In this document: positions 1-64,000 of the stretch, one piece after another
Numbering within the stretch: the stretch's first letter is position 1
Layout: every line of letters starts with the position of its first letter
Source: a virus
Strand: one strand, 5' to 3'
DNA length: 64,000 bases
IMG/VR virus record: IMGVR_UViG_3300035698_025127
Coordinates: 1 to 64,000 of that record
Position numbers and translations under genes: made by a program
Notes under the pieces: generated by a model
Told to the model about the DNA's origin: nothing
The model's input: the letters and a program-made list of their open reading frames with translations, nothing else
Databases searched by the model: none

Positions 1-749
1 ACGGCACAAATACTTATGGTGCATTAGGACAGAGTTCTCATTCGGAGGGCGATTTAACAAAGGCCGAAGGTGATAATTCACATGCTGAAGGTGATACGAC
101 TACCGCTACAGGTGACGCTTCACATGCTGAAGGTAATACGACGGACGCACAGGGTAATAATTCACATGCTGAGGGTAGTAATACTATTGCATATACAGAT
201 AATTCACATGCAGAAGGTTATAAGTCAAAAACAAAACATTTTGCTTCACATGCTCAATCTTCTCATGATTTTATCGGACAAGTCGGGAGTGCTCAGTTTG
301 AACGTTTTGTTATTTCTGATGTAATTGAATTAGCCACTCAAAATGTAGCGTATATTGGTATTGACTCTGGCGACACTTTTACTGATAATTCAAGTGCATA
401 CGGTGCATACGTTGCTGATGGTAATAGTTTTTCTATGGATATTGGTGCTGTATATTCTTTCAAAATAAGATGTTTAGCCGTAAATGTAGATAATACGACA
501 GATTTAATTTTACAAAATCATATGTATTCGTCAACTATTCATGGAATTTTGAGACGATTTAATGCGGGATATGTACAGAATTCTGTAGAAACTGAAGATA
601 CAGATGTATTCTCTTCTGGATGTAGCTTTATTTTTGAAATTTATTCTGGCCTGCCATATATTGAATTTACTGGCACATTGGGAGAATCTTATCAGCTTCA
701 ATTTACAGTGGAATTTACAGAAATAGAAACTAAGGTCGCGGTCATATAA
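1..749 (+). CDS. Tail fibre/adhesin with SHAEG repeats, C-terminal part (5' truncated)
   Basis: The reading frame is open from the left edge (codons in phase with position 3) to a TAA at 747-749, so the start lies outside the window. Residues 12-87 of the visible part are six 14-residue repeats of the type SHAEGxxTxAxGxx, as in YadA/Hia-like trimeric adhesin heads and many phage fibres, usually trimeric and distal. A beta-rich domain of about 150 residues of unknown family follows and ends the protein. An internal ATG at 435 could open a 104-residue frame, but it lies within the same frame and has no ribosome site. The next gene overlaps the stop codon (TAATG). The role in host binding is inferred from repeat type and position. 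Confidence 0.85.
   Translation, partial: GTNTYGALGQSSHSEGDLTKAEGDNSHAEGDTTTATGDASHAEGNTTDAQGNNSHAEGSNTIAYTDNSHAEGYKSKTKHFASHAQSSHDFIGQVGSAQFERFVISDVIELATQNVAYIGIDSGDTFTDNSSAYGAYVADGNSFSMDIGAVYSFKIRCLAVNVDNTTDLILQNHMYSSTIHGILRRFNAGYVQNSVETEDTDVFSSGCSFIFEIYSGLPYIEFTGTLGESYQLQFTVEFTEIETKVAVI
36..263 (+). repeat. SHAEG repeat block, exact 42-bp period
   Basis: Six copies of a Ser-His-(Ala/Ser)-(Glu/Gln) unit start at 36, 78, 120, 162, 204 and 246, exactly 42 bp (14 codons) apart. The intervening codons vary in sequence, so the constraint is on protein structure and not a recent DNA duplication. Each unit probably forms one turn of a trimeric left-handed beta-roll. Confidence 0.9.
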
Positions 750-2164
750 TGGCTACATTTAACGGAAAACAAATAAGAGATGACGCCGAGATTGCAGTAA
801 AATCAGTAACAGTAAATGAAGATCGTAGTAGTACAACTCCGGGAATTGTTGCCAAACAATCAAACCCCGCAAGCCCCGACATAGAGTTACGATATAATGA
901 AGCTATATCTAAATGGCAATATACTAATGATGGTATAATTTATTCTGATATTGGTGGTAGTGGTGGCGGGGCAATTGCTGATTATGGAGATGAAACTGCC
1001 GATTCCTGTTTGGCTTTTTATAAGTTTGGACTTGATTCTGTACATCCGGGAAAAGAATATGTTTCGGGAACATCATATGAAATAACTGTCCCGTCTGACG
1101 CTAGAATAGTAACGGTTCCGGGTGATTTAACGGGTTTGCAAGATATAAGTGATATTATTGACCTTGGAACAATTGTTCCTGCATGGCAACTCCCCGGAGC
1201 AATGTCTGTTTCTGTGGTCGTATCTTTCCCCAACACTTTTACCACAGATACTAATTGGATTGCTGCGATGGATGATACGACAGGTTATAGTCTATCAGAA
1301 AATGCTCAATGGAAGTTCGGAATTGATAGTAGTTATTATGAAAATAGTACACCATCGGTTGCAATCGCAGATAATACTTCTTATGGGTCTCCGGGGACAC
1401 AATGGCTATATAGGTTGGGCAGCTATTATTTAAAGGCTTGGAAAATTACAAATAATACCGGTTCTGATCATATTTTGGGTAGTATTACTACGGCTCTTCG
1501 ATGTGATTTTACTAACACCTTGGATTTGGGGTTTTATATTGCGCCAGATTCCGGTGGATTGCCAGATTGGGGTAATCGTGTAAGTTATCCTGTAAAAACA
1601 TATTCTGGAATCGGCGATATTGACATTACCTGGGATAGTTTAAATTATATGTTGCCAGACACAGAATCGCATTGGATATTATATGAAGGAATTAGTGGAA
1701 CGGTTGGGATAGATAAAGTTGTAACAGTTAGGGAGGTTTTGTCTCCAAACGCTGGCCTTTTAACAAATATAACAACTACTAGAAGTAGTAGTGTTGATGG
1801 CGGAACGACTTGGGGTGCACCAGCCGATACGGATAGTTTTTCGCACGGTATATTATCAACAGTGGCAGGAATAACGCTAGATTTTTCGCCAGTACCGCAA
1901 CAATTTGTGTGTTATGGAAAGCCTGTTCATTTGTTATTTACAAGAAATGCCTCTATGGAAACAAAAATATATATGAATGGTGTGTTGATAGGCACGACAA
2001 CTACTGACTCTCCGCCAACCGGTGGTTCTAACACTACTTTGAAAATATATGCAAAAAATAAAATAATAACTTCTTTGGGGATTTATCCAACAGAACTAAG
2101 TGATGTGGTTGCAAGACGACAGTTTGTTGAAACTGTTGGGCCATTATATAGTGTAGCCTCGTAA
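749..2164 (+). CDS. Virion protein with LamG/concanavalin-like C-terminal domain
   Basis: This 471-residue protein starts with a short N-terminal part and a Gly/Ser linker (GGSGGG, about residue 70). The C-terminal half reads as a jelly-roll lectin fold: a HLLFTRN...IYMNGVLIG segment near residues 390-415 is the characteristic LamG pair of strands, and the chain ends in a helix-like tail. It lies between fibre genes, so a tail appendage that binds surface glycan is likely. The same HL.(W/F).RN...YLNGxLIG pattern occurs in the gene at 6454, so the two are probably paralogous domains. The start ATG overlaps the previous stop. The family is not named beyond LamG-like. Confidence 0.75.
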   Translation: MATFNGKQIRDDAEIAVKSVTVNEDRSSTTPGIVAKQSNPASPDIELRYNEAISKWQYTNDGIIYSDIGGSGGGAIADYGDETADSCLAFYKFGLDSVHPGKEYVSGTSYEITVPSDARIVTVPGDLTGLQDISDIIDLGTIVPAWQLPGAMSVSVVVSFPNTFTTDTNWIAAMDDTTGYSLSENAQWKFGIDSSYYENSTPSVAIADNTSYGSPGTQWLYRLGSYYLKAWKITNNTGSDHILGSITTALRCDFTNTLDLGFYIAPDSGGLPDWGNRVSYPVKTYSGIGDIDITWDSLNYMLPDTESHWILYEGISGTVGIDKVVTVREVLSPNAGLLTNITTTRSSSVDGGTTWGAPADTDSFSHGILSTVAGITLDFSPVPQQFVCYGKPVHLLFTRNASMETKIYMNGVLIGTTTTDSPPTGGSNTTLKIYAKNKIITSLGIYPTELSDVVARRQFVETVGPLYSVAS

Positions 2165-2179
2165 AAGGGAAAAAATATT

Positions 2180-2413
2180 ATGTTAGAAAATTATGAAAAT
2201 CTAAATAAAGCTGAATTTGATTTTTTTATGATGCTTTTACAAAAAAAAGCAGAAATGGAAGCGCAATATAATGAATTGAATAATCAAATTAATTCTTATA
2301 TTGTTGATTCTATTGAAAGTAAAGGTGGGGAAACTATAATAGGCGATACATATGAAATTGATATTGCAAATAAAAAAATTGTTTGTCTTAGTAAAAAAGA
2401 ACTGAAAAGATAA
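2180..2413 (+). CDS. Small hypothetical protein
   Basis: The product is 77 residues, with a helical, coiled-coil-like N-terminal half (about residues 8-45, rich in E, N, Q and K) and a short beta-like tail. It is preceded by an AAAGGGAAAAA ribosome site. It sits between two virion genes and overlaps the next start by one base (TAATG). No family was recognised. It could be a fibre chaperone or a small structural subunit, but nothing in the sequence decides this. Confidence 0.7.
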   Translation: MLENYENLNKAEFDFFMMLLQKKAEMEAQYNELNNQINSYIVDSIESKGGETIIGDTYEIDIANKKIVCLSKKELKR

Positions 2414-2679
2414 TGACTGTTGTAGCAGATTTAACCGATTTATTTACGCCTATTGATTCAGGTGTAAAGTGGCTTGAAGTTATTGGTTCAATTAACGGAT
2501 CAAACAAGATTTTTGCTGCATTGGAGGATATTGGTGACGATTACAAAGATTTTGTCGTTTCCCATAATGGACAAATTCTTAATTATGACGCGGACTATGT
2601 TTTTTCGGCGCCACGCACAGTAACTTTTATAATAGCACCATTATCTGGCGATTATATCAAAATAATTCGATTAGCATAA
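2413..2679 (+). CDS. Small fibre-domain protein
   Basis: The 88 residues match the layout of a fibre-tip beta domain common in phage tail proteins: a G(S)xxxF strand, then a VxxNGQxLxxxxDY segment (about residues 48-62), a strand ending in ...P and a final GDYIKI strand. Here the domain stands alone as its own gene. It probably assembles with the neighbouring fibre proteins. It overlaps the preceding stop by one base. Confidence 0.65.
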   Translation: MTVVADLTDLFTPIDSGVKWLEVIGSINGSNKIFAALEDIGDDYKDFVVSHNGQILNYDADYVFSAPRTVTFIIAPLSGDYIKIIRLA

Positions 2680-2691
2680 TAATTATTTGAA

Positions 2692-2710
2692 TCGAATATA
2701 TATATAGAGG
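2692..2710 (+). promoter_or_regulatory. Candidate late-promoter motif (CGAATATA type) with ribosome site
   Basis: TCGAATATATATATAGAGG lies in the 39-bp gap before the gene at 2719. Its left half resembles CGAA(G/T)ATAA elements found at 7884, 8827, 17708 and 37075, and its right half is the GAGG ribosome site. It may be a late promoter read with the gp55-like sigma factor. This is inferred from recurrence only. Confidence 0.35.
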
Positions 2711-2718
2711 AAAATTTA

Positions 2719-3834
2719 ATGAATTATGTAACAGTAAACGAAGATTTTAAACGTACCGCACCGTTTTTGTTTAATAATAGTACGAATAGTGATATTCAAA
2801 CGGTAACATGTTCTTCAATTAATGTTGAAGGCTATTTCGAGGAATTTGATGTAAAAATTCCGCTTTTGCCCGAATCTCCACTACCTTTTGACGTTATTAC
2901 TCATATTAATGTGATTCCCACATTCCCGGAATTTACAGAAAGCGAAGTCATTACTGGTGATTCGACAAATAACAAAGACATTAAATTGCTTACAATGTCT
3001 CAAATGCCAGTACCGGGTTTTGTACGCGGAGAAGTTATTACTGCTGTAGGCGGAGCAACTGCTATTATTGGTAGAAGATATGTTACAACAGATACTTATT
3101 TAGTATATGATGTTGATGAATCTGGTGGTGCTTGGGGTGGAAATGTTACTGGCGGTTCTGGTGGTGGCGCCACAACACCGGGCACTGTAAGTGCAAATAC
3201 GGCATTTAAGGCCTACTATGATAGTTCGATTAAACATGGTAGGAATGTTTCAAGGGTAAGAAACATAGGCGCTGTTTATTCTGACGACGTTTTATTGCGT
3301 GGTTGTAATATGTTACCTCCACCTGGTTCTACTATTGGTGGTTCGACGTCTGGCGAAACGGCAGTAATAAATTCTATTACTCCGCCAGGCATTGTAGCAA
3401 GTCTTAGAGAAGCTAAATTGCATAGTTCTACATTAGTTGCTGATAATCTGGGCATTATGTTGAGGTCTGCACTTATGTACGGCGATGCTTGTGATTTGCT
3501 TAATCCGATAGCAGTAGATGGCATTGAAGCGAGAATGAGACGTCAGGAAATGATTTTTATTGATGACCATCCGCACCATACCAATGAAAGTCTTGATTGC
3601 GCATTTGATTTTGGAAATTCTCAGGTTAGTGGAAAATGGTCAACTTCTACAAGTTCAGTGAGAGCTTCTTCTGAAAGTCCAATTAGTGGTGAGCCATTTG
3701 CTGACGCACTTATTTTTAGATTATATGTTAGTGGTAATATTCCGGCTGAAGAGCTTACCGACAATATAGTATTTCGTAGGATAGTATATAATGAGGGTTG
3801 GAGATATCTCCAGCATAAAGGAGTTAAAATCTAA
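2719..3834 (+). CDS. Tail fibre/virion structural protein
   Basis: This 371-residue protein is beta-rich and rich in S, T and G, with a Gly-rich linker (GGSGGGATTPG, about residue 150) that separates an N-terminal domain from a C-terminal one. The C-terminal part contains a conserved-looking segment with MRRQEMIFIDDHPHHTNES near residues 272-290. No catalytic motif was seen. It has a clear GAGG ribosome site 9 bases before the ATG, follows a possible late promoter and overlaps the next gene by one base. A minor tail or fibre component is the most reasonable call; the exact role is unknown. Confidence 0.65.
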   Translation: MNYVTVNEDFKRTAPFLFNNSTNSDIQTVTCSSINVEGYFEEFDVKIPLLPESPLPFDVITHINVIPTFPEFTESEVITGDSTNNKDIKLLTMSQMPVPGFVRGEVITAVGGATAIIGRRYVTTDTYLVYDVDESGGAWGGNVTGGSGGGATTPGTVSANTAFKAYYDSSIKHGRNVSRVRNIGAVYSDDVLLRGCNMLPPPGSTIGGSTSGETAVINSITPPGIVASLREAKLHSSTLVADNLGIMLRSALMYGDACDLLNPIAVDGIEARMRRQEMIFIDDHPHHTNESLDCAFDFGNSQVSGKWSTSTSSVRASSESPISGEPFADALIFRLYVSGNIPAEELTDNIVFRRIVYNEGWRYLQHKGVKI

Positions 3835-4175
3835 TGGCTATTGGAAGAGGTCCGGTATTTGATGCGGAAGCGGGTAATGTTTGGTCTGATGTAGTTGATA
3901 TTAGTGGCAGTACGGCAGTTTATCTGTATTATCATATAAGTGCGGCAGCTACTATTAATATTAAAAGTGCTTTACTAAATAATCAGGGTGTTGTAGATGT
4001 CCCAACAAATTTAGTTTATAATCCGGCAACGCATGTTGGCGCAATGGATATGACTTCATTCGCAACGGCGGGTTATCAAACGGAAGTTCTACTTACCAAC
4101 CACGCCATGGATAATATTGTGTTCGAGGTTTCCGGTAATACCGGAACCGTAACGCTTTATTATATAGCAACATAG
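3834..4175 (+). CDS. Small virion protein, beta-rich
   Basis: The 113 residues predict an all-beta sandwich: short alternating hydrophobic strands and a terminal NTGTVTLYYIAT strand. The lack of charge clusters, the S/T/A/G-rich composition and the overlap with the preceding fibre gene (TAATG) all point to a structural or fibre-associated subunit. No named family was recognised. Confidence 0.65.
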   Translation: MAIGRGPVFDAEAGNVWSDVVDISGSTAVYLYYHISAAATINIKSALLNNQGVVDVPTNLVYNPATHVGAMDMTSFATAGYQTEVLLTNHAMDNIVFEVSGNTGTVTLYYIAT

Positions 4176-4185
4176 AGGTTATATT

Positions 4186-6450
4186 ATGGGTACAAAATAT
4201 TGGAAAAATGGACCATGGCCTTATTTAAGTGATGCCGCTGGCGGGCATGTTTACGATGGCATTTATGTTGCTGCTGATTCCGGAAACGATGCAAATTCTG
4301 GAACGAACCAGGAACCTGTAAAAACGCTGCAAGCCGCATGGGATTTGTCTTCTGATAACGACATTATCGTTTTATCGGAAGCTGGTTCATATGGTGGATT
4401 GGCTGTTACGGCTGTAAATAAAAAGCTAAATATCAAGATTGTTGATTCGACTAGCACAAAAACTTCCAAAATAACTAATACAATTGATATTGATGATGGT
4501 GTTTATGGTGTTGGGGATCAATTTATTTCTCTATTCGGGGTTGAATTTTTATTAGATATTGCCGATTCCGAACTTTTTGATTTTGGGAACAATGATGTTT
4601 TGGTAGATTTGTATGATACTAGAATATCTGCCTATTTAGGCACACAATCACTTATTAGTGCTGGAACTGTAAGGCTATACCTTGAAAAAGGTTTTATCGT
4701 GGTTAAACAGTGGGGTGCCGGAACTGTATCAAACTTGATTGGCTATGATGGTTCGATTGTCAGTGACAATGGCGTTACGTGTAGCTTTGCCGTATTTACC
4801 GATTTTAACATTGAGACAAGTTTGGCAGTATCTGCGGCTTCATTGACAAGTGCAGGTGTGACATATCTTGCGCGTTCAAAAGTATTTGCGACTGGTTATG
4901 TACCGGGCGCAATTGTAACTACAGGATTATTTTCTTCTACTGAGTCTATATGGAATACACAATATTCTACTTATGGTTCGTTGGAATTATTTGGTATTCA
5001 TGATTTTTCTGACAATGCTGCTGATATTCGGGCAAATTTAACCACTGAACCGGGCGCGCTAGGTGCTACAGCAATGGACTCTTCTGGGATGTTGGTACAC
5101 GACGGATCTATATGGCGACCTTTTGATATATCTATTGCGAATGTTGCTCTTGACCCTACAGGTATTATTGACCGGACTACGTCCGAAATAATTTTTACGG
5201 ATGGCGGAACTGGCTCAATAACTATCCAGCCTTTAGCTCCAGCAACAGAATTTGACGTTTATATTAATGGCGTAACTCATACTTATAACTCTGCTCAAAC
5301 AACGGTTTTGGATGGAGCAGAAGGTATTCATTGGGCATATTTTGACGATACCGGAACTCTGCAGTCTGTGGCAAGTGCAGAGCCTGATTTTTCAAACGCG
5401 TTGGTGGCCACAAGCCACTGGGACGCAACGTCTAGTGTTTTTACAAAACGTGCCGATGAACGCCATGGGATCATGCAATGGATTACACATAAATATTTGC
5501 ACGAAGTAATAGGGACTAAGGTTTCCGGATTTACTCTAAGTAGGCTAGCTACGGGCACAGGTGCTGCGGACAACGATGCCAAGATCCTTTTGGGGAATGG
5601 TGTTATTGCTGATGAAGATTTAGTGTATAATATTACCGATGGTTTTCCGCAGGATTTAAGTCCAATTGCACAGATTCCGATAATTTATCGAGACGGAGCT
5701 ACTGGGGTATATCGCAAACTCGCTGCAGACGATTACCCACTAATAACTGCTAGTAAGGCTGGGTCTGGCGCCAGAGCCCACTACAACGAGTTTACCGGCG
5801 GAGTTTGGACATTCTCAGAGGTTCAGGACAACCGATATATGTGTATGTTCTTGATTGGGGATAACGATTTGTCAGAACCTATTTATGCTATCCCCTCCCA
5901 AACAGATGGTCGATTAGATGACATGCAGGAACTTTTGTTCTCTGACTTAAATCTCCCGACAAATATTTTGCCGGAACGAGTATTGATGTATAAGCTGATA
6001 ATTCGAACTCGGAATTCTTATGGCAACACTCCCAAGGCATACATTGCAGGGGTGACGGACTATAGGAAGTCCGGAATAACGAATGCCACGGCTATTACTG
6101 CGACTGATCATAACACCCTAAATAACAGGGATGTCTTGGGGTCACACCCTTCGCGGGCGGTTGCGAATTCTTATGTAACTGTGTCGGACACCGACCACGT
6201 GGTTGCCTCAGATGAAAACGGTATTGTATACGATACTTTAACAGCAGCCCGGGCGATTGCATTGCCGGATGCTGCTGCTTTTCCGGGTAGACGGATTATG
6301 GTCAAAGATTTATCTGGTAATTCGGGCACACATAATTTAACTGTGACGCCTTCAATTGGAACTATAGATGGTTCTGCGACTTTTGTTATTAGTACAGGAT
6401 TGGCTAGTTTTCACTTTGTTTCTTATAATGATAATTGGATTGTGGAGTAA
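4186..6450 (+). CDS. Tailspike-like protein with N-terminal beta-helix
   Basis: The product is 754 residues. Residues about 25-75 carry the signature of right-handed parallel beta-helix proteins (YVAADSGNDANSGTNQEPVKTLQAA), followed by beta-helix-like turns to about residue 290. A middle region (about 320-640) contains a mixed domain with a VYINGVTHTYN strand. The last 90 residues form a common phage-fibre C-terminal domain in which a row of aliphatic residues, LPGAAAFPGR-like, precedes a terminal strand ending NDNWIVE. Beta-helix tailspikes often bind or cut polysaccharide, but no catalytic Asp/Glu set can be assigned by eye. The ribosome site is GAGG at 4173. Confidence 0.7.
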   Translation: MGTKYWKNGPWPYLSDAAGGHVYDGIYVAADSGNDANSGTNQEPVKTLQAAWDLSSDNDIIVLSEAGSYGGLAVTAVNKKLNIKIVDSTSTKTSKITNTIDIDDGVYGVGDQFISLFGVEFLLDIADSELFDFGNNDVLVDLYDTRISAYLGTQSLISAGTVRLYLEKGFIVVKQWGAGTVSNLIGYDGSIVSDNGVTCSFAVFTDFNIETSLAVSAASLTSAGVTYLARSKVFATGYVPGAIVTTGLFSSTESIWNTQYSTYGSLELFGIHDFSDNAADIRANLTTEPGALGATAMDSSGMLVHDGSIWRPFDISIANVALDPTGIIDRTTSEIIFTDGGTGSITIQPLAPATEFDVYINGVTHTYNSAQTTVLDGAEGIHWAYFDDTGTLQSVASAEPDFSNALVATSHWDATSSVFTKRADERHGIMQWITHKYLHEVIGTKVSGFTLSRLATGTGAADNDAKILLGNGVIADEDLVYNITDGFPQDLSPIAQIPIIYRDGATGVYRKLAADDYPLITASKAGSGARAHYNEFTGGVWTFSEVQDNRYMCMFLIGDNDLSEPIYAIPSQTDGRLDDMQELLFSDLNLPTNILPERVLMYKLIIRTRNSYGNTPKAYIAGVTDYRKSGITNATAITATDHNTLNNRDVLGSHPSRAVANSYVTVSDTDHVVASDENGIVYDTLTAARAIALPDAAAFPGRRIMVKDLSGNSGTHNLTVTPSIGTIDGSATFVISTGLASFHFVSYNDNWIVE

Positions 6451-6453
6451 AAT

Positions 6454-7401
6454 ATGGCTTATATACCATCAGGTGCCGCAAGTTCCCCCTATGGAATTGT
6501 TAATACGTTCGATAATGATGTTGATCATACAGTGTTTTTGATTGATGCTACTGCGACTAACCCGTATATAGATCAATCAAACACCAGCGCTGGTGTAATT
6601 ACACCGCCTTCAGATAATATCTTATTGCCAGTCAATGGAAGTTACTTGAAAGTATATACTACTGTTCCAAGTAATCCTACGTATACGTGTGGAGGGACAT
6701 CTTCAGTTCCTGTGCCGACTACATTAACTTCAGGGGTTTCTGCCACCGACACTACAATGGTTGTGGCCACAGCTACAAATTTCGCTATCAGCAAACGATT
6801 GGTGATTGCGCCAGATACAGCAAATCAGGAATATGTAACCATTTCGAATGTTGTTGGAACAACAATAACTATTGAAAGTCCGGGGTTTGTGAACCCTCAT
6901 TTAAGTGGGGTTGTAGTGCAAAGTCCCTTGAGATTGCAAAGTAGTTTGACCGGCGAAGCAATCATTATAGCCCATAGTCAAAACCCCAAGATAGCTATTG
7001 GGTTTTCGGGCTATCCGTCTTCTGGGCAAAATCACAATCATCAATGGCAATTTACCATAAATCCAACTAGTTCCCAATATTTTGGAATGTATTGGGAAAA
7101 CGGGTCTGCCGTACAAATTCTGGCTTTCCCGACAAAAAATCATAGATTTAGGGTTCCGGTAGGCCAACCGATACATCTTGCATGGGTTCGCAACGACCTT
7201 GGAACTACCAGTACCGTTACAACTTATCTAAATGGTGCATTGATTGGTGTTAGTGCTGCGGTAAACAATCCAGACGGCGGCGATGATGCAATGCAGGTAT
7301 ATTTTGGGGTTGTCGAAGGTTCGTTGGTTTCTGCTAGAGTAAGTGATTACGCCATGGATGCAGCGCAAGTTGCTGCGTCTTATAGTGCGCTTGTGGCATA
7401 A
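6454..7401 (+). CDS. Virion protein with LamG-like lectin domain
   Basis: The product is 315 residues. A short N-terminal region is followed by a small beta domain with a VTISNVVGTTITIES segment (about residues 128-145). A C-terminal jelly-roll carries IHLAWVRN...TTYLNGALIG (about residues 243-270) and ends with a short helix, YAMDAAQVAASYSALVA. The lectin-like end matches the one at 749-2164 in layout, which suggests duplication of a carbohydrate-binding module. It starts 4 bases after the preceding stop and probably lies in the same transcript. Confidence 0.7.
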   Translation: MAYIPSGAASSPYGIVNTFDNDVDHTVFLIDATATNPYIDQSNTSAGVITPPSDNILLPVNGSYLKVYTTVPSNPTYTCGGTSSVPVPTTLTSGVSATDTTMVVATATNFAISKRLVIAPDTANQEYVTISNVVGTTITIESPGFVNPHLSGVVVQSPLRLQSSLTGEAIIIAHSQNPKIAIGFSGYPSSGQNHNHQWQFTINPTSSQYFGMYWENGSAVQILAFPTKNHRFRVPVGQPIHLAWVRNDLGTTSTVTTYLNGALIGVSAAVNNPDGGDDAMQVYFGVVEGSLVSARVSDYAMDAAQVAASYSALVA

Positions 7402-7412
7402 GGATTTTATTT

Positions 7413-7868
7413 ATGATTGACATTCAAAAAACTTATCAACGATGGGGCAAGTCATATAGATTACGTTTTATGCCATATAATAGTGGTGTATTTGTTTCTG
7501 GATATGAGGTGTATGCGTACATTATGCGCGTAAGTGATGGTGCATTTTTTGATTTTTATAGTTACGATGCCAATCCGAATAACGATGTTTGGCTTACAAC
7601 CGGTTCTTTTCCGGGAGATTTAACGCATTTAAGAAAGTTATTACCGGAATTCAAAATTGGCACAATACCGTTTTATTACGGAATTGAATGGAATTTTCCC
7701 AATAATGTTGAAAAAGACGATACAGAAACGTATCAAGTATTCTACTATAATCCTACAAGTAAGGTTATTAGTACAGAAGAAGTAGTTTATATACCTAAAA
7801 CAATGAGTTTTAACGTTTATGAAGCGCAACCGGCTGTGTCAGGCGACATAGTTTCGGTATGCGGATAA
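7413..7868 (+). CDS. Virion protein, Ig-like/upper-baseplate type
   Basis: The 151 residues begin with a GKSYRLRFMPYNSGVFV strand pair and continue with alternating aromatic-rich beta strands. The layout resembles the N-terminal Ig-like domain of baseplate upper proteins and of the gene at 15940: a 'G.. y.l.f' opening, a central helix LTHLRKLLPEF, then a FYYGIEWNF strand. No enzyme motif was seen. It sits within the appendage cluster with an AGGATTTT-type ribosome site. Assignment to a domain family is tentative. Confidence 0.6.
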   Translation: MIDIQKTYQRWGKSYRLRFMPYNSGVFVSGYEVYAYIMRVSDGAFFDFYSYDANPNNDVWLTTGSFPGDLTHLRKLLPEFKIGTIPFYYGIEWNFPNNVEKDDTETYQVFYYNPTSKVISTEEVVYIPKTMSFNVYEAQPAVSGDIVSVCG

Positions 7869-7883
7869 GAATTTTTATTACAA

Positions 7884-7904
7884 CCGAAGATAATTATATA
7901 GAAG
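7884..7904 (+). promoter_or_regulatory. Candidate late-promoter motif (CCGAAGATAA)
   Basis: CCGAAGATAA followed by TTATATAGAAG lies about 80 bp before the ATG at 7987, in a gap of nearly 120 bp. The same decamer occurs at 17708 and 37075 ahead of new transcription units. A short hairpin (7911-7935) follows it, so it may lie in the leader. Recurrence is the only evidence. Confidence 0.35.
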
Positions 7905-7910
7905 AAGTTA

Positions 7911-7938
7911 TTTTACTATAAACGATATAGTAGAATTT
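7911..7938 (+). other. Hairpin in the leader of the gene at 7987
   Basis: TTTTACTATA (7911-7920) can pair over its full length, with one G-T pair, with TATAGTAGAA (7926-7935) around the loop AACGA. Three to four T residues follow. This could be a weak terminator of the upstream operon or a leader structure. Confidence 0.4.
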
Positions 7939-7986
7939 TAAGGCAGAAAAACAATTAACTAGTTAAGAGAAAGTAAGAGAATTATT

Positions 7987-8760
7987 ATGCCGGGACCTTG
8001 GACTAATACAAGAAAAAATAGCGTATCGGGAAAATGGGAATATTCAGAAGATAGCGGTGCCACGTGGTTGGAATTTGGTAGTACAGCAGATATTTCTGTA
8101 GTTAGTGGGGGTCTTTCAACACTTGACGGAACAGTAACAACCAATGCAGCCGCATCATTAGATATTGGTGGATATTCCTATGTAAATTTGGAGATGCCAA
8201 CACAACCTACCGCTGCCGATACTATCACCATCGGTGCTACCGATGTATATGAATTGGATGGAGGCGGGGTAAATATTAATGTTGCTCTAGGAATTGACGT
8301 TGCTGCTACTAGAGCCGCATTGGTAGTGGCCATTAACACCTTGGGTACAGAAAACGTACTTGCTGGTTCTCCGGGTGGAAGTGTAATATATCTTCGAGCT
8401 GCTGATGCCCCCGGTGGAACTCCAGTAGTCGGTGTTGGTCCAAGTTTGGCAGTTTCGGTAAGTATGGCTGCCGGTGGCAATGTGTTGCGTCAGACAAATT
8501 TTAATGAGTCTGGTCGCGCACCGTCAAAGCACTTTAAGACAAGTATTGTGTGTACCGCGGAAAACGTAGCCGGAAGTTTTGTAATTGGAACGCCAGAAGC
8601 TGTTACAAGTGTTACCTGGTCAGCATATACTGCTACAGGCGAACTTATTGAGGCTACTACCGGAACTGTAATTGCAAGCGCCGGAAATATTGTTTGTAAT
8701 TTTAGTACAGGTGGTTCGCCATTAATAGCAACCAATGTGGTTAAAATTTTTGCTTGGTAA
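7987..8760 (+). CDS. Virion protein with 'AIN' beta module
   Basis: The product is 257 residues. The N-terminus (W..TR...GKWEYSEDSGATWLEFG) resembles short tryptophan-rich carbohydrate or fibre modules. Residues about 70-165 form a domain of the type ADTITIG...TRAALVVAINTLG...GSVIYLRAADAPGG, which is frequent in phage virion proteins and resembles flagellar-hook IN modules. The same kind of module recurs many times in the giant protein at 8877 and in the tail sheath at 39856. The C-terminus is a beta domain that ends before a terminator. A structural role is likely; the partner is unknown. Confidence 0.65.
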   Translation: MPGPWTNTRKNSVSGKWEYSEDSGATWLEFGSTADISVVSGGLSTLDGTVTTNAAASLDIGGYSYVNLEMPTQPTAADTITIGATDVYELDGGGVNINVALGIDVAATRAALVVAINTLGTENVLAGSPGGSVIYLRAADAPGGTPVVGVGPSLAVSVSMAAGGNVLRQTNFNESGRAPSKHFKTSIVCTAENVAGSFVIGTPEAVTSVTWSAYTATGELIEATTGTVIASAGNIVCNFSTGGSPLIATNVVKIFAW

Positions 8761-8788
8761 TAACAATATAATTTGAAATTATTATGGA

Positions 8789-8823
8789 CTAGCTCTGGGA
8801 ATTATTCCGGGGTTAGTTTTTTT
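8789..8823 (+). terminator. Rho-independent terminator
   Basis: The stem from CTAGCTCTGG... (8789) to ...CCGGGGTTAG (8816) pairs along 12 positions with wobble pairs and one bulged G around a TTA loop. It is followed by seven T residues (8817-8823). It closes the block that ends with the gene at 7987. Confidence 0.8.
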
Positions 8824-8826
8824 GTA

Positions 8827-8843
8827 TCGAATATAAAGTAAAG
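8827..8843 (+). promoter_or_regulatory. Candidate late-promoter motif (CGAATATAAAG)
   Basis: TCGAATATAAAGTAAAG starts 4 bp after the terminator at 8789-8823 and 34 bp before the giant gene at 8877. A promoter is needed somewhere here, and the element resembles those at 2692, 17708 and 37075. Its ATATAAAG core is also close to the T4 late TATAAATA box. Confidence 0.45.
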
Positions 8844-8876
8844 TGCGATTATATTTTTTTATTAAGGCAAGGTAAT

Positions 8877-11800
8877 ATGGCTTTTTCAAGATACGATGCT
8901 CGTGAAGGACAAACTGTTAGATTATATATGCGGTTTTTTGCAAATGGAGTTTTGGTGGATCCAGATTCTTTAGGTAAAGTATATATAACACCCAGTAATG
9001 AAGTGGGAACTATCATAGGATATTTTAGTGCACCCATAAAATATGATACTGGTGTTTATTATATTGACTGGCGGGTTCCATCTACAGATATTAATTCTCC
9101 TTACTATAATGCTTTATTTGCAGAATATGTAAATATTAGAGGAAAAAGAACATTTAGTGATGTCTGGACAAATATTACTATAAACGGGTCTACTTTTACA
9201 CAAACGGGAGATTTTTATATTTCTGTTGTACAATCGTCCGAATTTAGTACAGATAATTTGTTATCATTTGATTTTGAACTTTTAAATACCGAGATCCCAA
9301 AGGGGTCTATTGATTATATAGTAATGCGCGCAAGTGAAAAAAGCAATAAACTTGTAAATGGCTCATCTGAATTCCCCGAAGGTGAAATAGTTGTACAAAG
9401 AGACGAATCTTTTATTCGTTCGTGGAGCCCTGCATCTCACAATCAAAATAGTAGTGATTATGCATATTTGTTAGATACTAGCAATTTAGATATCGGGCGT
9501 TATGCTACAAAAGTACGCTTAAATGTACCTGAAAAAACTATTGACAGTGCAGCGGAATTAATTGGCACTCGATCATTAGTTGGTGGTTATTCCCCCAATT
9601 CAGATCAAATTCAAAATTTAGATATAACTGTTGATGGTGTCAAACGTTCTGTGATTTTTGACAGTAATGCAACAAGGGGCTCAATTCAAGGTGCATCTCA
9701 AACGTGGGCTAATTATGCTCGTTTGGAGAGTACTTCTGCTGTGGCAAGTAGTTCGACATTGCTAAATGGAATTACTGCTACATTTAAGATAAATGGTAGA
9801 ACATTGCCGGTTACTTTTGGAAGCACCCGAAGCGTTATAGCCTCCTCTCTGAGTGGCGGTAAGGTTCTTTTGCAATTTTCTGCAAGTCGCCCAGAGGCTT
9901 TACAGCCGGGCGATACTATTTATCGTATTGATAACCCTGCTGTTTTTTCAACTGTATTTAGTTTATCAGCAAATACAAATGAAGTTATTTTGGATACAGT
10001 AACTTTAGGTAATTGGACGGCACCATTTGACGTTGGGTTAAATATCGCTTTAACACCTGATGATATTGTTTCACAAATAAATACGCAAGCTATTGCCAAT
10101 TTAGGATATTCTGTTGCGGAAACATTTAATGATGGTGGCGTAAAACTTAGATTGTTTTCAAAAGACAGGGGAAGTTTTACATATAATGAAACTATTCCAT
10201 CAACTTCGTCTACAGGCATTGGTTATGTTGAAATTGTATCTGTATCACATGCCTCAAAAACTGCAGATTTTCAAAATACTACAAAATGGACAGTTGGTGA
10301 TATTGCATATTGTAATGATTATGTGGCAACCGTTTCTCCAAGTAATATAAATAACTTGTTAAAAATAGGTGTTGACCCTACGAATATCGGATTTACATAT
10401 CAGAATATTTCATTTCCTACGGGATACTGGGATAGAGGAGATATAGTAGATTTTATCAATGGTTCGGCCCCATATAATCAAGCTCAAATTGTTAGTGAAA
10501 GGGCAACAGACATTTTTGCCACGTCTGGCAAAATATTTGCAATTACGTCAAATGCAATTGCTGGCGGCACGGTTTCTGAAAGTGTAACATTTACTGGCAC
10601 TGATCCTATAGGTATTGCCGATATTGTTACTCAAATGGATACTGCATTTACTTTGTTAAATGTTACTGTTGACACCGTATTAGTTGGCGGGGCAAATAGA
10701 TTGCGAATAACTTCCAATGAAATTGGTGCTAGTTCTATTTTGGTAATTGCAAGTGATAGTGGTACTGGTGGAAATTTAGAATTAGGATTTACTGAGGGCG
10801 ATGAATCAACTGGCGGTGATCGTTTGTATGGTGCCATTGCTGAATTAATAACAAATAATAGATTAAAAATAACTGGGGATATTGCTGGTTCTGATTCTAA
10901 ATTATATTTAGACTCTGAATCAAACGGTTCTGTGGCAAATAGCATTTTAAGACTTTCTTCTGGAAGTGTAACGGTTTCAGGAACTGATTCTGCTGGCGCG
11001 CAGGTAACTGGAAATAATGGGAACCCTATTGTTGCTATTTCTCCAAGCACAAGTGCAAGCGTTAATAGTGCAATTATCCCGACAGCAGGAATTGATTTAA
11101 ATGATACTTATTTAAATTTGCAAATTGATGACGCGAAATTTTTAGTTGAATTTGAAAATACAAAAACTGCTGCAAGCATTTTGGGCGATTCTACTATTTA
11201 TAGTACAACATTTCCGACTTCGTTTAAGCACTACTATGAAACATCTGGCATTACTCATAAGCCTATTCAGCGTTATTTAGCTACTACTGCTGGTGGCGGA
11301 TTAATTGACGCTGATGGTAGTTCTGATGATGGTTATTTTGGTGTGAATCCGGGTAATTCTGAAACTGACTTTAGAGGTTTTATGCATGTACCGGGCTCAC
11401 CTATTTATGGGCATTGGTCATATATTACAAAATACCCAACACCGGCGTCTTCAATAAGTTATTTAGGCTGGCCTTTGGCACCGACATTAGCTTTAAGCAT
11501 AAAAAATGATGTTGAAAGTATATCTTATATAACCAAAAATTATGTTGATGCTTCAAATCATGTGGATGTTGGGGGTGTTATTCATGGAATCATGAAAGTA
11601 ACAGGCGTTCCTAATACTACAAGTTATATTAGTGCGTTTGAACCTATATCATCACTTGCAACAACATTAAGAAGTACTAGCGGATTTGAATTAAATGCTT
11701 CATTTGGTAATTATAGCATGTTTGATATTGCTGTTAAATTGGATTTACAATTAACACCAATTGCTTACGGGAATCCTGTTGTAAGAAGTTCGTCTACAAT

Positions 11801-14800
11801 TGGTGCATTCAGATATAAAACGGCTGATGATTGGTATCTATTAGACTTATCTAATGTAAATGATACTATTGAAATTGGCAATATAATTACAATTAATGGT
11901 GTGGGTCCCGCCATGATTACAGATGTATATTCTCGTGTTGATGATATTCTTATTGCTTCAAGCGTAGAACATACAAATAACAAATTAAGTATTCGTGCCA
12001 ATAGCGTCCCTGTATTGCCTTTAACAAGACTTGCTGAATTTGATACTACTTCATCTCAATCAATTGGGGATATTGTAAGCGAACTTAATACCGAATTATG
12101 GTCATATGGTGATAGTATTCGGGCGGACCAATCAGGCAATAAATTGTTATTAGAAAGTAATATTTTTGGCAATGATTCTCATGTGGAATTAAATAGCGAT
12201 ATTTTTGACGGTGGTGCATTACCTTTGTTAGGCATACAGCAAGATTCTACTGTCTTTACATATGATACGGCGGCTGTCACTACCTATCAAGTTTTATATG
12301 TTGAATTTGATGATACAGATTTGTTTTATTATATTGATGATATTGTAGGAGCAGAAACTGTTGCATTAGCTATTACTGATAGCGCTTTGGGTGCTGGCAA
12401 TTTAATTGGTGGTTTTGTATACGCCTCTAATACTTATGATGTTTTTGGTAATGCAATAGGCGTCAATAAAGGCAGAGCATATTTGTTAGTCGAGGTAACT
12501 GTGCCGTTTACAACCGGAGCCACAATAAGTGGGATGTCCGCCGGTACAGCTCCGGTTACAACTAAGGCTGTAACCCAAACTACATCGGCGGCTTCTTATG
12601 GTCAATATGTATTTGAAATGTTTGGTGTTATACCTGAATTGAATAATGGATATGGCGGTTATATTACATCCTCTAATGCGACAACATTTTCTGCTCTGTC
12701 TAAAAGCGGAGCAAGACCGTTTATTGGTGCCGGACAAGAAACTATATATTTTGTTTTTGATGATTTTTCTGGTGGTGAACCTGCGGGATTTTATATTGTA
12801 ACTGATATAGATAGAACAGGCAAAGAAAGTATCGGAACTGATACGCCTCTAGTTTCTGGTGAAATCACAACACAAATTAATGCTGCCGCATCTATGGCTG
12901 GATTAACATATTCGCCCGCAAGCGTAACAGCTGCAAACAGAATAACACTAGATTCGCAATTATATGGTGAAGATAGCATTGTAGCTTTGTGGCAAAAAAT
13001 ACCTGCTTTAACAGTGGGAGCTCTTAATGCTCAGGCTGCATTAGGGTTCTGGAATGATATGACAGATATTTTTTGCCCGGTTTCGAGATTAAATGATCCT
13101 TCGCCGGCCGGAATTGCAGCAATACCTACATCTGTTACTATTACAAATGATAATACAGCAACGGCAGCAGCTCCCAGCAATGCAACAATTGATAGTATTT
13201 CGCCATTGTACGACCCAGTTACATTAACAGATATGTTGGTGTTGGATGTTTCAAGTGTTAATCCTGCGTTGCCTATAACATGGACCGGCATAGAAGCATT
13301 TCCTGTTGCTAGTGCAACTCCGAGTGGTTCTGATTTAGATATTACAATTACAGGTGTTATTCCAACATGGTTAGATATTGGAAGTTATGCAATTATTAGT
13401 GATACTGTGCTTGGTAGGGTAATTAATGCTGCTACTATTAAAATTGAAGGTGAAGCTGCAAATGCAGCATTGTGGAATGGCAGTACGGTGAGATTTAGTA
13501 ATGGTTGGCCAACAGAAGGTGATTTGACAATTGCTACAAGTACCAATTATTTGCAAGGCGGATATTGGGGATATGGTTCATGGGGCACAACTGGAAATGA
13601 TTTATGGAAAATAGATGTAAACGGTACTGAATACTCAACTCGTATCAGCAGTATTACAAGTTATTCGCAATTAGCTTCTTTTTTAACATCAGATTTAAGT
13701 CCGGTAACGGTTTCTGAAAGTAGTGGCGACTTATCGTTTTTGACAAATGCTAGTGGCGCATCAATTGAAATGAGGGTAAAAGGAGGATTGGAAAATTCAT
13801 CCGGTTCAGAAGAATTCGGGTTCGGAAATAATGCAGTATTAAAACTGGCAGATTCAAACGGGACTCTATTTACAACATTTATCGGATATCAATTATATTG
13901 TACAACAGATCCAACATGGAGTGCCATACTTTTAGAAATTGTTGATTTTAAAACTTTGATTATTGGTGGGGCTACTCATTCATTGGGCTCAGGCCTTACT
14001 ATCGGTGTAATTGGTGACACTACTGGCTTAACTTCTATATTAGCAACTAACCCCATGACAGATAATAACTTTTGGCATTATGCCGAGCTACAAAGTTTAG
14101 AACCGATTGATATTTCTACCGATTTTGATATTAATAACGATACTTTATCGTTAAAGGGCTCTGATGGGAATACTGCAAATATTCGTATGGGTGATAATAC
14201 GTATACTCGGTCCGGATTGTTAAATTTTCTAAATATGGACAGAATCGGTACTACACTTTATGACCCTGCTTTAATAAGTGGGAATATGTTGATACATGAC
14301 TATGGTCTTGTAAGTGGCGGTGGTAGAATTATTGACAGGCTTGAAGGTACTAATACGGTAAGATTAAAAACAGCAAAAAGCAATGTAATTACCACAAGCG
14401 GTAATTTAGGCACAACATTAGGGAGAAAAGTAAGTTATGGCGTTGGACCGTCATATGGTTGGATTGTTGGGTATTATTTATCCGGTGGCGTTCGTCATTA
14501 TGGCATTTTAGCAGATTTAGCATATAATGCGCCACTAAACGGCGATTCAATTACGAATATTACAGATTCCTTGTCAACTACGGTTTCTAGTATTTTGGCA
14601 GATAAATCAAAATTTCAGTATGGCAAGCCAGTTGAAATTTATGAACTGTTAGGTATTGATTACGTAAGTGTTGCTTCGGCTGGCAATACTACATTTATTC
14701 AGACTCCAGAATTTTATTGTGACGCAACTTTTAATTTGAATATGCGTGACAAGTGGGTTGCGGGTAGTTTTGAAGCCGATACTGTACCACATGAATATTT

Positions 14801-15950
14801 TGGTTCTTTGACTGTTTTAGACAGTTCTGTGACAACAGCATGGGGGCCACTTAAACTTGATTCGGTAATGGGCAATGATGGACTGTATTACCGTGTAGGT
14901 GGCTCAGACATTGAAAATCTGACCCAATACCCATATTCGCGCGGTACAGCCGCTCTACCGCCTGTTCTGATCGGTTTAGAGCCTATTGACCCAAGTTCGT
15001 GGATAACTGGATATGTAAATTCTGTTGGTAAGTTTCGTTTTGATGACGAGGCAACTTTGGTAACATCAGAATTAAATGCAGGAAGTCCTCCGAAACAAAT
15101 GACGTTATGGAGTATTGTAGATGGATTAAATGGTTATGGAACTGCTTTAGGTGTAAATGCCACATATCCTTTAACGTGTCTGTCGGGCTATAACGTGCTT
15201 ATTTTTGATGTAGATAGTGTTGCAACGAATGTTAATGTTGTTTTTACGGTTGGGACAACATATACACTTGATTCTATTGTAGATATTATAAATACTGCAA
15301 TAACAGGTACGGGCGCAACTGCTTTAGCTGTAAATTTCGATGGGCAATTACTTATTAAGTCAACTACTTCGGGCGCAACTAGCAAAATAGTCATTTATGA
15401 CTATACAAATGGTTCGACAATTAATGGCTGGCTGGGATATTCGTGGTTGGGCCAACAAAGTATTGCATATGCGGGCAAACAGCTTGACATAAGTGGTACG
15501 GAACGCGGACTTGCATTAATTAATCAACATATTGCCGATAGTGGTCAAATAACTATTGCATCACTGAATCTTGCTAGTTCATCACAGATATCAGCTGTTG
15601 AAGTAGAATCTATATTTAATGGTTCAAATATCAATAAATTGTTAGGATTTAACCAGTTAGGATTTGGACCGGGATATGGTTTTGTTTCTGACACTACATA
15701 TTCAATAGATAATATTGTTAGCTTAGTAAATGCTCAGTATGGCGGACTAGATGTGGCAAGTAATTCAGGGAATGCCCTGAAATTAACATCACTTGTGCAG
15801 GGTTCAACTGCAAATATTACTATTTTTGCATCATCAAGCGTAGAAGTTAAACGGTTATTCGGATTAACACCACAAACTGTTATTGGCACAAGTCAGTCAT
15901 TTGTTAACCAAACAATAGTTTCACCGTGGGTATATTTCGATGTCGTGTAG
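8877..15950 (+). CDS. Giant modular virion protein (2357 aa), tail/baseplate appendage
   Basis: The reading frame of 7 kb is uninterrupted. The first 100 residues are an Ig-like domain (EGQTVRLYMRFF...GVYYIDWRVP) like those opening baseplate and fibre proteins. The rest is a chain of beta domains with many versions of one module: a strand, then an (A/S)xxDIVxxINxx helix, then xxxLxLxSxxxGxxSxIxI. Clear copies lie near residues 395-440, 555-640, 1045-1120, 1310-1390, 1570-1640, 2100-2185 and 2260-2345. The module resembles the flagellar-hook IN motif. No enzyme motif was seen. It follows its own candidate promoter and overlaps the next start by 11 bases. A long tail fibre or whisker-like appendage is the best inference. 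Confidence 0.75.
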   Translation: MAFSRYDAREGQTVRLYMRFFANGVLVDPDSLGKVYITPSNEVGTIIGYFSAPIKYDTGVYYIDWRVPSTDINSPYYNALFAEYVNIRGKRTFSDVWTNITINGSTFTQTGDFYISVVQSSEFSTDNLLSFDFELLNTEIPKGSIDYIVMRASEKSNKLVNGSSEFPEGEIVVQRDESFIRSWSPASHNQNSSDYAYLLDTSNLDIGRYATKVRLNVPEKTIDSAAELIGTRSLVGGYSPNSDQIQNLDITVDGVKRSVIFDSNATRGSIQGASQTWANYARLESTSAVASSSTLLNGITATFKINGRTLPVTFGSTRSVIASSLSGGKVLLQFSASRPEALQPGDTIYRIDNPAVFSTVFSLSANTNEVILDTVTLGNWTAPFDVGLNIALTPDDIVSQINTQAIANLGYSVAETFNDGGVKLRLFSKDRGSFTYNETIPSTSSTGIGYVEIVSVSHASKTADFQNTTKWTVGDIAYCNDYVATVSPSNINNLLKIGVDPTNIGFTYQNISFPTGYWDRGDIVDFINGSAPYNQAQIVSERATDIFATSGKIFAITSNAIAGGTVSESVTFTGTDPIGIADIVTQMDTAFTLLNVTVDTVLVGGANRLRITSNEIGASSILVIASDSGTGGNLELGFTEGDESTGGDRLYGAIAELITNNRLKITGDIAGSDSKLYLDSESNGSVANSILRLSSGSVTVSGTDSAGAQVTGNNGNPIVAISPSTSASVNSAIIPTAGIDLNDTYLNLQIDDAKFLVEFENTKTAASILGDSTIYSTTFPTSFKHYYETSGITHKPIQRYLATTAGGGLIDADGSSDDGYFGVNPGNSETDFRGFMHVPGSPIYGHWSYITKYPTPASSISYLGWPLAPTLALSIKNDVESISYITKNYVDASNHVDVGGVIHGIMKVTGVPNTTSYISAFEPISSLATTLRSTSGFELNASFGNYSMFDIAVKLDLQLTPIAYGNPVVRSSSTIGAFRYKTADDWYLLDLSNVNDTIEIGNIITINGVGPAMITDVYSRVDDILIASSVEHTNNKLSIRANSVPVLPLTRLAEFDTTSSQSIGDIVSELNTELWSYGDSIRADQSGNKLLLESNIFGNDSHVELNSDIFDGGALPLLGIQQDSTVFTYDTAAVTTYQVLYVEFDDTDLFYYIDDIVGAETVALAITDSALGAGNLIGGFVYASNTYDVFGNAIGVNKGRAYLLVEVTVPFTTGATISGMSAGTAPVTTKAVTQTTSAASYGQYVFEMFGVIPELNNGYGGYITSSNATTFSALSKSGARPFIGAGQETIYFVFDDFSGGEPAGFYIVTDIDRTGKESIGTDTPLVSGEITTQINAAASMAGLTYSPASVTAANRITLDSQLYGEDSIVALWQKIPALTVGALNAQAALGFWNDMTDIFCPVSRLNDPSPAGIAAIPTSVTITNDNTATAAAPSNATIDSISPLYDPVTLTDMLVLDVSSVNPALPITWTGIEAFPVASATPSGSDLDITITGVIPTWLDIGSYAIISDTVLGRVINAATIKIEGEAANAALWNGSTVRFSNGWPTEGDLTIATSTNYLQGGYWGYGSWGTTGNDLWKIDVNGTEYSTRISSITSYSQLASFLTSDLSPVTVSESSGDLSFLTNASGASIEMRVKGGLENSSGSEEFGFGNNAVLKLADSNGTLFTTFIGYQLYCTTDPTWSAILLEIVDFKTLIIGGATHSLGSGLTIGVIGDTTGLTSILATNPMTDNNFWHYAELQSLEPIDISTDFDINNDTLSLKGSDGNTANIRMGDNTYTRSGLLNFLNMDRIGTTLYDPALISGNMLIHDYGLVSGGGRIIDRLEGTNTVRLKTAKSNVITTSGNLGTTLGRKVSYGVGPSYGWIVGYYLSGGVRHYGILADLAYNAPLNGDSITNITDSLSTTVSSILADKSKFQYGKPVEIYELLGIDYVSVASAGNTTFIQTPEFYCDATFNLNMRDKWVAGSFEADTVPHEYFGSLTVLDSSVTTAWGPLKLDSVMGNDGLYYRVGGSDIENLTQYPYSRGTAALPPVLIGLEPIDPSSWITGYVNSVGKFRFDDEATLVTSELNAGSPPKQMTLWSIVDGLNGYGTALGVNATYPLTCLSGYNVLIFDVDSVATNVNVVFTVGTTYTLDSIVDIINTAITGTGATALAVNFDGQLLIKSTTSGATSKIVIYDYTNGSTINGWLGYSWLGQQSIAYAGKQLDISGTERGLALINQHIADSGQITIASLNLASSSQISAVEVESIFNGSNINKLLGFNQLGFGPGYGFVSDTTYSIDNIVSLVNAQYGGLDVASNSGNALKLTSLVQGSTANITIFASSSVEVKRLFGLTPQTVIGTSQSFVNQTIVSPWVYFDVV

Positions 15951-16419
15951 CAAAAAATTATATTGTTATCTTGACGATGTTGTTATAACAACACCAAACG
16001 TTTTTTGCCAAAAGAGTACTAAACTTAGACCGGTTTTAGATATTGAATCGGTATGTTATATAGGAGATTGTTTTATGCCAGCAAATGAGTATAATTTAGA
16101 TATGGTTAGAGGCATGTATAAGGAATTCGCTTTTGTGCTTGAAAGCCAACGTGATATTTCAGATGCCGTAAATATTGTAATGACGCTAAAAAGGCATGTA
16201 AATGACGAGGATAGTGCAATTATATTACAAAAGTCATATGATTCCACAAAATCGGACTTGGCTGCCGGGCACATTGTCTTTAAATTTGTTAGTTCCGATA
16301 CAAAAAGTTTGGATTTGCGTACGTATTCTTATGACGTACAACTTGAAATGACTTCTGAAGAAATCTATCAAGTTGCCGTTGGCAATCTTGCTCTACAGAA
16401 AAACATTTATAGGCGATAA
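15940..16419 (+). CDS. Baseplate upper protein-like (Ig-like) structural protein
   Basis: The 159 residues include a segment MYKEFAFVLESQRDISDAV...IVMTLKRH (about residues 57-90) and a closing part with SDTKSLDLRTYSYDVQLE...VAVGNLALQKNI (about 120-157). This 'D..s.a..i..tlK ... G...F...sDT..L....Y.YDvql......G.l.l' layout is typical of BppU-type N-terminal domains of phage baseplate and fibre-anchor proteins. It overlaps the giant gene by 11 bases and the sigma-factor gene by one, so the three are probably co-translated. The exact place in the virion is unknown. Confidence 0.65.
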   Translation: MSCSKKLYCYLDDVVITTPNVFCQKSTKLRPVLDIESVCYIGDCFMPANEYNLDMVRGMYKEFAFVLESQRDISDAVNIVMTLKRHVNDEDSAIILQKSYDSTKSDLAAGHIVFKFVSSDTKSLDLRTYSYDVQLEMTSEEIYQVAVGNLALQKNIYRR

Positions 16420-17003
16420 TGGACTACTTTGATAATAAGACGATAACGGCTGCAGTATTGCAGTATCAAGCAACTGGAAATTACAGAATTTTGGAAGAAT
16501 GCGCTGATTCATTTAGGAAACTTGTGGTCGGCATTATACATACGCATAAGTTTTATGCGTATCAGAGCATAGTATATGATGATCTGGTGCAGGAAGGTTT
16601 AGTAGCAGTTTTAGAAGCTATTAGTAAATATAATGATCAAACGAAATCGAGTCTATTTTCTTATTTGTCTTTGGCTGTTAAATATACACTCATAGATTAT
16701 ACAAAGAAAAATGGTAGAGAAACTAATCATTTAGGTACTTCCGAAGATTATTCTTGTAATACAGATTATTTAGATGAACTTGTTGGTTGCATTAACAAAA
16801 TTGGGGATATTAGATTATCATTTCCGAGACCATTACATGATCTTATGGAAGTTGTATTTGATCTAATTGACAATCTTATTGACCGTGGCTATTCTATTCC
16901 GTTTGGTGATCTTATTGTGTATTTAATGCACGAAACAAATGCATCGCGTTTGCAAATTGAAAATATCATGAAACATATTCGTACGAAAGCATATATTAAA
17001 TAA
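16419..17003 (+). CDS. gp55: Late-transcription sigma factor (T4 gp55-like, sigma-70 region 2)
   Basis: The product is 194 residues. Residues 52-97 match sigma-70 region 2: YDDLVQEGLVAVLEAISKY followed by FSYLSLAVKYTLIDYTKK, that is, the core-binding helix and the -10 recognition helix. There is no convincing region 4, which agrees with T4 gp55 (185 aa), a minimal sigma that directs host RNA polymerase to late promoters with co-activator help. Its position at the end of a structural operon and before the packaging genes fits. It overlaps its neighbours at both ends (TAATG). A gp55 role is inferred from domain content and context; a generic phage sigma factor is the alternative. Confidence 0.8.
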   Translation: MDYFDNKTITAAVLQYQATGNYRILEECADSFRKLVVGIIHTHKFYAYQSIVYDDLVQEGLVAVLEAISKYNDQTKSSLFSYLSLAVKYTLIDYTKKNGRETNHLGTSEDYSCNTDYLDELVGCINKIGDIRLSFPRPLHDLMEVVFDLIDNLIDRGYSIPFGDLIVYLMHETNASRLQIENIMKHIRTKAYIK

Positions 17004-17224
17004 TGAAAAAGAAAAAACCAATATCTAAAGAGGAAATTGCCAGATTGGTAAAACAAGCCACGGCACGTTTAGCAACGCCAGAAGGTCAAGAAGAACTAAG
17101 AAAAGCATTTGAAAGGGGCAAAAAGGAAGCTAAAAGAATTCGAGAAGTGGCAAAACCTGGCCCTGAAATAATGAAAATACCTTTCAGCCCTGTTAATGGC
17201 GGTTGTTGGTCTGATTATAAATAA
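17003..17224 (+). CDS. Small basic hypothetical protein
   Basis: The 73 residues are mostly helical and strongly charged (KKKKPISKEEIARLVKQA, then alternating K/E/R), with a Pro/Gly-rich tail ending GGCWSDYK. It overlaps the sigma-factor stop (TAATG) and is the last gene before a terminator. It might be a sigma partner or a nucleic-acid-binding peptide, but no family was recognised. Confidence 0.6.
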   Translation: MKKKKPISKEEIARLVKQATARLATPEGQEELRKAFERGKKEAKRIREVAKPGPEIMKIPFSPVNGGCWSDYK

Positions 17225-17227
17225 CAA

Positions 17228-17584
17228 TTAGTATGCAGTATGCGACATATACAAGGGGGAACTATTAAAAGACGGCTTATTAGTCGTCTTTGTTTTTATT
17301 AAGGCTTTGTTTTTACTGATAATTTCTTTTGCCATACCCTCTTTGTATCTCATTTTACAAAGATATGTATCACCTCTATAATGTTTTTTGTTTATACGAC
17401 ATTCTACCATAATTCCGGTAGATGCATCTATATATGCTATATCTTTAGATTTTTCGTAATTATGGTTACATACTGCTATTGTAAAAAATATACCGAGTGT
17501 ACAGGCTATCAGTATAATAAGAAATCCTAGGCCAGTCGTGGGATCTGACGAATCATTGTCCGAATGTCGATGTGCTAAGGGCAT
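17228..17584 (-). CDS. Minus-strand single-pass membrane protein
   Basis: The 118 residues comprise a short polar N-terminus, one hydrophobic segment (about residues 19-40, GLGFLIILIACTLGIFF) and a basic C-terminal domain with paired cysteines (C63 and C76). It is the only gene on this strand in the first 47 kb. It has a consensus sigma70 promoter about 80 bp upstream, and its ATG directly follows the stop of an 11-codon leader (TAAATG), so translation is probably coupled. The plus-strand terminator 17268-17297 lies inside its 3' end. Early expression and a membrane role (for example exclusion or host modulation) are inferences. Confidence 0.6.
   Translation of the reverse strand: MPLAHRHSDNDSSDPTTGLGFLIILIACTLGIFFTIAVCNHNYEKSKDIAYIDASTGIMVECRINKKHYRGDTYLCKMRYKEGMAKEIISKNKALIKTKTTNKPSFNSSPLYMSHTAY
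17268..17297 (+). terminator. Rho-independent terminator
   Basis: AAAGACGGCT (17268-17277) pairs with AGTCGTCTTT (17282-17291) around the loop TATT, with one G-T pair. GTTTTT follows. It ends the sigma-factor operon and lies in the coding region of the converging minus-strand gene. Confidence 0.8.
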
Positions 17585-17620
17585 TTAATGTGTTTGTTTG
17601 TTCCTTGTATTATAATTCAT
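17585..17620 (-). CDS. 11-codon leader peptide
   Basis: An ATG at 17620 with the ribosome site AAAGGA 7 bases upstream opens MNYNTRNKQTH and then stops. The stop TAA is immediately followed by the ATG of the membrane gene. The strong ribosome site belongs to this leader and not to the downstream gene, which suggests translational coupling or a regulatory leader. The peptide has no arginine or aromatic run that would point to attenuation. Confidence 0.5.
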   Translation of the reverse strand: MNYNTRNKQTH

Positions 17621-17654
17621 TTATTTATCCTTTCGGTATAAGTTTATTTTTTAA

Positions 17655-17668
17655 TACTTAATTAAGTA
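17655..17668. promoter_or_regulatory. Palindrome overlapping the minus-strand -10 box (possible operator)
   Basis: TACTTAATTAAGTA is a perfect 14-bp palindrome. It covers the first bases of the -10 box (17665-17670) and the expected start site of the minus-strand promoter, the usual place for a repressor operator. No repressor gene was identified. Confidence 0.45.
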
Positions 17669-17692
17669 TAGCACATTTTTTTCAAATGTCAA
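17665..17692 (-). promoter_or_regulatory. Sigma70-type promoter for the minus-strand membrane gene
   Basis: On the minus strand, TTGACA (17692-17687) is separated by 16 bp from TATACT (17670-17665). This is close to the vegetative consensus and very unlike the late-gene surroundings. It points away from the packaging genes towards 17620. Confidence 0.75.
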
Positions 17693-17707
17693 GTAAAAAA
17701 AGTATAA

Positions 17708-17725
17708 CCGAAGATAAAGTAGAGG
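17708..17725 (+). promoter_or_regulatory. Candidate late-promoter motif with ribosome site
   Basis: CCGAAGATAAAGTAGAGG begins 26 bp before the ATG at 17734. It matches the element at 37075 (CCGAAGATAATACATAGAGG) in both the decamer and the ribosome site. It supports the start at 17734 over the upstream ATG at 17686, which has no ribosome site and lies in the divergent promoter. Confidence 0.5.
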
Positions 17726-17733
17726 TTATAGAT

Positions 17734-18150
17734 ATGGAAGAAACTAAAAAACGCATTGTATTACCCGATGGAAGCATTACAACATTGGACGAAATTCTGA
17801 CTAGTCTTGTTGATTTAACAGGCGATCAGCAATTTGACATTTTCATCACAACCATTTTGAAAGAATTTAATGACTTGCGCGAAGAGGCCGATAATATTTA
17901 CGAAATGGCAAGAGCAAGTTCTGAATCAACTAAAGAATTTACCTATATGAATGTACAGCTAAAGGCATTAAGCATTAAGCAAAAAGCTCTTGAAAAAGCT
18001 GCTGAAGTAATAAAAATGGTTGTAAACTACAAAATACAACTTTCAAAGAGGGCTATTATAAGTAAAGTATCTGATTCTGAAGACGATTCTGAGAATGAAG
18101 GAAACTTATATGGTAATTTGCTAAAAATAGTAGATGGCGGTAAAAGCTAA
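17734..18150 (+). CDS. Candidate small terminase subunit (TerS/gp16-like)
   Basis: The product is 138 residues from the ATG at 17734. The frame extends upstream to an ATG at 17686, but only 17734 has a ribosome site (AGAGG). The centre (about residues 50-105) is a long amphipathic, coiled-coil-like helix, followed by an acidic linker (SDSEDDSENEG) and a short hydrophobic tail. T4 gp16 is similar in size (164 aa), with a central coiled coil, and also precedes the terminase region. Small terminases form rings that recognise DNA and regulate TerL. The assignment rests on size, helix content and location only. Confidence 0.45.
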   Translation: MEETKKRIVLPDGSITTLDEILTSLVDLTGDQQFDIFITTILKEFNDLREEADNIYEMARASSESTKEFTYMNVQLKALSIKQKALEKAAEVIKMVVNYKIQLSKRAIISKVSDSEDDSENEGNLYGNLLKIVDGGKS

Positions 18151-18521
18151 TGAATGTAAAAGATATATTGAACGTAGCTAATTATAATGGTGTATCTACC
18201 ATGTTGACAAACCCCGCGATTAACATGACAGGTGCAAATTTGCATACTCTGAATCAGTATGGGGTTGTATTTAAGGATTATACGTTTAAGCAAAGGCCAG
18301 ACTTATTAGCTGTTGTACTGGCTATTTATAATCGTGAAAAAATAGATTTTTCAAAATACGAGATTCTAATACAACAGGCATTAGACCAAAAACTAATAAT
18401 GCATAATCGCAGTAGCAAAATACCTTATGCTATAACGTCTTTGGGCAAAAAATTTGCCACAATGAATAAAACCAACATTGACAGTATTCCGTGGATGGCG
18501 GGGTATTTAGCGAGGATTTAA
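18150..18521 (+). CDS. Hypothetical protein in packaging cluster
   Basis: The product is 123 residues, overlapping the preceding stop (TAATG). The composition suggests a small alpha/beta or winged-helix-like fold: a helix LLAVVLAIYNREKI, then FSKYEILIQQALDQKLIMH, then a turn and ITSLGKKFATM. The 'helix-turn, L...LI....ITxLG..F' pattern resembles winged-helix recognition segments, but no family can be named. It probably works with the packaging genes around it. Confidence 0.6.
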   Translation: MNVKDILNVANYNGVSTMLTNPAINMTGANLHTLNQYGVVFKDYTFKQRPDLLAVVLAIYNREKIDFSKYEILIQQALDQKLIMHNRSSKIPYAITSLGKKFATMNKTNIDSIPWMAGYLARI

Positions 18522-18522
18522 G

Positions 18523-19068
18523 ATGAGCAGAGTAGGAATGCCTAAAGACCAAACACAGTTTTTTATTGAAGAGGTTCAGGAATTAAAGAGCTGGCACCGT
18601 ATTATGTTAAGGGGTGCAATAGCTGGTATAATGTTTGGAGTAGTTTTTGCAGTTTTTATTAGTATATGGGGGAGTTCTGTAATTATCGGGGCAACCGGGG
18701 AATGGATGCCCGAATTTGCAGAGCTTTCGAGGGTAGTATCTAAAGTAGTAGAGTTATTTGCATTTTGTGTTTTTGGGATTGGTGGTGCAGTTGCAACAAA
18801 AAAAATGGGAGTAATTGGATTATATTCATTAATCAAGGAACATATGGAAAGAGTAGATAAGAGCCCGCAAAAAGATATAGATGACGTTATCGGATTTACT
18901 TGTGAACGTTGCGGAACTTTTATTAGTAACGGTGAGCTCGAGATGATACAAAAAGGCGCACCTATTGCCCACCCTAATGCTATGTGCGAAATGGCAAATG
19001 GAACGGGCAAATGTTTATATGCATGGGCGCGCGATAATTATAAAAATAATCAAGAAAAAGGAGAATAA
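18523..19068 (+). CDS. Membrane protein with C-terminal zinc-site
   Basis: The product is 181 residues with two predicted membrane segments (about 28-50 and 74-92), separated by a loop with WMPEF. A soluble tail follows with C127-x2-C130, H150, C155 and C164, a plausible treble-clef-like zinc site. The ribosome site is GAGG 7 bases before the ATG. It lies between packaging genes with 1-2 bp gaps. The role is unknown; an inner-membrane protein with a cytoplasmic zinc domain is what the sequence shows. Confidence 0.65.
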   Translation: MSRVGMPKDQTQFFIEEVQELKSWHRIMLRGAIAGIMFGVVFAVFISIWGSSVIIGATGEWMPEFAELSRVVSKVVELFAFCVFGIGGAVATKKMGVIGLYSLIKEHMERVDKSPQKDIDDVIGFTCERCGTFISNGELEMIQKGAPIAHPNAMCEMANGTGKCLYAWARDNYKNNQEKGE

Positions 19069-19069
19069 T

Positions 19070-19375
19070 ATGCCACGCGATGAAGCAAATAATACAGAAA
19101 AATATATTCACGTTGGAACCGATAAAAGTGAAACTGGCGAAATCCGCACAATTAATATCGAAAGAAATAGCGGTATTAAAGCATTATACAATATAACCAC
19201 AAAAGAAATAGTATCATTCCTTTTTTGCAAAGAAAAATGGGACGAAGGGCGTGCAAAAGAGTGGGTAAAAAAGAAATTGTCAGAAGAAATTGAAATTCCG
19301 TTAAGTGAAGTAGAATATTTAGCAAAAGAACTTATTAGACATAATAAGTATGAACTAGAGAAAAGTATTAAATAA
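19070..19375 (+). CDS. Hypothetical protein
   Basis: The product is 101 residues starting at the ATG after AAAGGAGAA (19057-19065). The frame continues 35 codons upstream, but only this ATG has a ribosome site. The protein is charged, with a beta-like first half and a helical second half containing KEWVKKKLSEEIE and VEYLAKELIRHNKYE. It overlaps the LD-carboxypeptidase start by one base. No family was recognised. Confidence 0.65.
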   Translation: MPRDEANNTEKYIHVGTDKSETGEIRTINIERNSGIKALYNITTKEIVSFLFCKEKWDEGRAKEWVKKKLSEEIEIPLSEVEYLAKELIRHNKYELEKSIK

Positions 19376-20337
19376 TGATAATTCCGCACAAACTACCAAA
19401 AAACGGGACAATTGGTATTATTACAACGTCTTCGTCTATTAATCATAGTTTTTTGTCTGGAGCGATTGAATATTACAAAGAACTTGGCTATACAATTGTA
19501 TTAAGTCCGTCAATAACGGATTTACAAGATACTATTTTATCGTCTTCAAGTGCCAAAGCCAGGGCAAACGAAATTAACAATATGTTTGCAAATAACGAGA
19601 TTGATGCAATTATATCTGCTCGTGGTGGTTATGGTGCACAAGAGATTTTGCCACACTTAGATTATAATTTAATAGCGAAAAATCCAAAACCATTTATAGG
19701 GTTTTCGGACGTTACAGCAGTTTTAAACGCTATTACTACTCGAACCGGATTGATAACATTTTTGGGCCCAACATTTGAATTTGACATGAAAGACCAGGCA
19801 GATTTAACAAGTGCCGAGTTTATGATTGAGATGATAAGCAAGCCAAGAAAATCTATCCGTTTAGCGTTAAGCGGCTCAAACGCTTTTGTGCGTAGACTTG
19901 GCAAGCCTGGGGACGCATATGGCACACTTTATGGCGGAAACTTGACGTTAATTTCGCGTTTAGTCGGAACTCCATATGCATTGCCAATGAAAAGCGATAT
20001 AATAATTGCGATTGAAGATATTAGTGAAGGTGTTATTTCTGTTGATTCCATGTTGCAGCATTTAGATATGTCTACATTAATTACAAAAAATACTCCATTG
20101 CTAATAGGTGAATTTACTAATATACAGTCGGAAACTGGTTCAAGCAGAACGCCAGAAGACGGAGACCCATCAATAAATGTAGCTTTAGTGGAGCGTTATG
20201 GCGCCCACAGTGCACCGATGCTTGTTGGATTACCGTTTAGCCATGGTAAATACAATTTAACGCTTCCTATAGGCGCCAAGATAAAAATATCTTACAATGA
20301 ATTTAGCGCTTTTACAACGGATTATGTTGTAAAATAA
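19375..20337 (+). CDS. LD-carboxypeptidase (peptidase family S66)
   Basis: The product is 320 residues, the usual length of the LdcA/MccF family. The N-terminal Rossmann-like domain begins KNGTIGIITTSSS. The nucleophile elbow is GFSD with Ser111, preceded by SARGGYGAQEILPHLD. The Glu is in the AIEDISE motif (Glu214), and the His is in LPFSHG (His290), followed by the family tail LPIGAKIKIS. Spacing resembles LdcA (cuts the tetrapeptide L-Lys/mDap-D-Ala bond in the cytoplasm) more than MccF. It sits between packaging genes with one-base overlaps on both sides. It has no signal peptide, so it acts in the cytoplasm or on recycled peptides. The benefit to the phage is unknown; microcin immunity is an alternative. 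Confidence 0.9.
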   Translation: MIIPHKLPKNGTIGIITTSSSINHSFLSGAIEYYKELGYTIVLSPSITDLQDTILSSSSAKARANEINNMFANNEIDAIISARGGYGAQEILPHLDYNLIAKNPKPFIGFSDVTAVLNAITTRTGLITFLGPTFEFDMKDQADLTSAEFMIEMISKPRKSIRLALSGSNAFVRRLGKPGDAYGTLYGGNLTLISRLVGTPYALPMKSDIIIAIEDISEGVISVDSMLQHLDMSTLITKNTPLLIGEFTNIQSETGSSRTPEDGDPSINVALVERYGAHSAPMLVGLPFSHGKYNLTLPIGAKIKISYNEFSAFTTDYVVK

Positions 20338-20879
20338 TGGCAAAAAAAACAAAGAGAAGAAAAACAAGGGCAAGACGGCCGAAAATATCATTCGGCGCGA
20401 CTATTCCGGAAAATAACAACAATAGTTCATATATTTCTGGTATGACAAAAGAACAAATTGAAAAGTTGTCAAAACGCAATGCCCAGAAGATTATAAATGG
20501 AACTGACAATCTAAAAAGTCGCGGCCATACTGGTAGTATTGTGCTCCCAAGGTTGCGTAAACGATTAAATTACCGCTCTGGGCTTGAAAGAAGAAGTTAT
20601 TTAGCTTTAGATGCTATTCCGGAAGTGGTTAATATTGAAACTGAACCGTTCATGATAGAATATGACTATCATGGATACCGCTTAAACTATGTGCCGGATA
20701 TTATTATAAAAATGCACAATGGAAATATTTGGTTATTTGAGGTAAAACCGCAAAGTCAGGTAAATGAACCTAAAAACCAAGCAAAATTTGCTGCTGCTAA
20801 TATATTCTGTGAAAAACGCAATATGCAGTTTGGTTTAATAACTAATCCCGCACATGTAAAAAGGATGATATCAGAATAA
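20337..20879 (+). CDS. gp4: Head-completion nuclease (T4 gp4-like, PD-(D/E)XK)
   Basis: The product is 180 residues. A basic N-terminal tail (KKTKRRKTRARRPK) precedes a nuclease core: YRSGLERR (Glu84), a strand reading IETEPFMIEY, then YVPDIII (Asp121), and FEVKP (Glu135/Lys137). T4 gp4 has the same order (YRSNWEK...RRYFMDIWM...IEIKP) and is needed to finish filled heads, probably by trimming the DNA end. TnsA-type nucleases share the fold, but the location directly before TerL favours gp4. It overlaps its neighbours by one base at each end. Confidence 0.8.
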   Translation: MAKKTKRRKTRARRPKISFGATIPENNNNSSYISGMTKEQIEKLSKRNAQKIINGTDNLKSRGHTGSIVLPRLRKRLNYRSGLERRSYLALDAIPEVVNIETEPFMIEYDYHGYRLNYVPDIIIKMHNGNIWLFEVKPQSQVNEPKNQAKFAAANIFCEKRNMQFGLITNPAHVKRMISE

Positions 20880-22516
20880 TGATGGATTTAGATGTTAAAA
20901 AAACAAAGGGGCTAACTGCTAAGGAAAAAGTAATTGAATTTCAGAGATGTCGGGATGAACCGGCTTACTTTGTCGAGAATTATGTTTCTATTGAACACCC
21001 AGCCTTGGGTGTTATACCGTTCAAACTATATGGTTTCCAGCGAGAACTAATAGATGTAATTATGGGAAATCAAAAAGTTATTATTAATAAGTCACGACAG
21101 ACTGGTATTTCTACATTGTCATCTGCTTTAGGCTTATGGACAGTGTTATTTCATTCACACAAAAATGTAGCTATTGTTTCGCGTACAGATAAAGAGGCAG
21201 TTGTTTTCTTGGAAAAAGTAAAACTTGCTTATGATGAATTACCTATATGGATGAAAATTCCGTTTATTAAGAAAAATGACCACGAGTTATTATTAGAAAC
21301 TGGTAGTCGAATAGTTGCTGTGGCAGCATCTAAGGATGCAGGTCGTGGTAGATCATTAGCTATGCTTATACTTGATGAAGCCGCATTCCAGACATGGGCT
21401 TGGGATATCTGGAAAGCCGCAGCGCCTACATTATCACGTGGTAATGGAAAATGCGTTGCTATTTCTACTCCTAATGGTGCAGGAAACTGGTTTTATGAAA
21501 CGGCTATGAATTCACAAAAAACTGGCGAGAAATGGAACGGATTTAAATACTTTTTTTGTAACTGGAGAGATGTTCCGGAATATGACGATGAATGGTATCG
21601 CAATATGCGACCTACATTTTCTGATGAAGATTGGGCACAGGAATATGAAGGCGATTTCTTGGGTTCCGGACGCAAAGTTATTGATGCAGAATCAATGAGG
21701 CGTATCCAAACCATGACAACGGCACCTTATATAAAACTCAATACTGATTTTGAACTTGATGCAAAGGGGAATTTGTGGATATGGAAACGACCTAAACAAA
21801 ATCATTATTATGTTGTTACGGCTGATATAGCCACTGGCAATGGCGAAGATTTTACTGCAATTACCGTATGGGACATGGTTGCAAAAGAACAAGTAGCAGA
21901 ATTTTATGGCGATATAAATATTCACAAGAGTTCGCGCCTAATACATGATATCGGTATGGAGTACAATGAAGCATATGTTATTGTAGAAAATAATACATAT
22001 GGACATATTGTTGTATTAGATTTATTAGATAGATTAGATTATGAGAACTTATATTTTGAACGTGACATTTTAACGTCAAAGGTAAATTACAAAAAGCCAG
22101 GATTTAAGACTAGCGCGCGTACACGCTCGCGTGTTGTAAATGGCGTAAAAGAAGCGTTTAGAAGCTGGAATATATATAGTGAGCGTTTGTTTAAAGAAGG
22201 AACTTCATTTATATGGAATAACAATAAGGCAGAGGCGGATAAGCGTTGTCACGACGATTTAATTTTTGCTACTGGCTTATGTATAGGTAATATTGACTTT
22301 ATTATTTTGGATATTCCAGGACTCATGGATCTTGCTAATAAATTATTACCAGAGTTTCTTAAAACAGAAGTTAATACTATGGAAGGCATAGATGATATGT
22401 CTGACAATGTTGAAATACAACATATTGATGGTCCTGTTGACCCATCATTATTTATTAGATATGATGACGGGAGCAGCGATATTGAAAATGCATTTAACGA
22501 ATTATTCGGAGGATAA
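20879..22516 (+). CDS. terL: Terminase large subunit (TerL, T4 gp17-like)
   Basis: The product is 545 residues, an ATPase-nuclease packaging motor. The ATPase has a variant P-loop NKSRQTGIST (residues 70-79), where Lys71 precedes the loop as in many terminases, Walker B LILDE (163-167) and a coupling motif ISTPNG (195-200). The nuclease has TADIATGNGEDFTAI (Asp316), IVENN (Glu370) and CHDDLIFATG (Asp459/460), the RNase-H-like set that cuts concatemers. Length is near T4 gp17 (610). It directly follows the gp4-like gene and overlaps it by one base. Confidence 0.95.
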   Translation: MMDLDVKKTKGLTAKEKVIEFQRCRDEPAYFVENYVSIEHPALGVIPFKLYGFQRELIDVIMGNQKVIINKSRQTGISTLSSALGLWTVLFHSHKNVAIVSRTDKEAVVFLEKVKLAYDELPIWMKIPFIKKNDHELLLETGSRIVAVAASKDAGRGRSLAMLILDEAAFQTWAWDIWKAAAPTLSRGNGKCVAISTPNGAGNWFYETAMNSQKTGEKWNGFKYFFCNWRDVPEYDDEWYRNMRPTFSDEDWAQEYEGDFLGSGRKVIDAESMRRIQTMTTAPYIKLNTDFELDAKGNLWIWKRPKQNHYYVVTADIATGNGEDFTAITVWDMVAKEQVAEFYGDINIHKSSRLIHDIGMEYNEAYVIVENNTYGHIVVLDLLDRLDYENLYFERDILTSKVNYKKPGFKTSARTRSRVVNGVKEAFRSWNIYSERLFKEGTSFIWNNNKAEADKRCHDDLIFATGLCIGNIDFIILDIPGLMDLANKLLPEFLKTEVNTMEGIDDMSDNVEIQHIDGPVDPSLFIRYDDGSSDIENAFNELFGG

Positions 22517-22518
22517 CA

Positions 22519-23292
22519 ATGCCTAATAACTTTAAAAATTTACCATATATTGATTACCTGAAAAGAGCAAAGAAAATTGAAGACATGGATTCAATGAAAG
22601 ATATTTTTGAAGCTCTTGGACCTAAAGAGTCTATTAAAACGATGAATAACTCTGGTGAAATTGATATTGAAATACCCACTGTGCCTTTAAGCGTACTTAT
22701 GGGAAAATCCAAGAAAAGAAAAAACGTATGGGTATCAAAAAAAGATATCAAAAAAACGTCAGAAATGGATGATGCAACATTTGACAAATACTGGAATAAA
22801 GCAAAGCAGCATAATTCTCGGCATCGTCATTATGAGTTTGGTAGAAATATCAATGGTGATGAAATTGTAACTATGGGTAAGCGTAAAACCTCTGTTAAGG
22901 AGATGCTTGATAACAAGTTATTAGATGAACCCATTGATATGGTTCAGGTGGGTGTTTATGAAAGACTTGGAACTTCCAATGTCGATTTAGTATCTGGACT
23001 TGGAAAAAACAATAGAGGTTATCTTTTCGAGGACGAAACTGATACTAGTTCTATGCTTAATGGTGTTGTTGTGGATGCAAAGTGGGTAGATGGCTCGCTT
23101 AACATTAACATAAATGTTAATGGAGAAACAATGTTCTTTTCTCTTACAAAAGATCAGTCTTCAATGTTGGTGCTTAGTGTTGACGATTTGGAAAATAATG
23201 CTAATATGTTAGTACAGAAAACACTATATTTTATGCCTGATTATAGTGACGGTGTAAATAATATTGGGATGAAACAGGTAGTCGTTAAATAA
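22519..23292 (+). CDS. Hypothetical protein between terminase and hub
   Basis: The product is 257 residues with a charged N-terminal region rich in K/E/M, a basic central part (KAKQHNSRHRHYEFGR, about residues 93-108) and a C-terminal beta domain (about 180-257). The ribosome site GGAGG lies 6 bases before the ATG. No family was recognised. Location between TerL and a hub-like gene suggests a late structural or assembly role. Confidence 0.65.
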   Translation: MPNNFKNLPYIDYLKRAKKIEDMDSMKDIFEALGPKESIKTMNNSGEIDIEIPTVPLSVLMGKSKKRKNVWVSKKDIKKTSEMDDATFDKYWNKAKQHNSRHRHYEFGRNINGDEIVTMGKRKTSVKEMLDNKLLDEPIDMVQVGVYERLGTSNVDLVSGLGKNNRGYLFEDETDTSSMLNGVVVDAKWVDGSLNININVNGETMFFSLTKDQSSMLVLSVDDLENNANMLVQKTLYFMPDYSDGVNNIGMKQVVVK

Positions 23293-23295
23293 AAA

Positions 23296-24774
23296 ATGGA
23301 TATTATAGATAATATTTTTCTAGGGTCAAAGCCAAAATTATATTGGCAAAACGATGCGGCGTTACAAAACGGTAATTCTGACGGTTTGCTTAATTATACT
23401 CCGTTTCTGGAAATTAATTTTGGTGCTGGGCTTCCATTTTACAATATAATAAATGACCATTTGTTAAGTTTTTCTTTAGACAATAACATAGGGACGTTAA
23501 TCTTTTATGATTCTACAAACTTTATTTTTGAACGACTGTTAAAATATGCTTTTGCTAAGAATAAGGGCAAAGGGTTGTTAATGAGATGGGGTTGGACAAA
23601 TGGTGCCGAAAAGATTACACAGCCTGAAGACAAGTGGACAACACTTATTGTTACAAAAATTGCAAGTACACCAGATACAAATGGTACTCGGTGGACTTTG
23701 GTATTAAGTAATTTTTTGTCATATGCACAAGACCTTATTAAGATATCCAGGTCCATAACTATTTCTAATCTGGCCAATTTAGACGATTTAGAACGTGAAG
23801 TAAATATTATTGTTGCAGGTTCCCCTAAAATTGTATTTACTAAAGGTTTAGCTCTAAAGGACGCCCCTAATTGGGCGCAAGCTGGTGTGTATACTACTAC
23901 TGGTGACGTATCGTTAGGCGAATTTATTAGAGATGTGGTTCAAAAACGTTGGGTTTCGGAATCAACAGGAAAGCCACCTGAAATTTCAATTTCAAATGCC
24001 GTATTTGAAGGCCAAAGTGCCGAACCACAAATAAATGTATTGCTTTACGACATAAAAGATTTATTAGATTCAAGATCGGCTAAAAATAGTAGTGTATCAG
24101 CGACAGATTTAGATAATTTTAGCAATTGTGATTTTGTTTTGAGATATCCAACAAATGAAAATGGCATTTTGGGCCTTTCGTTTGGACAAGATTTAAGTTG
24201 GTCGGATCTTGCTTTGGCACGAAACTTATATGTAGATAATTCTGGCAATGTTATTGTTACAACATCCGAATCGGAAATACCAGCTAATGCAATTGTACAA
24301 ACAAGAAATCGCATAGGCGAAAATGCTGTTACTGCAACTGCTGGTGCAGATATAGGCCGAAGCCAGGAAATTGGCGACAATGAAGCAACCCCTGAAGGTA
24401 TTGCAAGAGTAATGGAAAAAGTGCGTTATCAATCAATGCGCATTGTTTTGACGTTAAGAGGAGAACCAGAGCTATTTGATTGTGCTTTATTAAAGGGACA
24501 CAGAATAGGACTTATTATAAACATTGCACCATTTGTGGATAGTAACTTATTGTCATATGGTGATGATGATGCTTCATTTGGGCGTGCATTCCCGATGTTC
24601 TCTGGGCCTAACAAAGAAACATTTAATATATTAAAAGAAGTTTTTCAACACAATGATGAAAATTTTTACAGCCAATTTACTGGAATTTGGCTTGTACAGA
24701 ATTTAAGACAAAATATTTCTGCCGGTTCTTATGTAACTGAATTGGATTTAGTAAAATCCGGCTATGAAGGATAG
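23296..24774 (+). CDS. Baseplate hub-like protein
   Basis: The product is 492 residues. The layout agrees with hub proteins of the gp27/gpD group: N-terminal beta-barrel segments, a middle helical part (LGEFIRDVVQKRW, about residues 215-230), then another barrel with RIVLTLRGEPELFDC (about 385-400). The C-terminal strand set FTGIWLVQNLRQNISAGSYVTELDLVK (about 462-488) is the hallmark: hub barrels end with a long 'y.V.....h.is.g.y.t.l.l.k' hairpin. It starts 4 bases after the previous stop. A tail-hub role is inferred; T4 gp27 is shorter (391 aa). Confidence 0.65.
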   Translation: MDIIDNIFLGSKPKLYWQNDAALQNGNSDGLLNYTPFLEINFGAGLPFYNIINDHLLSFSLDNNIGTLIFYDSTNFIFERLLKYAFAKNKGKGLLMRWGWTNGAEKITQPEDKWTTLIVTKIASTPDTNGTRWTLVLSNFLSYAQDLIKISRSITISNLANLDDLEREVNIIVAGSPKIVFTKGLALKDAPNWAQAGVYTTTGDVSLGEFIRDVVQKRWVSESTGKPPEISISNAVFEGQSAEPQINVLLYDIKDLLDSRSAKNSSVSATDLDNFSNCDFVLRYPTNENGILGLSFGQDLSWSDLALARNLYVDNSGNVIVTTSESEIPANAIVQTRNRIGENAVTATAGADIGRSQEIGDNEATPEGIARVMEKVRYQSMRIVLTLRGEPELFDCALLKGHRIGLIINIAPFVDSNLLSYGDDDASFGRAFPMFSGPNKETFNILKEVFQHNDENFYSQFTGIWLVQNLRQNISAGSYVTELDLVKSGYEG

Positions 24775-24783
24775 GAAACATTT

Positions 24784-26778
24784 ATGGATCAAATTTTAAA
24801 CTCGACATTATTCCAAGATATCCAAAAGCAAATTGATGATCTTGGTTATATTACCGTTCGTGACGTTACCGGTGCAACAAGCAATGATATGTTAACAGCG
24901 CCTATACCGGTGCGAGATGAATCTGAATGGTATGAAAATGTTATGTCGGTTTCACAGGGCCGTATTCAAAGATACGGTGACTTCGAAGATATGGACAATC
25001 ATCCGCTTATGGCTAGCATTTTGGATATTTATTCTCAGGAGTCAACCCGAAAAGATGCATGGAATAATGTAGTTAAGATTAATACAAATAATTCTAACAT
25101 TAAATTAGAGTTAGAAGAATTACTTTTTAAGCGCCTAAATATTAATTTTAGAAGCAAAAGTATTATTCGTGATATGTGTAAGTACGGAGATAAATTTCAA
25201 TTCCTTGTACTTCAAAAGGATCGCAAAGGTATATTATATCTTAAAGATATGCCTGCGTGGACTGTTTTTAGATTAGAGCATCATGATAAGTTGGTAGGAT
25301 TCGTCCAGTATCAGCCCACTGGCGTGTCGCCGGTGTTAGACCCGTTTTCTGTTATACATTGGCGCCTGGGGCTAACTAGGGAGCGTTATAAGCCATATGG
25401 CACAAGTTTGCTTGAGCCAACTAGACGCCACTATCGTCAATTGAAACTTATGGAAGACGCAATGACGGTTTATCGTGTTACAAGAGCGCCAGAGCGTAGA
25501 ATGTTCTTCATTTCTGTTGGACGTCTTGCCCCACAAAAAGCCGAAGAATATATCCAAAAGATTGTCCAAAAGTGGCGTAAAGCTCCTATGACAAACAAAC
25601 AAACAAATAGTATTGATTGGAAGTCTCACAGCATGGCCCCCGACGAGGATTTTTATATTCCGGTTCGTGATGGCCAGGATGGAACTCGAATTGAACAGCT
25701 GCCCGGTGGGCAAAATCTTAGCGAAATTGATGATGTTAAGTGGTTTAAGGACCAGATTTTATCATACGTCAAAATCCCTCGTATCTATCTTAATGATCCA
25801 GAAGGTGGTGCAGCAGAACGTAGAGAAAATCTTGCACAACAGGATGTTAGGTTTGCCGCTGCTATTGACGATGTCCAGGAATATTTCTTGGAAAGTCTAA
25901 CAAAAATATGCGTTATTCATTTGTTACTTCGTGGATACAAGAAATCTGATGCATTAGATTTTTCACTGCAAGCAACACAATCTTCTTATGCAGCAGAGCA
26001 GCTCAGGATGGAAGTGGAAAACTCAAGATTCGCATTAGTGGGCACGATGGTGTCAGCAGGATTGCCTAAGTCGTATGCTATGTTTAGAGTATTACAGCTT
26101 CCAAAAAATGAAATAACTAAGTTAACTAAAATGCGTAGGGCTGAAGATTTATTTATGGCACGGCGAGAAGCCGAAGTAGAAGCTTTTAGGTCTACTATGG
26201 GCGATGCACTGAGTGATTCCATGAAACAATATATTGAAAAGAATGGTGTATTTGACCCTAAGTTGTCATTTTTGAAAAATTTACCAAAACCTGACTTTTC
26301 GGATTTTGAATCGCCTGATACTGGTGATGTGTTTCAGGATAGAGCGGTAAGTATAGAACGTGATAGGTTTGAAAAGAAAAAGGAAAAGAAATGGCAAGAT
26401 TTTGAAAGACCAAAAGAACCGTATAGAAGTGATGGCCGAAATGACGATAAATCACATTTCCAGAACCCAAAACAGCAGTTTAAGAAGGTTGCCGGCGAGG
26501 ATAATGCTATGGAAGATATAATTTCTTTGTTATCAGAAGATAATATTAGTGGTGGAGCAAGTTATTCCGCTAACATAGAGTTATTTGCTAATGGCGATAC
26601 AACACCACTAAGTATTGATAATTATAAATTAATGGCTGACACAGCCAATGATAAATATGAAGGTTATCTTGACGGAGTTGATGAAAATTATGACAATTTC
26701 CGAATTTCACAAGATAATAAACTAAAAGAATTGATTATAGAACTTGACATTGAGGAGACTTCTAATGAGAAAATATAG
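24784..26778 (+). CDS. gp20: Portal protein (T4 gp20-like)
   Basis: The product is 664 residues. Matches to T4-type portals include HPLMASILDIYSQES (about 78-92), FRSKSIIRDMCKYGDKF, a clip/stem region ending RAPERRMFFISVGRLAPQKAEEYIQ (about 235-260), and KIPRIYLNDPEGGA (about 333-346), where T4 has the portal wing and stem. The portal dodecamer sits at one head vertex and passes DNA during packaging. A charged tail (about 530-664) extends past the usual end (T4 gp20 is 524 aa). Its final 14 bases overlap the following gene. The order portal, core, protease, scaffold, capsid follows T4 20-67/68-21-22-23. Confidence 0.95.
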   Translation: MDQILNSTLFQDIQKQIDDLGYITVRDVTGATSNDMLTAPIPVRDESEWYENVMSVSQGRIQRYGDFEDMDNHPLMASILDIYSQESTRKDAWNNVVKINTNNSNIKLELEELLFKRLNINFRSKSIIRDMCKYGDKFQFLVLQKDRKGILYLKDMPAWTVFRLEHHDKLVGFVQYQPTGVSPVLDPFSVIHWRLGLTRERYKPYGTSLLEPTRRHYRQLKLMEDAMTVYRVTRAPERRMFFISVGRLAPQKAEEYIQKIVQKWRKAPMTNKQTNSIDWKSHSMAPDEDFYIPVRDGQDGTRIEQLPGGQNLSEIDDVKWFKDQILSYVKIPRIYLNDPEGGAAERRENLAQQDVRFAAAIDDVQEYFLESLTKICVIHLLLRGYKKSDALDFSLQATQSSYAAEQLRMEVENSRFALVGTMVSAGLPKSYAMFRVLQLPKNEITKLTKMRRAEDLFMARREAEVEAFRSTMGDALSDSMKQYIEKNGVFDPKLSFLKNLPKPDFSDFESPDTGDVFQDRAVSIERDRFEKKKEKKWQDFERPKEPYRSDGRNDDKSHFQNPKQQFKKVAGEDNAMEDIISLLSEDNISGGASYSANIELFANGDTTPLSIDNYKLMADTANDKYEGYLDGVDENYDNFRISQDNKLKELIIELDIEETSNEKI

Positions 26779-28711
26779 TTTAGATGCATTTAAGACCGTT
26801 TTGGAACAGTCTATGGAATCACGTTTGAATAAATTGGATTCCGCATTAAGGTCTGCAAATCCATCATGGAAGAAGATTGCGACAACTAATAATCATTTAT
26901 TTGTTGTTGATGAAGATACTAATGAATATCTTATTATGCCATATACAATTGAAGACGGAATTTTGACTGTCGATAAATGTGAAAATGTCGGAGTGGAAAC
27001 AAGCGAAGAAATTTTGGATAGTAAACGTAGCGAAGCGGTAAAATTATTTGTTGAAAGTGTTTTTGACGGGGAAGAAAATAGTAGCAAACTATTTGAAGAT
27101 ATTCTCGAAACTGTAAGATATGAATGTCGCGCAAAGACACAGCCGCAATTTTTTGGCATTAGTATTCGTGATATTGTTGGCGAAGCTCTTGAAAAGGCGC
27201 CGAAACCGATAGTTGAATATGTAAAAATGCTTGGTTCGGTGCCCTCTAATTCAATGACAATGGGATTTTCTACTAATCTCAATGATCCACAAGTTTCTTT
27301 AAGTAACTTTATAGATAATCTGCCGCAACTTACTAAAATTGCTGTAGCAAGACAATCTGTACGCAAAATTTCTGATTCCGAATCACAAATGAAAGATTTT
27401 GTGCAAACTTATTTAGATAGTTATGACGATGGCGATCTTGACAAAGTAGTTAATAGTTATTCTGCCGAATGGGTTTGTTCTACATATGACGAGAAGAAAA
27501 CAATGTTGGGTGAATGTGGCTTGGAATCTAATTTTGAAAACATTATTAATAACATTGATAGCGTTTGCGAATCTAAATACAAAGGTCATATTGATAATGT
27601 GAAAAATGTTGTTGAAAATACATTTGATCGCGAATTTGAATTAGCATTAGAGTATGTTGATAATACTGTAAATCTGGAAGCATTATATGGAATGGATATT
27701 TCTGATATTCGCAATACTATGCAAGAAATTTTAGATAATTCAGAAGATCGCCATATGATGTCACAATCAATGGTAGAACAGTTCAAATCAACTATTAATG
27801 GGCTAACAGCACTTATTGAGAGAAAAGTTCATGACCCTGTTTTAATGGTTAAAGCTATTCATTTAATGAGTCAATTTTCCCCTTTAACGTTTAGGCCGGG
27901 AACTAATCTGAATAACGAGGTTCCTGGTGGCTTACTTGACAATAAAACTCCGGAATCTGGAAATGTTATTGCTGAAGCAAATAACCCTGCCAAATGGCTA
28001 AGTGATGTAGAAAAAAGAGTTAAAGGGTTCAAAACGTATGCCAATACTACTGGCGAATTTTCCGGTACTATTGGAAATTATGTCGTAAAAGTAAATACTG
28101 CTGGTATGCCTGCCGTAACCGTTACTCGTGGAAATGCAAAAGCTAATCTTACATATAACCCCGATACTGGAAAGTTTAGAGTCAGTGTAATGGGTGATAA
28201 AGTAACCGGTCAAAAAGCAAAAGAAGTTCTTTCCGCGTTTTATCCTAAATGGGTACAAGAAGAAAAAAGTAACAACGTAAACGAGGGCGAGGGTTCTTTT
28301 GTAACAACAAAAACACCATCAATGACTCCTGAAGTAAAAAAACTCACTGAAAGTGTAATTGGGAAACTAATATCTGTACATAAAATTTCAGATAGAATGT
28401 TATTAGATGCTTTGTTGCCATTAAAAACACAACATAATCTTAAAGGCGAGAGCTTTAAATTAGTAAGAGATTATATTGTAAAAAAAATTGCAATAAAAAA
28501 TAAGACCTTTAGGGAATCACTGTCGAAAACATATCTGGAAAAATTGGGATATAGAGATGTTAAAACGTATGCTGATCCAAGTGGACGCAAAGTAACTATC
28601 CCGGAAACGAAAAAGAAAACATTAGCCGATGATGACCCTAATGCTGATAAAAAAATCGACCCAGATCGTGATGATGATAAAGATGACAATCCGGATGATA
28701 CAGTGGAATAA
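26765..28711 (+). CDS. Prohead core/internal protein candidate (positional gp67/68 analogue)
   Basis: The product is 648 residues, starting at the ATG with a GAGGAG ribosome site. A frame extension to 26744 has none. It is largely helical and acidic, with a small beta domain around residues 415-475 and a strongly acidic C-terminus (repeated DDDK/DPD). T4 has the small core genes 67 and 68 in this place between portal and protease. An N-terminal KTVLEQS is compatible with prohead-protease processing. No family was recognised; a core or internal head protein is inferred from location and charge. Confidence 0.6.
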   Translation: MRKYSLDAFKTVLEQSMESRLNKLDSALRSANPSWKKIATTNNHLFVVDEDTNEYLIMPYTIEDGILTVDKCENVGVETSEEILDSKRSEAVKLFVESVFDGEENSSKLFEDILETVRYECRAKTQPQFFGISIRDIVGEALEKAPKPIVEYVKMLGSVPSNSMTMGFSTNLNDPQVSLSNFIDNLPQLTKIAVARQSVRKISDSESQMKDFVQTYLDSYDDGDLDKVVNSYSAEWVCSTYDEKKTMLGECGLESNFENIINNIDSVCESKYKGHIDNVKNVVENTFDREFELALEYVDNTVNLEALYGMDISDIRNTMQEILDNSEDRHMMSQSMVEQFKSTINGLTALIERKVHDPVLMVKAIHLMSQFSPLTFRPGTNLNNEVPGGLLDNKTPESGNVIAEANNPAKWLSDVEKRVKGFKTYANTTGEFSGTIGNYVVKVNTAGMPAVTVTRGNAKANLTYNPDTGKFRVSVMGDKVTGQKAKEVLSAFYPKWVQEEKSNNVNEGEGSFVTTKTPSMTPEVKKLTESVIGKLISVHKISDRMLLDALLPLKTQHNLKGESFKLVRDYIVKKIAIKNKTFRESLSKTYLEKLGYRDVKTYADPSGRKVTIPETKKKTLADDDPNADKKIDPDRDDDKDDNPDDTVE

Positions 28712-28722
28712 GAGGCAAAATC

Positions 28723-29466
28723 ATGAGTAATATGGACACAAAAGAATTGAAAAAACTATTAGAAGGTTTTATGAAGCAATTGGATGAATCTAATGCTGAT
28801 ACTTTGCCGGTATTAACCGAGGGGCGTCAACTTTTAATTGAAGACGTAGAAGACCCTTGTTGGCTGCCGACTGAAAAAAGTCTTAATGAGGCAAGTAGCA
28901 TTTTGTTAGAAGACCCTAAAGCTCCTATGAAACTAAGAGGATTATTTCAAGAGGCTGGCAAGCGTAACCAGAATGGCCGCGTATACCCCCTGAATGTGCT
29001 TGTACGCGAAGTAGAGCGCTTACAGCCTATTATCGAACAGAAACGTCTTACGGGCGAAATGGACCATCCTGAGACTTCTAAAATTCGTATGAAGGAAGCC
29101 GCATTTTATATTACAGGACTGTGGGTGGAAGGTGATAAAGTATATGGCGAAATTGAACCAACAACCGGCCATCTAGGTATGGAGATGCGTGCGCGTATTA
29201 GAGATAAATCTTTATTTGGTATTTCAAGTCGTGGTGTTGGTAGCCTCCAAAGAGAAGGCAACGACATTATTGTACAAGAAGATTATCATATGTTGACCTT
29301 TGATGCTGTAACTGATCCGTCAGTGTATAAGGCATTTTTATATAATGAAACGTCAAATGATGTGACTACCGAAGATAATAATAGAGCAGAGAATATTACT
29401 AATAATTTTTTTGAATTAATGGACAAATACTTCTCACAGAAAAAGTTGGAGTTAAATAATGACTAA
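28723..29466 (+). CDS. gp21: Prohead maturation protease (T4 gp21-like)
   Basis: The product is 247 residues. GLFQEAGKRNQNGRVYP (about 73-89) and GEMDHPE with His115 match the T4 gp21 family, and FGISSRGVGSL (Ser168/169) is the nucleophile segment of this herpesvirus-assemblin-like serine protease. The third residue is probably in LTFDAVTDPS. The enzyme works inside the prohead, cutting scaffold and capsid after (I/L)xE motifs. It overlaps the scaffold gene by 8 bases. Confidence 0.92.
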   Translation: MSNMDTKELKKLLEGFMKQLDESNADTLPVLTEGRQLLIEDVEDPCWLPTEKSLNEASSILLEDPKAPMKLRGLFQEAGKRNQNGRVYPLNVLVREVERLQPIIEQKRLTGEMDHPETSKIRMKEAAFYITGLWVEGDKVYGEIEPTTGHLGMEMRARIRDKSLFGISSRGVGSLQREGNDIIVQEDYHMLTFDAVTDPSVYKAFLYNETSNDVTTEDNNRAENITNNFFELMDKYFSQKKLELNND

Positions 29467-31354
29467 AGAAAACGTTGTCGATACAAAAGCAGTAAGTGCT
29501 TTGCTAAGAAACCTTGATGGTGAAATGACTTCTCTACGAAATTATGTAGAGGAAAGTAAGAAATCAGATATGCCTAAAACTGATCCTAATGTGGCGCCTT
29601 CTAATTGGAAACGCAAGAAAAGCGAAGAAGAAGAGGAATTGCGTAGAGACCAAGTAGAGGCAGACAAAGATGAAGCTAAGCGCAAACGTAAGCAAGCTGA
29701 AGAAGACGAAGAAGAGTCAAAACGGAAACGTAAGAAAAGCGAAGAAGTTGAAGACGATGAAGAAAAAGCAAAATTAAAAGCCTGCGCTGATGAATTGGAA
29801 AATGATGCTAAGCGCAAAACTGCCGCAGCTGATGATCTTGAAGAATCAGCAAAACGCAAAGAAAACGAAATTGAAAAAGACGAAATTGCTGACGAAGCTG
29901 GCAAAATGCGTCAAGATGCATATGCAGACAAAGATGAAGCCAAACGTAAAATGGACCAAGCCGAAGAAGATGACAAAGAAGCCGAAGCTAAAGAAAAAAT
30001 GGCAGACGAAGAAGACGACGAAGACAAATGTAAGAAAATGAAGGAATCGGCTTCTGTTTTGCGTTCAGATGCTACGCGTAAGCGCATGGCCGCAGTTTCA
30101 TTAGAAGAAGACGCCGATGCTAGAATTGACAGAGCACAAGAGCTTGAAGCTTCCCTGTTTGTTTATGACGGTAATGTACAAAATAATGTCGAAGTTAGTG
30201 ATTCAACAAAAGAGTTTTTAAGCAATGAAGCTATTAAGTATCAGGAATTCTTTGAATCTAGTTCAGTTAAAGTAAATGAACTATATGATGCTTATTATGC
30301 AATTTCTGAAAGCCTAAGCAATGGTGAACCGCTCCGCAAATTTGCCGAAATTCTAAAAGAGTGGGACAATTTTGTTAGCAGTGAAGAAAATGATTATGAT
30401 GCAGGTATTGTAGAGACTAAAAAGTTATTAGGTTCACTTGATAAAGATATTTTAGGTGAAACTTATAATGAGCTGTCCGCATTACTAACTTCACATATCG
30501 AAGAATCTGAAAGTGTTATCGGCTTTTATGACATGGCAAAAGCTCTTCTTGAAGCTAAAGAAAAAGAAGACGACGACGAAGAAGCTAAAAAAGAAATTGA
30601 GCCTAAAGACGATGACGAAGCTGAAGAATCTAAGGCAAAATTAAAAAAAGCCATTGAAATTGTTGATAAAGTAAGCGAACACAATAGAATTCTGCAAAGA
30701 AAACTAGATAATGTAACAGCAAAAACACAAGATACTATTACTACAATTCGCAATAAGTACGAGTCTGTAATTGATTCTCTAAAAACTGATGTTGATGAGT
30801 CAAAAGACCGTGCCGAAAAGAAAATTGTAGCATTTATGGAAAATTATGTTCCTCGTCTAAAAGAAATTTTAAAAGAAGAGGAAGCATTATCTCCAGATTA
30901 TATTGATTCTACCAAGACATTGAACGAAATGCGTAAAATTCTTGGAATTACAGAATCTATTAATGTAACTGTTCAGGGCATAGATGAGTCTCGTGTATAT
31001 GACCTTGAATCAAAGAATTCACTATTAGAGAAGAACTTAGAGGATTTACGGGATCGTCTATCAAGGAAAAGTAGTTTAGTTGAAGCGCACAAGGCGCAAA
31101 ACGAACTTATTAAACGTATTCATGACGATGTTAATTTCGAAGACATTATGAAAAAAGTTTCAGACAAAATTCAAAATGTTTCTCAAATTGACGAAGCTCT
31201 ATCAGATTATCGAAATCAGAGTTTAATGGATGAAGCTGTGGATTCTTCTTTTGTATCACCAGAAGAAGTTATTAAGGAAAATAGTAATGAGGAAACCGTT
31301 GGTATGCCTTGGACTACTAGACTACAAGACCTTGCCGGTATTAATGGCAAATAA
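29459..31354 (+). CDS. gp22: Prohead scaffold/core protein (gp22-like) with charged repeat domain
   Basis: The product is 631 residues. Residues about 45-235 are an extraordinarily charged, alanine-spaced coiled coil with recurring KRKxxEE(D/E) units. The rest is coiled coil, with a second acidic patch (about 362-385), and the C-terminus ends VGMPWTTRLQDLAGINGK. Position between protease and capsid and helical content fit T4 gp22 (269 aa), but this protein is more than twice as long because of the N-terminal charged arm. It is expected to form the prohead core and then be degraded. The DNA is A/G-rich and repetitive here (29600-30050), a cause of spurious minus-strand frames. Confidence 0.8.
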   Translation: MTKENVVDTKAVSALLRNLDGEMTSLRNYVEESKKSDMPKTDPNVAPSNWKRKKSEEEEELRRDQVEADKDEAKRKRKQAEEDEEESKRKRKKSEEVEDDEEKAKLKACADELENDAKRKTAAADDLEESAKRKENEIEKDEIADEAGKMRQDAYADKDEAKRKMDQAEEDDKEAEAKEKMADEEDDEDKCKKMKESASVLRSDATRKRMAAVSLEEDADARIDRAQELEASLFVYDGNVQNNVEVSDSTKEFLSNEAIKYQEFFESSSVKVNELYDAYYAISESLSNGEPLRKFAEILKEWDNFVSSEENDYDAGIVETKKLLGSLDKDILGETYNELSALLTSHIEESESVIGFYDMAKALLEAKEKEDDDEEAKKEIEPKDDDEAEESKAKLKKAIEIVDKVSEHNRILQRKLDNVTAKTQDTITTIRNKYESVIDSLKTDVDESKDRAEKKIVAFMENYVPRLKEILKEEEALSPDYIDSTKTLNEMRKILGITESINVTVQGIDESRVYDLESKNSLLEKNLEDLRDRLSRKSSLVEAHKAQNELIKRIHDDVNFEDIMKKVSDKIQNVSQIDEALSDYRNQSLMDEAVDSSFVSPEEVIKENSNEETVGMPWTTRLQDLAGINGK

Positions 31355-31376
31355 TTTTTAGACAAAGGAAACAATT

Positions 31377-33197
31377 ATGTATAATAACAATGAACACGAA
31401 AAGATTGCTCTTAATCTGATTAAAGAATGGGCTCCATTGCTGGAAGGCCTAGAGAGCGAAGAAGAAGTAATCAACATGGCAATCATGTTGGAAAATACTT
31501 ATAACTGGCATGTAAATTCTAGTCCTGATGGACAGATGTTGCAGGAATTTACCGGTTCGAGTACTACAGGCCCTAGTGGTCAGAGCCCTCAAATCGCAAC
31601 CTTCAAGCATTATCTGATGCCACTTATTCGCAGAATGTATCCGGCATTGATTACCCCTACTCTAGTTGGTGTAACTCCAATGACAAGCCCGGCTACTCAG
31701 GTATTCTATCTGAAGTATTTCTACAATGGAATGGTAAATCAGCAAGATCCATGGGGAACTACTCCTGCTGCTAAAGGCCGTACAACTGCAGGTACCGAAT
31801 ATGCCAACTTTATTGGTGATACATGGAATGTTGATCCATATTACTCAATGCAGACAGTATATCGCGAGCCGCTTTCAACTGGCGGTGGAACTATTGGTGC
31901 AGGACTTGACTTTAGTGGTGCCCCTGATACTGGAACTCACGTTGCCGTACAAGCTGCATCTCCAATTTTTGATAGTAGCACAAAGGTTTATCTGATTGCA
32001 ACTGACGCTGCAACTCATGCTGCTTCTACAAAAGTTGCTCTTATCGAAGTTTCGGGTTTTGCTAATGGTACTACAACCGGCACTTTGGCAGTTTCACAAA
32101 TTGCAACCCTAGCAGGTTCGGACGCTTTCGATAATGCCGTAACTGGTGGTATTACTGCTGCAACTGGCACATTCTCCATGACTGTTAGCAATATTGGTAA
32201 TTATGATTTTATTCTGTCAAATACAGAATCACTAAATGTTACCACTCATAACGGCCTAAATACTTTGACATACGACTTCAATATGGAAAATAATCCTCGT
32301 ATGCCTGAAATCTCACTGGAAATCGCCAGCACCACAGTGAACGTGGAAACACGTAAGCTGCGTACTGTATGGTCAATCGAAAGTGCTCAGGATATGCGTG
32401 CGATGCATCATATTGATGCTGAAAAAGAATTGGTTTCACTGCTTTCAAGCGAAATTGCAGCTGAAATTGACCGTGAAACTATTAATAACTTAATCACTAA
32501 TAGCGGTCATCGTCGTAATTACGATTACAATAATCCGTTTATTGTGGGTGGTTTTGCCGTTGGTGGTGGAACTGGCCTGCTTAACTGGAATCAGTCAGCT
32601 TCTCTGCCTGCAGCCGGTGGAAATCCATGGTTCCCGGTTGGTGGTTCTGGTAATCTGCGCGACAGAAATGAAGCTCTTATGTATCAAATTCTTGAAATGT
32701 CTAATGATATTTATCGTCAGACACTTCGTGGCGCAGCTAACTTCATTATCACTTCGCCGGAAATTGCTTCTAAGCTGGAGCAACTGAGTGAATTCGAAGC
32801 AACTCAGAATAGTGTGATGGATTATTCTCTGGGTATCCAGCAAGCTGGTGTTATTCAGGGTAAATATCGCCTTATTAAGGATCCTCTATTCCCGAGTGAT
32901 CTGATTCTGTTAGGTTATAAGGGTGCTAACAATATGGATGCTGGTTACCACTATTGTCCATATGTACCTCTACAGTTAACCCCAACCATGATGGATACTC
33001 GTTCAACAAACGCAGTGAAAGCCATTATGACAAGATATGGTAAATTTATGCCTGAGAATGGTAGTAGATTCTACGGTATCATCAAGGTTAGCAACTTAAC
33101 CGCACAGGGTAGCGCAACACCTTCAGGATTCCCAATTCAGACTAGCACCAGCATTTCTGGTAGTAATCTGATTGACGGCGACTCTGATCTAGTTTAA
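31377..33197 (+). CDS. gp23: Major capsid protein (T4 gp23-like)
   Basis: The product is 606 residues, longer than T4 gp23 (521). The N-terminal arm ends in MLQE-F (about residues 55-60), a consensus (I/L)xE prohead-protease site. HYLMPLIRRMYPALITPTLVGVTPM (about 80-104), the SIESAQDMRAMHHIDAEKEL segment (about 340-360), and FIITSPEIASKLEQ (about 455-468) are the usual T4-capsid signatures. Residues about 165-300 are a large S/T/A/G-rich beta insertion, corresponding to the gp23/gp24 insertion domain but expanded. The codons are richer in C/G than in the neighbours, as expected for a very highly expressed gene. A strong terminator follows. Confidence 0.97.
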   Translation: MYNNNEHEKIALNLIKEWAPLLEGLESEEEVINMAIMLENTYNWHVNSSPDGQMLQEFTGSSTTGPSGQSPQIATFKHYLMPLIRRMYPALITPTLVGVTPMTSPATQVFYLKYFYNGMVNQQDPWGTTPAAKGRTTAGTEYANFIGDTWNVDPYYSMQTVYREPLSTGGGTIGAGLDFSGAPDTGTHVAVQAASPIFDSSTKVYLIATDAATHAASTKVALIEVSGFANGTTTGTLAVSQIATLAGSDAFDNAVTGGITAATGTFSMTVSNIGNYDFILSNTESLNVTTHNGLNTLTYDFNMENNPRMPEISLEIASTTVNVETRKLRTVWSIESAQDMRAMHHIDAEKELVSLLSSEIAAEIDRETINNLITNSGHRRNYDYNNPFIVGGFAVGGGTGLLNWNQSASLPAAGGNPWFPVGGSGNLRDRNEALMYQILEMSNDIYRQTLRGAANFIITSPEIASKLEQLSEFEATQNSVMDYSLGIQQAGVIQGKYRLIKDPLFPSDLILLGYKGANNMDAGYHYCPYVPLQLTPTMMDTRSTNAVKAIMTRYGKFMPENGSRFYGIIKVSNLTAQGSATPSGFPIQTSTSISGSNLIDGDSDLV

Positions 33198-33203
33198 ACC
33201 CTT

Positions 33204-33240
33204 AGTATGGAGGGGAAATCCCCCTCCATACTTTCCTTTT
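33204..33240 (+). terminator. Strong Rho-independent terminator after capsid gene
   Basis: AGTATGGAGGGG (33204-33215) pairs perfectly with CCCCTCCATACT (33221-33232) around a 5-base loop. TTCCTTTT follows. The 12-bp GC-rich stem makes this the end of the capsid transcript. Confidence 0.92.
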
Positions 33241-33280
33241 AATACTGATAACTTGTGAAATAGTCAAGAGTACACTAAAG

Positions 33281-33296
33281 AACGATAAAGAAGAGG
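33281..33296 (+). promoter_or_regulatory. Candidate late-promoter motif variant with ribosome site
   Basis: AACGATAAAGAAGAGG lies between the capsid terminator and the gene at 33302. It is a degenerate form of the CGAA(G/T)ATAA...GAGG element. The gene needs its own promoter here unless read-through supplies it. Confidence 0.35.
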
Positions 33297-33301
33297 TTAC
33301 A

Positions 33302-33769
33302 ATGCCAAAATTTTTAAATCCGTATAGAGGACGCGTTGAATTTATTTACAACGACACTCGCATTCGTTTGATGCCTAATCAAATTATGGAGCTTCCGAAA
33401 GCATTAGGTCAAAGTCTGCAATTAAAGCTAGTAGAAGAAGTAATTGTAGAACCCGAAAAGGCGCCTGAATTATCACCAGAAAAGATTGAAAAGATTGATT
33501 CTGAACTTCAAGACATTAAACATAAAATTGATTCTGAAGCTACTATTATTCCGGTATTTGATGCTAAAGAAGAGGATATAGTTAAACATGCAGAAGAAGT
33601 AATTCCTGCAACACCAGAATCAGAAAAACAAATAATTGTCGATGTTGACAAAGACGCAGAAACTTTAAAAGAAGCCTTGAAAGAGGACAAAGAAGATGAA
33701 AAAGAAGAACCAGAACCCGAAAGTAAGCCCAAAAAGCGCGGAAAAAGAAAATCAAGTAAAACAGTCTAA
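33302..33769 (+). CDS. Hypothetical protein with acidic/Pro-rich tail
   Basis: The product is 155 residues. The first 50 form a small beta domain (RGRVEFIYNDTRIRLMPNQIMELP) that resembles in layout the 56-residue protein at 39673. The rest is a charged, unstructured stretch rich in E, K and P, ending in KPKKRGKRKSSK. Ribosome site GAGG is 6 bases before the ATG. The 3' 74 bases overlap another frame (33696-33854). A decoration or minor head component is possible; no family was recognised. Confidence 0.6.
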   Translation: MPKFLNPYRGRVEFIYNDTRIRLMPNQIMELPKALGQSLQLKLVEEVIVEPEKAPELSPEKIEKIDSELQDIKHKIDSEATIIPVFDAKEEDIVKHAEEVIPATPESEKQIIVDVDKDAETLKEALKEDKEDEKEEPEPESKPKKRGKRKSSKTV

Positions 33770-33854
33770 AACTGTAAATGTTTTAGAAGACAAAACTAGA
33801 ATGTTGTTGACGGATGATTCTTCAGAAGTATTACTTCCGGTAATTTCTGAATAA
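33696..33854 (+). CDS. Small overlapping gene (52 aa) or frameshift extension
   Basis: An ATG with GAGG 10 bases upstream opens a 52-residue frame that overlaps the end of the gene at 33302 by 74 bases and continues to 33854. The first half is basic (MKKKNQNPKVSPKS) and the second half has TRMLLTDDSSEVLLPVISE, a natural-looking end. It could be an independent gene or be reached by a +1/-2 shift from the frame above in the A-rich overlap. No family was recognised. Confidence 0.45.
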   Translation: MKKKNQNPKVSPKSAEKENQVKQSKTVNVLEDKTRMLLTDDSSEVLLPVISE

Positions 33855-33879
33855 CTTAATAGCATAAAAGGAAAACATT

Positions 33880-34398
33880 ATGCCTTCAGATAAATTTAGA
33901 CCTTATCAATATATGCGTGAACGTAATCTTTTCAGTGAATCTGATAAAGCTAACATGAAGCGCTTCTTGGGTGATATTATTCCAGAAGAAGGTGGAGAAG
34001 GCACACCACAGCCAGCAACGCCCGCACCTGATGGTTCTCCTAAAGAACCTAGCAATCAGCTACCTCAGCCAGAGAAACGCGCTGACGGCGGCTCTGGGAC
34101 TCCACAGCCGGCAACCCCGGTGCCACCTTCAACACCAAGTGATCCGGAACATCAATTACCGCAACCAGAATTGCGTTCGGATGGCGGGCCGGGGACTCCG
34201 CAGCCATCTACTCCTACTGAAGCTGTTGAAATTAATAAAACTCAATATAATAGTTCTAAAGCTAAACTTCTTATTAAAGATATTATTACACAGTCGGTGA
34301 TAACTATAGCTTTAAATGATGTAAATGCTAGAAAAAAGTCTCATGAAAAGCTAGTCGGGTTGACAACGGAATTGAAAAAATACTTAAATATTAAATAA
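33880..34398 (+). CDS. Hypothetical protein with Pro-rich repeats
   Basis: The product is 172 residues. Residues 41-113 are two full and one partial copy of a 32-residue repeat that starts GTPQPATP and ends LPQPExRxDGG. After this comes a helical C-terminal domain (about 120-172) with TQYNSSKAKLLIKDIITQ. Ribosome site is AAAAGGAAAA. The DNA repeats are exactly 96 bp apart (34000, 34096, 34192). The linker-like repeats suggest an extended spacer, perhaps of a head-associated protein. No family was recognised. Confidence 0.6.
   Translation: MPSDKFRPYQYMRERNLFSESDKANMKRFLGDIIPEEGGEGTPQPATPAPDGSPKEPSNQLPQPEKRADGGSGTPQPATPVPPSTPSDPEHQLPQPELRSDGGPGTPQPSTPTEAVEINKTQYNSSKAKLLIKDIITQSVITIALNDVNARKKSHEKLVGLTTELKKYLNIK
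34000..34218 (+). repeat. 96-bp in-frame tandem repeat (Pro-rich)
   Basis: Units start at 34000, 34096 and 34192 (partial). Each encodes GTPQP(A/S)TP followed by a variable acidic stretch and LPQPExRxDGG. The units are diverged at synonymous and some non-synonymous positions, so the duplication is not very recent. Confidence 0.85.
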
Positions 34399-34411
34399 AA
34401 AGGAAAAGATT

Positions 34412-34753
34412 ATGTCAGAGCAAAGAAACAAAAATTTCGTATACGAATTCATTAACAAAATGGAAAACAGAACAGGAATTACCGAAGATAATTTCAAAGA
34501 TGCAGACCGTTCCCCTGGCGGTATTTTTGCGAAAATCGGTAGTGAAAAAAATATCGGTAAAAAGTATGAAATGGTAAGTCAGTGGTACATTGGCAATAAG
34601 AATAACAAAGACATTGCCGGTGAAATTATTGACATGTTTAAGGCATTACATTTCGTAAAGATTGCCCTACAAAGACTGAATCTTCTTGGAAGTAAGCACT
34701 TTACCGGTCTTGTTGATGAAGTTATGGTAAAAGCAAAGCAAAAACTTAAATAA
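34412..34753 (+). CDS. Hypothetical helical protein
   Basis: The product is 113 residues, mostly helical, with a central KKYEMVSQWYIGNKNNKDIAGEIIDMFKAL stretch (helix-turn-helix-like spacing) and a basic C-terminus. Ribosome site AAAAGGAAAA. It is the last gene before a terminator. It may be related in layout to the protein at 34858. Function is unknown. Confidence 0.6.
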   Translation: MSEQRNKNFVYEFINKMENRTGITEDNFKDADRSPGGIFAKIGSEKNIGKKYEMVSQWYIGNKNNKDIAGEIIDMFKALHFVKIALQRLNLLGSKHFTGLVDEVMVKAKQKLK

Positions 34754-34755
34754 GT

Positions 34756-34806
34756 ATCTGGGTTATAAGAGATTTTACAGTATTTTATAACCCAGATAAT
34801 TTTTAA
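34756..34806 (+). terminator. Rho-independent terminator
   Basis: ATCTGGGTTATAA (34756-34768) pairs perfectly with TTATAACCCAGAT (34785-34797) around a 16-base loop. AATTTTTAA follows. Confidence 0.85.
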
Positions 34807-34808
34807 CT

Positions 34809-34836
34809 GGTGCTCTGGAAAATGTTCCGGCGCACC
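34809..34836 (+). other. Second stem-loop upstream of 34858
   Basis: GGTGC-T-CTGGAA pairs with TTCCGG-C-GCACC (34825-34836), 11 pairs with one mismatch and an AATG loop. There is no T run after it, so it is not a terminator. It lies 21 bp before the ATG at 34858, in its likely leader. Confidence 0.55.
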
Positions 34837-34857
34837 ATTCTATTGTAGGTATTATCT

Positions 34858-35400
34858 ATGAAAAGTATGAAACATACTATCGCTGAATATGCAACAGGGG
34901 CGCTCAACGTATCTCGTTTGGTAAAGAAATTTTATAGACAATGGGAAGATATGCCGAAATATTTCGCAAAAGCGGATTTTGCAAAGTCTTATTCTGGTAA
35001 GGATGGATTAACTCCGTTCTTTGAACCATTAGATACGCTTATAAAGCTAGGCGATGACGTATATGGTAGCTATAATTATTTGCTTCCACAAGAGTTAAGG
35101 ATAAGTCATAGAGCATTAAAACAGGCTATTCAGTCAAAACTTGATAGTGGCAATTTTGAAAAAGAAGAAAATATTAGACATACAAAAGATTTGTTTCGAA
35201 AAACTATTCCGTCCGCTGCCAGACTTGGATTAGCAAAAAAAGCTAGCCAACTAAGTAAAGCTAAGGGTAGTTATACTCGTGAAGATTTTAGTGAATTATT
35301 TGCTAGTTATTATTCCTTTTTGGAACATGTATTACCTAAATTTAAAGGTAAAACTATTACAAATTTTGCCACAGTATCTAGTATTAGTAAGGCAGTATAA
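34858..35400 (+). CDS. Hypothetical helical protein
   Basis: The product is 180 residues with helices rich in K, A and S, for example RHTKDLFRKTIPSAARLGLAKKASQLSKAKGS (about 105-137). The leader contains a 28-base stem-loop and only a weak ribosome site (TAGG). No family was recognised. It lies between two head/neck blocks; a neck or head-internal role is possible. Confidence 0.6.
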   Translation: MKSMKHTIAEYATGALNVSRLVKKFYRQWEDMPKYFAKADFAKSYSGKDGLTPFFEPLDTLIKLGDDVYGSYNYLLPQELRISHRALKQAIQSKLDSGNFEKEENIRHTKDLFRKTIPSAARLGLAKKASQLSKAKGSYTREDFSELFASYYSFLEHVLPKFKGKTITNFATVSSISKAV

Positions 35401-35532
35401 TGGGAAACAAGAAATTATTTATTCAGTTGAAATAGAGTGCCCCATTGAAAATAATGGAGAGAATTTTAGATAGAGTTGTAGCTCATGTCTTAAAAATTGA
35501 AATGAAGAAAAACTAGTATTAGGAAAATATAA
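35401..35532 (+). other. Gap of 132 bp with only short frames
   Basis: No convincing gene was seen. A 20-codon frame (35454-35516, starting MERILDRVV) has no ribosome site, and a 10-codon frame starts in the previous stop. A small CCATT/AATGG hairpin lies around 35441-35456. The final 15 bases (AGGAAAATATAA) hold the ribosome site for the gene at 35533. Confidence 0.5.
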
Positions 35533-36276
35533 ATGCCATTAGTACAACCGGGACTAAATTTAAGAGACAGAATTAAACAACATATAATGTTTGAGTTCGG
35601 ACATGGTGTTGTAACTGTTGAAGTTATAGAACCTTGGGTTGACCAGGCAATTGACGTTGCAATACAAGAATTCTCTCGTTTTTATCCTAATGCGGAAGAA
35701 TGGTCGGTATTTAATGCAGTTGCTGGAGTAAACAAATACAAAGTAGATGATGATTATTTGTATGTTAGGCGCGTTGTATATCAGCCACAACTTAATGTAT
35801 ATGGTTATTACAATATGTTTTCAGCATTCGGCGCTTGGGGACCATGGATGCAATGGTTTAGAAATATGTCATTGACTGACTATACCATTACAGATATGTA
35901 TATTTCTCAGACGCGTAGAACTATGGGACTGCAAGGTACATGGCAGTTCGATCATCCGTACATTTATTTGTACCCTACACCAACAAATGCAGTACCCGTT
36001 TTCGTTAAATATACGAAATTGTTAGATTATGGTAATGATAGTCGCGATATTCGAGAAGAATCTTGGGTTCGTGATTATGCCACGGCTGTAATGAAAATTC
36101 GCTTAGGTCGTGTGCGTAGTAAATATAGTTCGCTGCCAGGACCTCGTGGTGACGTCAGTATGGACGGCGAATCATTAATTTCGGAAGGTCGTGAAGATTT
36201 AGAACGTTTAAGAAATGAAGCGCGACTTGAATATGAAGAACCATTAGGGTTTTTCGTCGATTCTTATTTTGGATAA
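35533..36276 (+). CDS. gp13: Neck protein (T4 gp13-like)
   Basis: The product is 247 residues. The central portion (about 20-45) has VVTVEVIEPWVDQAIDVAIQEFSRFYP, the opening of T4-type neck proteins, and the C-terminus has WVRDYATAVMKIRLGRVRSKYSSLPGPRGDVSMDGESLISEGREDLERL (about 180-228). This arrangement is seen in head-tail connector/neck proteins of large myoviruses. It would join portal to tail together with the gp14-like protein at 37101. The ribosome site is AGGAAAA. Confidence 0.75.
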   Translation: MPLVQPGLNLRDRIKQHIMFEFGHGVVTVEVIEPWVDQAIDVAIQEFSRFYPNAEEWSVFNAVAGVNKYKVDDDYLYVRRVVYQPQLNVYGYYNMFSAFGAWGPWMQWFRNMSLTDYTITDMYISQTRRTMGLQGTWQFDHPYIYLYPTPTNAVPVFVKYTKLLDYGNDSRDIREESWVRDYATAVMKIRLGRVRSKYSSLPGPRGDVSMDGESLISEGREDLERLRNEARLEYEEPLGFFVDSYFG

Positions 36277-36293
36277 AAGAAAGAGAAAATAAA

Positions 36294-36590
36294 ATGGCAA
36301 AAGCAGGACTTTTTAAATCAGACACTGAAACACAATTTATGCGTACTTTGGCCGGTTCCGGCGATGGTGCAAAAGGTGTTGTACGAGAAGAATTAGCACG
36401 CATTAAAAATGGCGAAACCACAAATGAAATAAGTGCAAAATTTCAATATGACCCAAGTTATAATGAGGGCATACGCATTACAAAAGATGTTTTAATGCAA
36501 AGTATTATGGAAGTAATGGTTGGCATTCCTGATGGAGAAGCTCAAAAGCTGACTTCGCTTTTATATGACAGGCTGGAGAAAAAAGGTTAA
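36294..36590 (+). CDS. Hypothetical neck-region protein
   Basis: The product is 98 residues, helical, starting MAKAGLFKSDTETQFMRTLAGSGDG and ending ...EAQKLTSLLYDRLEKKG. Ribosome site AAAGAGAAAA. It lies between gp13- and gp14-like genes in the same operon. No family was recognised. Confidence 0.6.
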   Translation: MAKAGLFKSDTETQFMRTLAGSGDGAKGVVREELARIKNGETTNEISAKFQYDPSYNEGIRITKDVLMQSIMEVMVGIPDGEAQKLTSLLYDRLEKKG

Positions 36591-36602
36591 GGCTAAATAA
36601 CA

Positions 36603-37004
36603 ATGGCTAAAACATATATTAAAATAGAAAATACATCAACTAGTGGTACTTATAAAACGACTTTGATACATGACTATAGTGATTGGGAGCATTCTGAAAT
36701 GCTCAGAAAAACTGGCTATATTGAAGTTGAAATTGGTGGTACCTTTACTGTTGCTGTACCTGTATATGGTAGTGTTACTTTGACGTTAGCTAGTAATGAA
36801 ATAAAGTTTCCGGACTCGTTTCCGCAAACCTTTCTATCTAGTGTGGAAGACGCCGGGGGTGACTATGAATTGGCTGCAGCAAAAGCTGACGCATGGCGTA
36901 TCCACACTTTGGAAGAATTGACAACAGCTATACAAACACGTTGGACAGCCACCAAAGATATAGACTTTGAATCAGAATCTACAAGTGAAATTATAAGTAC
37001 ATAG
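36603..37004 (+). CDS. Hypothetical beta-rich protein
   Basis: The product is 133 residues. The first half is a beta domain (YIEVEIGGTFTVAVPVYGSVTLTLAS, about 40-65) and the second is helical with LEELTTAIQTRW. The start lies 12 bp after the previous gene, and a terminator follows. A small head or tail structural component is likely. Family unknown. Confidence 0.6.
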   Translation: MAKTYIKIENTSTSGTYKTTLIHDYSDWEHSEMLRKTGYIEVEIGGTFTVAVPVYGSVTLTLASNEIKFPDSFPQTFLSSVEDAGGDYELAAAKADAWRIHTLEELTTAIQTRWTATKDIDFESESTSEIIST

Positions 37005-37040
37005 CATAATATGCTCACATGATAGATAATATTAGCTTGC

Positions 37041-37068
37041 AAAGCCTGCCTTTATGGTGGGTTTTTTT
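37041..37068 (+). terminator. Rho-independent terminator
   Basis: AAAGCCTGCC (37041-37050) pairs with GGTGGGTTTT (37057-37066) around TTTATG with three wobble pairs. The run of T residues (37062-37068) follows directly. Confidence 0.75.
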
Positions 37069-37074
37069 GTTTAT

Positions 37075-37094
37075 CCGAAGATAATACATAGAGG
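37075..37094 (+). promoter_or_regulatory. Candidate late-promoter motif with ribosome site
   Basis: CCGAAGATAATACATAGAGG fills most of the 32-bp space between the terminator at 37068 and the ATG at 37101. If the terminator works, this must contain the promoter of the gp14-like operon. It is the best positional argument that the CGAAGATAA element is a promoter. Confidence 0.5.
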
Positions 37095-37100
37095 TGAATA

Positions 37101-37838
37101 ATGGTAAAACAACCGCCGATATTTTATACTAATAAATTTCCGGAAGACGATAAGAAAAAAAGGCCATATAATACTGATGGTAATTTCCTAAATAATACCA
37201 TAGATTATTATCAGCCACCGTTTCTTAACGAGATGTCCGGTAATTCTCCTGATGGTACACTTTCTTTGTATAATCCCGATGGGGAAGACCGAAAGTTATT
37301 TGATACAGTAGACCAGGAAGTTATTTTTATTACAAGTGACCCTTTATGGTGGTCTAAATTGGATAGAGACAGAACAGAAACGGATATAATAACCGGTGAA
37401 GCGCCGGTAAGATATTATTCAAAACCTGTAGAGTTTAAGGGCAGTTATGAAGACGCAATAGGTGACATTAACTTGTCAGCGTTCGGCTTAGATCAGATAG
37501 CAAGTATTACTATATACTGTAATTATAATTGGGTACTAAGAAAATTTGATGACGCTCCAAAAACAGGAGATTTAATCTTCCTCCATGATGGACGTATTAT
37601 GGAAATTATGGCGTCTTATGTAAATGATCCCCAAAAGGGTAGACCGCAACACTGGGTATTGGAAACGCAAACTGCACAAACGGATAATTATATTATTGAA
37701 ACCGAAAATGGCGAGATGAATTTAAGTTATTCGCAATTAAAGGACAATACTCCGGACGGGTTTACAGAATATGAAGAATTAGATAGCGAACTTAGTGATT
37801 TAACAGAAGATGACAATTATGAATCAAGGTGGAACTAA
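37101..37838 (+). CDS. gp14: Neck protein (T4 gp14-like)
   Basis: The product is 245 residues (T4 gp14: 256). The core has FLNNTIDYYQPP, DPLWWSKL (about 79-86), an internal beta part, and TGDLIFLHDGRIMEIMASYVNDP (about 157-180). The corresponding segment in T4 gp14 reads GDLIYFPMDNSLFEI followed by a partner loop. The C-terminus is acidic. It is expected to complete the neck with gp13 after packaging. The stop overlaps the next ATG (TAATG). Confidence 0.75.
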   Translation: MVKQPPIFYTNKFPEDDKKKRPYNTDGNFLNNTIDYYQPPFLNEMSGNSPDGTLSLYNPDGEDRKLFDTVDQEVIFITSDPLWWSKLDRDRTETDIITGEAPVRYYSKPVEFKGSYEDAIGDINLSAFGLDQIASITIYCNYNWVLRKFDDAPKTGDLIFLHDGRIMEIMASYVNDPQKGRPQHWVLETQTAQTDNYIIETENGEMNLSYSQLKDNTPDGFTEYEELDSELSDLTEDDNYESRWN

Positions 37839-38161
37839 TGAAATTAGATGCAATTTTGACTGAGGCTGGGTATTATGTCCCTACTTTGACACAAACCGAT
37901 TTTATGAATATGTGGAAAACACTAAAAGAAAGTAGCGAAATACACCAATATCTTGCAGAATGCGGAGCGGGTATTGCTATTAACATATATTTTAAGGAGA
38001 ATAATGTAAATGTCAAAGTGTTTGGACGAAATGGAAGTATTAAAGGTGCTGACGTGTTTGGTAGATGGGATGAAACAAAGAAATTTGACGTTTCGACTTT
38101 GCCTTCATTAATATGGACATGGATTGATAGAACAACAAAAAAATATTACAATAAGTATTAA
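37838..38161 (+). CDS. Hypothetical neck-region protein
   Basis: The product is 107 residues, starting at the ATG overlapping the previous stop; the ribosome site AAGGTGG lies 6 bases upstream. It has a helical N-terminal half and a beta middle (GIAINIYFKENNVNVKVFG). The C-terminus is WIDRTTKKYYNKY. No family was recognised. Confidence 0.6.
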   Translation: MKLDAILTEAGYYVPTLTQTDFMNMWKTLKESSEIHQYLAECGAGIAINIYFKENNVNVKVFGRNGSIKGADVFGRWDETKKFDVSTLPSLIWTWIDRTTKKYYNKY

Positions 38162-38162
38162 A

Positions 38163-38576
38163 ATGAATATTGAATGTATATCTGAAATACTTACAGTGGG
38201 CGGACTTAGAAGGAATACACCTATTTCGACTAGAAATGCTGCTGATGGCGTTTCTACACACTTTATGGGTGAACGGGCAGGAAAAGACCCGAACGGCGCT
38301 TATAGGCAGTTTTCCTTTGACGTAAAGGGCAAGTATAAGCCTAAAGTAAGGGTATATACTGACAAAGCGGTAAATTCGCGCTCTGGTGCGTGGGTAACTT
38401 GTAACTGTAATGATTTTAAGTATCGCTGGGAAGTAGTTTTGGCTGACCGCGGATCTTCCAAGCTAAAAAGTGCTGATGATGTACAGCCTGAAATTAGAAA
38501 CCCTCAAAAAAAAGCTGGTGTATGTAAGCATATTTATGCAGCATTAGTATATTTAAGAGACGAACATGGAATATAG
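38163..38576 (+). CDS. SWIM zinc-finger protein
   Basis: The product is 137 residues. C80-x-C82 (WVTCNCNDFKYRWEV) with C121-x-H123 (GVCKHIYAALVYL) is the CxC...CxH signature of SWIM zinc fingers, which bind DNA or protein. Proteins of this kind recur in the neck region of large myoviruses. The start is the ATG 1 bp after the previous stop; no ribosome site is obvious, so translation is probably coupled. A role in head completion or DNA handling is inferred only from place and finger. Confidence 0.75.
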   Translation: MNIECISEILTVGGLRRNTPISTRNAADGVSTHFMGERAGKDPNGAYRQFSFDVKGKYKPKVRVYTDKAVNSRSGAWVTCNCNDFKYRWEVVLADRGSSKLKSADDVQPEIRNPQKKAGVCKHIYAALVYLRDEHGI

Positions 38577-38811
38577 CGACGAAATTGATGAGTTATTAGA
38601 CGATTTATTAGAGGATTTGGCGGAGCGTTTGACTGTTAATTCTGGTTATAAATTTATTGTGGACGAAGATAAAGACATGGTAAAACCTTTAGAGGCAACT
38701 GAATTTAAAGCGCGATTATTAGAATTAGGATCAACAACGATTCCATCTGAGCATAGTCCATTTTTCAAAAATACTATTGCTGAATGGAAAAAAGCAAATA
38801 AGATTAAATAG
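38566..38811 (+). CDS. Small acidic hypothetical protein
   Basis: The product is 81 residues, with an acidic helix at the start (DEIDELLDDLLEDLAERL) and a basic end (AEWKKANKIK). It overlaps the SWIM gene by 11 bases and precedes the gp15-like gene by 8 bp. No family was recognised. Confidence 0.6.
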   Translation: MEYSDEIDELLDDLLEDLAERLTVNSGYKFIVDEDKDMVKPLEATEFKARLLELGSTTIPSEHSPFFKNTIAEWKKANKIK

Positions 38812-38819
38812 AGGCAATA

Positions 38820-39659
38820 ATGAGTGGAGCTACATACGATCCTTTTAGCCACAGATACGATGGCCTTTATTTTTTAGCATGGGATAGCTATAACCGTGCT
38901 ATTTATCATTGGTTGTCGGGCATTAAAGTTTACAATAAAACGAAACATAATGATGTAAATGTACTATTTAATACGCCAGAGCGTGCGCACGCAAGACTTA
39001 TTGCACCACAAACGAATCAAAGAGTAACAATACCAGCTCTGTCATTTTATATAAATTCTGTATCGCAAGATTTAAATAGACAGTTTTTTCCGACTGTACA
39101 TCCATGGACAACAATACCTACATATGACTCGGATGGGAATGTAGTATCCTGGCAACGTCACTCAAAAGCATTGCCATATGATCTTAGCTATACTGTAACT
39201 CTGTGGTATAAATACGATTTTGAAATGCAACAAGTAGAAGCAAATTTATTGTGGCGATTTACACCATTAAGCTATATAATGGGCAACGGCGCAGTATCAC
39301 CTATTTACTTGGAATCTATTTCGGACTCAAGCGATTTAGAGGTGGGTCCAGAAACAGATAGAGTGATGAGAAGAACATATTCGTTAAGAGTAGACGCATG
39401 GCTTCCGCTTCCATATCAAGAATTCGATCCACTATCGAATATAAATATAGGAATGGTTGGTGCCAGTGTTTTTTCTGATGACATTGGGGCAAATAATATA
39501 ACTGGAGATTCAGAAATTGACAATATAAATAGTCAGTTATTTGATAATTTAGATGAAAATGTAGATATAAGAGATATTAGTTTGATAACAATCGCTGAAG
39601 CCGTACCTGGTGTGATTACATATGAGACGCCTGTATTAGGTGGCGATGTTTTAATTTAA
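38820..39659 (+). CDS. gp15: Tail terminator/completion protein (T4 gp15-like)
   Basis: The product is 279 residues (T4 gp15: 272). The order of segments is shared with gp15: a small N-terminal 'YDPFSHRYD..Y' start, IPALSFYINSVSQDLNRQF (about 77-95), LPYDLSYTVTLWYKYDFEMQQVEANLLWRF (about 120-149) and MRRTYSLRVDAWLPLP (about 183-198). In T4 the hexamer caps the finished tail tube and sheath and joins it to the neck. It lies just upstream of the sheath gene with one tiny gene between them. Confidence 0.75.
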   Translation: MSGATYDPFSHRYDGLYFLAWDSYNRAIYHWLSGIKVYNKTKHNDVNVLFNTPERAHARLIAPQTNQRVTIPALSFYINSVSQDLNRQFFPTVHPWTTIPTYDSDGNVVSWQRHSKALPYDLSYTVTLWYKYDFEMQQVEANLLWRFTPLSYIMGNGAVSPIYLESISDSSDLEVGPETDRVMRRTYSLRVDAWLPLPYQEFDPLSNINIGMVGASVFSDDIGANNITGDSEIDNINSQLFDNLDENVDIRDISLITIAEAVPGVITYETPVLGGDVLI

Positions 39660-39672
39660 GAATGGAGATAAA

Positions 39673-39843
39673 ATGAAAGCAATTCGAAACATTTCGGGTC
39701 AAACTTTAGGGTTAATTGTTAATGGAGAAACTGTTATCATCCACCCAAGAGAGGAACTTATTGTTAAAGAATACACAGCACAAATGGATAACATGGCATC
39801 TGCTCGCAAGAGAATGCTAAAAAAAATTATTGTTAGCAATTAA
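39673..39843 (+). CDS. Small protein upstream of tail sheath (56 aa)
   Basis: An ATG with GGAGA 6 bases upstream opens 56 codons: a beta half (ISGQTLGLIVNGETVIIHP), then a helical basic end (SARKRMLKKIIVSN). The next gene begins 13 bp after its stop. The layout of the first part is like the N-terminus of the gene at 33302. It is probably a real gene because the gap would otherwise be empty and its start and stop signals are clean. No family was recognised. Confidence 0.65.
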   Translation: MKAIRNISGQTLGLIVNGETVIIHPREELIVKEYTAQMDNMASARKRMLKKIIVSN

Positions 39844-39855
39844 CGGAGGACAAAT

Positions 39856-42800
39856 ATGACAACATTACTAAGCCCCACAGTTGTTACTAGTGAAACTGAC
39901 TTGTCTTTTGTGGCACAGTCAATTTCGACAAGTATTGCTGGAATTGTTGGTGCTGCAAGTAAAGGTGCAGTAAATAAAAGGATATACTTGTCATCACAAG
40001 ATGACGTTATCATTAAATTGGGTAAACCACTATTGACAGATTACGGTGTTCAAACCGCTTCTCTGTTTATGAAACAGTCAAGCAACGGTTGGTATAATCG
40101 TATTGCTTCGCTACGCGGAAATGATCCTGTGGCAACTGCAAATACTGATACGAGGGCTCTGTTAACTCAAACCTCGCTTACAGCATTTGTAGCACCATCA
40201 GATATTATTGCTCTGGCTGGCGGAAGTTCTCAGAATCTTAGGTTGCGTTTTGATGATACTAATGATATTACAATAACTTTTACAACTGCTATTGTAACTT
40301 CTTTGGTGCGCTCAACAATGCTTGACACTATGATTGCGTTGACTGGTTGGTTGGACGGCGTACTAAGTTTAAATGGGACTGCTGAACCACGCTACGGGTT
40401 TACCGGCTATACTCAACTTGGTGATGGTTCTTACGTTCTGACAATTCAGAGCGAATTAAAATCCGGATTAAGCAAAATTGAAGTAATGGTCCCAACTGGA
40501 ACCGATGCTGCAAGTTATTTTGGCTGGACTTCCGGTGTTACCAGTGAAACCGGTACGCGTTCGATTGTATTGAATACCAATTTGACGTCCGCTGTCGTGA
40601 CTTCTTTGGCACAAGGCGTAAGTGGATATAACCTGGGAACATCTGCAACATCGACATCTGTAAATTCTGCTACATATAACCTTGGTGTTTTAGCAGATGG
40701 TAGTCTTGATGTAAATAATATGGGCGCATCCCCTAATGCATATTCTTTTGTATCAGTTTTGGAAAGCAATACGACTACTACAATGAATCTTGACAGTGAT
40801 GGAATTCACGCACAGGCTCAAGCTGCACCGTACGCATTTAATCCGGTTGTGCAAATTGTTGTTGACGGATATACAACTTCTATTGAAATTCCATTAACAA
40901 CATGGACAATTGGTGCTATTACAAATGCTAATATGCAAGATTTTGCAACTGCTATTAATACAGCTACTCCTTCTGGGTTGGGCGATATTGCATTCTACAA
41001 TACTGCAACTAAGAAAATGTATTTGCAATCTCCGGGCAAAAGCGTTGGCTATACTTATATTAGTGTACCGTTGGAACAATCTGATACGGTAGCAGGAAAT
41101 GCTGCTATGGCTATTAGAGCAATGAATTTTTTAGGGTTTGATTTTCAAGACGTTAAGGTCCAAAATCAAATAACTATTGAAACTGAAACAAGTTCTGAAA
41201 CAATTTCGTTTGATTATACTACTGTACATTCTTACGGATTGTCTCCGGCATCATTAACCACAGCACAAGTTGTTAGTCTTATTAATGCACAATTCGGATC
41301 TACTATTGCAAGTATTGATAGCGGATTAAATATTTCTCTGGCTAACGACTATCGTGGTATTGACGGGTTTGTTAAGGCAAGTGGATATCAAACAAGTAAA
41401 TTGGCTATTGATTCTACTGCCTTTGACTATACTAGCAGTTGGTATTTACCTTCAAGTTCTCCGATTCGTTTAATCGGCGCCGAAACTGCTACTGCGGCTG
41501 GGTTAAATAATACATATCTAAAATGCAGTTTTGGAACGGATTGGGCAATTGTGCGTATTAATAATACTACATATGCATCTGATCCTGTGGCAATTGGATC
41601 TGCAAAACTAGATGTAGAGGCAACTTCTTTTGCTGCAACTCCTACTCAAATTAATGCATTTAAAATTGCTTTGGCCGCTGTATTATTCGGGCATGTTATA
41701 AGTTCTCCGGGCGATGGATTTGTTATTGGCGAATGGACTGTTGGAACATTAGTAGCAGCAGGAACCGAATTGAGAGTTTATAACGGTGGTGGTCTTACTG
41801 CTGGACGAGTAAGAGTTGTTGATAGTAATGATAATACTGCAACTACTTATCCAGCTTCTCATGAAGGTAATATTTCATATGTTGTAACAGCATTGCCTGC
41901 ACCAGATACAACAACAGTAACACTTCGGGATGCCGGTGGAACAAATGTTCTTACTGTGACATCATTACATGATGATAGAGAACTTCACTTATATGTAGAT
42001 AATACGCCAGCATTGACGTTTGCCGGTAAAACAATGACCGGATTCGCAAGCTCTGGTAGTTATGCTACTTGGCTACAAAAATCATCAAATACTGTAACAG
42101 GTGATGAAACAGCCGAATTGACAATTGGCGCAGGCGGCGATTTATCTTCTGTAGGTCAACTTTCAGTTAGTACAACAGATGCTTCATGGGCATTAGTATT
42201 AGACTTATTGTTTGATGATGGTGCCGGAACTGATTATTCTGCATTGGTTGCTGTTGTGCCAAGCGGAACTACGGCATTTACAACTTCAATTAAGGGTGGA
42301 CATAGTATAGCAGTTGCGGAATGCCCTGTTGACGTTATTACTCTTGCACAGGGTAATGGATATGATGTTACATGGACTGCTGGCACCGGTTCTTATGCAT
42401 ATGTTAATACTGCAACGGGTACTTTAGATTTTGCTCTTGATGCACTAAAATTAAATGGTCAGGATTTACCTTCTGCTGGTGCTGGCGGCAAAGCCAAGGG
42501 TTATTTGATTGGTAATGCCGACATTGAATATATTTTCCGTCCATCAACTGTTACACCGGGCGCATATGCAGCTCAGTGGCAGAATGGTAGAATTACAACT
42601 TCTCGTGTAGCTTATAACGATATAACTTCAACATTTGTTGCCACTGCTCGTTCGTTCTTCCCGAATGATGATTGGGGTGGCGGCTACAATAGGTTTGCTG
42701 TTGTCGTAGATGATGATTATACCGTAGATATTGATTTTAATGATTATACATTTGTTGATCAAAGTGCTGCAACCGCAAGTGAAACTGCCGATGCTCTTAA

Positions 42801-44568
42801 TGCTCGTGCAAAACTCATTAATAGTACGCTAAATGGTTTTGCCACAGCAGTAAGCAATAAGATTGTATTAACAAGTCCTACAAAAGGCGTTTCAAGTCAG
42901 CTTCGCGGAGTTATTGATAATACCGCATTAGATTTTTCTGCTATTGTTAGTACACCTGCAACTGGTAGTGGTTATCCCAATCTATCCTTTAAGGTGGATG
43001 GCGGGACTACAAATACTATTGATTTTACTGACTATGCAGGTATTTTGATTGCAGATCAAAGTGCGGCTACTGCTGATGAAGTCGTTGCTTCCATTCTCAG
43101 AGGAACATCTCTAAGTAGCAGTCTTGTCTATACAGACGGCGTTGGTGTTGCAACTACAGTAAATGTCAAGAGTCTTGTTACCGGCACAAGTGGTACCGTG
43201 GAAATTCTGACAGCTAATCAGGCACTGGGTGACGAGTTTGGTATTCAAACTGTTTATACTGGGACCCAAACTGAAGTTGCTGCCGGCGTTGCTTTTGCAG
43301 TAAGTCCTGGTACTTGGGCAAATGCTGACGAGGATGCTCTGAAAATTAAATTTACTGACGAAAATCCGCTGTTCTTTGCGCCTAATACTTCTCGTGTAGA
43401 TATTTATAGTGGTTCTACTATTTTAGCATCATATCGCGAAGTTTCTCCTGATCCTGATGCTGATGGCAGCCATGGAACAACCGGAGAGGGAACATTCATT
43501 GAGGACGAACTTGGTAATAGCAATGACGTTGCCAACGGAACTAATCCTAATCCATATTTCGCGTTTGACCTTGACGAAGATTTAACTACAGACGTCATTG
43601 ATTATAATGGTGGAAAATTTAAGTCTGGAACTTATTCGTTAAGTGGCGGAGCTGATGGTATCAATGAATTAACTGGAAGTGATTTTGTTGGTGTTTCTTA
43701 TGATTCCACATATGGTGGACCTACAGGAATTCAGAATTTTGCTGATAAGCATTCATCATTTATTAACTTCCTGGTTGCCCCAGGCCGTTCAGATAGTGCT
43801 GTTATTCAGTCATTATTCTCTGTAGCTGAAGAACGCGGCGATTGTTTGGCCCTTGTGGATCCGCCTATCTCTCTGAGACCAGAACAAGTAGTGGATTGGC
43901 ACAATGGCCTAGGTTATGGTAATAGTGTGGCATTTAACACAAGTTACGCAGCATTATACGGTACTTGGTTCTATCATAGTGATCCGTATAATAACACGAA
44001 TATTTATTTACCACCTAGTGCATATCTGCTAAAGCAGTATGCATATAGCGATTCCATTTCGGAACCATGGTTTGCAGTAGCAGGTGATACGCGCGGTAAA
44101 GTTACCGGTGCTATTGGGGTTGAATATTCACCAAACGAGGGTGAACGCGACTTAATGTACGGCAATGGAAATGCAGTGAATCCGATTGTTAATTTCGTAC
44201 AAAGCGGAATTAAAATCTGGGGCCAGAAAACCCTTTCACGCACAGAGTCTTCATTGAATCGTATCAATGTGAGGCGTTTATTCTTGTTTGCTCGTAGAAC
44301 CGTAGAATTAGCCTCACAAGTTATATTGTTTGAACCTAATGATGCGTTGACCCGTAAGAAATTGGTGGAAATAATTGAAGGTGCTATGTCCGATATTCTA
44401 TCAAGACGCGGTATTACAAGATTCCAGGTTGAAGACAAGACTGATGCTTTCCTGATTAATCAGAATAGAATCAAGATTGTTGTGTTTGTTGAACCACAAC
44501 AAACTGCTGAATTCATTGAGATTCCGTTTATTGTAACCGGTAGCGGACAAGCATTTATCGAAGGTTAA
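39856..44568 (+). CDS. gp18: Tail sheath protein, exceptionally large (1570 aa)
   Basis: Both ends match contractile sheath proteins. The N-terminus begins with LLSPTVVTSETDLSFVAQS...GIVGAASKGAVNKR (about 4-46), and the C-terminus carries the core: SLRPEQVVDWHNG (about 1335-1348), YLPPSAYLLKQYAYSD (about 1376-1392), NRINVRRLFLFARRTVE (about 1472-1490) and FVEPQQTAEFIEI. T4 gp18 is 659 aa; here about 1100 residues of beta domains are inserted (residues about 105-1240), several of the (A/S)xxVVxxINAxx type seen in the protein at 8877. The insertion would project from the sheath surface. The GGAGG ribosome site is canonical. A fusion of sheath with decoration domains is the reading. Confidence 0.92.
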   Translation: MTTLLSPTVVTSETDLSFVAQSISTSIAGIVGAASKGAVNKRIYLSSQDDVIIKLGKPLLTDYGVQTASLFMKQSSNGWYNRIASLRGNDPVATANTDTRALLTQTSLTAFVAPSDIIALAGGSSQNLRLRFDDTNDITITFTTAIVTSLVRSTMLDTMIALTGWLDGVLSLNGTAEPRYGFTGYTQLGDGSYVLTIQSELKSGLSKIEVMVPTGTDAASYFGWTSGVTSETGTRSIVLNTNLTSAVVTSLAQGVSGYNLGTSATSTSVNSATYNLGVLADGSLDVNNMGASPNAYSFVSVLESNTTTTMNLDSDGIHAQAQAAPYAFNPVVQIVVDGYTTSIEIPLTTWTIGAITNANMQDFATAINTATPSGLGDIAFYNTATKKMYLQSPGKSVGYTYISVPLEQSDTVAGNAAMAIRAMNFLGFDFQDVKVQNQITIETETSSETISFDYTTVHSYGLSPASLTTAQVVSLINAQFGSTIASIDSGLNISLANDYRGIDGFVKASGYQTSKLAIDSTAFDYTSSWYLPSSSPIRLIGAETATAAGLNNTYLKCSFGTDWAIVRINNTTYASDPVAIGSAKLDVEATSFAATPTQINAFKIALAAVLFGHVISSPGDGFVIGEWTVGTLVAAGTELRVYNGGGLTAGRVRVVDSNDNTATTYPASHEGNISYVVTALPAPDTTTVTLRDAGGTNVLTVTSLHDDRELHLYVDNTPALTFAGKTMTGFASSGSYATWLQKSSNTVTGDETAELTIGAGGDLSSVGQLSVSTTDASWALVLDLLFDDGAGTDYSALVAVVPSGTTAFTTSIKGGHSIAVAECPVDVITLAQGNGYDVTWTAGTGSYAYVNTATGTLDFALDALKLNGQDLPSAGAGGKAKGYLIGNADIEYIFRPSTVTPGAYAAQWQNGRITTSRVAYNDITSTFVATARSFFPNDDWGGGYNRFAVVVDDDYTVDIDFNDYTFVDQSAATASETADALNARAKLINSTLNGFATAVSNKIVLTSPTKGVSSQLRGVIDNTALDFSAIVSTPATGSGYPNLSFKVDGGTTNTIDFTDYAGILIADQSAATADEVVASILRGTSLSSSLVYTDGVGVATTVNVKSLVTGTSGTVEILTANQALGDEFGIQTVYTGTQTEVAAGVAFAVSPGTWANADEDALKIKFTDENPLFFAPNTSRVDIYSGSTILASYREVSPDPDADGSHGTTGEGTFIEDELGNSNDVANGTNPNPYFAFDLDEDLTTDVIDYNGGKFKSGTYSLSGGADGINELTGSDFVGVSYDSTYGGPTGIQNFADKHSSFINFLVAPGRSDSAVIQSLFSVAEERGDCLALVDPPISLRPEQVVDWHNGLGYGNSVAFNTSYAALYGTWFYHSDPYNNTNIYLPPSAYLLKQYAYSDSISEPWFAVAGDTRGKVTGAIGVEYSPNEGERDLMYGNGNAVNPIVNFVQSGIKIWGQKTLSRTESSLNRINVRRLFLFARRTVELASQVILFEPNDALTRKKLVEIIEGAMSDILSRRGITRFQVEDKTDAFLINQNRIKIVVFVEPQQTAEFIEIPFIVTGSGQAFIEG

Positions 44569-44580
44569 GGAGAATAAAAC

Positions 44581-45270
44581 ATGGGAATTTTAGGAATAGT
44601 TGGCAATTCGCGAATTGGCAATGAAGTTGATGGCATGGGAAACTATGACGTTAAACGAAATAATATGTGGGAAATGAAACTGGCCCGTTCGTTTGGCTCA
44701 GATGATTTTCGCAATTCCTTTACTCTACAGATGAATAAGGCTGCAAGACCTAATTTCACTTTGGGCGAAGTCGAATTACAAAGGGGTAACGAACGTTGGT
44801 ACGTTGCCTCTAAACCAGTCGCACAGGATTTGGCAGTTTCGTTTTATGACGCTTTACCATCTCAGGGTGTAAGTTATACTTATCAGCGTGAAGGCGTACA
44901 AAGTCCACACCCGGCTGGTAATCCTGATATGCGTAGTGCATCGCAAATATTGTATAACTGGTATTTACTAATATATAATCCGTCTTCTGGGTATATGGGA
45001 TTAGCAAGTGAATATCAAACTAATGCATATATTACGTTATATTCAGGTAGCGGTGAACCTATCGAACGTTGGATGTATCTTGGTTTATGGCCAAGAGAAG
45101 TAAATATGGGCGATTTAGACCATGCCACTGAAGGCGATCCTCTAACAATCGAAGCGACTTTTAGATTTAATAAAGTCTATCGTATTGACCCAGGTACAAC
45201 AGCAGAACCTACAGATGGTGATGCTCAGTTGTTACCAGAAACAGCAGAGAGTTCTTTTAATATCCTCTAA
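44581..45270 (+). CDS. gp19: Tail tube protein (gp19-like)
   Basis: The product is 229 residues (T4 gp19: 163). It follows the sheath gene by 12 bp, the universal order for contractile phages. The sequence is a beta-barrel pattern with a long N-terminal segment; YLGLWPREVNMGDLDHATEGDPLTIEATFRFNKVYRI (about 166-201) is the closing strand set typical of tube subunits (...P.......l.......l..eatF.yd..). Confidence 0.85.
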   Translation: MGILGIVGNSRIGNEVDGMGNYDVKRNNMWEMKLARSFGSDDFRNSFTLQMNKAARPNFTLGEVELQRGNERWYVASKPVAQDLAVSFYDALPSQGVSYTYQREGVQSPHPAGNPDMRSASQILYNWYLLIYNPSSGYMGLASEYQTNAYITLYSGSGEPIERWMYLGLWPREVNMGDLDHATEGDPLTIEATFRFNKVYRIDPGTTAEPTDGDAQLLPETAESSFNIL

Positions 45271-45279
45271 TAACTAATT

Positions 45280-45322
45280 AAGCACAGCACTTAGAAAAAG
45301 TTTAAGTGCTGTGCTTTTCTTT
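45280..45322 (+). terminator. Rho-independent terminator after the tail tube gene
   Basis: AAGCACAGCACTTA (45280-45293) pairs perfectly with TAAGTGCTGTGCTT (45303-45316) around a 9-base loop, then TTCTTTG. A 14-bp stem makes it strong. Confidence 0.9.
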
Positions 45323-45339
45323 GAAACGCGAGTAACAAA

Positions 45340-45639
45340 ATGTCAAAAATAACAGAATTTAGTACATTTTCAGAAAACAAAATTGACGCAAAGACAATTA
45401 GGGCAGTCGGCAATAAGTTGGGTATTAATTGGAATAAAATCCCATTTTCAGAATTTGAAGCGGGATATTATGTAGAATTAGAACACGGATTACAAGACCC
45501 CGAAACAAATGCAACAAATGACGATCCTGTTATGACAGCCAAAATTGCATGGGTTCATCTAAAGGAATTTTCAGACTATTATACTCGTCTCAAGAAAATG
45601 GAACGAGAAGGCAAGGAACAAAAAAATAGGGAACATTAA
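45340..45639 (+). CDS. DUF5661-type protein
   Basis: The product is 99 residues. FSEFEAGYYVELEHGLQDPETNATNDDPVMTAKIAWVHLKEFSDYYTRLKKME (about 39-90) is the signature of the DUF5661 family, common in phages and found alone or fused. Function is unknown. The N-terminus MSKITEFSTFSEN has the short amphipathic form seen in capsid-targeting peptides of T4-type internal proteins. No convincing ribosome site precedes the ATG (ACGCGAG). The stop falls just after a run of seven A (45620-45626), where the next frame begins. Confidence 0.75.
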   Translation: MSKITEFSTFSENKIDAKTIRAVGNKLGINWNKIPFSEFEAGYYVELEHGLQDPETNATNDDPVMTAKIAWVHLKEFSDYYTRLKKMEREGKEQKNREH

Positions 45640-46159
45640 GAATTTTATTAGTGATATAATTAGTGAAGGCAAAAAACCTCGAAAATTTGATGTTGGTGAT
45701 ATTGTTAGAATTAAATTATATGATGATGGCCCACTATCAAAACAACCGCTAGGCAAAGTTTTTAGTATAGTCGGCTATGATAATTATACCGGAAAATGGA
45801 AATATAAAGTAAAAGAACAGGGATCCGGAGTACGTAAAACCTGGTCTGAAAACAATTTAATTTTAGTAAAGAAAGTCAAAGAGGGTGTCAATAAAGTAGC
45901 CGCCCCTAAAGATAAAATCACAAAACAAGTTAAAGATTTAAGTACAAGTTTAGATTATTTTATAAAAAACGAGTTAGTAAAAAATGCAGGCAATCCTTCA
46001 AAATATTATGCAAATATAGCCGATATTTTGGGTATTTTTGTACGTATATTAAAAATAACTAAAGACACAGATATCATAAAACATATTGAAAGTACAATAA
46101 AAATTTTACAAAATCGTAGCGCTTCATATCGCAATCATACTGATACATGGGAATGGTAA
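45626..46159 (+). CDS. Hypothetical protein without an ATG (non-standard start or frameshift fusion)
   Basis: An open frame of about 177 codons runs from the A-run at 45620-45626 to TAA at 46157-46159, with no ATG, GTG or TTG near its natural beginning. Residues after the junction read KNFISDIISEGKKP, then a KOW/SH3-like beta part (KFDVGDIVRIKLYDDGP...), a basic linker and a helical C-terminal domain. The coordinate given is the first ATA, 7 bases after AAGGAA; an ATT at 45635 is the alternative. Read-through from the DUF5661 gene by a +1 (or -2) shift or by polymerase slippage on seven A would fuse the two. A sequencing error is also possible. Confidence 0.55.
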   Translation: MGNIKNFISDIISEGKKPRKFDVGDIVRIKLYDDGPLSKQPLGKVFSIVGYDNYTGKWKYKVKEQGSGVRKTWSENNLILVKKVKEGVNKVAAPKDKITKQVKDLSTSLDYFIKNELVKNAGNPSKYYANIADILGIFVRILKITKDTDIIKHIESTIKILQNRSASYRNHTDTWEW

Positions 46160-46162
46160 AAC

Positions 46163-46191
46163 TTGACAAATATCTAAAAGTATGTTATAGT
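46163..46191 (+). promoter_or_regulatory. Sigma70-type promoter for the structured RNA
   Basis: TTGACA (46163-46168), a 17-bp spacer and TATAGT (46186-46191). It lies 4 bp after the stop of the previous gene, and transcription would start near 46198. Confidence 0.85.
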
Positions 46192-46197
46192 TCTATT

Positions 46198-46481
46198 TAG
46201 GCAACTGTCTTGTTTAAATTTGTTCCTTGTCAGCGATAAGGAGCCTACAAAGGTTTTTCGGTGTACCCGCCCAGCGAAACATCGGTTTTTGTTTTATCAT
46301 GGGTTCGCCAACTTTTCCGTTGTGATAAAATGTAAGTGTCAAAAGGCGTATAACGACACATTTCCTATGTACCACGATGTACAAAAGGAAACAGCCTCGT
46401 CATCGGCGGGGCCAGCCCCACCACGGATAGTATCTGTGGCCCTACCCCCCTTCGTTCGAAAGTTGGGGGGTTTCTTTTTTT
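46198..46481 (+). ncRNA. Structured non-coding RNA candidate (about 285 nt)
   Basis: Between a consensus promoter and a strong terminator, the strand folds into a series of local hairpins. H1: GTTCCTT (46222-46228)/AAGGAGC (46238-46244). H2: CGGTGT (46259-46264)/ACATCG (46279-46284). H3: TTTTATCA (46292-46299)/TGATAAAA (46323-46330), with inner CAAC/GTTG. H4: GTGTC/GACAC (46336-46359). H5: TTTCCT-TGTAC/GTACA-AGGAAA (46361-46391). H6: GGGG/CCCC (46405-46422). H7: CCACGGA/TCTGTGG (46421-46439), and the terminator. A longer-range alternative pairs GGGCCA (46409) with TGGCCC (46437). It is visibly more GC-rich than its surroundings. No ribosome site was seen, and the only long frame opens with TTG. 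It matches no RNA class that I recognise (not tRNA, tmRNA or 6S). Confidence 0.75.
46444..46481 (+). terminator. Strong terminator closing the structured RNA
   Basis: ACCCCCC (46444-46450) pairs with GGGGGGT (46465-46471) around a 14-base loop with an internal TTC/GAA. TTTCTTTTTTTC follows. Confidence 0.88.
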
Positions 46482-46482
46482 C

Positions 46483-46511
46483 TTGACAAAACGGCCGTCT
46501 TGTGTTACTAT
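46483..46511 (+). promoter_or_regulatory. Sigma70-type promoter for the DUF3307 operon
   Basis: TTGACA (46483-46488), a 17-bp spacer and TACTAT (46506-46511), starting in the last T residues of the terminator. The ribosome site AAGGAGA (46520-46526) and the ATG at 46533 follow. Confidence 0.85.
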
Positions 46512-46532
46512 ACAACCATAAGGAGATTAGAT

Positions 46533-46994
46533 ATGATTTATTTTGTAATGTTTGTCGTTGCGGCCACGGTACACTTTATAGTAGACTTTTTGTTTCAGAC
46601 ACACGAAACGGCAGTCAACAAGAAACAAAATAATTCGGTGTTATTCAGACATTGCTCATGGTATGCGGTTTGGGTTAGCTTGGCATTTAGTGCGGCCCTT
46701 TTTAAGTTTGGCAATTTATATTATACCGTTGGAGTGGCAGCAGTTTTCGGAGCCCTTTTGATATCCCATTATTACATTGACAACGGGTTTTTAATGATCC
46801 TGTGGGCAAAATATATCCATAAAAATCCACGCTTTGAGGGTGTAAAAAGTATGGATGAAGGTAATAAGGCATTATTCGAAGACTGTCTCGAAAATCCGTT
46901 TAGACCTACAATTTATATCGCCGTAGACCAGATTATGCATATTAGTGTAATCGCAATTATTTCTTTAGTTATATGGGGTATTGCAAATGTCTAA
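46533..46994 (+). CDS. DUF3307-family membrane protein
   Basis: The product is 153 residues, starting at the ATG with AAGGAGA 6 bases upstream. The pattern AATVHFIVDFLFQTHETAVNKKQN...LFRHCSWYAVW (about 10-48) matches DUF3307: a membrane helix with H...DF..Q, K and a second H. The family has three to four helices; here they lie near 2-22, 45-62, 67-90 and 130-150. HYYIDNGF (about 83) is another conserved point. Function is unknown, and the membrane is the expected site. It follows a strong host-type promoter, so expression is probably early. Confidence 0.8.
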   Translation: MIYFVMFVVAATVHFIVDFLFQTHETAVNKKQNNSVLFRHCSWYAVWVSLAFSAALFKFGNLYYTVGVAAVFGALLISHYYIDNGFLMILWAKYIHKNPRFEGVKSMDEGNKALFEDCLENPFRPTIYIAVDQIMHISVIAIISLVIWGIANV

Positions 46995-47448
46995 GGCAGT
47001 GGTAAATGTTGAAGGCAATCTTCAGACAATAGTTCTTCTTGTGCACTTATTGGAATTTTATACTATTGATAATATTATTCCGATAAGAATACCGCAAAGA
47101 AAACGGGAATCAATGTATCTTCAATGGCGGATTTTAGAATCGTTTGGCATTGAAAGCAATGACAAGATTTTGTATATTCGCGATACGATTGACGCATATC
47201 TTAAAGAAAATGAAGATATTGTTACTCCGTTCGATGAGAAACGGCTTGAAACGTTCACTAAAAACGTGACTACAGCGGCTTTGGAAGACATAGCATTGTG
47301 TGAGGACGCAGACATGTATACAGTCGATAATACTGAAATTTTTGGCAGTATGACAGCTAATGAAATAACTGATGAAATGGCAATAAAATATTGTAAAGAC
47401 AAAGTTCCCGAAAAATTAATTACAAAAATTATGGGAGAACCAAAATGA
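46987..47448 (+). CDS. Hypothetical protein
   Basis: The product is 153 residues, beginning at the ATG that overlaps the previous gene by 8 bases. It is helical and acidic with LLVHLLEFYTIDNIIPIRIPQRKRESMYLQWRILESFG at the N-terminal side. No family was recognised. It is in an operon with the DUF3307 gene and overlaps the next start by 4 bases. Confidence 0.65.
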   Translation: MSKAVVNVEGNLQTIVLLVHLLEFYTIDNIIPIRIPQRKRESMYLQWRILESFGIESNDKILYIRDTIDAYLKENEDIVTPFDEKRLETFTKNVTTAALEDIALCEDADMYTVDNTEIFGSMTANEITDEMAIKYCKDKVPEKLITKIMGEPK

Positions 47449-47837
47449 TGGATAAACTTGAAAGTCTTTTAGCGCAACTTGATACTATTGAAGCGAGAAT
47501 GCCGCTTATTGACACTCAGGACGAAGCACAATTTGCCTTTGACTTGACGGACAATCTCATTGAGCAAATTAAAGCTATCATGTCAGGCAAAAATTACTTT
47601 TACGGTAAAATTACAAACAAGACCGATAAGGAATTTGATGCATCCGGTTTCCCGAGTGATGTTGTAAAATGTATTATTGACCCCATGGAGACATATTATT
47701 TCCCGTTTCCCAATTCCGATACTCAAACACTTATTGATACTGCCCGTGGCTATCGTAAACACGGATTTACATGCGAAAAATATACCGGGCGATTTGGTGA
47801 AAACTATTTTATTATAGAATTCGTTGTAAATTCGTAG
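47445..47837 (+). CDS. Hypothetical protein
   Basis: The product is 130 residues: an N-terminal helical pair (DKLESLLAQLDTIEARM, FDLTDNLIEQIKAI), then a beta domain (KNYFYGKITNKTDKEFD...). The start overlaps the previous stop (ATGATGG). Its last 34 bases overlap the convergent minus-strand gene. Function is unknown. Confidence 0.65.
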   Translation: MMDKLESLLAQLDTIEARMPLIDTQDEAQFAFDLTDNLIEQIKAIMSGKNYFYGKITNKTDKEFDASGFPSDVVKCIIDPMETYYFPFPNSDTQTLIDTARGYRKHGFTCEKYTGRFGENYFIIEFVVNS

Positions 47838-48460
47838 TTCTCGGCCATAATAGGATCGTTAATGGCCTCCACAATAGGCTTTAAACGAGCCACGATTGCC
47901 TGTAAGGCACTTTTCTGTCTATCAGTAGGTATTCGGCCTAATTGGTACCAGTCTTTGATCCTACCGGTAATATAGATGATATGTTGGTTCGCGTAAATAT
48001 GTTTGTTCATGAGCATTAGGAATCTATATAGCAGGATAATCGAAGCAATAGACTCATTAGATGCGTTTTTCAAGGTAAAGGTGTCTTCATTTAGGATATC
48101 AATTAATTCCTGCTCAATAACAAAGTCATCAATTCTGATACGACTTTTCTTGACAGTTTTAATTTTCTTTACAATACCCCCGCATTCTAATATCGAAGTG
48201 CCGTCTTTTGTATATTCATTTAGGGTAATTAAGGCACGTTTTAGTGTATTATTATTTTTGCACCTTGCCTTTTTGTCGCCATATAAAATAGTATACGAAT
48301 AACTTTTAAGATCGAGCTTAATGTCAAATTCTATAGACCCCGCAACAGAAAAGAGAACCTGAAACTTGTCAGACTGTATTTCAACACTTACAGATACGTT
48401 ATCAAAAATCTTGTTTATGTACTGTACTACTATTTTATATTGCCTAGGCAGTTTTGTCAT
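47804..48460 (-). CDS. Hypothetical minus-strand protein
   Basis: The product is 218 residues, beta-rich in the first 90 (YKIVVQYINKIFDNVSVSVEIQS) and helical later, with a basic KKSRIRIDD centre. Its 3' end overlaps the plus-strand gene ending at 47837. The 5' end overlaps the gene at 48444 by 17 bases, and the AACAATGACAA context shows a GGAGG ribosome site (on this strand, 48465-48469). No family was recognised. The pair is transcribed against the surrounding early genes. Confidence 0.65.
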   Translation of the reverse strand: MTKLPRQYKIVVQYINKIFDNVSVSVEIQSDKFQVLFSVAGSIEFDIKLDLKSYSYTILYGDKKARCKNNNTLKRALITLNEYTKDGTSILECGGIVKKIKTVKKSRIRIDDFVIEQELIDILNEDTFTLKNASNESIASIILLYRFLMLMNKHIYANQHIIYITGRIKDWYQLGRIPTDRQKSALQAIVARLKPIVEAINDPIMAENYEFTTNSIIK

Positions 48461-48725
48461 TGTTACCTCCCATCAAGTATTTGCTATACGATTCTATTTC
48501 GGCCCGCTTTTCGGGTGTAAAACTGTCAATATCATAAATATTTATTAGTGTTTCAAATATGATAGCGTCTTTTTCTGGCGATTCTGGCATTTTTCTTGTC
48601 AATAAGTATATAGTGTTTATCTGGTTTAGTAGCGCGAATTCATTATTAACAACTTTATTCTCTATATATAGTAGTGTTATAAGCCGTTTTGCAATGTTTA
48701 CGATTGAATGTTGTATGTATGTCAT
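48444..48725 (-). CDS. Hypothetical minus-strand helical protein
   Basis: The product is 93 residues, helical, beginning MTYIQHSIVNIAKRLITLLY. A strong ribosome site (AGAAGG on this strand) lies 5 bases before the ATG. It is the first gene of the minus-strand pair. An AT-rich divergent gap of 77 bp separates it from thyX and holds a CGTACG centre. Function unknown. Confidence 0.65.
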   Translation of the reverse strand: MTYIQHSIVNIAKRLITLLYIENKVVNNEFALLNQINTIYLLTRKMPESPEKDAIIFETLINIYDIDSFTPEKRAEIESYSKYLMGGNNDKTA

Positions 48726-48802
48726 GAGACCTTCTTTCTGTTTTCTATAAATAACGTACGATAACTTATGAATTCGATAAATTTGACAAGGAATAGAAAA
48801 TA

Positions 48803-50275
48803 ATGAATGTAAAGCTAATTAAGACACGCCCGAATATTGCAACAATAGCGTCAGCAAAAACATGTTATAACGGTATGATTTACCCAAACAAGATTAAAAA
48901 TTCTGCTAAAACTGATAAATTCGTTGTTTCTTTGCTAAATAGTGGACACCATACGACATTTCAGCATAGCGACCATTATTTTACATTTGCGCTTGAAGGG
49001 ATAAGTAGATATGCTGTATGGTCATTTTTCCATAATTTCGAATACTATAATTCAAGTCAGGAAAGCCAGCGTTATGTATCCATGGCACCGGAAAACAATT
49101 ATGTACCAGAAGGATTAACAAATACACAAAGAAGAATCTGGGACGCAGCACTTGCTGACTCTTTTATTGCATATACAGAATTGACTCGTCTATGTACTGA
49201 CAAAACAAAACAATTATATAGTAAGACTTTTCCGAATAAAGATCAGAAAATTGTTGAAGATAAAGCACACAAAATGGCAATTGAAAACGCTCGGTATATT
49301 TTGCCACAGGCTGTTACAACGTCCATGTATTATACGATAAATTTAGCTACTCTTTTGCGTATGCGCGCAGTAGCTAATACATATGACTGTAAATGGGAAA
49401 TTATACCTATTATAGAAAAAATGTGTGAAGCTGTAATCGCATTTGACGAGAAACTAGCAGTTCTTTTTGGACGTGTAGAAATCGGAGCTTTTTTTGCAGA
49501 CTACGAATATAACAATATAAATGCCAAGCTATTCAAGAAAAATTTCGATGCTCAATTTAATGATAACTACGGCAATGAATTCCAACACTCGAAACTTATC
49601 AGCCATAATGCTTTACCGGCATCGCTAAATATTTTTGATGAAATCTTCGGCATTAAATACGGCTATTCAGAAGTAAAAGATTTATCTCTAAATGTTGACA
49701 ATATGCTTACTGAATCTCGTTTGGGCAGCTTATTAGTATTTACATTCGCAAACCGAAATTCATTATCATGTGATTCTCAAATGCAGCGACATCGCACGAT
49801 AAGTAAAGCAAAGACATTTTTGCCGGATCAAATAGTTACAGATGATATTGATTATGTAGTGCCTATAGTGATCGGGTCAAGAAAAACACTAATAAGTCGA
49901 TATAATAGATTTATGGACAATCAATTGACAAACTATAGATATGCAATTAAAGAAGGGATTGCCCCAGAAATTGCTGCTTACCTTCTTCCTAATGCAACAA
50001 TGACTCGGTCTTTTTCGACAGTAGATTTAAATGGATTTAAGAATCAGGCTAATTTGCGTTTGTGTTTTAATGCACAAAAAGAAATATGGGATTTGACAGC
50101 AGAACAGGCAAAACAAATAAGTAAAGTGGTCCCTGAAATATCACGTGTTTTGCATCCTAAATGCAAGTTAAGAAAAGAAAGCGGTATAACACCGGTATGT
50201 ACAGAAGGTTCAAGATTTTGTGGAACACAGACCTGGAACATAGACGACTTTTACAATCATGAACGGGAGTTTTAA
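48803..50275 (+). CDS. thyX: Tandem ThyX-like flavin-dependent thymidylate synthase
   Basis: The product is 490 residues, about twice the usual ThyX (220-250). The N-terminal half has GHHTTFQHSDHYFTFALEGISRYAVW and SSQESQRYV (residues 48-91), which keep the E-S-x-R-Y part of the ThyX signature but have FFHN where the RHR motif should be. The C-terminal half has FTFANRNSLSCDSQMQRHRTISKAK (about 310-335), with the RHR-x3-S motif but a divergent partner site. A single site may therefore be built from two domains. The enzyme makes dTMP from dUMP with FAD, NADPH and methylene-THF. Ribosome site AGGAATAG is weak. Alternatively one half may be catalytically dead. Confidence 0.8.
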   Translation: MNVKLIKTRPNIATIASAKTCYNGMIYPNKIKNSAKTDKFVVSLLNSGHHTTFQHSDHYFTFALEGISRYAVWSFFHNFEYYNSSQESQRYVSMAPENNYVPEGLTNTQRRIWDAALADSFIAYTELTRLCTDKTKQLYSKTFPNKDQKIVEDKAHKMAIENARYILPQAVTTSMYYTINLATLLRMRAVANTYDCKWEIIPIIEKMCEAVIAFDEKLAVLFGRVEIGAFFADYEYNNINAKLFKKNFDAQFNDNYGNEFQHSKLISHNALPASLNIFDEIFGIKYGYSEVKDLSLNVDNMLTESRLGSLLVFTFANRNSLSCDSQMQRHRTISKAKTFLPDQIVTDDIDYVVPIVIGSRKTLISRYNRFMDNQLTNYRYAIKEGIAPEIAAYLLPNATMTRSFSTVDLNGFKNQANLRLCFNAQKEIWDLTAEQAKQISKVVPEISRVLHPKCKLRKESGITPVCTEGSRFCGTQTWNIDDFYNHEREF

Positions 50276-50276
50276 T

Positions 50277-50474
50277 ATGGGCTTTGACGAAGAAATTAAT
50301 GCAGTATTTGCCAGGTTTGGCCAGCTATTAAACGGAACAACAAGAGAAATGTTTGTTGAATTTATTGATGAAAATCGTGAGATTTTTACAATGTCAGGTG
50401 ATAATCTTTGGAGTGTATATAAACAACTGAATTTGCGAGAAGAAAATGGAATCTGGAAACTTAGAGAAAATTAA
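50277..50474 (+). CDS. Small acidic hypothetical protein
   Basis: The product is 65 residues, helical and acidic (GFDEEINAVFARFGQLL). The ATG follows a GGGAG ribosome site. Six in-frame codons upstream could be read from another ATG at 50259 but lack a ribosome site. It overlaps the endolysin start by 29 bases. Family unknown. Confidence 0.6.
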   Translation: MGFDEEINAVFARFGQLLNGTTREMFVEFIDENREIFTMSGDNLWSVYKQLNLREENGIWKLREN

Positions 50475-51180
50475 TGTGCCTCTGGAAACCATTGAATTTC
50501 CAGTAAGGGGGGTTTACAAAACAAGAGATGGTATGCTACCTAAGCGAATGTGCTATTTGCACCCAGATGCCATTAGAAGTTTTTATCAATTACAGCGTTA
50601 TACCGATTTTAAGTTACGATATTCCGACATTTTCAGAAAACCGGAATCGTCTTTTTTGGCCCGCAAGGAGAAGGGGCGAAGTGTTGCGCCGCCGGGCAAG
50701 TCTGGACATAATTATGGGGTATCATTTGACATTGATGTTGAACACGCCCTGAGATTATTTACAAATAACAAAAATCCTCGCGGCAAACGTCTTCTTGAAT
50801 TGCAAGATAAGTTTGTAATGTATGATTGGTATCCACTAAATAGCGTACGTAACAAGTTATTAAGAGACCCGGGTAGAAAACGTCAAATATCGGAAGAATG
50901 GCATTTTAATTATGGTGAAGAACCAATTAGTAGCCGTGTTGAACAGTGGTATTCGGAAGTTGAGTTAGACGTTGCCGAGTTACAAAGTATCTTGTTAGAC
51001 CTTGGATATAATGCTTTTCCGATAGACGGTATTTATGGTAAAAATACTCGAAAGGCAATGAATGCGTTTCAAAAAGATTGTAGAATCCCGAGAACAAAAT
51101 ATCCAGATCGCAATACAAAACTTATTTTAAGTTCTCTTGATGTGAAATATACTATTACTAACGGAGCAGCAAGTTATTAA
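50446..51180 (+). CDS. Endolysin: M15 peptidase with C-terminal peptidoglycan-binding domain
   Basis: The product is 244 residues. Zinc-peptidase signatures are SGHNYGVSFDID (His88, Asp95) and SEEWHF (Glu151, His153), the M15/VanY-type L-alanyl-D-Glu or D-Ala-D-Ala class. Residues about 174-215 (DVAELQSILLDLGYNAFPIDGIYGKNTRKAMNAFQKD) form a PG_binding_1 repeat. There is no signal peptide or membrane helix, so it would depend on a holin. It overlaps the polymerase start by one base. Cell-wall cleavage at the end of infection is the inferred role; the exact bond is not decided. Confidence 0.85.
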   Translation: MESGNLEKINVPLETIEFPVRGVYKTRDGMLPKRMCYLHPDAIRSFYQLQRYTDFKLRYSDIFRKPESSFLARKEKGRSVAPPGKSGHNYGVSFDIDVEHALRLFTNNKNPRGKRLLELQDKFVMYDWYPLNSVRNKLLRDPGRKRQISEEWHFNYGEEPISSRVEQWYSEVELDVAELQSILLDLGYNAFPIDGIYGKNTRKAMNAFQKDCRIPRTKYPDRNTKLILSSLDVKYTITNGAASY

Positions 51181-53420
51181 TGTTTGAACATTTTGGTCCA
51201 GAAACAATTGATATTACTTATAGTACAAATATAGCATTGCAGAATCTAGGCACGGCAAGCGATTTAAAAGCCTATTTAAAAGAAGAAATAGATGAAATTA
51301 ATAAGCATTCTATTGACGTTTTAGCATTAGGCGATGACATTGAAAATCCCAATAATATTCTGTTATATTATTTTTTGGGTATGGCAAAAATACCTAATAA
51401 GTTACAGCATTATTGGAGTGAGGGTGACTTCCCTGATATTGATGCTGATTTTGCACCCGAAGGTAGAGAAGCAATTAAAAAATATCTGGAACACCGGTTC
51501 GGCAAAGAACATGTAAAATCTGTTGTAGCTTGGGGTAGAAGTAGTTTTAATAGTGCTTTTAAGGACCTTTGTGACGCGCTTGGCATTCAAAGAACATATG
51601 TAAATAAGTTTACAAAGATTTTGGATGAAGAAGAAGGCCTAGACGAAACTGAAGATAAGATTAATTATCTTAAAGATAAGTTTCCAGAAATGAAACAAAT
51701 TTTTGACAGTAATCCTAAGTTATCTGAATGGCTACCGGTTTATTATGGTGTTATTAAGAATATCGGCCAACATGCAGCGGCCATAGTTGTAAGTGGCGAT
51801 TCGCTTACAGAACATTTGCCACTTATTAAAAAGGCCAAAGGCGATGAAATTCTTATCGGTCATTCGGAATCAAGCAAGCTAAAAGAATTACAACCGCAAG
51901 GGTTTATTAAATACGACTTTCTGGGACTCAAACATGTTTCTATTTTGAGTACTGCTATTGATTATGTACAGAAAAATCACGATATAATTATTGATGAAAA
52001 ATTCTGGAATGATGTTGGTATAAAAGATACAAAGACTTTTGATTTGGCTCAATCCGGAGAATTAGATGGTATATTTCAATTTGAAGGTGGTGCCGGTTAC
52101 AAATGCATTATGGAAATTAAGCCTAATAACTTAGATGATTTATCTTTTGCTAATGCAGGTATGCGCCCGGGTGCATTAGAAGCTAAATTGCCGCAAATAT
52201 ATTACAAGAGAATGCACGGTATGAGTGACGAGAAGGCCCTTGATATCAATGGGTTATCTCAATATGGCGTTAATGAAATGTTTATTAAGTCATTGTCTAA
52301 AACATATGGATTAATTGTCTATCAAGAGCAGATTATGCAGTTCTTGCATTATGTCGGTGGTATTGATTTACCGAAGACTAATAAGGTGCGTAAAGTAATT
52401 ACAATTGAAATGTCAAAACGTCGGCCGGAACATACTGTAATTATGGATGACGTTTATACAAAGTATATGATACATACAATAGAAGCTCTTAATATGCCTA
52501 AAGAATTGGCACAGGAGTGGTGGGATAACGTAGTTGGTCAAGCTGGCTATTCTTTTAATGCTTCTCACTCATACGCATATGCCATTATTGCATATCGCGA
52601 ATTATATATTAAAGCCCATTATCCTGTGGAATTTTTTCTGGCCCTTTTGGGTCAGTCTAAAAGTACCAAAGACAAAATAGGCGAATATATTGGGGCCGCT
52701 AGACGTTTTGGCATTGAAATTTTGCCGCCCGACATAAACAAGTCAGAAATAGAGCATTCGCCCGAAGGTACAAATTCCATTAGGCTCGGCTTATCCCTTA
52801 TCAAAAGTCTTAACAAGGCATCAACTGCCAAGATTATGGCAAAGAGACCTTTTGTTTCTTACGAGGATTACCTTAAAAGAGGCCCAACTTCAATGACCGC
52901 TATCAAGGCTTTAGTTTACTCTGGCGCGTTGGATACAATGGGACGTCGCGGCAATATGATAGACATGTATGCTGAACGTGTGAAAAAGAATATCCCGCAA
53001 TGCCTAGTTGCCGATTATTTAAGGTTAGAACAAGATTATATAGGATATACGTTTAGTGCAAGTACATTTGTTGAAATACCAAACGAAGTATTAGCGATGG
53101 AACATTTAAAGCGTTTTGATGAAATTCCGGAAGTTATTATTATGGGGTTTGTTGAAAACGTCATTGAATCAAAATTAAAAAGTGGCAAAAGTGTTGGCGA
53201 ATACTATGGCATTTACGAAATAACAAATTATAGAACCAATATTACCGGCGTCAAAATGTGGGCGGAAATATACAAAGAATATGGATTCAAACTTGTGCCG
53301 GGAAGTTGGTTTAAGGCTGTTATGCAAAAAAATAAGTATGGATGGTCTTTTAAGAGAATTTTAGAACATGCAGAACATGGCATAGAAGAACTTACGGAGC
53401 GTGAAACAAAAAATGATTAA
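51180..53420 (+). CDS. dnaE: C-family DNA polymerase (DnaE/PolIII alpha-like), PHP domain absent
   Basis: The product is 746 residues, versus about 1100 for bacterial DnaE. The palm carries FPDIDADF (Asp88, Asp90) and KYDFLGL (Asp246), the three catalytic carboxylates. GIFQFEG (about 294), KTYGLIVYQEQIM (about 375-390) and NASHSYAYAIIAYRELYIKAHYPVEFFLALL (about 459-490) match the finger and thumb parts. There is no N-terminal PHP exonuclease-like domain, and the C-terminal beta-binding and OB parts are short. It would copy the phage DNA with the helicase, primase and SSB encoded nearby. No family A or B polymerase occurs in the window. Confidence 0.93.
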   Translation: MFEHFGPETIDITYSTNIALQNLGTASDLKAYLKEEIDEINKHSIDVLALGDDIENPNNILLYYFLGMAKIPNKLQHYWSEGDFPDIDADFAPEGREAIKKYLEHRFGKEHVKSVVAWGRSSFNSAFKDLCDALGIQRTYVNKFTKILDEEEGLDETEDKINYLKDKFPEMKQIFDSNPKLSEWLPVYYGVIKNIGQHAAAIVVSGDSLTEHLPLIKKAKGDEILIGHSESSKLKELQPQGFIKYDFLGLKHVSILSTAIDYVQKNHDIIIDEKFWNDVGIKDTKTFDLAQSGELDGIFQFEGGAGYKCIMEIKPNNLDDLSFANAGMRPGALEAKLPQIYYKRMHGMSDEKALDINGLSQYGVNEMFIKSLSKTYGLIVYQEQIMQFLHYVGGIDLPKTNKVRKVITIEMSKRRPEHTVIMDDVYTKYMIHTIEALNMPKELAQEWWDNVVGQAGYSFNASHSYAYAIIAYRELYIKAHYPVEFFLALLGQSKSTKDKIGEYIGAARRFGIEILPPDINKSEIEHSPEGTNSIRLGLSLIKSLNKASTAKIMAKRPFVSYEDYLKRGPTSMTAIKALVYSGALDTMGRRGNMIDMYAERVKKNIPQCLVADYLRLEQDYIGYTFSASTFVEIPNEVLAMEHLKRFDEIPEVIIMGFVENVIESKLKSGKSVGEYYGIYEITNYRTNITGVKMWAEIYKEYGFKLVPGSWFKAVMQKNKYGWSFKRILEHAEHGIEELTERETKND

Positions 53421-53874
53421 ATTTACTAATAAGGTTGATTCTATTCTAAAAAAATGGCATAGAATGCAATCTGAAAATCCACAGTTGTTTAGAATTACCA
53501 ATCAAGTAAGATTCCACAATGATGATACTATTGGTTTGATTACGTACAAATTTAAGTTTGGCAAACGCGAACTTTCTTACAATATAGTTGTTACAGAACG
53601 TGACGATGGTATATATAGTCTTGCCGGTACTATAATAAGTGCCAATAATATTCCTATTGCACGGTCACGTCTAAAATATAAGTCATTTGAAATATATATT
53701 AGAGGGGCTGATGATCTTATGAATGCGTTGTTTGTCAAAATATGGCCGGAAGTAAGATACTGGCAGGATGTAACACAGTTGAGTTGGCTGAAAATCAACA
53801 CATTTGAATTGTTATATGGTAAAGTTTCTGGATTGCTAAACAAATTAAAGAAAGAAAAGAAAGAGCGGAAATAA
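53413..53874 (+). CDS. Hypothetical protein
   Basis: The product is 153 residues from the ATG at 53413, overlapping the polymerase end by 8 bases. A GTG four codons upstream is an alternative, but its ribosome site (CGGAG) lies only one base away. The middle is beta-rich (YSLAGTIISANNIPIARSRLKYKSFEIYIRG, about 63-93), with a basic C-terminal tail (KLKKEKKERK). No family was recognised. Confidence 0.6.
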   Translation: MIKFTNKVDSILKKWHRMQSENPQLFRITNQVRFHNDDTIGLITYKFKFGKRELSYNIVVTERDDGIYSLAGTIISANNIPIARSRLKYKSFEIYIRGADDLMNALFVKIWPEVRYWQDVTQLSWLKINTFELLYGKVSGLLNKLKKEKKERK

Positions 53875-54273
53875 ATGGATAACCCAAAATTGTTATATAT
53901 GGCTTCACCTTATATGGGAAATAATCTCAACCCCCTATCTATTGAAGTAAATGTCATAGAAGCTAAATATGAAATGCGAATTATTTTACGAAACAAGAAT
54001 TTTGATAGTTATGTCGTTATTTCCCCAGTAATTATGTATGATAGGTTTGGCTTATATATTGATAATAAACCTGAGTTTTGGTATGAATATACACTTAGGT
54101 TGTTGTCACGATGTGACGCACTATGTTTTCATCAGGGGTGGGAAGTCAGCAAAGGAGTTATTGGCGAAGTTCAATTTGCTATTGACCACGATATGCCGAT
54201 ATATTATAAAGGCAAATTAATATCATTTGAAGTAGCACAAAGAATGTTAGATGAAAATGATATTACTAAATAA
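53875..54273 (+). CDS. Nucleoside 2-deoxyribosyltransferase-like protein
   Basis: The product is 132 residues. LLYMASPYMGN (about 6-16), VVISPVIMYDRFG (about 46-58), and WEVSKGVIGEVQFAIDHDMPIYY (about 89-111) match the DUF1937/DUF4406 type of the deoxyribosyltransferase fold. SKGV...E holds the catalytic-type Glu. Such enzymes exchange bases on deoxynucleosides or hydrolyse modified nucleotides. The place next to the polymerase is consistent with nucleotide metabolism. It overlaps the next gene by 23 bases. Confidence 0.7.
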   Translation: MDNPKLLYMASPYMGNNLNPLSIEVNVIEAKYEMRIILRNKNFDSYVVISPVIMYDRFGLYIDNKPEFWYEYTLRLLSRCDALCFHQGWEVSKGVIGEVQFAIDHDMPIYYKGKLISFEVAQRMLDENDITK

Positions 54274-54853
54274 CGAGACATACAAAAGGACTATGTTTTG
54301 TACAGATCAAGACGAACTCCATATGATAATGGAATCATTAATGGATTTAGCAGAAGAAAATGCGGACAACGACTTATATATTACTGAAATATATAAAGCA
54401 GTTTTAAATTTGCTAAATAATGAATGGTTAAAGCCGCAAGACTTTTTACACATTGTCGGTACACTCCCTACTATTTTATATGATGCATTAGAACAGGATA
54501 TACAGTCTCTTGAGGTCATTAAAGTGGTATTTGAGCATTATCCGCAATACTTATTTAACAATGAATATGAGTTAAATAGTTCTTTATTGTATTTAATGAT
54601 GATGTATAACTTGACAGACGAACAAAAGTATGCTATAATACGAGATAGCTTAGAAAATTATGTTAATTCGCGGCACCTTTTAGCAGTCTTCAGGAAATAT
54701 AACGAAGTACCGAGAGCACTTTACGAAAGTATTAAGGCCTTTTGTAATACTGTCCCGGACAAGAAACTAAAAAGCAAACTAATTAAGGCTTTTCGAAATG
54801 TTAATATTACAGAATGCAGAGACACGAGAGAGGATTATAAGACTTTTCATTGA
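54251..54853 (+). CDS. Hypothetical protein carrying an internal promoter
   Basis: The product is 200 residues, almost entirely helical (for example EVIKVVFEHYPQYLFNNEYELNSSLLYLMMMY). No conserved motif was seen. The codons around residues 122-130 contain a full-consensus promoter (54611-54639). It overlaps the deoxyribosyltransferase-like gene by 23 bases and the primase by 56 bases. Start context is weak. Function is unknown. Confidence 0.6.
   Translation: MKMILLNNETYKRTMFCTDQDELHMIMESLMDLAEENADNDLYITEIYKAVLNLLNNEWLKPQDFLHIVGTLPTILYDALEQDIQSLEVIKVVFEHYPQYLFNNEYELNSSLLYLMMMYNLTDEQKYAIIRDSLENYVNSRHLLAVFRKYNEVPRALYESIKAFCNTVPDKKLKSKLIKAFRNVNITECRDTREDYKTFH
54611..54639 (+). promoter_or_regulatory. 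Perfect-consensus sigma70 promoter inside the gene at 54251
   Basis: TTGACA (54611-54616), 17-bp spacer, TATAAT (54634-54639): both hexamers exact. The expected start near 54646 is about 150 bp before the primase ATG at 54798. Confidence 0.8.
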
Positions 54854-55853
54854 TAAGCACTTCTCCGACATTCGATATGCTAATAATACAAGTGGGCGGT
54901 GGATTAATGTTCCAAGTCCAGAAAAGCAAAGAGATACTGATTATCGTCTCGGATTTAATATAGATGCTGGATATGTACATGATTTTACAATTTCAGAAAC
55001 ATGGTCATTCAAAGACTTTGTAGCAAGATATCTTGACATTCACCATAGTGAGGCTGAGGGTGTCATATTTGATATGGCAATTAAAGAAAAAATTATTTCA
55101 CTAAATAATATGCCAAGAAAAAAAGAAGTGGAACCTGAAGTTGCCCCACCGACTAAGCACGTAAAAATATTACCAGAAATATCAATGCCACCACATACAT
55201 TATATGTTGATATGTCAAACAAAAATGGCATTTTGGGTGCAGCTGTTTCGTATCTTGAAGGGCGAGGTATTACTCAGGAATTAGTTGATAAATTCGAAAT
55301 TCGCTATTGTATAGGAGGTCGAGATGGAGGACGAATAATTTTCCCTATTAGAGATATTAATGGTAAAATTGTCATGTATCAGGGGCGAGCGATTAGTGAC
55401 GATTTAACACCTAAATATTTATTTTCTCAGAATGGTAACAAGAAACAAGTAGTATATAATCTATATAATGTTCCAGAAAATCAGCAAATTATTATTTGTG
55501 AGGGTATATTTGATGTGATTGCCGCACATAAGGCAGGATATCATGCTGTAGCAACTTTTGGCAATTCTTTATCTTTTTTTCATCATACGAAGATAAGCAT
55601 AAGGAAACCTAGTAAACTAATCTTAGCTTACGATGTAGATGCAGCAGGTGTTTTAGGTCTAGTGAACGCAAGTAATCTGTTGGATGATTATTTTGTAATT
55701 AATTACCCTAATAATATTGAAGATTTTGGTGATGCGAATGTTGATGAAATACACAGTCTGGTTAAAAATATTGTGCCGTGGACTTCTGGAACATTTTTGC
55801 AATTTTTGCTAAAAGCTGCTTTATTGGAGCGTGAAAAGAAAAATGTCTTGTGA
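54798..55853 (+). CDS. DNA primase with TOPRIM domain
   Basis: The product is 351 residues. The TOPRIM core has IIICEGIFDVIAAHKAG (Glu235) and LILAYDVDAAG (Asp279, Asp281). The preceding part (about 150-215) contains the RNA-polymerase-domain features GGRIIFPIRDINGKIVMYQGRAI and PKYLFSQNG, as in DnaG and T4 gp61. The N-terminal domain (about 30-75, with GRWINVPSPE and HDF) has the general CHC2 arrangement but lacks the cysteines. It would make primers for lagging strands with the helicase at 58733. It overlaps the upstream gene by 56 bases, with AAGG 7 bases before the ATG. Confidence 0.9.
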   Translation: MLILQNAETRERIIRLFIDKHFSDIRYANNTSGRWINVPSPEKQRDTDYRLGFNIDAGYVHDFTISETWSFKDFVARYLDIHHSEAEGVIFDMAIKEKIISLNNMPRKKEVEPEVAPPTKHVKILPEISMPPHTLYVDMSNKNGILGAAVSYLEGRGITQELVDKFEIRYCIGGRDGGRIIFPIRDINGKIVMYQGRAISDDLTPKYLFSQNGNKKQVVYNLYNVPENQQIIICEGIFDVIAAHKAGYHAVATFGNSLSFFHHTKISIRKPSKLILAYDVDAAGVLGLVNASNLLDDYFVINYPNNIEDFGDANVDEIHSLVKNIVPWTSGTFLQFLLKAALLEREKKNVL

Positions 55854-55935
55854 TATTATTTTGTTATCTGCCGACGCTACATTAATAGGTATGGTTATTG
55901 GTATCGTTACTATATTTTATTATATATTAAAGTAA
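55843..55935 (+). CDS. Small single-pass membrane peptide (30 aa)
   Basis: An ATG overlapping the primase end opens 30 codons: MSCDIILLSADATLIGMVIG followed by a hydrophobic continuation, IVTIFYYILK. It is one membrane-length helix with a short polar head. The gap to the next gene is 12 bp. The ribosome site (GGAG) is distant (13 bases). Small membrane peptides are common in early phage regions. It might be spurious. Confidence 0.4.
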   Translation: MSCDIILLSADATLIGMVIGIVTIFYYILK

Positions 55936-55947
55936 AGGCAGACAAAC

Positions 55948-56178
55948 ATGGGAGAAATTAAATTTAGGTTATTGACCAAAGCCGAAGCCGCTGTGTATGG
56001 CTTAAACGGTGGAAATCTTTATTTACAATGGACAAACGGTTTAGCCGATCCAGTTAACCTTATAGAAAGGGCAGAGAATTTTCTATGGGAACAGAAACAC
56101 ATAAGAGCAAAAGTAGACATTTTACCGATCAGACGGAACGCGGTTCTACTGAGGGCGCAGGAATTACCGATAATGTAA
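55948..56178 (+). CDS. Small hypothetical protein
   Basis: The product is 76 residues with a plausible ribosome site (AAAGGC). The first 50 residues look like a compact beta/alpha domain (KFRLLTKAEAAVYGLNGGNLYLQWTNGLADP). The last 31 codons overlap the gene at 56085 in another frame. Family unknown. Confidence 0.5.
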   Translation: MGEIKFRLLTKAEAAVYGLNGGNLYLQWTNGLADPVNLIERAENFLWEQKHIRAKVDILPIRRNAVLLRAQELPIM

Positions 56179-56540
56179 CAAGTTTAATATCAAACGCATT
56201 ATATGGTGATAAGGGCTCAAAACTAGCGCTAAAAGCAGTTTTTATGGATTCGCTTTTAAAACTTCAGAAACATAAAAGTATAAATATTGTCGATTATGTT
56301 GAATTATTATTTGTATTAGTTTCATCTATCGACACATCTCGTACGTTATCTTTAGAGGAGGGCAAAGAAACTCCGCCTCAAGTACCAAAATCAGCTTTAA
56401 TTATGCATAAAGGTGAGCCGTGCTTACAAGTATGGTCATTACCTGATGCTTCGGACAGTTATGTCCGTAAATTAACTGATCTTGAAAATGCAATTTTTAT
56501 TAGACAACAAGGAAAAAATAATGAAGAAAGCGCCGATTAA
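56085..56540 (+). CDS. Hypothetical protein
   Basis: The product is 151 residues. The basic, polar N-terminus (GTETHKSKSRHFTDQTERGS) overlaps the previous frame by 94 bases. The main part is helical (SLISNALYGDKGSKLALKAVFMDSLLKLQKH) with a beta tail (HKGEPCLQVW). The ribosome site is weak. The true start could lie further in. It overlaps the next gene by 20 bases. No family was recognised. Confidence 0.55.
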   Translation: MGTETHKSKSRHFTDQTERGSTEGAGITDNVTSLISNALYGDKGSKLALKAVFMDSLLKLQKHKSINIVDYVELLFVLVSSIDTSRTLSLEEGKETPPQVPKSALIMHKGEPCLQVWSLPDASDSYVRKLTDLENAIFIRQQGKNNEESAD

Positions 56541-57000
56541 CGTATATAAAGAGTTATTTCCCGCAATGAAAAAGAAAATGCAGGAACATGAATTTTCTAC
56601 CTCAAAATACTATATTCGTCTAGGAATTGAAGACGGGAAAAAGACTATTTATCCTATTCTAAAGGATAAAGAGAATGGTGAAGTAACTGATACTGATATC
56701 ATGAATATTGACAGTGAAACAGCGGTATGCTTAGTTATTGACTCTGCACAGATTAGATTATATGAAGGAACTGTCATTGGTCCGACTGACGCTTTTATGG
56801 AAATTTTTGAAAATTCACTAATTACTCGTAAAAGTCGAGACAGTTTCAAAAAACAGTATGCGGAAAGTGCAAATGTGCCTATAACTACTGTTGATTTTTG
56901 TGCAGAACATAATATCGCACATCCTAAAAGTTTCGGGTGTCCTCAATGCAATGAAAATTCTCTAAAACAAGCCGAAAAGCTAAAGAATACAGTAAGTTAA
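56521..57000 (+). CDS. Hypothetical protein with possible zinc site
   Basis: The product is 159 residues from the ATG with AAGGAA 6 bases upstream; the same frame is open earlier without a ribosome site. The C-terminus contains CAEHNIAHPKSFGCPQC (about 128-144), with two cysteines as CxxC and His/Cys spaced earlier, a likely small zinc site. The N-terminal side is alpha/beta. It overlaps the next start by one base. Confidence 0.6.
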   Translation: MKKAPINVYKELFPAMKKKMQEHEFSTSKYYIRLGIEDGKKTIYPILKDKENGEVTDTDIMNIDSETAVCLVIDSAQIRLYEGTVIGPTDAFMEIFENSLITRKSRDSFKKQYAESANVPITTVDFCAEHNIAHPKSFGCPQCNENSLKQAEKLKNTVS

Positions 57001-57476
57001 TGAATTTAACAGAATATATTGACAACCCGCATAAAATATCAGAATTAAAAATACACGATCTAGTTGTTTTTAATAGTATTGATAATAGTGGCTATGAATG
57101 GGTACAAATATTTGCCACACCGTGGTATGATATTCGTTATAATCACATAGTTATACCATTTTTGCGGAAACATATTCTGGATTATGTCTTTGTAAGTTCT
57201 AAAAATGTCAATTTACAAGAGTGTATTTCTGATACAGATATTAGTGAAATATACAGAATTATTGGAAGTTGGCTGACAGTTGTAAAAAACGAGATCTATT
57301 TAAAGACAATATTCAACAAGTTGACGAGGACACTTCGAGATATTAACATAAATGACGATGTTATATTAGAAATAGTTAGATTATTTGAGGCAGACCAATT
57401 TGCCAGACAAAAGCGTAAATTTGAAGAAAGGATTCACCATGGCGCAAAAGCGAATAAAAAAAGTAGATTTCGATAG
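57000..57476 (+). CDS. Hypothetical protein
   Basis: The product is 158 residues: a mixed domain with VVFNSIDNSGYEWVQIFATPWYDIRY (about 22-47) and a helical C-terminus ending in a basic tail (HHGAKANKKSRFR). Overlaps on both sides. No family was recognised. Confidence 0.6.
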   Translation: MNLTEYIDNPHKISELKIHDLVVFNSIDNSGYEWVQIFATPWYDIRYNHIVIPFLRKHILDYVFVSSKNVNLQECISDTDISEIYRIIGSWLTVVKNEIYLKTIFNKLTRTLRDININDDVILEIVRLFEADQFARQKRKFEERIHHGAKANKKSRFR

Positions 57477-58308
57477 AGATTATTTCAACTGGAGGGATGA
57501 CAAAACAAATACTATTCGTCAGGAAGTTTATGCTAATAACTTGTATGAAATATCAGAACAAGTATTAATAGACATGCGCATATGGGATTTTAAAAAGGCA
57601 AAATTTTTACCTGAGCTTGTCTGCAAGGCAGTTTATGCCGGGGATAAATGTAGGCCTGAAGCTAATAATTCAAGTCCTTTTAGCTATATATATGCTGCAC
57701 TATTTAAAACAGTTTTGTCACTAAATAAGGTGCATATCGAAGAATTAAAGCATAGTTCTATTACAAGTGTAGACGACGAATTGGAGCGATATTTAGAATC
57801 GAAAGCCAATAATGGCATTGATTTGTCAGAATATATTGAGGCAACTAAACTTAATTGCGCGATAGATTCTTATATTGCATTAAAAGAAAACTATCGTACT
57901 GACATGTTTGATAGTACGTTTATACAGTGTTGCAAAAATATGGCGGCTTGCGGTCTATCGCGCGAGGAAAGCGATTTAATTGTTAGCAATTTTAATGTAT
58001 CTGATAGCCCGCTTTTTGAAAAAATGCCACATTTAAGTAGCAATTTTATGTATAAGTTAGAAGTCTTGTCGGATTTAATAAATAAGTTAGAGGCAACTAA
58101 TTTTACAACAATGACAACTACTGCCAATGTTTTAGCACGATATAATTCTCTTATACGTAAAGGATATATAAAAATTCGGAAAATTGAAACATTGCACAGA
58201 AACCTTTCCAAGTATGCCGAAAGTAGGGGATTTACACTTATACAGCGTAAATACAATGATAGTTATTTGTTATATTTAGAATTTAATATGGAGAATTTAA
58301 ATGTTTAG
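57439..58308 (+). CDS. Hypothetical protein
   Basis: The product is 289 residues from the ATG with AAAGGA 7 bases upstream; earlier in-frame codons have none. It is helical, with a basic start (AQKRIKKVDFDRDYFNWRDDK), and paired Cys (IQCCKNMAACGL, about 177-188). The last 8 bases overlap the next gene. No family was recognised. Location between primase and helicase suggests a replication accessory role. Confidence 0.6.
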   Translation: MAQKRIKKVDFDRDYFNWRDDKTNTIRQEVYANNLYEISEQVLIDMRIWDFKKAKFLPELVCKAVYAGDKCRPEANNSSPFSYIYAALFKTVLSLNKVHIEELKHSSITSVDDELERYLESKANNGIDLSEYIEATKLNCAIDSYIALKENYRTDMFDSTFIQCCKNMAACGLSREESDLIVSNFNVSDSPLFEKMPHLSSNFMYKLEVLSDLINKLEATNFTTMTTTANVLARYNSLIRKGYIKIRKIETLHRNLSKYAESRGFTLIQRKYNDSYLLYLEFNMENLNV

Positions 58309-58732
58309 TATATTAATTTCGTGGTCAATATTGGCTGCTGTAGTGTTTATTGTTTTGTCAGTTTATTTTGTAAAAGAAGTCAGGGCAAAATCTGTTATTA
58401 AAGTTCAATATGATCAAATTGTATTGAAAAACATGCTTAGTTATTTGACACAAGTAGCTTTGTTAAGCCAAACGAGAATACAAAATATCGTCATGGAATC
58501 AGAAAATGCACTTAAAGTATTTCTTGCAAATAACTTAAATGCTGGATATCAAGCATTAACTGATGGTACCGGATTTGAAACTCACGAACCAACATTGTCA
58601 AATGAAGAAATAGTTACAACTCTGGAAAAAATTCGGGAACATAGCGTACGTATAGCTTATACAAGACTCGGATTTGGACTGTGGTTTGTCCAGTTTGCCA
58701 TTTTGCTAACTTTATTTGTAATAGGAACATAA
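58301..58732 (+). CDS. Two-pass membrane protein
   Basis: The product is 143 residues. Hydrophobic segments lie at about 3-24 (ILISWSILAAVVFIVLSVYF) and 122-142 (LGFGLWFVQFAILLTLFVIG), with a helical soluble middle. The ribosome site GGAG lies 8 bases upstream. It could be a holin-like or spanin-like membrane factor or a replication anchor; the sequence does not say which. Confidence 0.6.
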   Translation: MFSILISWSILAAVVFIVLSVYFVKEVRAKSVIKVQYDQIVLKNMLSYLTQVALLSQTRIQNIVMESENALKVFLANNLNAGYQALTDGTGFETHEPTLSNEEIVTTLEKIREHSVRIAYTRLGFGLWFVQFAILLTLFVIGT

Positions 58733-60106
58733 ATGTCACAAGAAGCTGCTCTACAACAGGCAATTAGTAATGCACCCAAGACAGTAGGATTAGGAAAACA
58801 ACTAGAAAAACAAATTATTAGCAATTCACTTGAAAATAGAGAATTCTTTTTATATGCTTATGAACTTATTGAACCTTCACATTTTGACGATCAAAAAAAT
58901 AGTGTCATATGGAGTTTCTTAAAGAAATATTATTCTACATATAAGATAGTGCCTTCCAGGCTTGTTTTGGAAAATGCATTATCAAAGAAAAATATTGATT
59001 TTGAAATACCAGATGTTGATTATAGTTCTATTGATTATGTCAAAGAAGAGGTCTTTAGAATCATAAAATTGCAGAAGTACGAACGTTTTTTGTTAAGTGC
59101 TATTTTACAGGCAAGCGAAACAAACCCGGAATATGACAAGTTATTTGAAGAATTCAAAAAAGTAATTCACATTCAAAATGAAATGTCTGCCGGTATTCAG
59201 TATTTTGATGTAAGAACTCGAATGGAGCGTGCTTCTCAAATGTGGAATGATAGAATTTCTTCAGGATTTCCATCGCTTGATATGCATTTGCCGGGTGGTG
59301 GATTCGGCAGAAAAGAAGCTGCTGCAGTCATGGCCCCGCCGGGTGTTGGAAAATCGTTATGGCTAGTAAATTTCGGCGCGAAGTTTGTTCAACGTGGCAT
59401 GAAAGTCTTACATTTTACACGAGAAGTTTCTGAAGAAATTCTAAGTTTGCGATATGACAGTTGTTATCTTGGTAAAAATTCTGATGATGTACTAAGCAAT
59501 ATTGATTTATCTGTTCAACAGATTGAAGGGTTGCACAGTATTATTTCAAAAGAAAAAGATAAAAATCTGTTATGGGTAAAAGAATTCCCAACTGGTGCAT
59601 CATCTATTAATGAAGCACAGGCTTATTTGCAAATGCTTAAAGATAGGTACAATTTTAAGCCTGATGTAATTATTGATGATTATTTAGACCTTGCGCGCTC
59701 TTCAACTTCTTACAAGTCTTCTTATGAAGAACAGGCAAGTGTTTTCAAAGAGTTTCGAGGGTGGATGGTAAAAGAGAGTATGTGTGGTTTAACCGCACTA
59801 CAAACAACGCGAGAAGCGGAAGGGCTAGTGGAGCCCATTAAAATGAAACATACGTCTGATAGCTATCAAAAACCACGTTTACTTGATTTACTTATGACAA
59901 TAAACGAGTCTCCTAATGACAAAATAAATAGCAAACAGCGTCTGTATTTAGCCAAAAACAGAAATAAGGCTGCTGATACCTCCATTATTTTTGGAGTAAA
60001 TAAACCCAAAATGAGGGTTTTAGATCAAGGCGAAACATATGCCAACAGTCGCGCGGATGCGCCTAGAAGCATTTCGGAAAGGATACATGATGACACTCCA
60101 TTCTAA
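58733..60106 (+). CDS. Replicative DNA helicase (DnaB/T4 gp41-like)
   Basis: The product is 457 residues. An N-terminal helical domain (about 20-150) precedes a RecA-like motor: FPSLDMHLPGGGFGRKEAAAVMAPPGVGKS with Walker A 201-208, then HFTREVSEE (about 227-235) and PDVIIDDYLDL as Walker B (310-320). LQTTREAEG follows, in the position of the Gln sensor loop. It would unwind ahead of the polymerase and work with the primase. It begins one base after the membrane gene's stop. Confidence 0.92.
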   Translation: MSQEAALQQAISNAPKTVGLGKQLEKQIISNSLENREFFLYAYELIEPSHFDDQKNSVIWSFLKKYYSTYKIVPSRLVLENALSKKNIDFEIPDVDYSSIDYVKEEVFRIIKLQKYERFLLSAILQASETNPEYDKLFEEFKKVIHIQNEMSAGIQYFDVRTRMERASQMWNDRISSGFPSLDMHLPGGGFGRKEAAAVMAPPGVGKSLWLVNFGAKFVQRGMKVLHFTREVSEEILSLRYDSCYLGKNSDDVLSNIDLSVQQIEGLHSIISKEKDKNLLWVKEFPTGASSINEAQAYLQMLKDRYNFKPDVIIDDYLDLARSSTSYKSSYEEQASVFKEFRGWMVKESMCGLTALQTTREAEGLVEPIKMKHTSDSYQKPRLLDLLMTINESPNDKINSKQRLYLAKNRNKAADTSIIFGVNKPKMRVLDQGETYANSRADAPRSISERIHDDTPF

Positions 60107-60716
60107 TATCGAAGAAGTTATTATTAATGTGCAAGTAGGTACTGACAGATTAAACCGTTCCTTGACAGACGATTTAAAGATTGACGAGGACCGTATTAAT
60201 CGCTGGTTAATTGAAATTCCGTCAAAAACCGCTTATTGGGGTGCATGGTCAAAACGTGCAAAAATGGAACGACTAAGAGCGGAATACAATAAAGAATCTG
60301 CTCTTATTCAATCAAAAGCAATGGCTCGAAGTGCATTAAATGCTTCCAAAAGAGAAGACTTATTAGCATATGCCAGGGCTAATACGGAAGAAAAGAAAGC
60401 TCTTTTGAAACCAAAGGATGTTACTGAAACCGAAGTGACAGACTTGGCAAAGAATATGCCTGCTTATGTCGATTCTATAGCATTATATTTGAAAACTCGT
60501 GAAGCCGATGAGATGTTAGATGCAGCCATGGAAGCTTTTAAAATTTGTCATGGCGCTTTAATGACATTGGCAGCTAATATGCGTACCGAATACAAAACAT
60601 ATGGAAACCATATTAAGCGTGAAGATTCAGATTTTTCTGGTAAAAATACTTTAGCGAAAGCATCTAAAAATGCCGTAGAATATGCTACAAAAACTATAAA
60701 GGGAATACATGAATAA
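60090..60716 (+). CDS. UvsY-like recombination mediator candidate
   Basis: The product is 208 residues; the ATG at 60090 has GGAAAGGA 6 bases upstream (60087 is an adjacent alternative). The central region keeps a UvsY-like layout: DRINRWLIEIPSKTAYWGAWSKRAKMERLRAEY (about 35-67), then helices, and YLKTREADEMLDAAMEAFKICHGALMTLAANMR (about 147-180), comparable to T4 UvsY's ...KWL.KHSSIKKEMLRIEA... and ...LLDFCSGALDAIKSRG. UvsY loads UvsX on SSB-coated DNA. SSB and uvsX are nearby, which supports the call, but similarity is weak. It overlaps the helicase end by 17 bases. Confidence 0.5.
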   Translation: MTLHSNIEEVIINVQVGTDRLNRSLTDDLKIDEDRINRWLIEIPSKTAYWGAWSKRAKMERLRAEYNKESALIQSKAMARSALNASKREDLLAYARANTEEKKALLKPKDVTETEVTDLAKNMPAYVDSIALYLKTREADEMLDAAMEAFKICHGALMTLAANMRTEYKTYGNHIKREDSDFSGKNTLAKASKNAVEYATKTIKGIHE

Positions 60717-60936
60717 GTACACAAAGGAAGAGTTAGAGGTCATTAAAATGTGGGAATTTTTTCTTAATGACACTAGTGTTCCAGAAAAGTTATTGTATGA
60801 AAAGGCGATGGAATTGGAAAATATAATGAATGAAATGAGAAAAAATCCATGGTCGCTTTCTATTGAGCCTTTAAATGAAGTTTTTCATAAAATGCAATGT
60901 GATTTTCCAAAACAAAAAGAGGTAAATAATGAATAA
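60709..60936 (+). CDS. Small hypothetical protein, paralogue of the next gene
   Basis: The product is 75 residues, acidic and helical. The N-terminus MNKYTKEELEVIKMWEFFL and the PxxPL..xx.v..km...lP ending are shared with the gene at 60929 (MNKYTHEQL...). The first 14 bases are identical in both, showing a tandem duplication. It overlaps both neighbours by 8 bases. No family was recognised. Confidence 0.65.
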   Translation: MNKYTKEELEVIKMWEFFLNDTSVPEKLLYEKAMELENIMNEMRKNPWSLSIEPLNEVFHKMQCDFPKQKEVNNE

Positions 60937-61330
60937 GTACACGCACGAACAATTGATTAATTTTGTGACAAGGTGGTCTGAAATTCTTTCAAAGTTTGAC
61001 ATTTCGGAAGAGCAAATAACCGAGTATGCTGTTAGATTAGAAGAAGCCGATAAACTTCCACTTAATCCTCTTGGTGAAAGTGTTAATACAATTATGAAAA
61101 AAATGTACAAAGAGCTTCCACTTCGTAGTGATAAAAAAGTTCAAGAAATTGAGACTTCAGAAACTGAAAACTATGATTCTTTAAAACTGTTATTTGATGA
61201 GTTAGAGCAAAAACTAGAAAGCGCATTAAATAGAATTGTAAAATTAGAAACAAATTCTAATAGGTACGTTCACCCGCAAATGCGTAGGGACGGATATTGT
61301 GATGGGTTGAGGCGTAGAGGTGGGGGGTAG
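60929..61330 (+). CDS. Hypothetical protein, paralogue of the previous gene plus C-terminal extension
   Basis: The product is 133 residues. The first 65 resemble the whole 75-residue gene before it. A coiled coil (SLKLLFDELEQKLESALNRIVKLE, about 85-108) and an Arg/Gly-rich tail (RRDGYCDGLRRRGGG) follow. RRGGG-like tails often bind nucleic acid. Function unknown. Confidence 0.65.
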   Translation: MNKYTHEQLINFVTRWSEILSKFDISEEQITEYAVRLEEADKLPLNPLGESVNTIMKKMYKELPLRSDKKVQEIETSETENYDSLKLLFDELEQKLESALNRIVKLETNSNRYVHPQMRRDGYCDGLRRRGGG

Positions 61331-61333
61331 ATA

Positions 61334-61555
61334 ATGTCAAAGAAAATTATTACAAGAAGTATTGTATTTGTTGGCAATCGCGGTATCCCCGAAGAACTTG
61401 AAAATAAAACTGATATTAAGTTATTTGAATATTTGACTGACCATTGTGAAGGCACAATTGTTATGTTTGATAATATGAACCGATCTTGGCGTTGGGGCTG
61501 TAAAAAGCGGGAACGCATGAAAAAGTTACCACATGCAGTTACGCTAATAATTTAG
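61334..61555 (+). CDS. Small hypothetical protein
   Basis: The product is 73 residues, with a beta strand IITRSIVFVGNR, an acidic helix, and a basic end RWGCKKRERMKKLP. It starts 3 bp after the preceding stop; the ribosome site GGTGGGGG lies 6-13 bases upstream. No family was recognised. Confidence 0.6.
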   Translation: MSKKIITRSIVFVGNRGIPEELENKTDIKLFEYLTDHCEGTIVMFDNMNRSWRWGCKKRERMKKLPHAVTLII

Positions 61556-61564
61556 GAGAACATT

Positions 61565-61921
61565 ATGGGATTTTTAACAGGCTGGAATTTTGCAGCATTA
61601 TTGATTACTGGCTCATTTATTTTTGGCATTATGGCCAAGCTAAAAATGGTCTTTCCGGCCTTTTTTAAGAGACCTCTTGTAAATAGGTTCAAACCTACGT
61701 ACGCTATTATAGCGGGAGTAGTTATTTGTCTATTACCCGGAATATTGGAAGGCGAACTTCCGATACCGTTAAAAATATTCTTAGGTGCGAATGCCGGTTT
61801 ATATTCGCACTTCTTTAACTCTGTTCTCAGAAAATTCATTCGTAATCAGGTCGCAACCAATTATATTAAGGCCAATGATTACAATGAAAATGAAGAAGAT
61901 TTTATTTCTTCGCGAGAATAG
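61565..61921 (+). CDS. Membrane protein
   Basis: The product is 118 residues. Hydrophobic segments lie at about 9-32 (FAALLITGSFIFGIMAKLKMVF), 44-62 (TYAIIAGVVICLLPGIL) and 67-84, followed by a basic stretch and an acidic tail. Ribosome site GGAGAA is 6 bases upstream. Holin-like topology is possible, but no holin family was recognised, and the endolysin gene is 10 kb away. Confidence 0.6.
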   Translation: MGFLTGWNFAALLITGSFIFGIMAKLKMVFPAFFKRPLVNRFKPTYAIIAGVVICLLPGILEGELPIPLKIFLGANAGLYSHFFNSVLRKFIRNQVATNYIKANDYNENEEDFISSRE

Positions 61922-61938
61922 TACGTTAAGATATAGAA

Positions 61939-62031
61939 ATCCACTGTATGGATGATACTTGGGAACCAAAAACTGTTTGCCGAATGGCTTAACTTGTAAC
62001 AATGTCTTGATACTTTTCATCCGGGTATCAT
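61939..62031 (+). promoter_or_regulatory. Structured leader of the SSB gene (possible autoregulatory RNA)
   Basis: The 133-bp gap before the SSB gene contains a small hairpin ATCCA/TGGAT (61939-61953) and a long closing stem ATGATACTTGG (61952-61962)/CCGGGTATCAT (62021-62031), 11 pairs including two G-T. The rest to the ATG is an A-rich, unpaired stretch (AAAGAAAGAAAGAGAAACG) with the ribosome site. T4 gene 32 is translationally controlled by its own protein, which binds a pseudoknot plus unpaired leader; a similar device is suggested here. Confidence 0.45.
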
Positions 62032-62054
62032 GTAAAGAAAGAAAGAGAAACGAA

Positions 62055-63122
62055 ATGACTCATGGCGTAGATATCAAAAAATTACTTGCAAACGCGGAAA
62101 ACATGAAAAATGGCGGCGGGTTTAATAGTAATTTTTGGAGCCCTAAAGAGGCCAAAACAACTATTAGAATTATCCCGCCTAATCCTGAAATTCAAGGTAT
62201 GCTCCCGGGCGTGTTCTTTGTAAAACACAATGAACATAATATCAATGGCCAACGTATTGGTTGTGCTGCCGAAATTCTTCAGGAAGATTGTCCTATTTGC
62301 ACGAAACGAATCGAAATTTACCGCGAACGTAAAGGCAATCCTGCAAGCTGTACCCCCGAGAGAGAGCAGTTTCTCGCTGCAACTCACAGTTCAAGACGTT
62401 TTCTTGCCTTAGTTATTGTTAAAGGCGAAGAAGACAAGGGTGTACAAATTTGGAGTTTCGGCAAGAAAATGTTAGACAAGTTGCTTTCATTTTATGTTGA
62501 TTTCTGTGCTGATGGCGATGATGAATTGTCAGACATGGACAATGGTCGTGATATTATTATCAACAAGACGATTATTCATACTGAAAACGGAAATTTCCCC
62601 AACTATGATAATTCCATTCCGTCTCCGAAATTAACGGCAGCCGGCACCCCCGAAATGATTGCAAAATGGTGGACAGAACAACCTAAATTGTTAGAAATTG
62701 CTTCTGCAAACATTAAGTCCTATTCTGAAGTTGCGCAGATTGCAGAACAACTCATGGAATCATTTGAGAGAAAGGCCCCACAAGCTCCACAAACGCCTCA
62801 GGCGTTACAGAGCTATGCTGCCCCTACCGCTAGTACTCCTGGCACCCCGCAATCAACTGTGGGCGGCCCCCCGGAACTTAGTATTGCTGGTGTACTGGGT
62901 GAGATTGATCTATCTAGCCCCGAAGCACTCATTGCTTTTCAGGGATGGCAAAAAAATGGCAATAACGATTTACAGTTATTGTTAGAAGTTGCCAATTCTT
63001 ATCCTAAACCTGGTACAACAGCCGCAGCAGCGCCTCAAAAGCCAGCGGAAAAAGTACAGACAGAAATTTATGATGATCCCGAAGCATTGTTAGCTAAAAT
63101 TCAAAACGAATTAGATGAATAA
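62055..63122 (+). CDS. gp32: Single-stranded DNA-binding protein (T4 gp32-like)
   Basis: The product is 355 residues (T4 gp32: 301), starting at the ATG with AAGAGA 8 bases upstream. FWSPKEAKTTIRIIPP (about 27-42) begins the OB fold. Zinc ligands are likely H58 or H61, C70, C79 and C82 (spacing close to T4 H64/C77/C87/C90). WSFGKKMLDKLLSFY (about 136-150) and FPNYDNS are conserved gp32 features. A Pro/Ala/Thr/Gln-rich linker (about 235-275) and an acidic C-terminus ending ELDE complete the domain set. It coats DNA in replication and recombination. A leader structure and a terminator flank it. Confidence 0.92.
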   Translation: MTHGVDIKKLLANAENMKNGGGFNSNFWSPKEAKTTIRIIPPNPEIQGMLPGVFFVKHNEHNINGQRIGCAAEILQEDCPICTKRIEIYRERKGNPASCTPEREQFLAATHSSRRFLALVIVKGEEDKGVQIWSFGKKMLDKLLSFYVDFCADGDDELSDMDNGRDIIINKTIIHTENGNFPNYDNSIPSPKLTAAGTPEMIAKWWTEQPKLLEIASANIKSYSEVAQIAEQLMESFERKAPQAPQTPQALQSYAAPTASTPGTPQSTVGGPPELSIAGVLGEIDLSSPEALIAFQGWQKNGNNDLQLLLEVANSYPKPGTTAAAAPQKPAEKVQTEIYDDPEALLAKIQNELDE

Positions 63123-63135
63123 TAAGTAAGGGAGA

Positions 63136-63167
63136 AAAGGGAGGGGTAATTCCCTCCCTTTGTTTCT
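63136..63167 (+). terminator. Rho-independent terminator after SSB gene
   Basis: AAAGGGAGGG (63136-63145) pairs perfectly with CCCTCCCTTT (63152-63161) around GTAATT. GTTTC follows. The next ATG begins only 4-5 bases after the T run. Confidence 0.85.
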
Positions 63168-63170
63168 ATT

Positions 63171-63563
63171 ATGCCAAAAAGATATTTTCAAAAATTTGCA
63201 AAGTATTATGGTAGTTTTAGAGGCGCTTACAATATAAGAAGGTCAATTACAGCTGACTTTGCCAGTGCATTCAATTTAACGCACGGCAAAGCACAGGAAA
63301 TGGTTGACTTTTTTGTTGATAAGTTGTTATCTAATCTCTATAATGGCGTTAGAATCAGGTTTGATGATGTTTTTGTTATTTATCTGGAACCATATCATAG
63401 TTATATACACAAATTCTATAATTTTCAGATCAAACAAAATGACGAGGCACATAAACCATCGCACTGGGGACTAAAGATTCACTTATCGAAACCCGGGTTC
63501 AAAAAAATTAACGATTCTATGGGCATACCAGATGAACGTGATTTTAGAAGTCCGAACGAATAG
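63171..63563 (+). CDS. HU/IHF-like DNA-binding protein
   Basis: The product is 130 residues. ITADFASAFNLTHGKAQEMVDFFVDKLLSNLYNGVRIRFDDVFVIYLEPY (about 25-74) follows the HU/IHF plan: a helical dimer part, a 'G..v...gfg.f' strand pair, and the final LKIHLSKPGFKKIND (about 101-115), like 'v.FkPgk.lk..vn'. DNA bending or packaging of intracellular phage DNA is the probable role. No ribosome site was found: the ATG directly follows the terminator hairpin, so translation from a leaderless or read-through message is possible. The N-terminal tail is basic and aromatic (PKRYFQKFAKYYGSFRGAY). Confidence 0.7.
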   Translation: MPKRYFQKFAKYYGSFRGAYNIRRSITADFASAFNLTHGKAQEMVDFFVDKLLSNLYNGVRIRFDDVFVIYLEPYHSYIHKFYNFQIKQNDEAHKPSHWGLKIHLSKPGFKKINDSMGIPDERDFRSPNE

Positions 63564-63571
63564 AGGCGCTT

Positions 63572-64000
63572 ATGGTAAAAAAAGTAACTAAAGCTGGAAA
63601 AAAAACAAAAACCCCGGTTAACAGAGTAACTGTAAATTCCAGTAATGTACTGGAAGAAGTAATGGGGCTAATAAGTAAGGACTATTCTTTTGCGTCTGTC
63701 AATGAAGAAGAAAAAACAAATTATTTGCCAACGGGCAATTCAGCTATTGATTTTGTTTTAACAAATAAATTAACTGGCGGTGGCTGGCCTATTGGCAAGA
63801 TTACTGAATTATCTGGCAATAATGCTACTGGCAAGTCTTTGCTGGGGTTATTAGCACTTATTTCTACTATGAATGGTGCTATTAAAGACGAAGACGGTAA
63901 TCCGCAACCAGGCATTAGCGTTTTGATTGATACTGAACGGGCATATAATGCAGAATTCTTTGAGTTATTAGGCGGAGACCATTCAAAATTAGTTTTGGCA
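63572..64000 (+). CDS. uvsX: UvsX/RecA-like recombinase, 5' part (truncated at the edge)
   Basis: The frame is open from the ATG (AGAGG 5 bases upstream) to the last base. The 143 visible codons begin with a basic tail (VKKVTKAGKKTKTP). The RecA core has LPTGNSAIDFVLTNKLTGGGWPIGKITELSGNNATGKS (Walker A 82-89) and ISVLIDTERAYNAEFFELLGG, with the catalytic-type Glu in DTER. T4 UvsX has the same build. It would drive strand exchange with SSB and the UvsY-like protein. The rest lies outside the window. Confidence 0.9.
   Translation, partial: MVKKVTKAGKKTKTPVNRVTVNSSNVLEEVMGLISKDYSFASVNEEEKTNYLPTGNSAIDFVLTNKLTGGGWPIGKITELSGNNATGKSLLGLLALISTMNGAIKDEDGNPQPGISVLIDTERAYNAEFFELLGGDHSKLVLA

What the first reader, a model, noticed from the sequence alone, without database searches (positions are those of the whole stretch)
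46163..46511. Promoter-to-terminator island encoding a hairpin-packed RNA of about 285 nt
Between a consensus promoter (TTGACA-17-TATAGT) and a strong terminator there are at least seven consecutive perfect or nearly perfect hairpins. The region is GC-richer than its neighbours, has no ribosome site, and only a TTG-initiated frame crosses it. A second consensus promoter starts in the T tract and drives the next operon. This unit sits exactly at the late/early boundary. It looks like a dedicated phage non-coding RNA, abundant and early, of no class I recognise. It could be a regulator, a decoy for host proteins, a protected RNA or a component of a defence/anti-defence system.
Basis: partly seen in the sequence, partly recalled or inferred. 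Interest (0 to 1): 0.85.

Follow-up and report, generated by a model that had tools for sequence, protein, structure and literature searches.

The report
Early structured RNA gene in phage
A virus of bacteria from a metagenome carries a roughly 283-base stretch that almost certainly makes an early, heavily folded RNA rather than a protein; it has no known relative, so its job is still unknown.

Summary
The island is real and reads as a stand-alone RNA gene (about 46198-46480, + strand) of a 120-kb T4-like myovirus. The strongest evidence is new. P1 and P2 belong to a set of 16 near-identical promoters in this genome (TTGACA-N13..15-TG-N-TATA-T), against 0.45 expected in shuffles. Twelve of the 16, P2 among them, run within 18-49 nt into a ribosome site and an ORF; P1 alone opens onto 280 nt with no gene. 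The TTG frame is not coding: its codon score is below that of every real gene tested. Seven stems exceed shuffles (p about 0.007), but folding energy is only modestly unusual (z -3.0 with the terminator, -2.0 without) and not exceptional genome-wide. An H-type pseudoknot around 46260-46330 is possible (p 0.016). Nothing matches in Rfam, phages, plasmids, E. coli genomes or related viral contigs; the only copies found are identical ones of the same phage. Covariation therefore cannot be tested. In the nearest syntenic relative the interval between tail tube and ThyX holds unrelated genes, so the RNA looks accessory. My best reading is an early host-takeover or anti-defence RNA acting through its fold. 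The kind is known (ICP1, phage K); the sequence is new.

The parts
46163..46191 (+). Promoter P1, TTGACA-17-TATAGT with TG before the -10; one of 16 set members in the 120-kb genome
46198..46480 (+). Predicted non-coding RNA, about 283 nt (start inferred 7 nt after the -10, end in the T tract)
   Evidence: sequence; non-coding score; fold
46222..46244 (+). Hairpin H1, 10 bp with triloop AGC
   Evidence: mean pair probability 0.97
46259..46330 (+). Ambiguous middle domain. Possible H-type pseudoknot: S1 46260-46268/46301-46309 and S2 about 46292-46300/46322-46330, stacked end to end; alternative simple hairpins are 46259-46284 and 46292-46330
   Evidence: p 0.016 in shuffles; 10 of 493 genome windows as good
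46336..46359 (+). Hairpin H4, 5 bp, 14-nt loop
   Evidence: 0.85
46361..46391 (+). Hairpin H5, 6+5 bp with internal loop
   Evidence: 0.90-0.98
46394..46412 (+). Hairpin H6, 8 bp, triloop AUC
   Evidence: 0.91
46421..46439 (+). Hairpin H7, 8 bp, triloop AGU
   Evidence: 0.96
46444..46482 (+). Intrinsic terminator, C6/G6 stem and T tract; the T tract runs into the -35 of P2
46483..46511 (+). Promoter P2 of the next operon, TTGACA-17-TACTAT with TG
46533..46994 (+). First gene of the next operon: DUF3307 membrane protein (PHROG category moron/host takeover), with its own ribosome site AAGGAG; start codon 21 nt after the -10 of P2

Best explanation
The island is a stand-alone early gene for a structured non-coding RNA of about 283 nt. 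Shown by sequence statistics: a real promoter of the phage's early-type set, no coding signal, an excess of stems, a strong terminator, and independence from the next operon, which has its own promoter and ribosome site. Inferred: host sigma-70 RNA polymerase makes the RNA early in infection, and the terminator also stops late tail transcription. It sits in an accessory slot between the structural and replication cores. I think it most likely works in trans through its folded shape, binding or titrating a host protein or ribonucleoprotein (host takeover or anti-defence). Likelihoods: RNA gene 0.85; early 0.75; acts through its fold rather than by antisense pairing 0.45; anti-defence in particular 0.2.
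For: Promoter set: 16 matches in 120 kb against 0.45 in shuffles (maximum 2), 12 of 16 mostly outside genes although 93% of the genome is coding. Of the other 15, 12 (P2 included) have a ribosome site and ORF 18-49 nt downstream and one (54611) lies inside a gene; the two that fail the automatic test (17692 and 82615, minus strand) still have an ORF start shortly downstream. P1 alone has none for 341 nt. TTG frame: -0.11 per codon, below all real genes tested, with no family match. Stem excess p 0.003-0.007. GC 11 points above the genome mean, a usual mark of structured RNA genes in AT-rich genomes. A late sigma-like gene (16419-17003) suggests that late genes use another promoter type. In the nearest syntenic relative, G001, the interval between tube and ThyX holds unrelated genes, so this is an accessory slot. 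Pairing to 160 phage translation starts is no better than shuffles (p 0.9 for the best, 0.3 for the mean), which speaks against self-antisense.
Against: No transcript data. No diverged homologue, so no covariation. Folding energy is only modestly unusual (z -2.0 without the terminator), and many genome windows fold as well. The host is unknown, so host targets, by pairing or protein binding, could not be tested. Nothing specific points to any one protein partner.
Confidence: 0.6

Rival explanations
1. Trans-acting antisense sRNA: single-stranded stretches (for example 46203-46221, 46270-46291, the H4 loop) pair with host mRNAs and change their translation or decay.
For: Phage-encoded regulatory sRNAs are documented (review PMC12197685, abstract seen). 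The RNA has open stretches between stems.
Against: No excess pairing to the phage's own 160 translation starts. Length and stem number are high for a simple pairing sRNA. Host targets are untestable because the host is unknown.
Confidence: 0.2
2. Leader or attenuator of the DUF3307 operon: P1 transcripts stop at the terminator unless a signal or factor lets them read through.
For: Tandem P1-terminator-P2 order directly upstream of the operon.
Against: P2 is a full member of the promoter set and sits 21 nt from the ribosome-site ORF, so read-through is not needed. The C6/G6 stem is dominant (probability 0.97), and I saw by eye no strong alternative pairing that would free it. At 86.4 kb a terminator likewise directly precedes a promoter, without such an RNA, so the layout alone says little.
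Confidence: 0.1
3. Cis-acting DNA element, such as a replication origin whose promoter makes a primer RNA (T4 ori and ColE1 RNA II are models, from memory).
For: A noncoding stretch with a promoter at the structural/replication boundary.
Against: No turning point of cumulative GC skew near 46.3 kb (maximum at 93.3 kb). A strong terminator and GC-rich stems are odd for an unwinding element.
Confidence: 0.05
4. RNA anti-CRISPR (solitary CRISPR-repeat mimic).
For: [quoted passage not shown] A 12-column gapped resemblance to a type I-E repeat lies at about 46266-46276.
Against: No resemblance above chance to six repeat types recalled from memory (best p 0.1-0.17). No repeated unit. Far longer than one repeat.
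Confidence: 0.03
5. Small protein from the TTG frame 46220-46486, or simply the 3' untranslated and terminator region of the late operon.
For: An 88-codon open frame; the island follows the tail genes.
Against: Codon score below every real gene tested, no ribosome site, and the frame runs into the terminator. P1 is a real promoter inside the supposed 3' region.
Confidence: 0.05

Closest known systems
Abundant noncoding RNAs of virulent phage ICP1 (about 800 nt and about 300 nt) and long ncRNA lnc001 of phage K
   Same: Stand-alone noncoding transcripts of virulent phages in ORF-less gaps; phage K lnc001 has its own early promoter (PMC7567579; PMC9241854). Function unknown there too.
   Different: Those are seen in RNA-seq, this one is only predicted. 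No sequence match to any record in the phage collection at E <= 0.01 for the wider region or above chance for the island. Phage K RNAs lie by tRNA genes; this phage contig has no tRNA.
GOLLD and ROOL RNAs (Rfam families)
   Same: Phage-borne, highly structured, unknown function (PMC12286853).
   Different: They are about 600-800 nt or more and often near tRNA islands; no Rfam match here.
Racr solitary-repeat RNAs
   Same: Small phage RNA behind its own promoter (PMC10651486).
   Different: No CRISPR-repeat likeness above chance.
T4 stable RNAs C and D (from memory)
   Same: Non-tRNA stable RNAs of a T4-like phage, function unknown.
   Different: Part of a tRNA cluster and shorter; no tRNA cluster here. 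Not compared directly.

Membership tests
Stand-alone structured ncRNA of a virulent phage (a kind, not a sequence family) | Own promoter and terminator, no adjacent ORF served | tested here: met
Stand-alone structured ncRNA of a virulent phage (a kind, not a sequence family) | No coding capacity | tested here: met
   searches find no credible protein family
Stand-alone structured ncRNA of a virulent phage (a kind, not a sequence family) | Transcript observed during infection | not testable with these tools
   no RNA-seq
Stand-alone structured ncRNA of a virulent phage (a kind, not a sequence family) | Structure conserved by compensating changes | not testable with these tools
   only identical copies found; no match in the relatives
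GOLLD / ROOL and any other Rfam family | Covariance model match at gathering score | tested here: not met
   at E<=5 only two weak hits far below the cut-offs
Racr RNA anti-CRISPR | Likeness to a CRISPR repeat | tested here: not met
Type III toxin-antitoxin RNA (ToxI) | Tandem repeats upstream of a ToxN-family gene | tested here: not met
   no tandem repeats; the next gene is DUF3307
tRNA or tmRNA cluster | ARAGORN or Rfam tRNA match | tested here: not met
Antisense regulator of the phage's own mRNAs | Complementarity to translation starts above chance | tested here: not met

The most novel reading that the evidence does not exclude
A new class of phage RNA: a compact chain of triloop hairpins around an H-type pseudoknot, made at once on infection, that disarms a host defence or takeover target by acting as an RNA decoy or inhibitor.
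Probability: 0.17. Interest if true: 0.75.

Novelty: new member of a known kind. Interest (0 to 1): 0.42.

Why it matters
Virulent phages make abundant noncoding RNAs of unknown function. This one is compact, has clean borders and sits in an accessory slot, so it would be a tractable case for deletion and pull-down once a host is known. The promoter-set argument (which member of a phage's own promoter set has no gene behind it) is a simple way to find such RNAs without any homologue.

Tried and rejected
Rfam at gathering and permissive thresholds: nothing. A 17-nt hairpin core across viral contigs: eight hits besides the phage's own, apparently inside coding sequence and without further similarity, taken as chance; a 21-nt version in genome contigs: none. 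Tail tube, DUF3307 and ThyX searches for the same locus: only the identical population and one syntenic phage (G001 = G002), which shows neither DUF3307 nor the island. Capsid relatives G003 and G005 (60-61% identical) end before the locus. Covariance models of the two halves: nothing in the relatives. Host search through the capsid in genome contigs: none. Self-antisense, CRISPR mimicry, origin by skew: not supported. Islands behind the longer-leader promoters of G001 (24181, 67246): no comparable RNA; 67246 leads straight into an open frame.

Full report
The window is the first 64 kb of a 119,932-base viral contig. Gene content is that of a divergent T4-like myovirus: terminase (best phage match 35% identical), T4-type capsid, tail tube, ThyX, and a gene like late sigma factors. 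Two IMG/VR contigs are identical to it around the island (3300022890_001308 and 3300023257_000225). No database phage is close.

Observation. Stems of at least 6 bp exceed dinucleotide shuffles (7 against 3.4, p 0.007; without the terminator 6, p 0.003). The energy is only modestly low (z -3.0 with and -2.0 without the terminator), and a GC-corrected scan of the whole contig has at least 30 windows that fold better, so folding alone would not single it out. High-confidence helices are H1 46222-46244, H4 46336-46359, H5 46361-46391, H6 46394-46412, H7 46421-46439 and the terminator. The middle, 46246-46330, has competing folds, among them a stacked H-type pseudoknot (p 0.016 in shuffles, 2% of genome windows). 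I mark the pseudoknot as possible, not shown.

What makes it a gene. Searching the whole contig for the form of P1 and P2 gave 16 sites against 0.45 expected. Besides P1 and P2, one lies in the structural region (17.7 kb), one at 54.6 kb and twelve at 77-114 kb. Twelve of the 16, P2 included, lead within 18-49 nt to a ribosome site and an ORF. One (54611) is inside a gene. Two minus-strand sites (17692, 82615) fail the automatic test but have ORF starts shortly downstream. P1 is the only set member followed by a long gap without a gene. So P1 is very probably a real promoter, and what it transcribes is not an mRNA. The TTG frame scores -0.11 per codon against a median of +0.18 for real genes and lies below every one tested, while the neighbouring ORFs score +0.10 to +0.29.

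Context. Upstream lie tail tube, a DUF5661 ORF and one more ORF; downstream a DUF3307 membrane protein (PHROG 'moron, auxiliary metabolic gene and host takeover'), small unknowns, ThyX and a DNA polymerase-like protein (the polymerase named from its sequence, not tested). In the nearest syntenic relative (G001 = G002; tube 53%, capsid 63% identical) the sheath-tube block and the ThyX-polymerase block are conserved, but the roughly 13 kb between them hold unrelated genes, and neither DUF3307 nor the island was found. The RNA therefore sits in a variable accessory slot. Models of both halves find nothing in any relative fetched. An empty search in fragments is not proof of absence, and covariation cannot be tested.

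Mechanism. An RNA made early, with its own promoter and terminator, not needed for the next operon, in an accessory slot, without excess pairing to the phage's own translation starts, most economically works in trans through its structure on a host component. This last step is inference. Host mRNA targets cannot be excluded because the host is unknown. CRISPR-repeat mimicry, a skew-marked origin and a ToxI-like repeat array are not supported.

Known kind. Virulent phages with abundant ncRNAs of unknown function are documented: ICP1, about 800 and about 300 nt (PMC7567579); phage K, long ncRNAs, one from its own early promoter (PMC9241854); GOLLD and ROOL (PMC12286853). The present RNA is a new, unrelated member of that kind, predicted rather than observed.

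Noticed in passing
whole contig; e.g. 77079-77107, 98615-98643, 103667-103695, 112184-112211 (beyond 64000: contig coordinates): A set of 16 near-identical early-type promoters (TTGACA-N13..15-TG-N-TATA-T), 35-fold over chance; several early leaders share the words TTGATTGACAA(A/G)CTA or CATAATGAGTTGTTTA.
   Followed up: partly
45340-46159: The DUF5661 ORF (ends 45639) is followed by an overlapping reading frame with clear coding signal (+0.27 per codon) but no ATG/GTG/TTG until 46028; a run of seven A lies at the overlap, in line with +1 frameshifting, polymerase slippage or an unusual start codon.
   Followed up: partly
39856-44568: Tail-sheath-position protein of 1570 aa with no Pfam match; about 46% identical to a similarly long protein in relative G001.
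   Followed up: no
L010:12270-13219 (contig 96270-97219), minus strand: An RtcB RNA ligase gene that looks broken: the N-terminal part is an intact ORF, and the next part is read from another stretch interrupted by stops.
   Followed up: partly
45280-45316: Perfect 16-bp hairpin followed by T-rich sequence, a terminator-like end after the tail tube gene.
   Followed up: no
54611-54639: A 12/12 consensus promoter with TG lying inside a gene, 158 nt before the primase-like ORF 54798-55853.
   Followed up: no
G001 (IMGVR 3300018080_000115), e.g. 23002, 30409, 34304, 111710: The relative has its own promoter set with a different shared spacer word (TTGACA-NNNTGTAAC...TACAAT).
   Followed up: no
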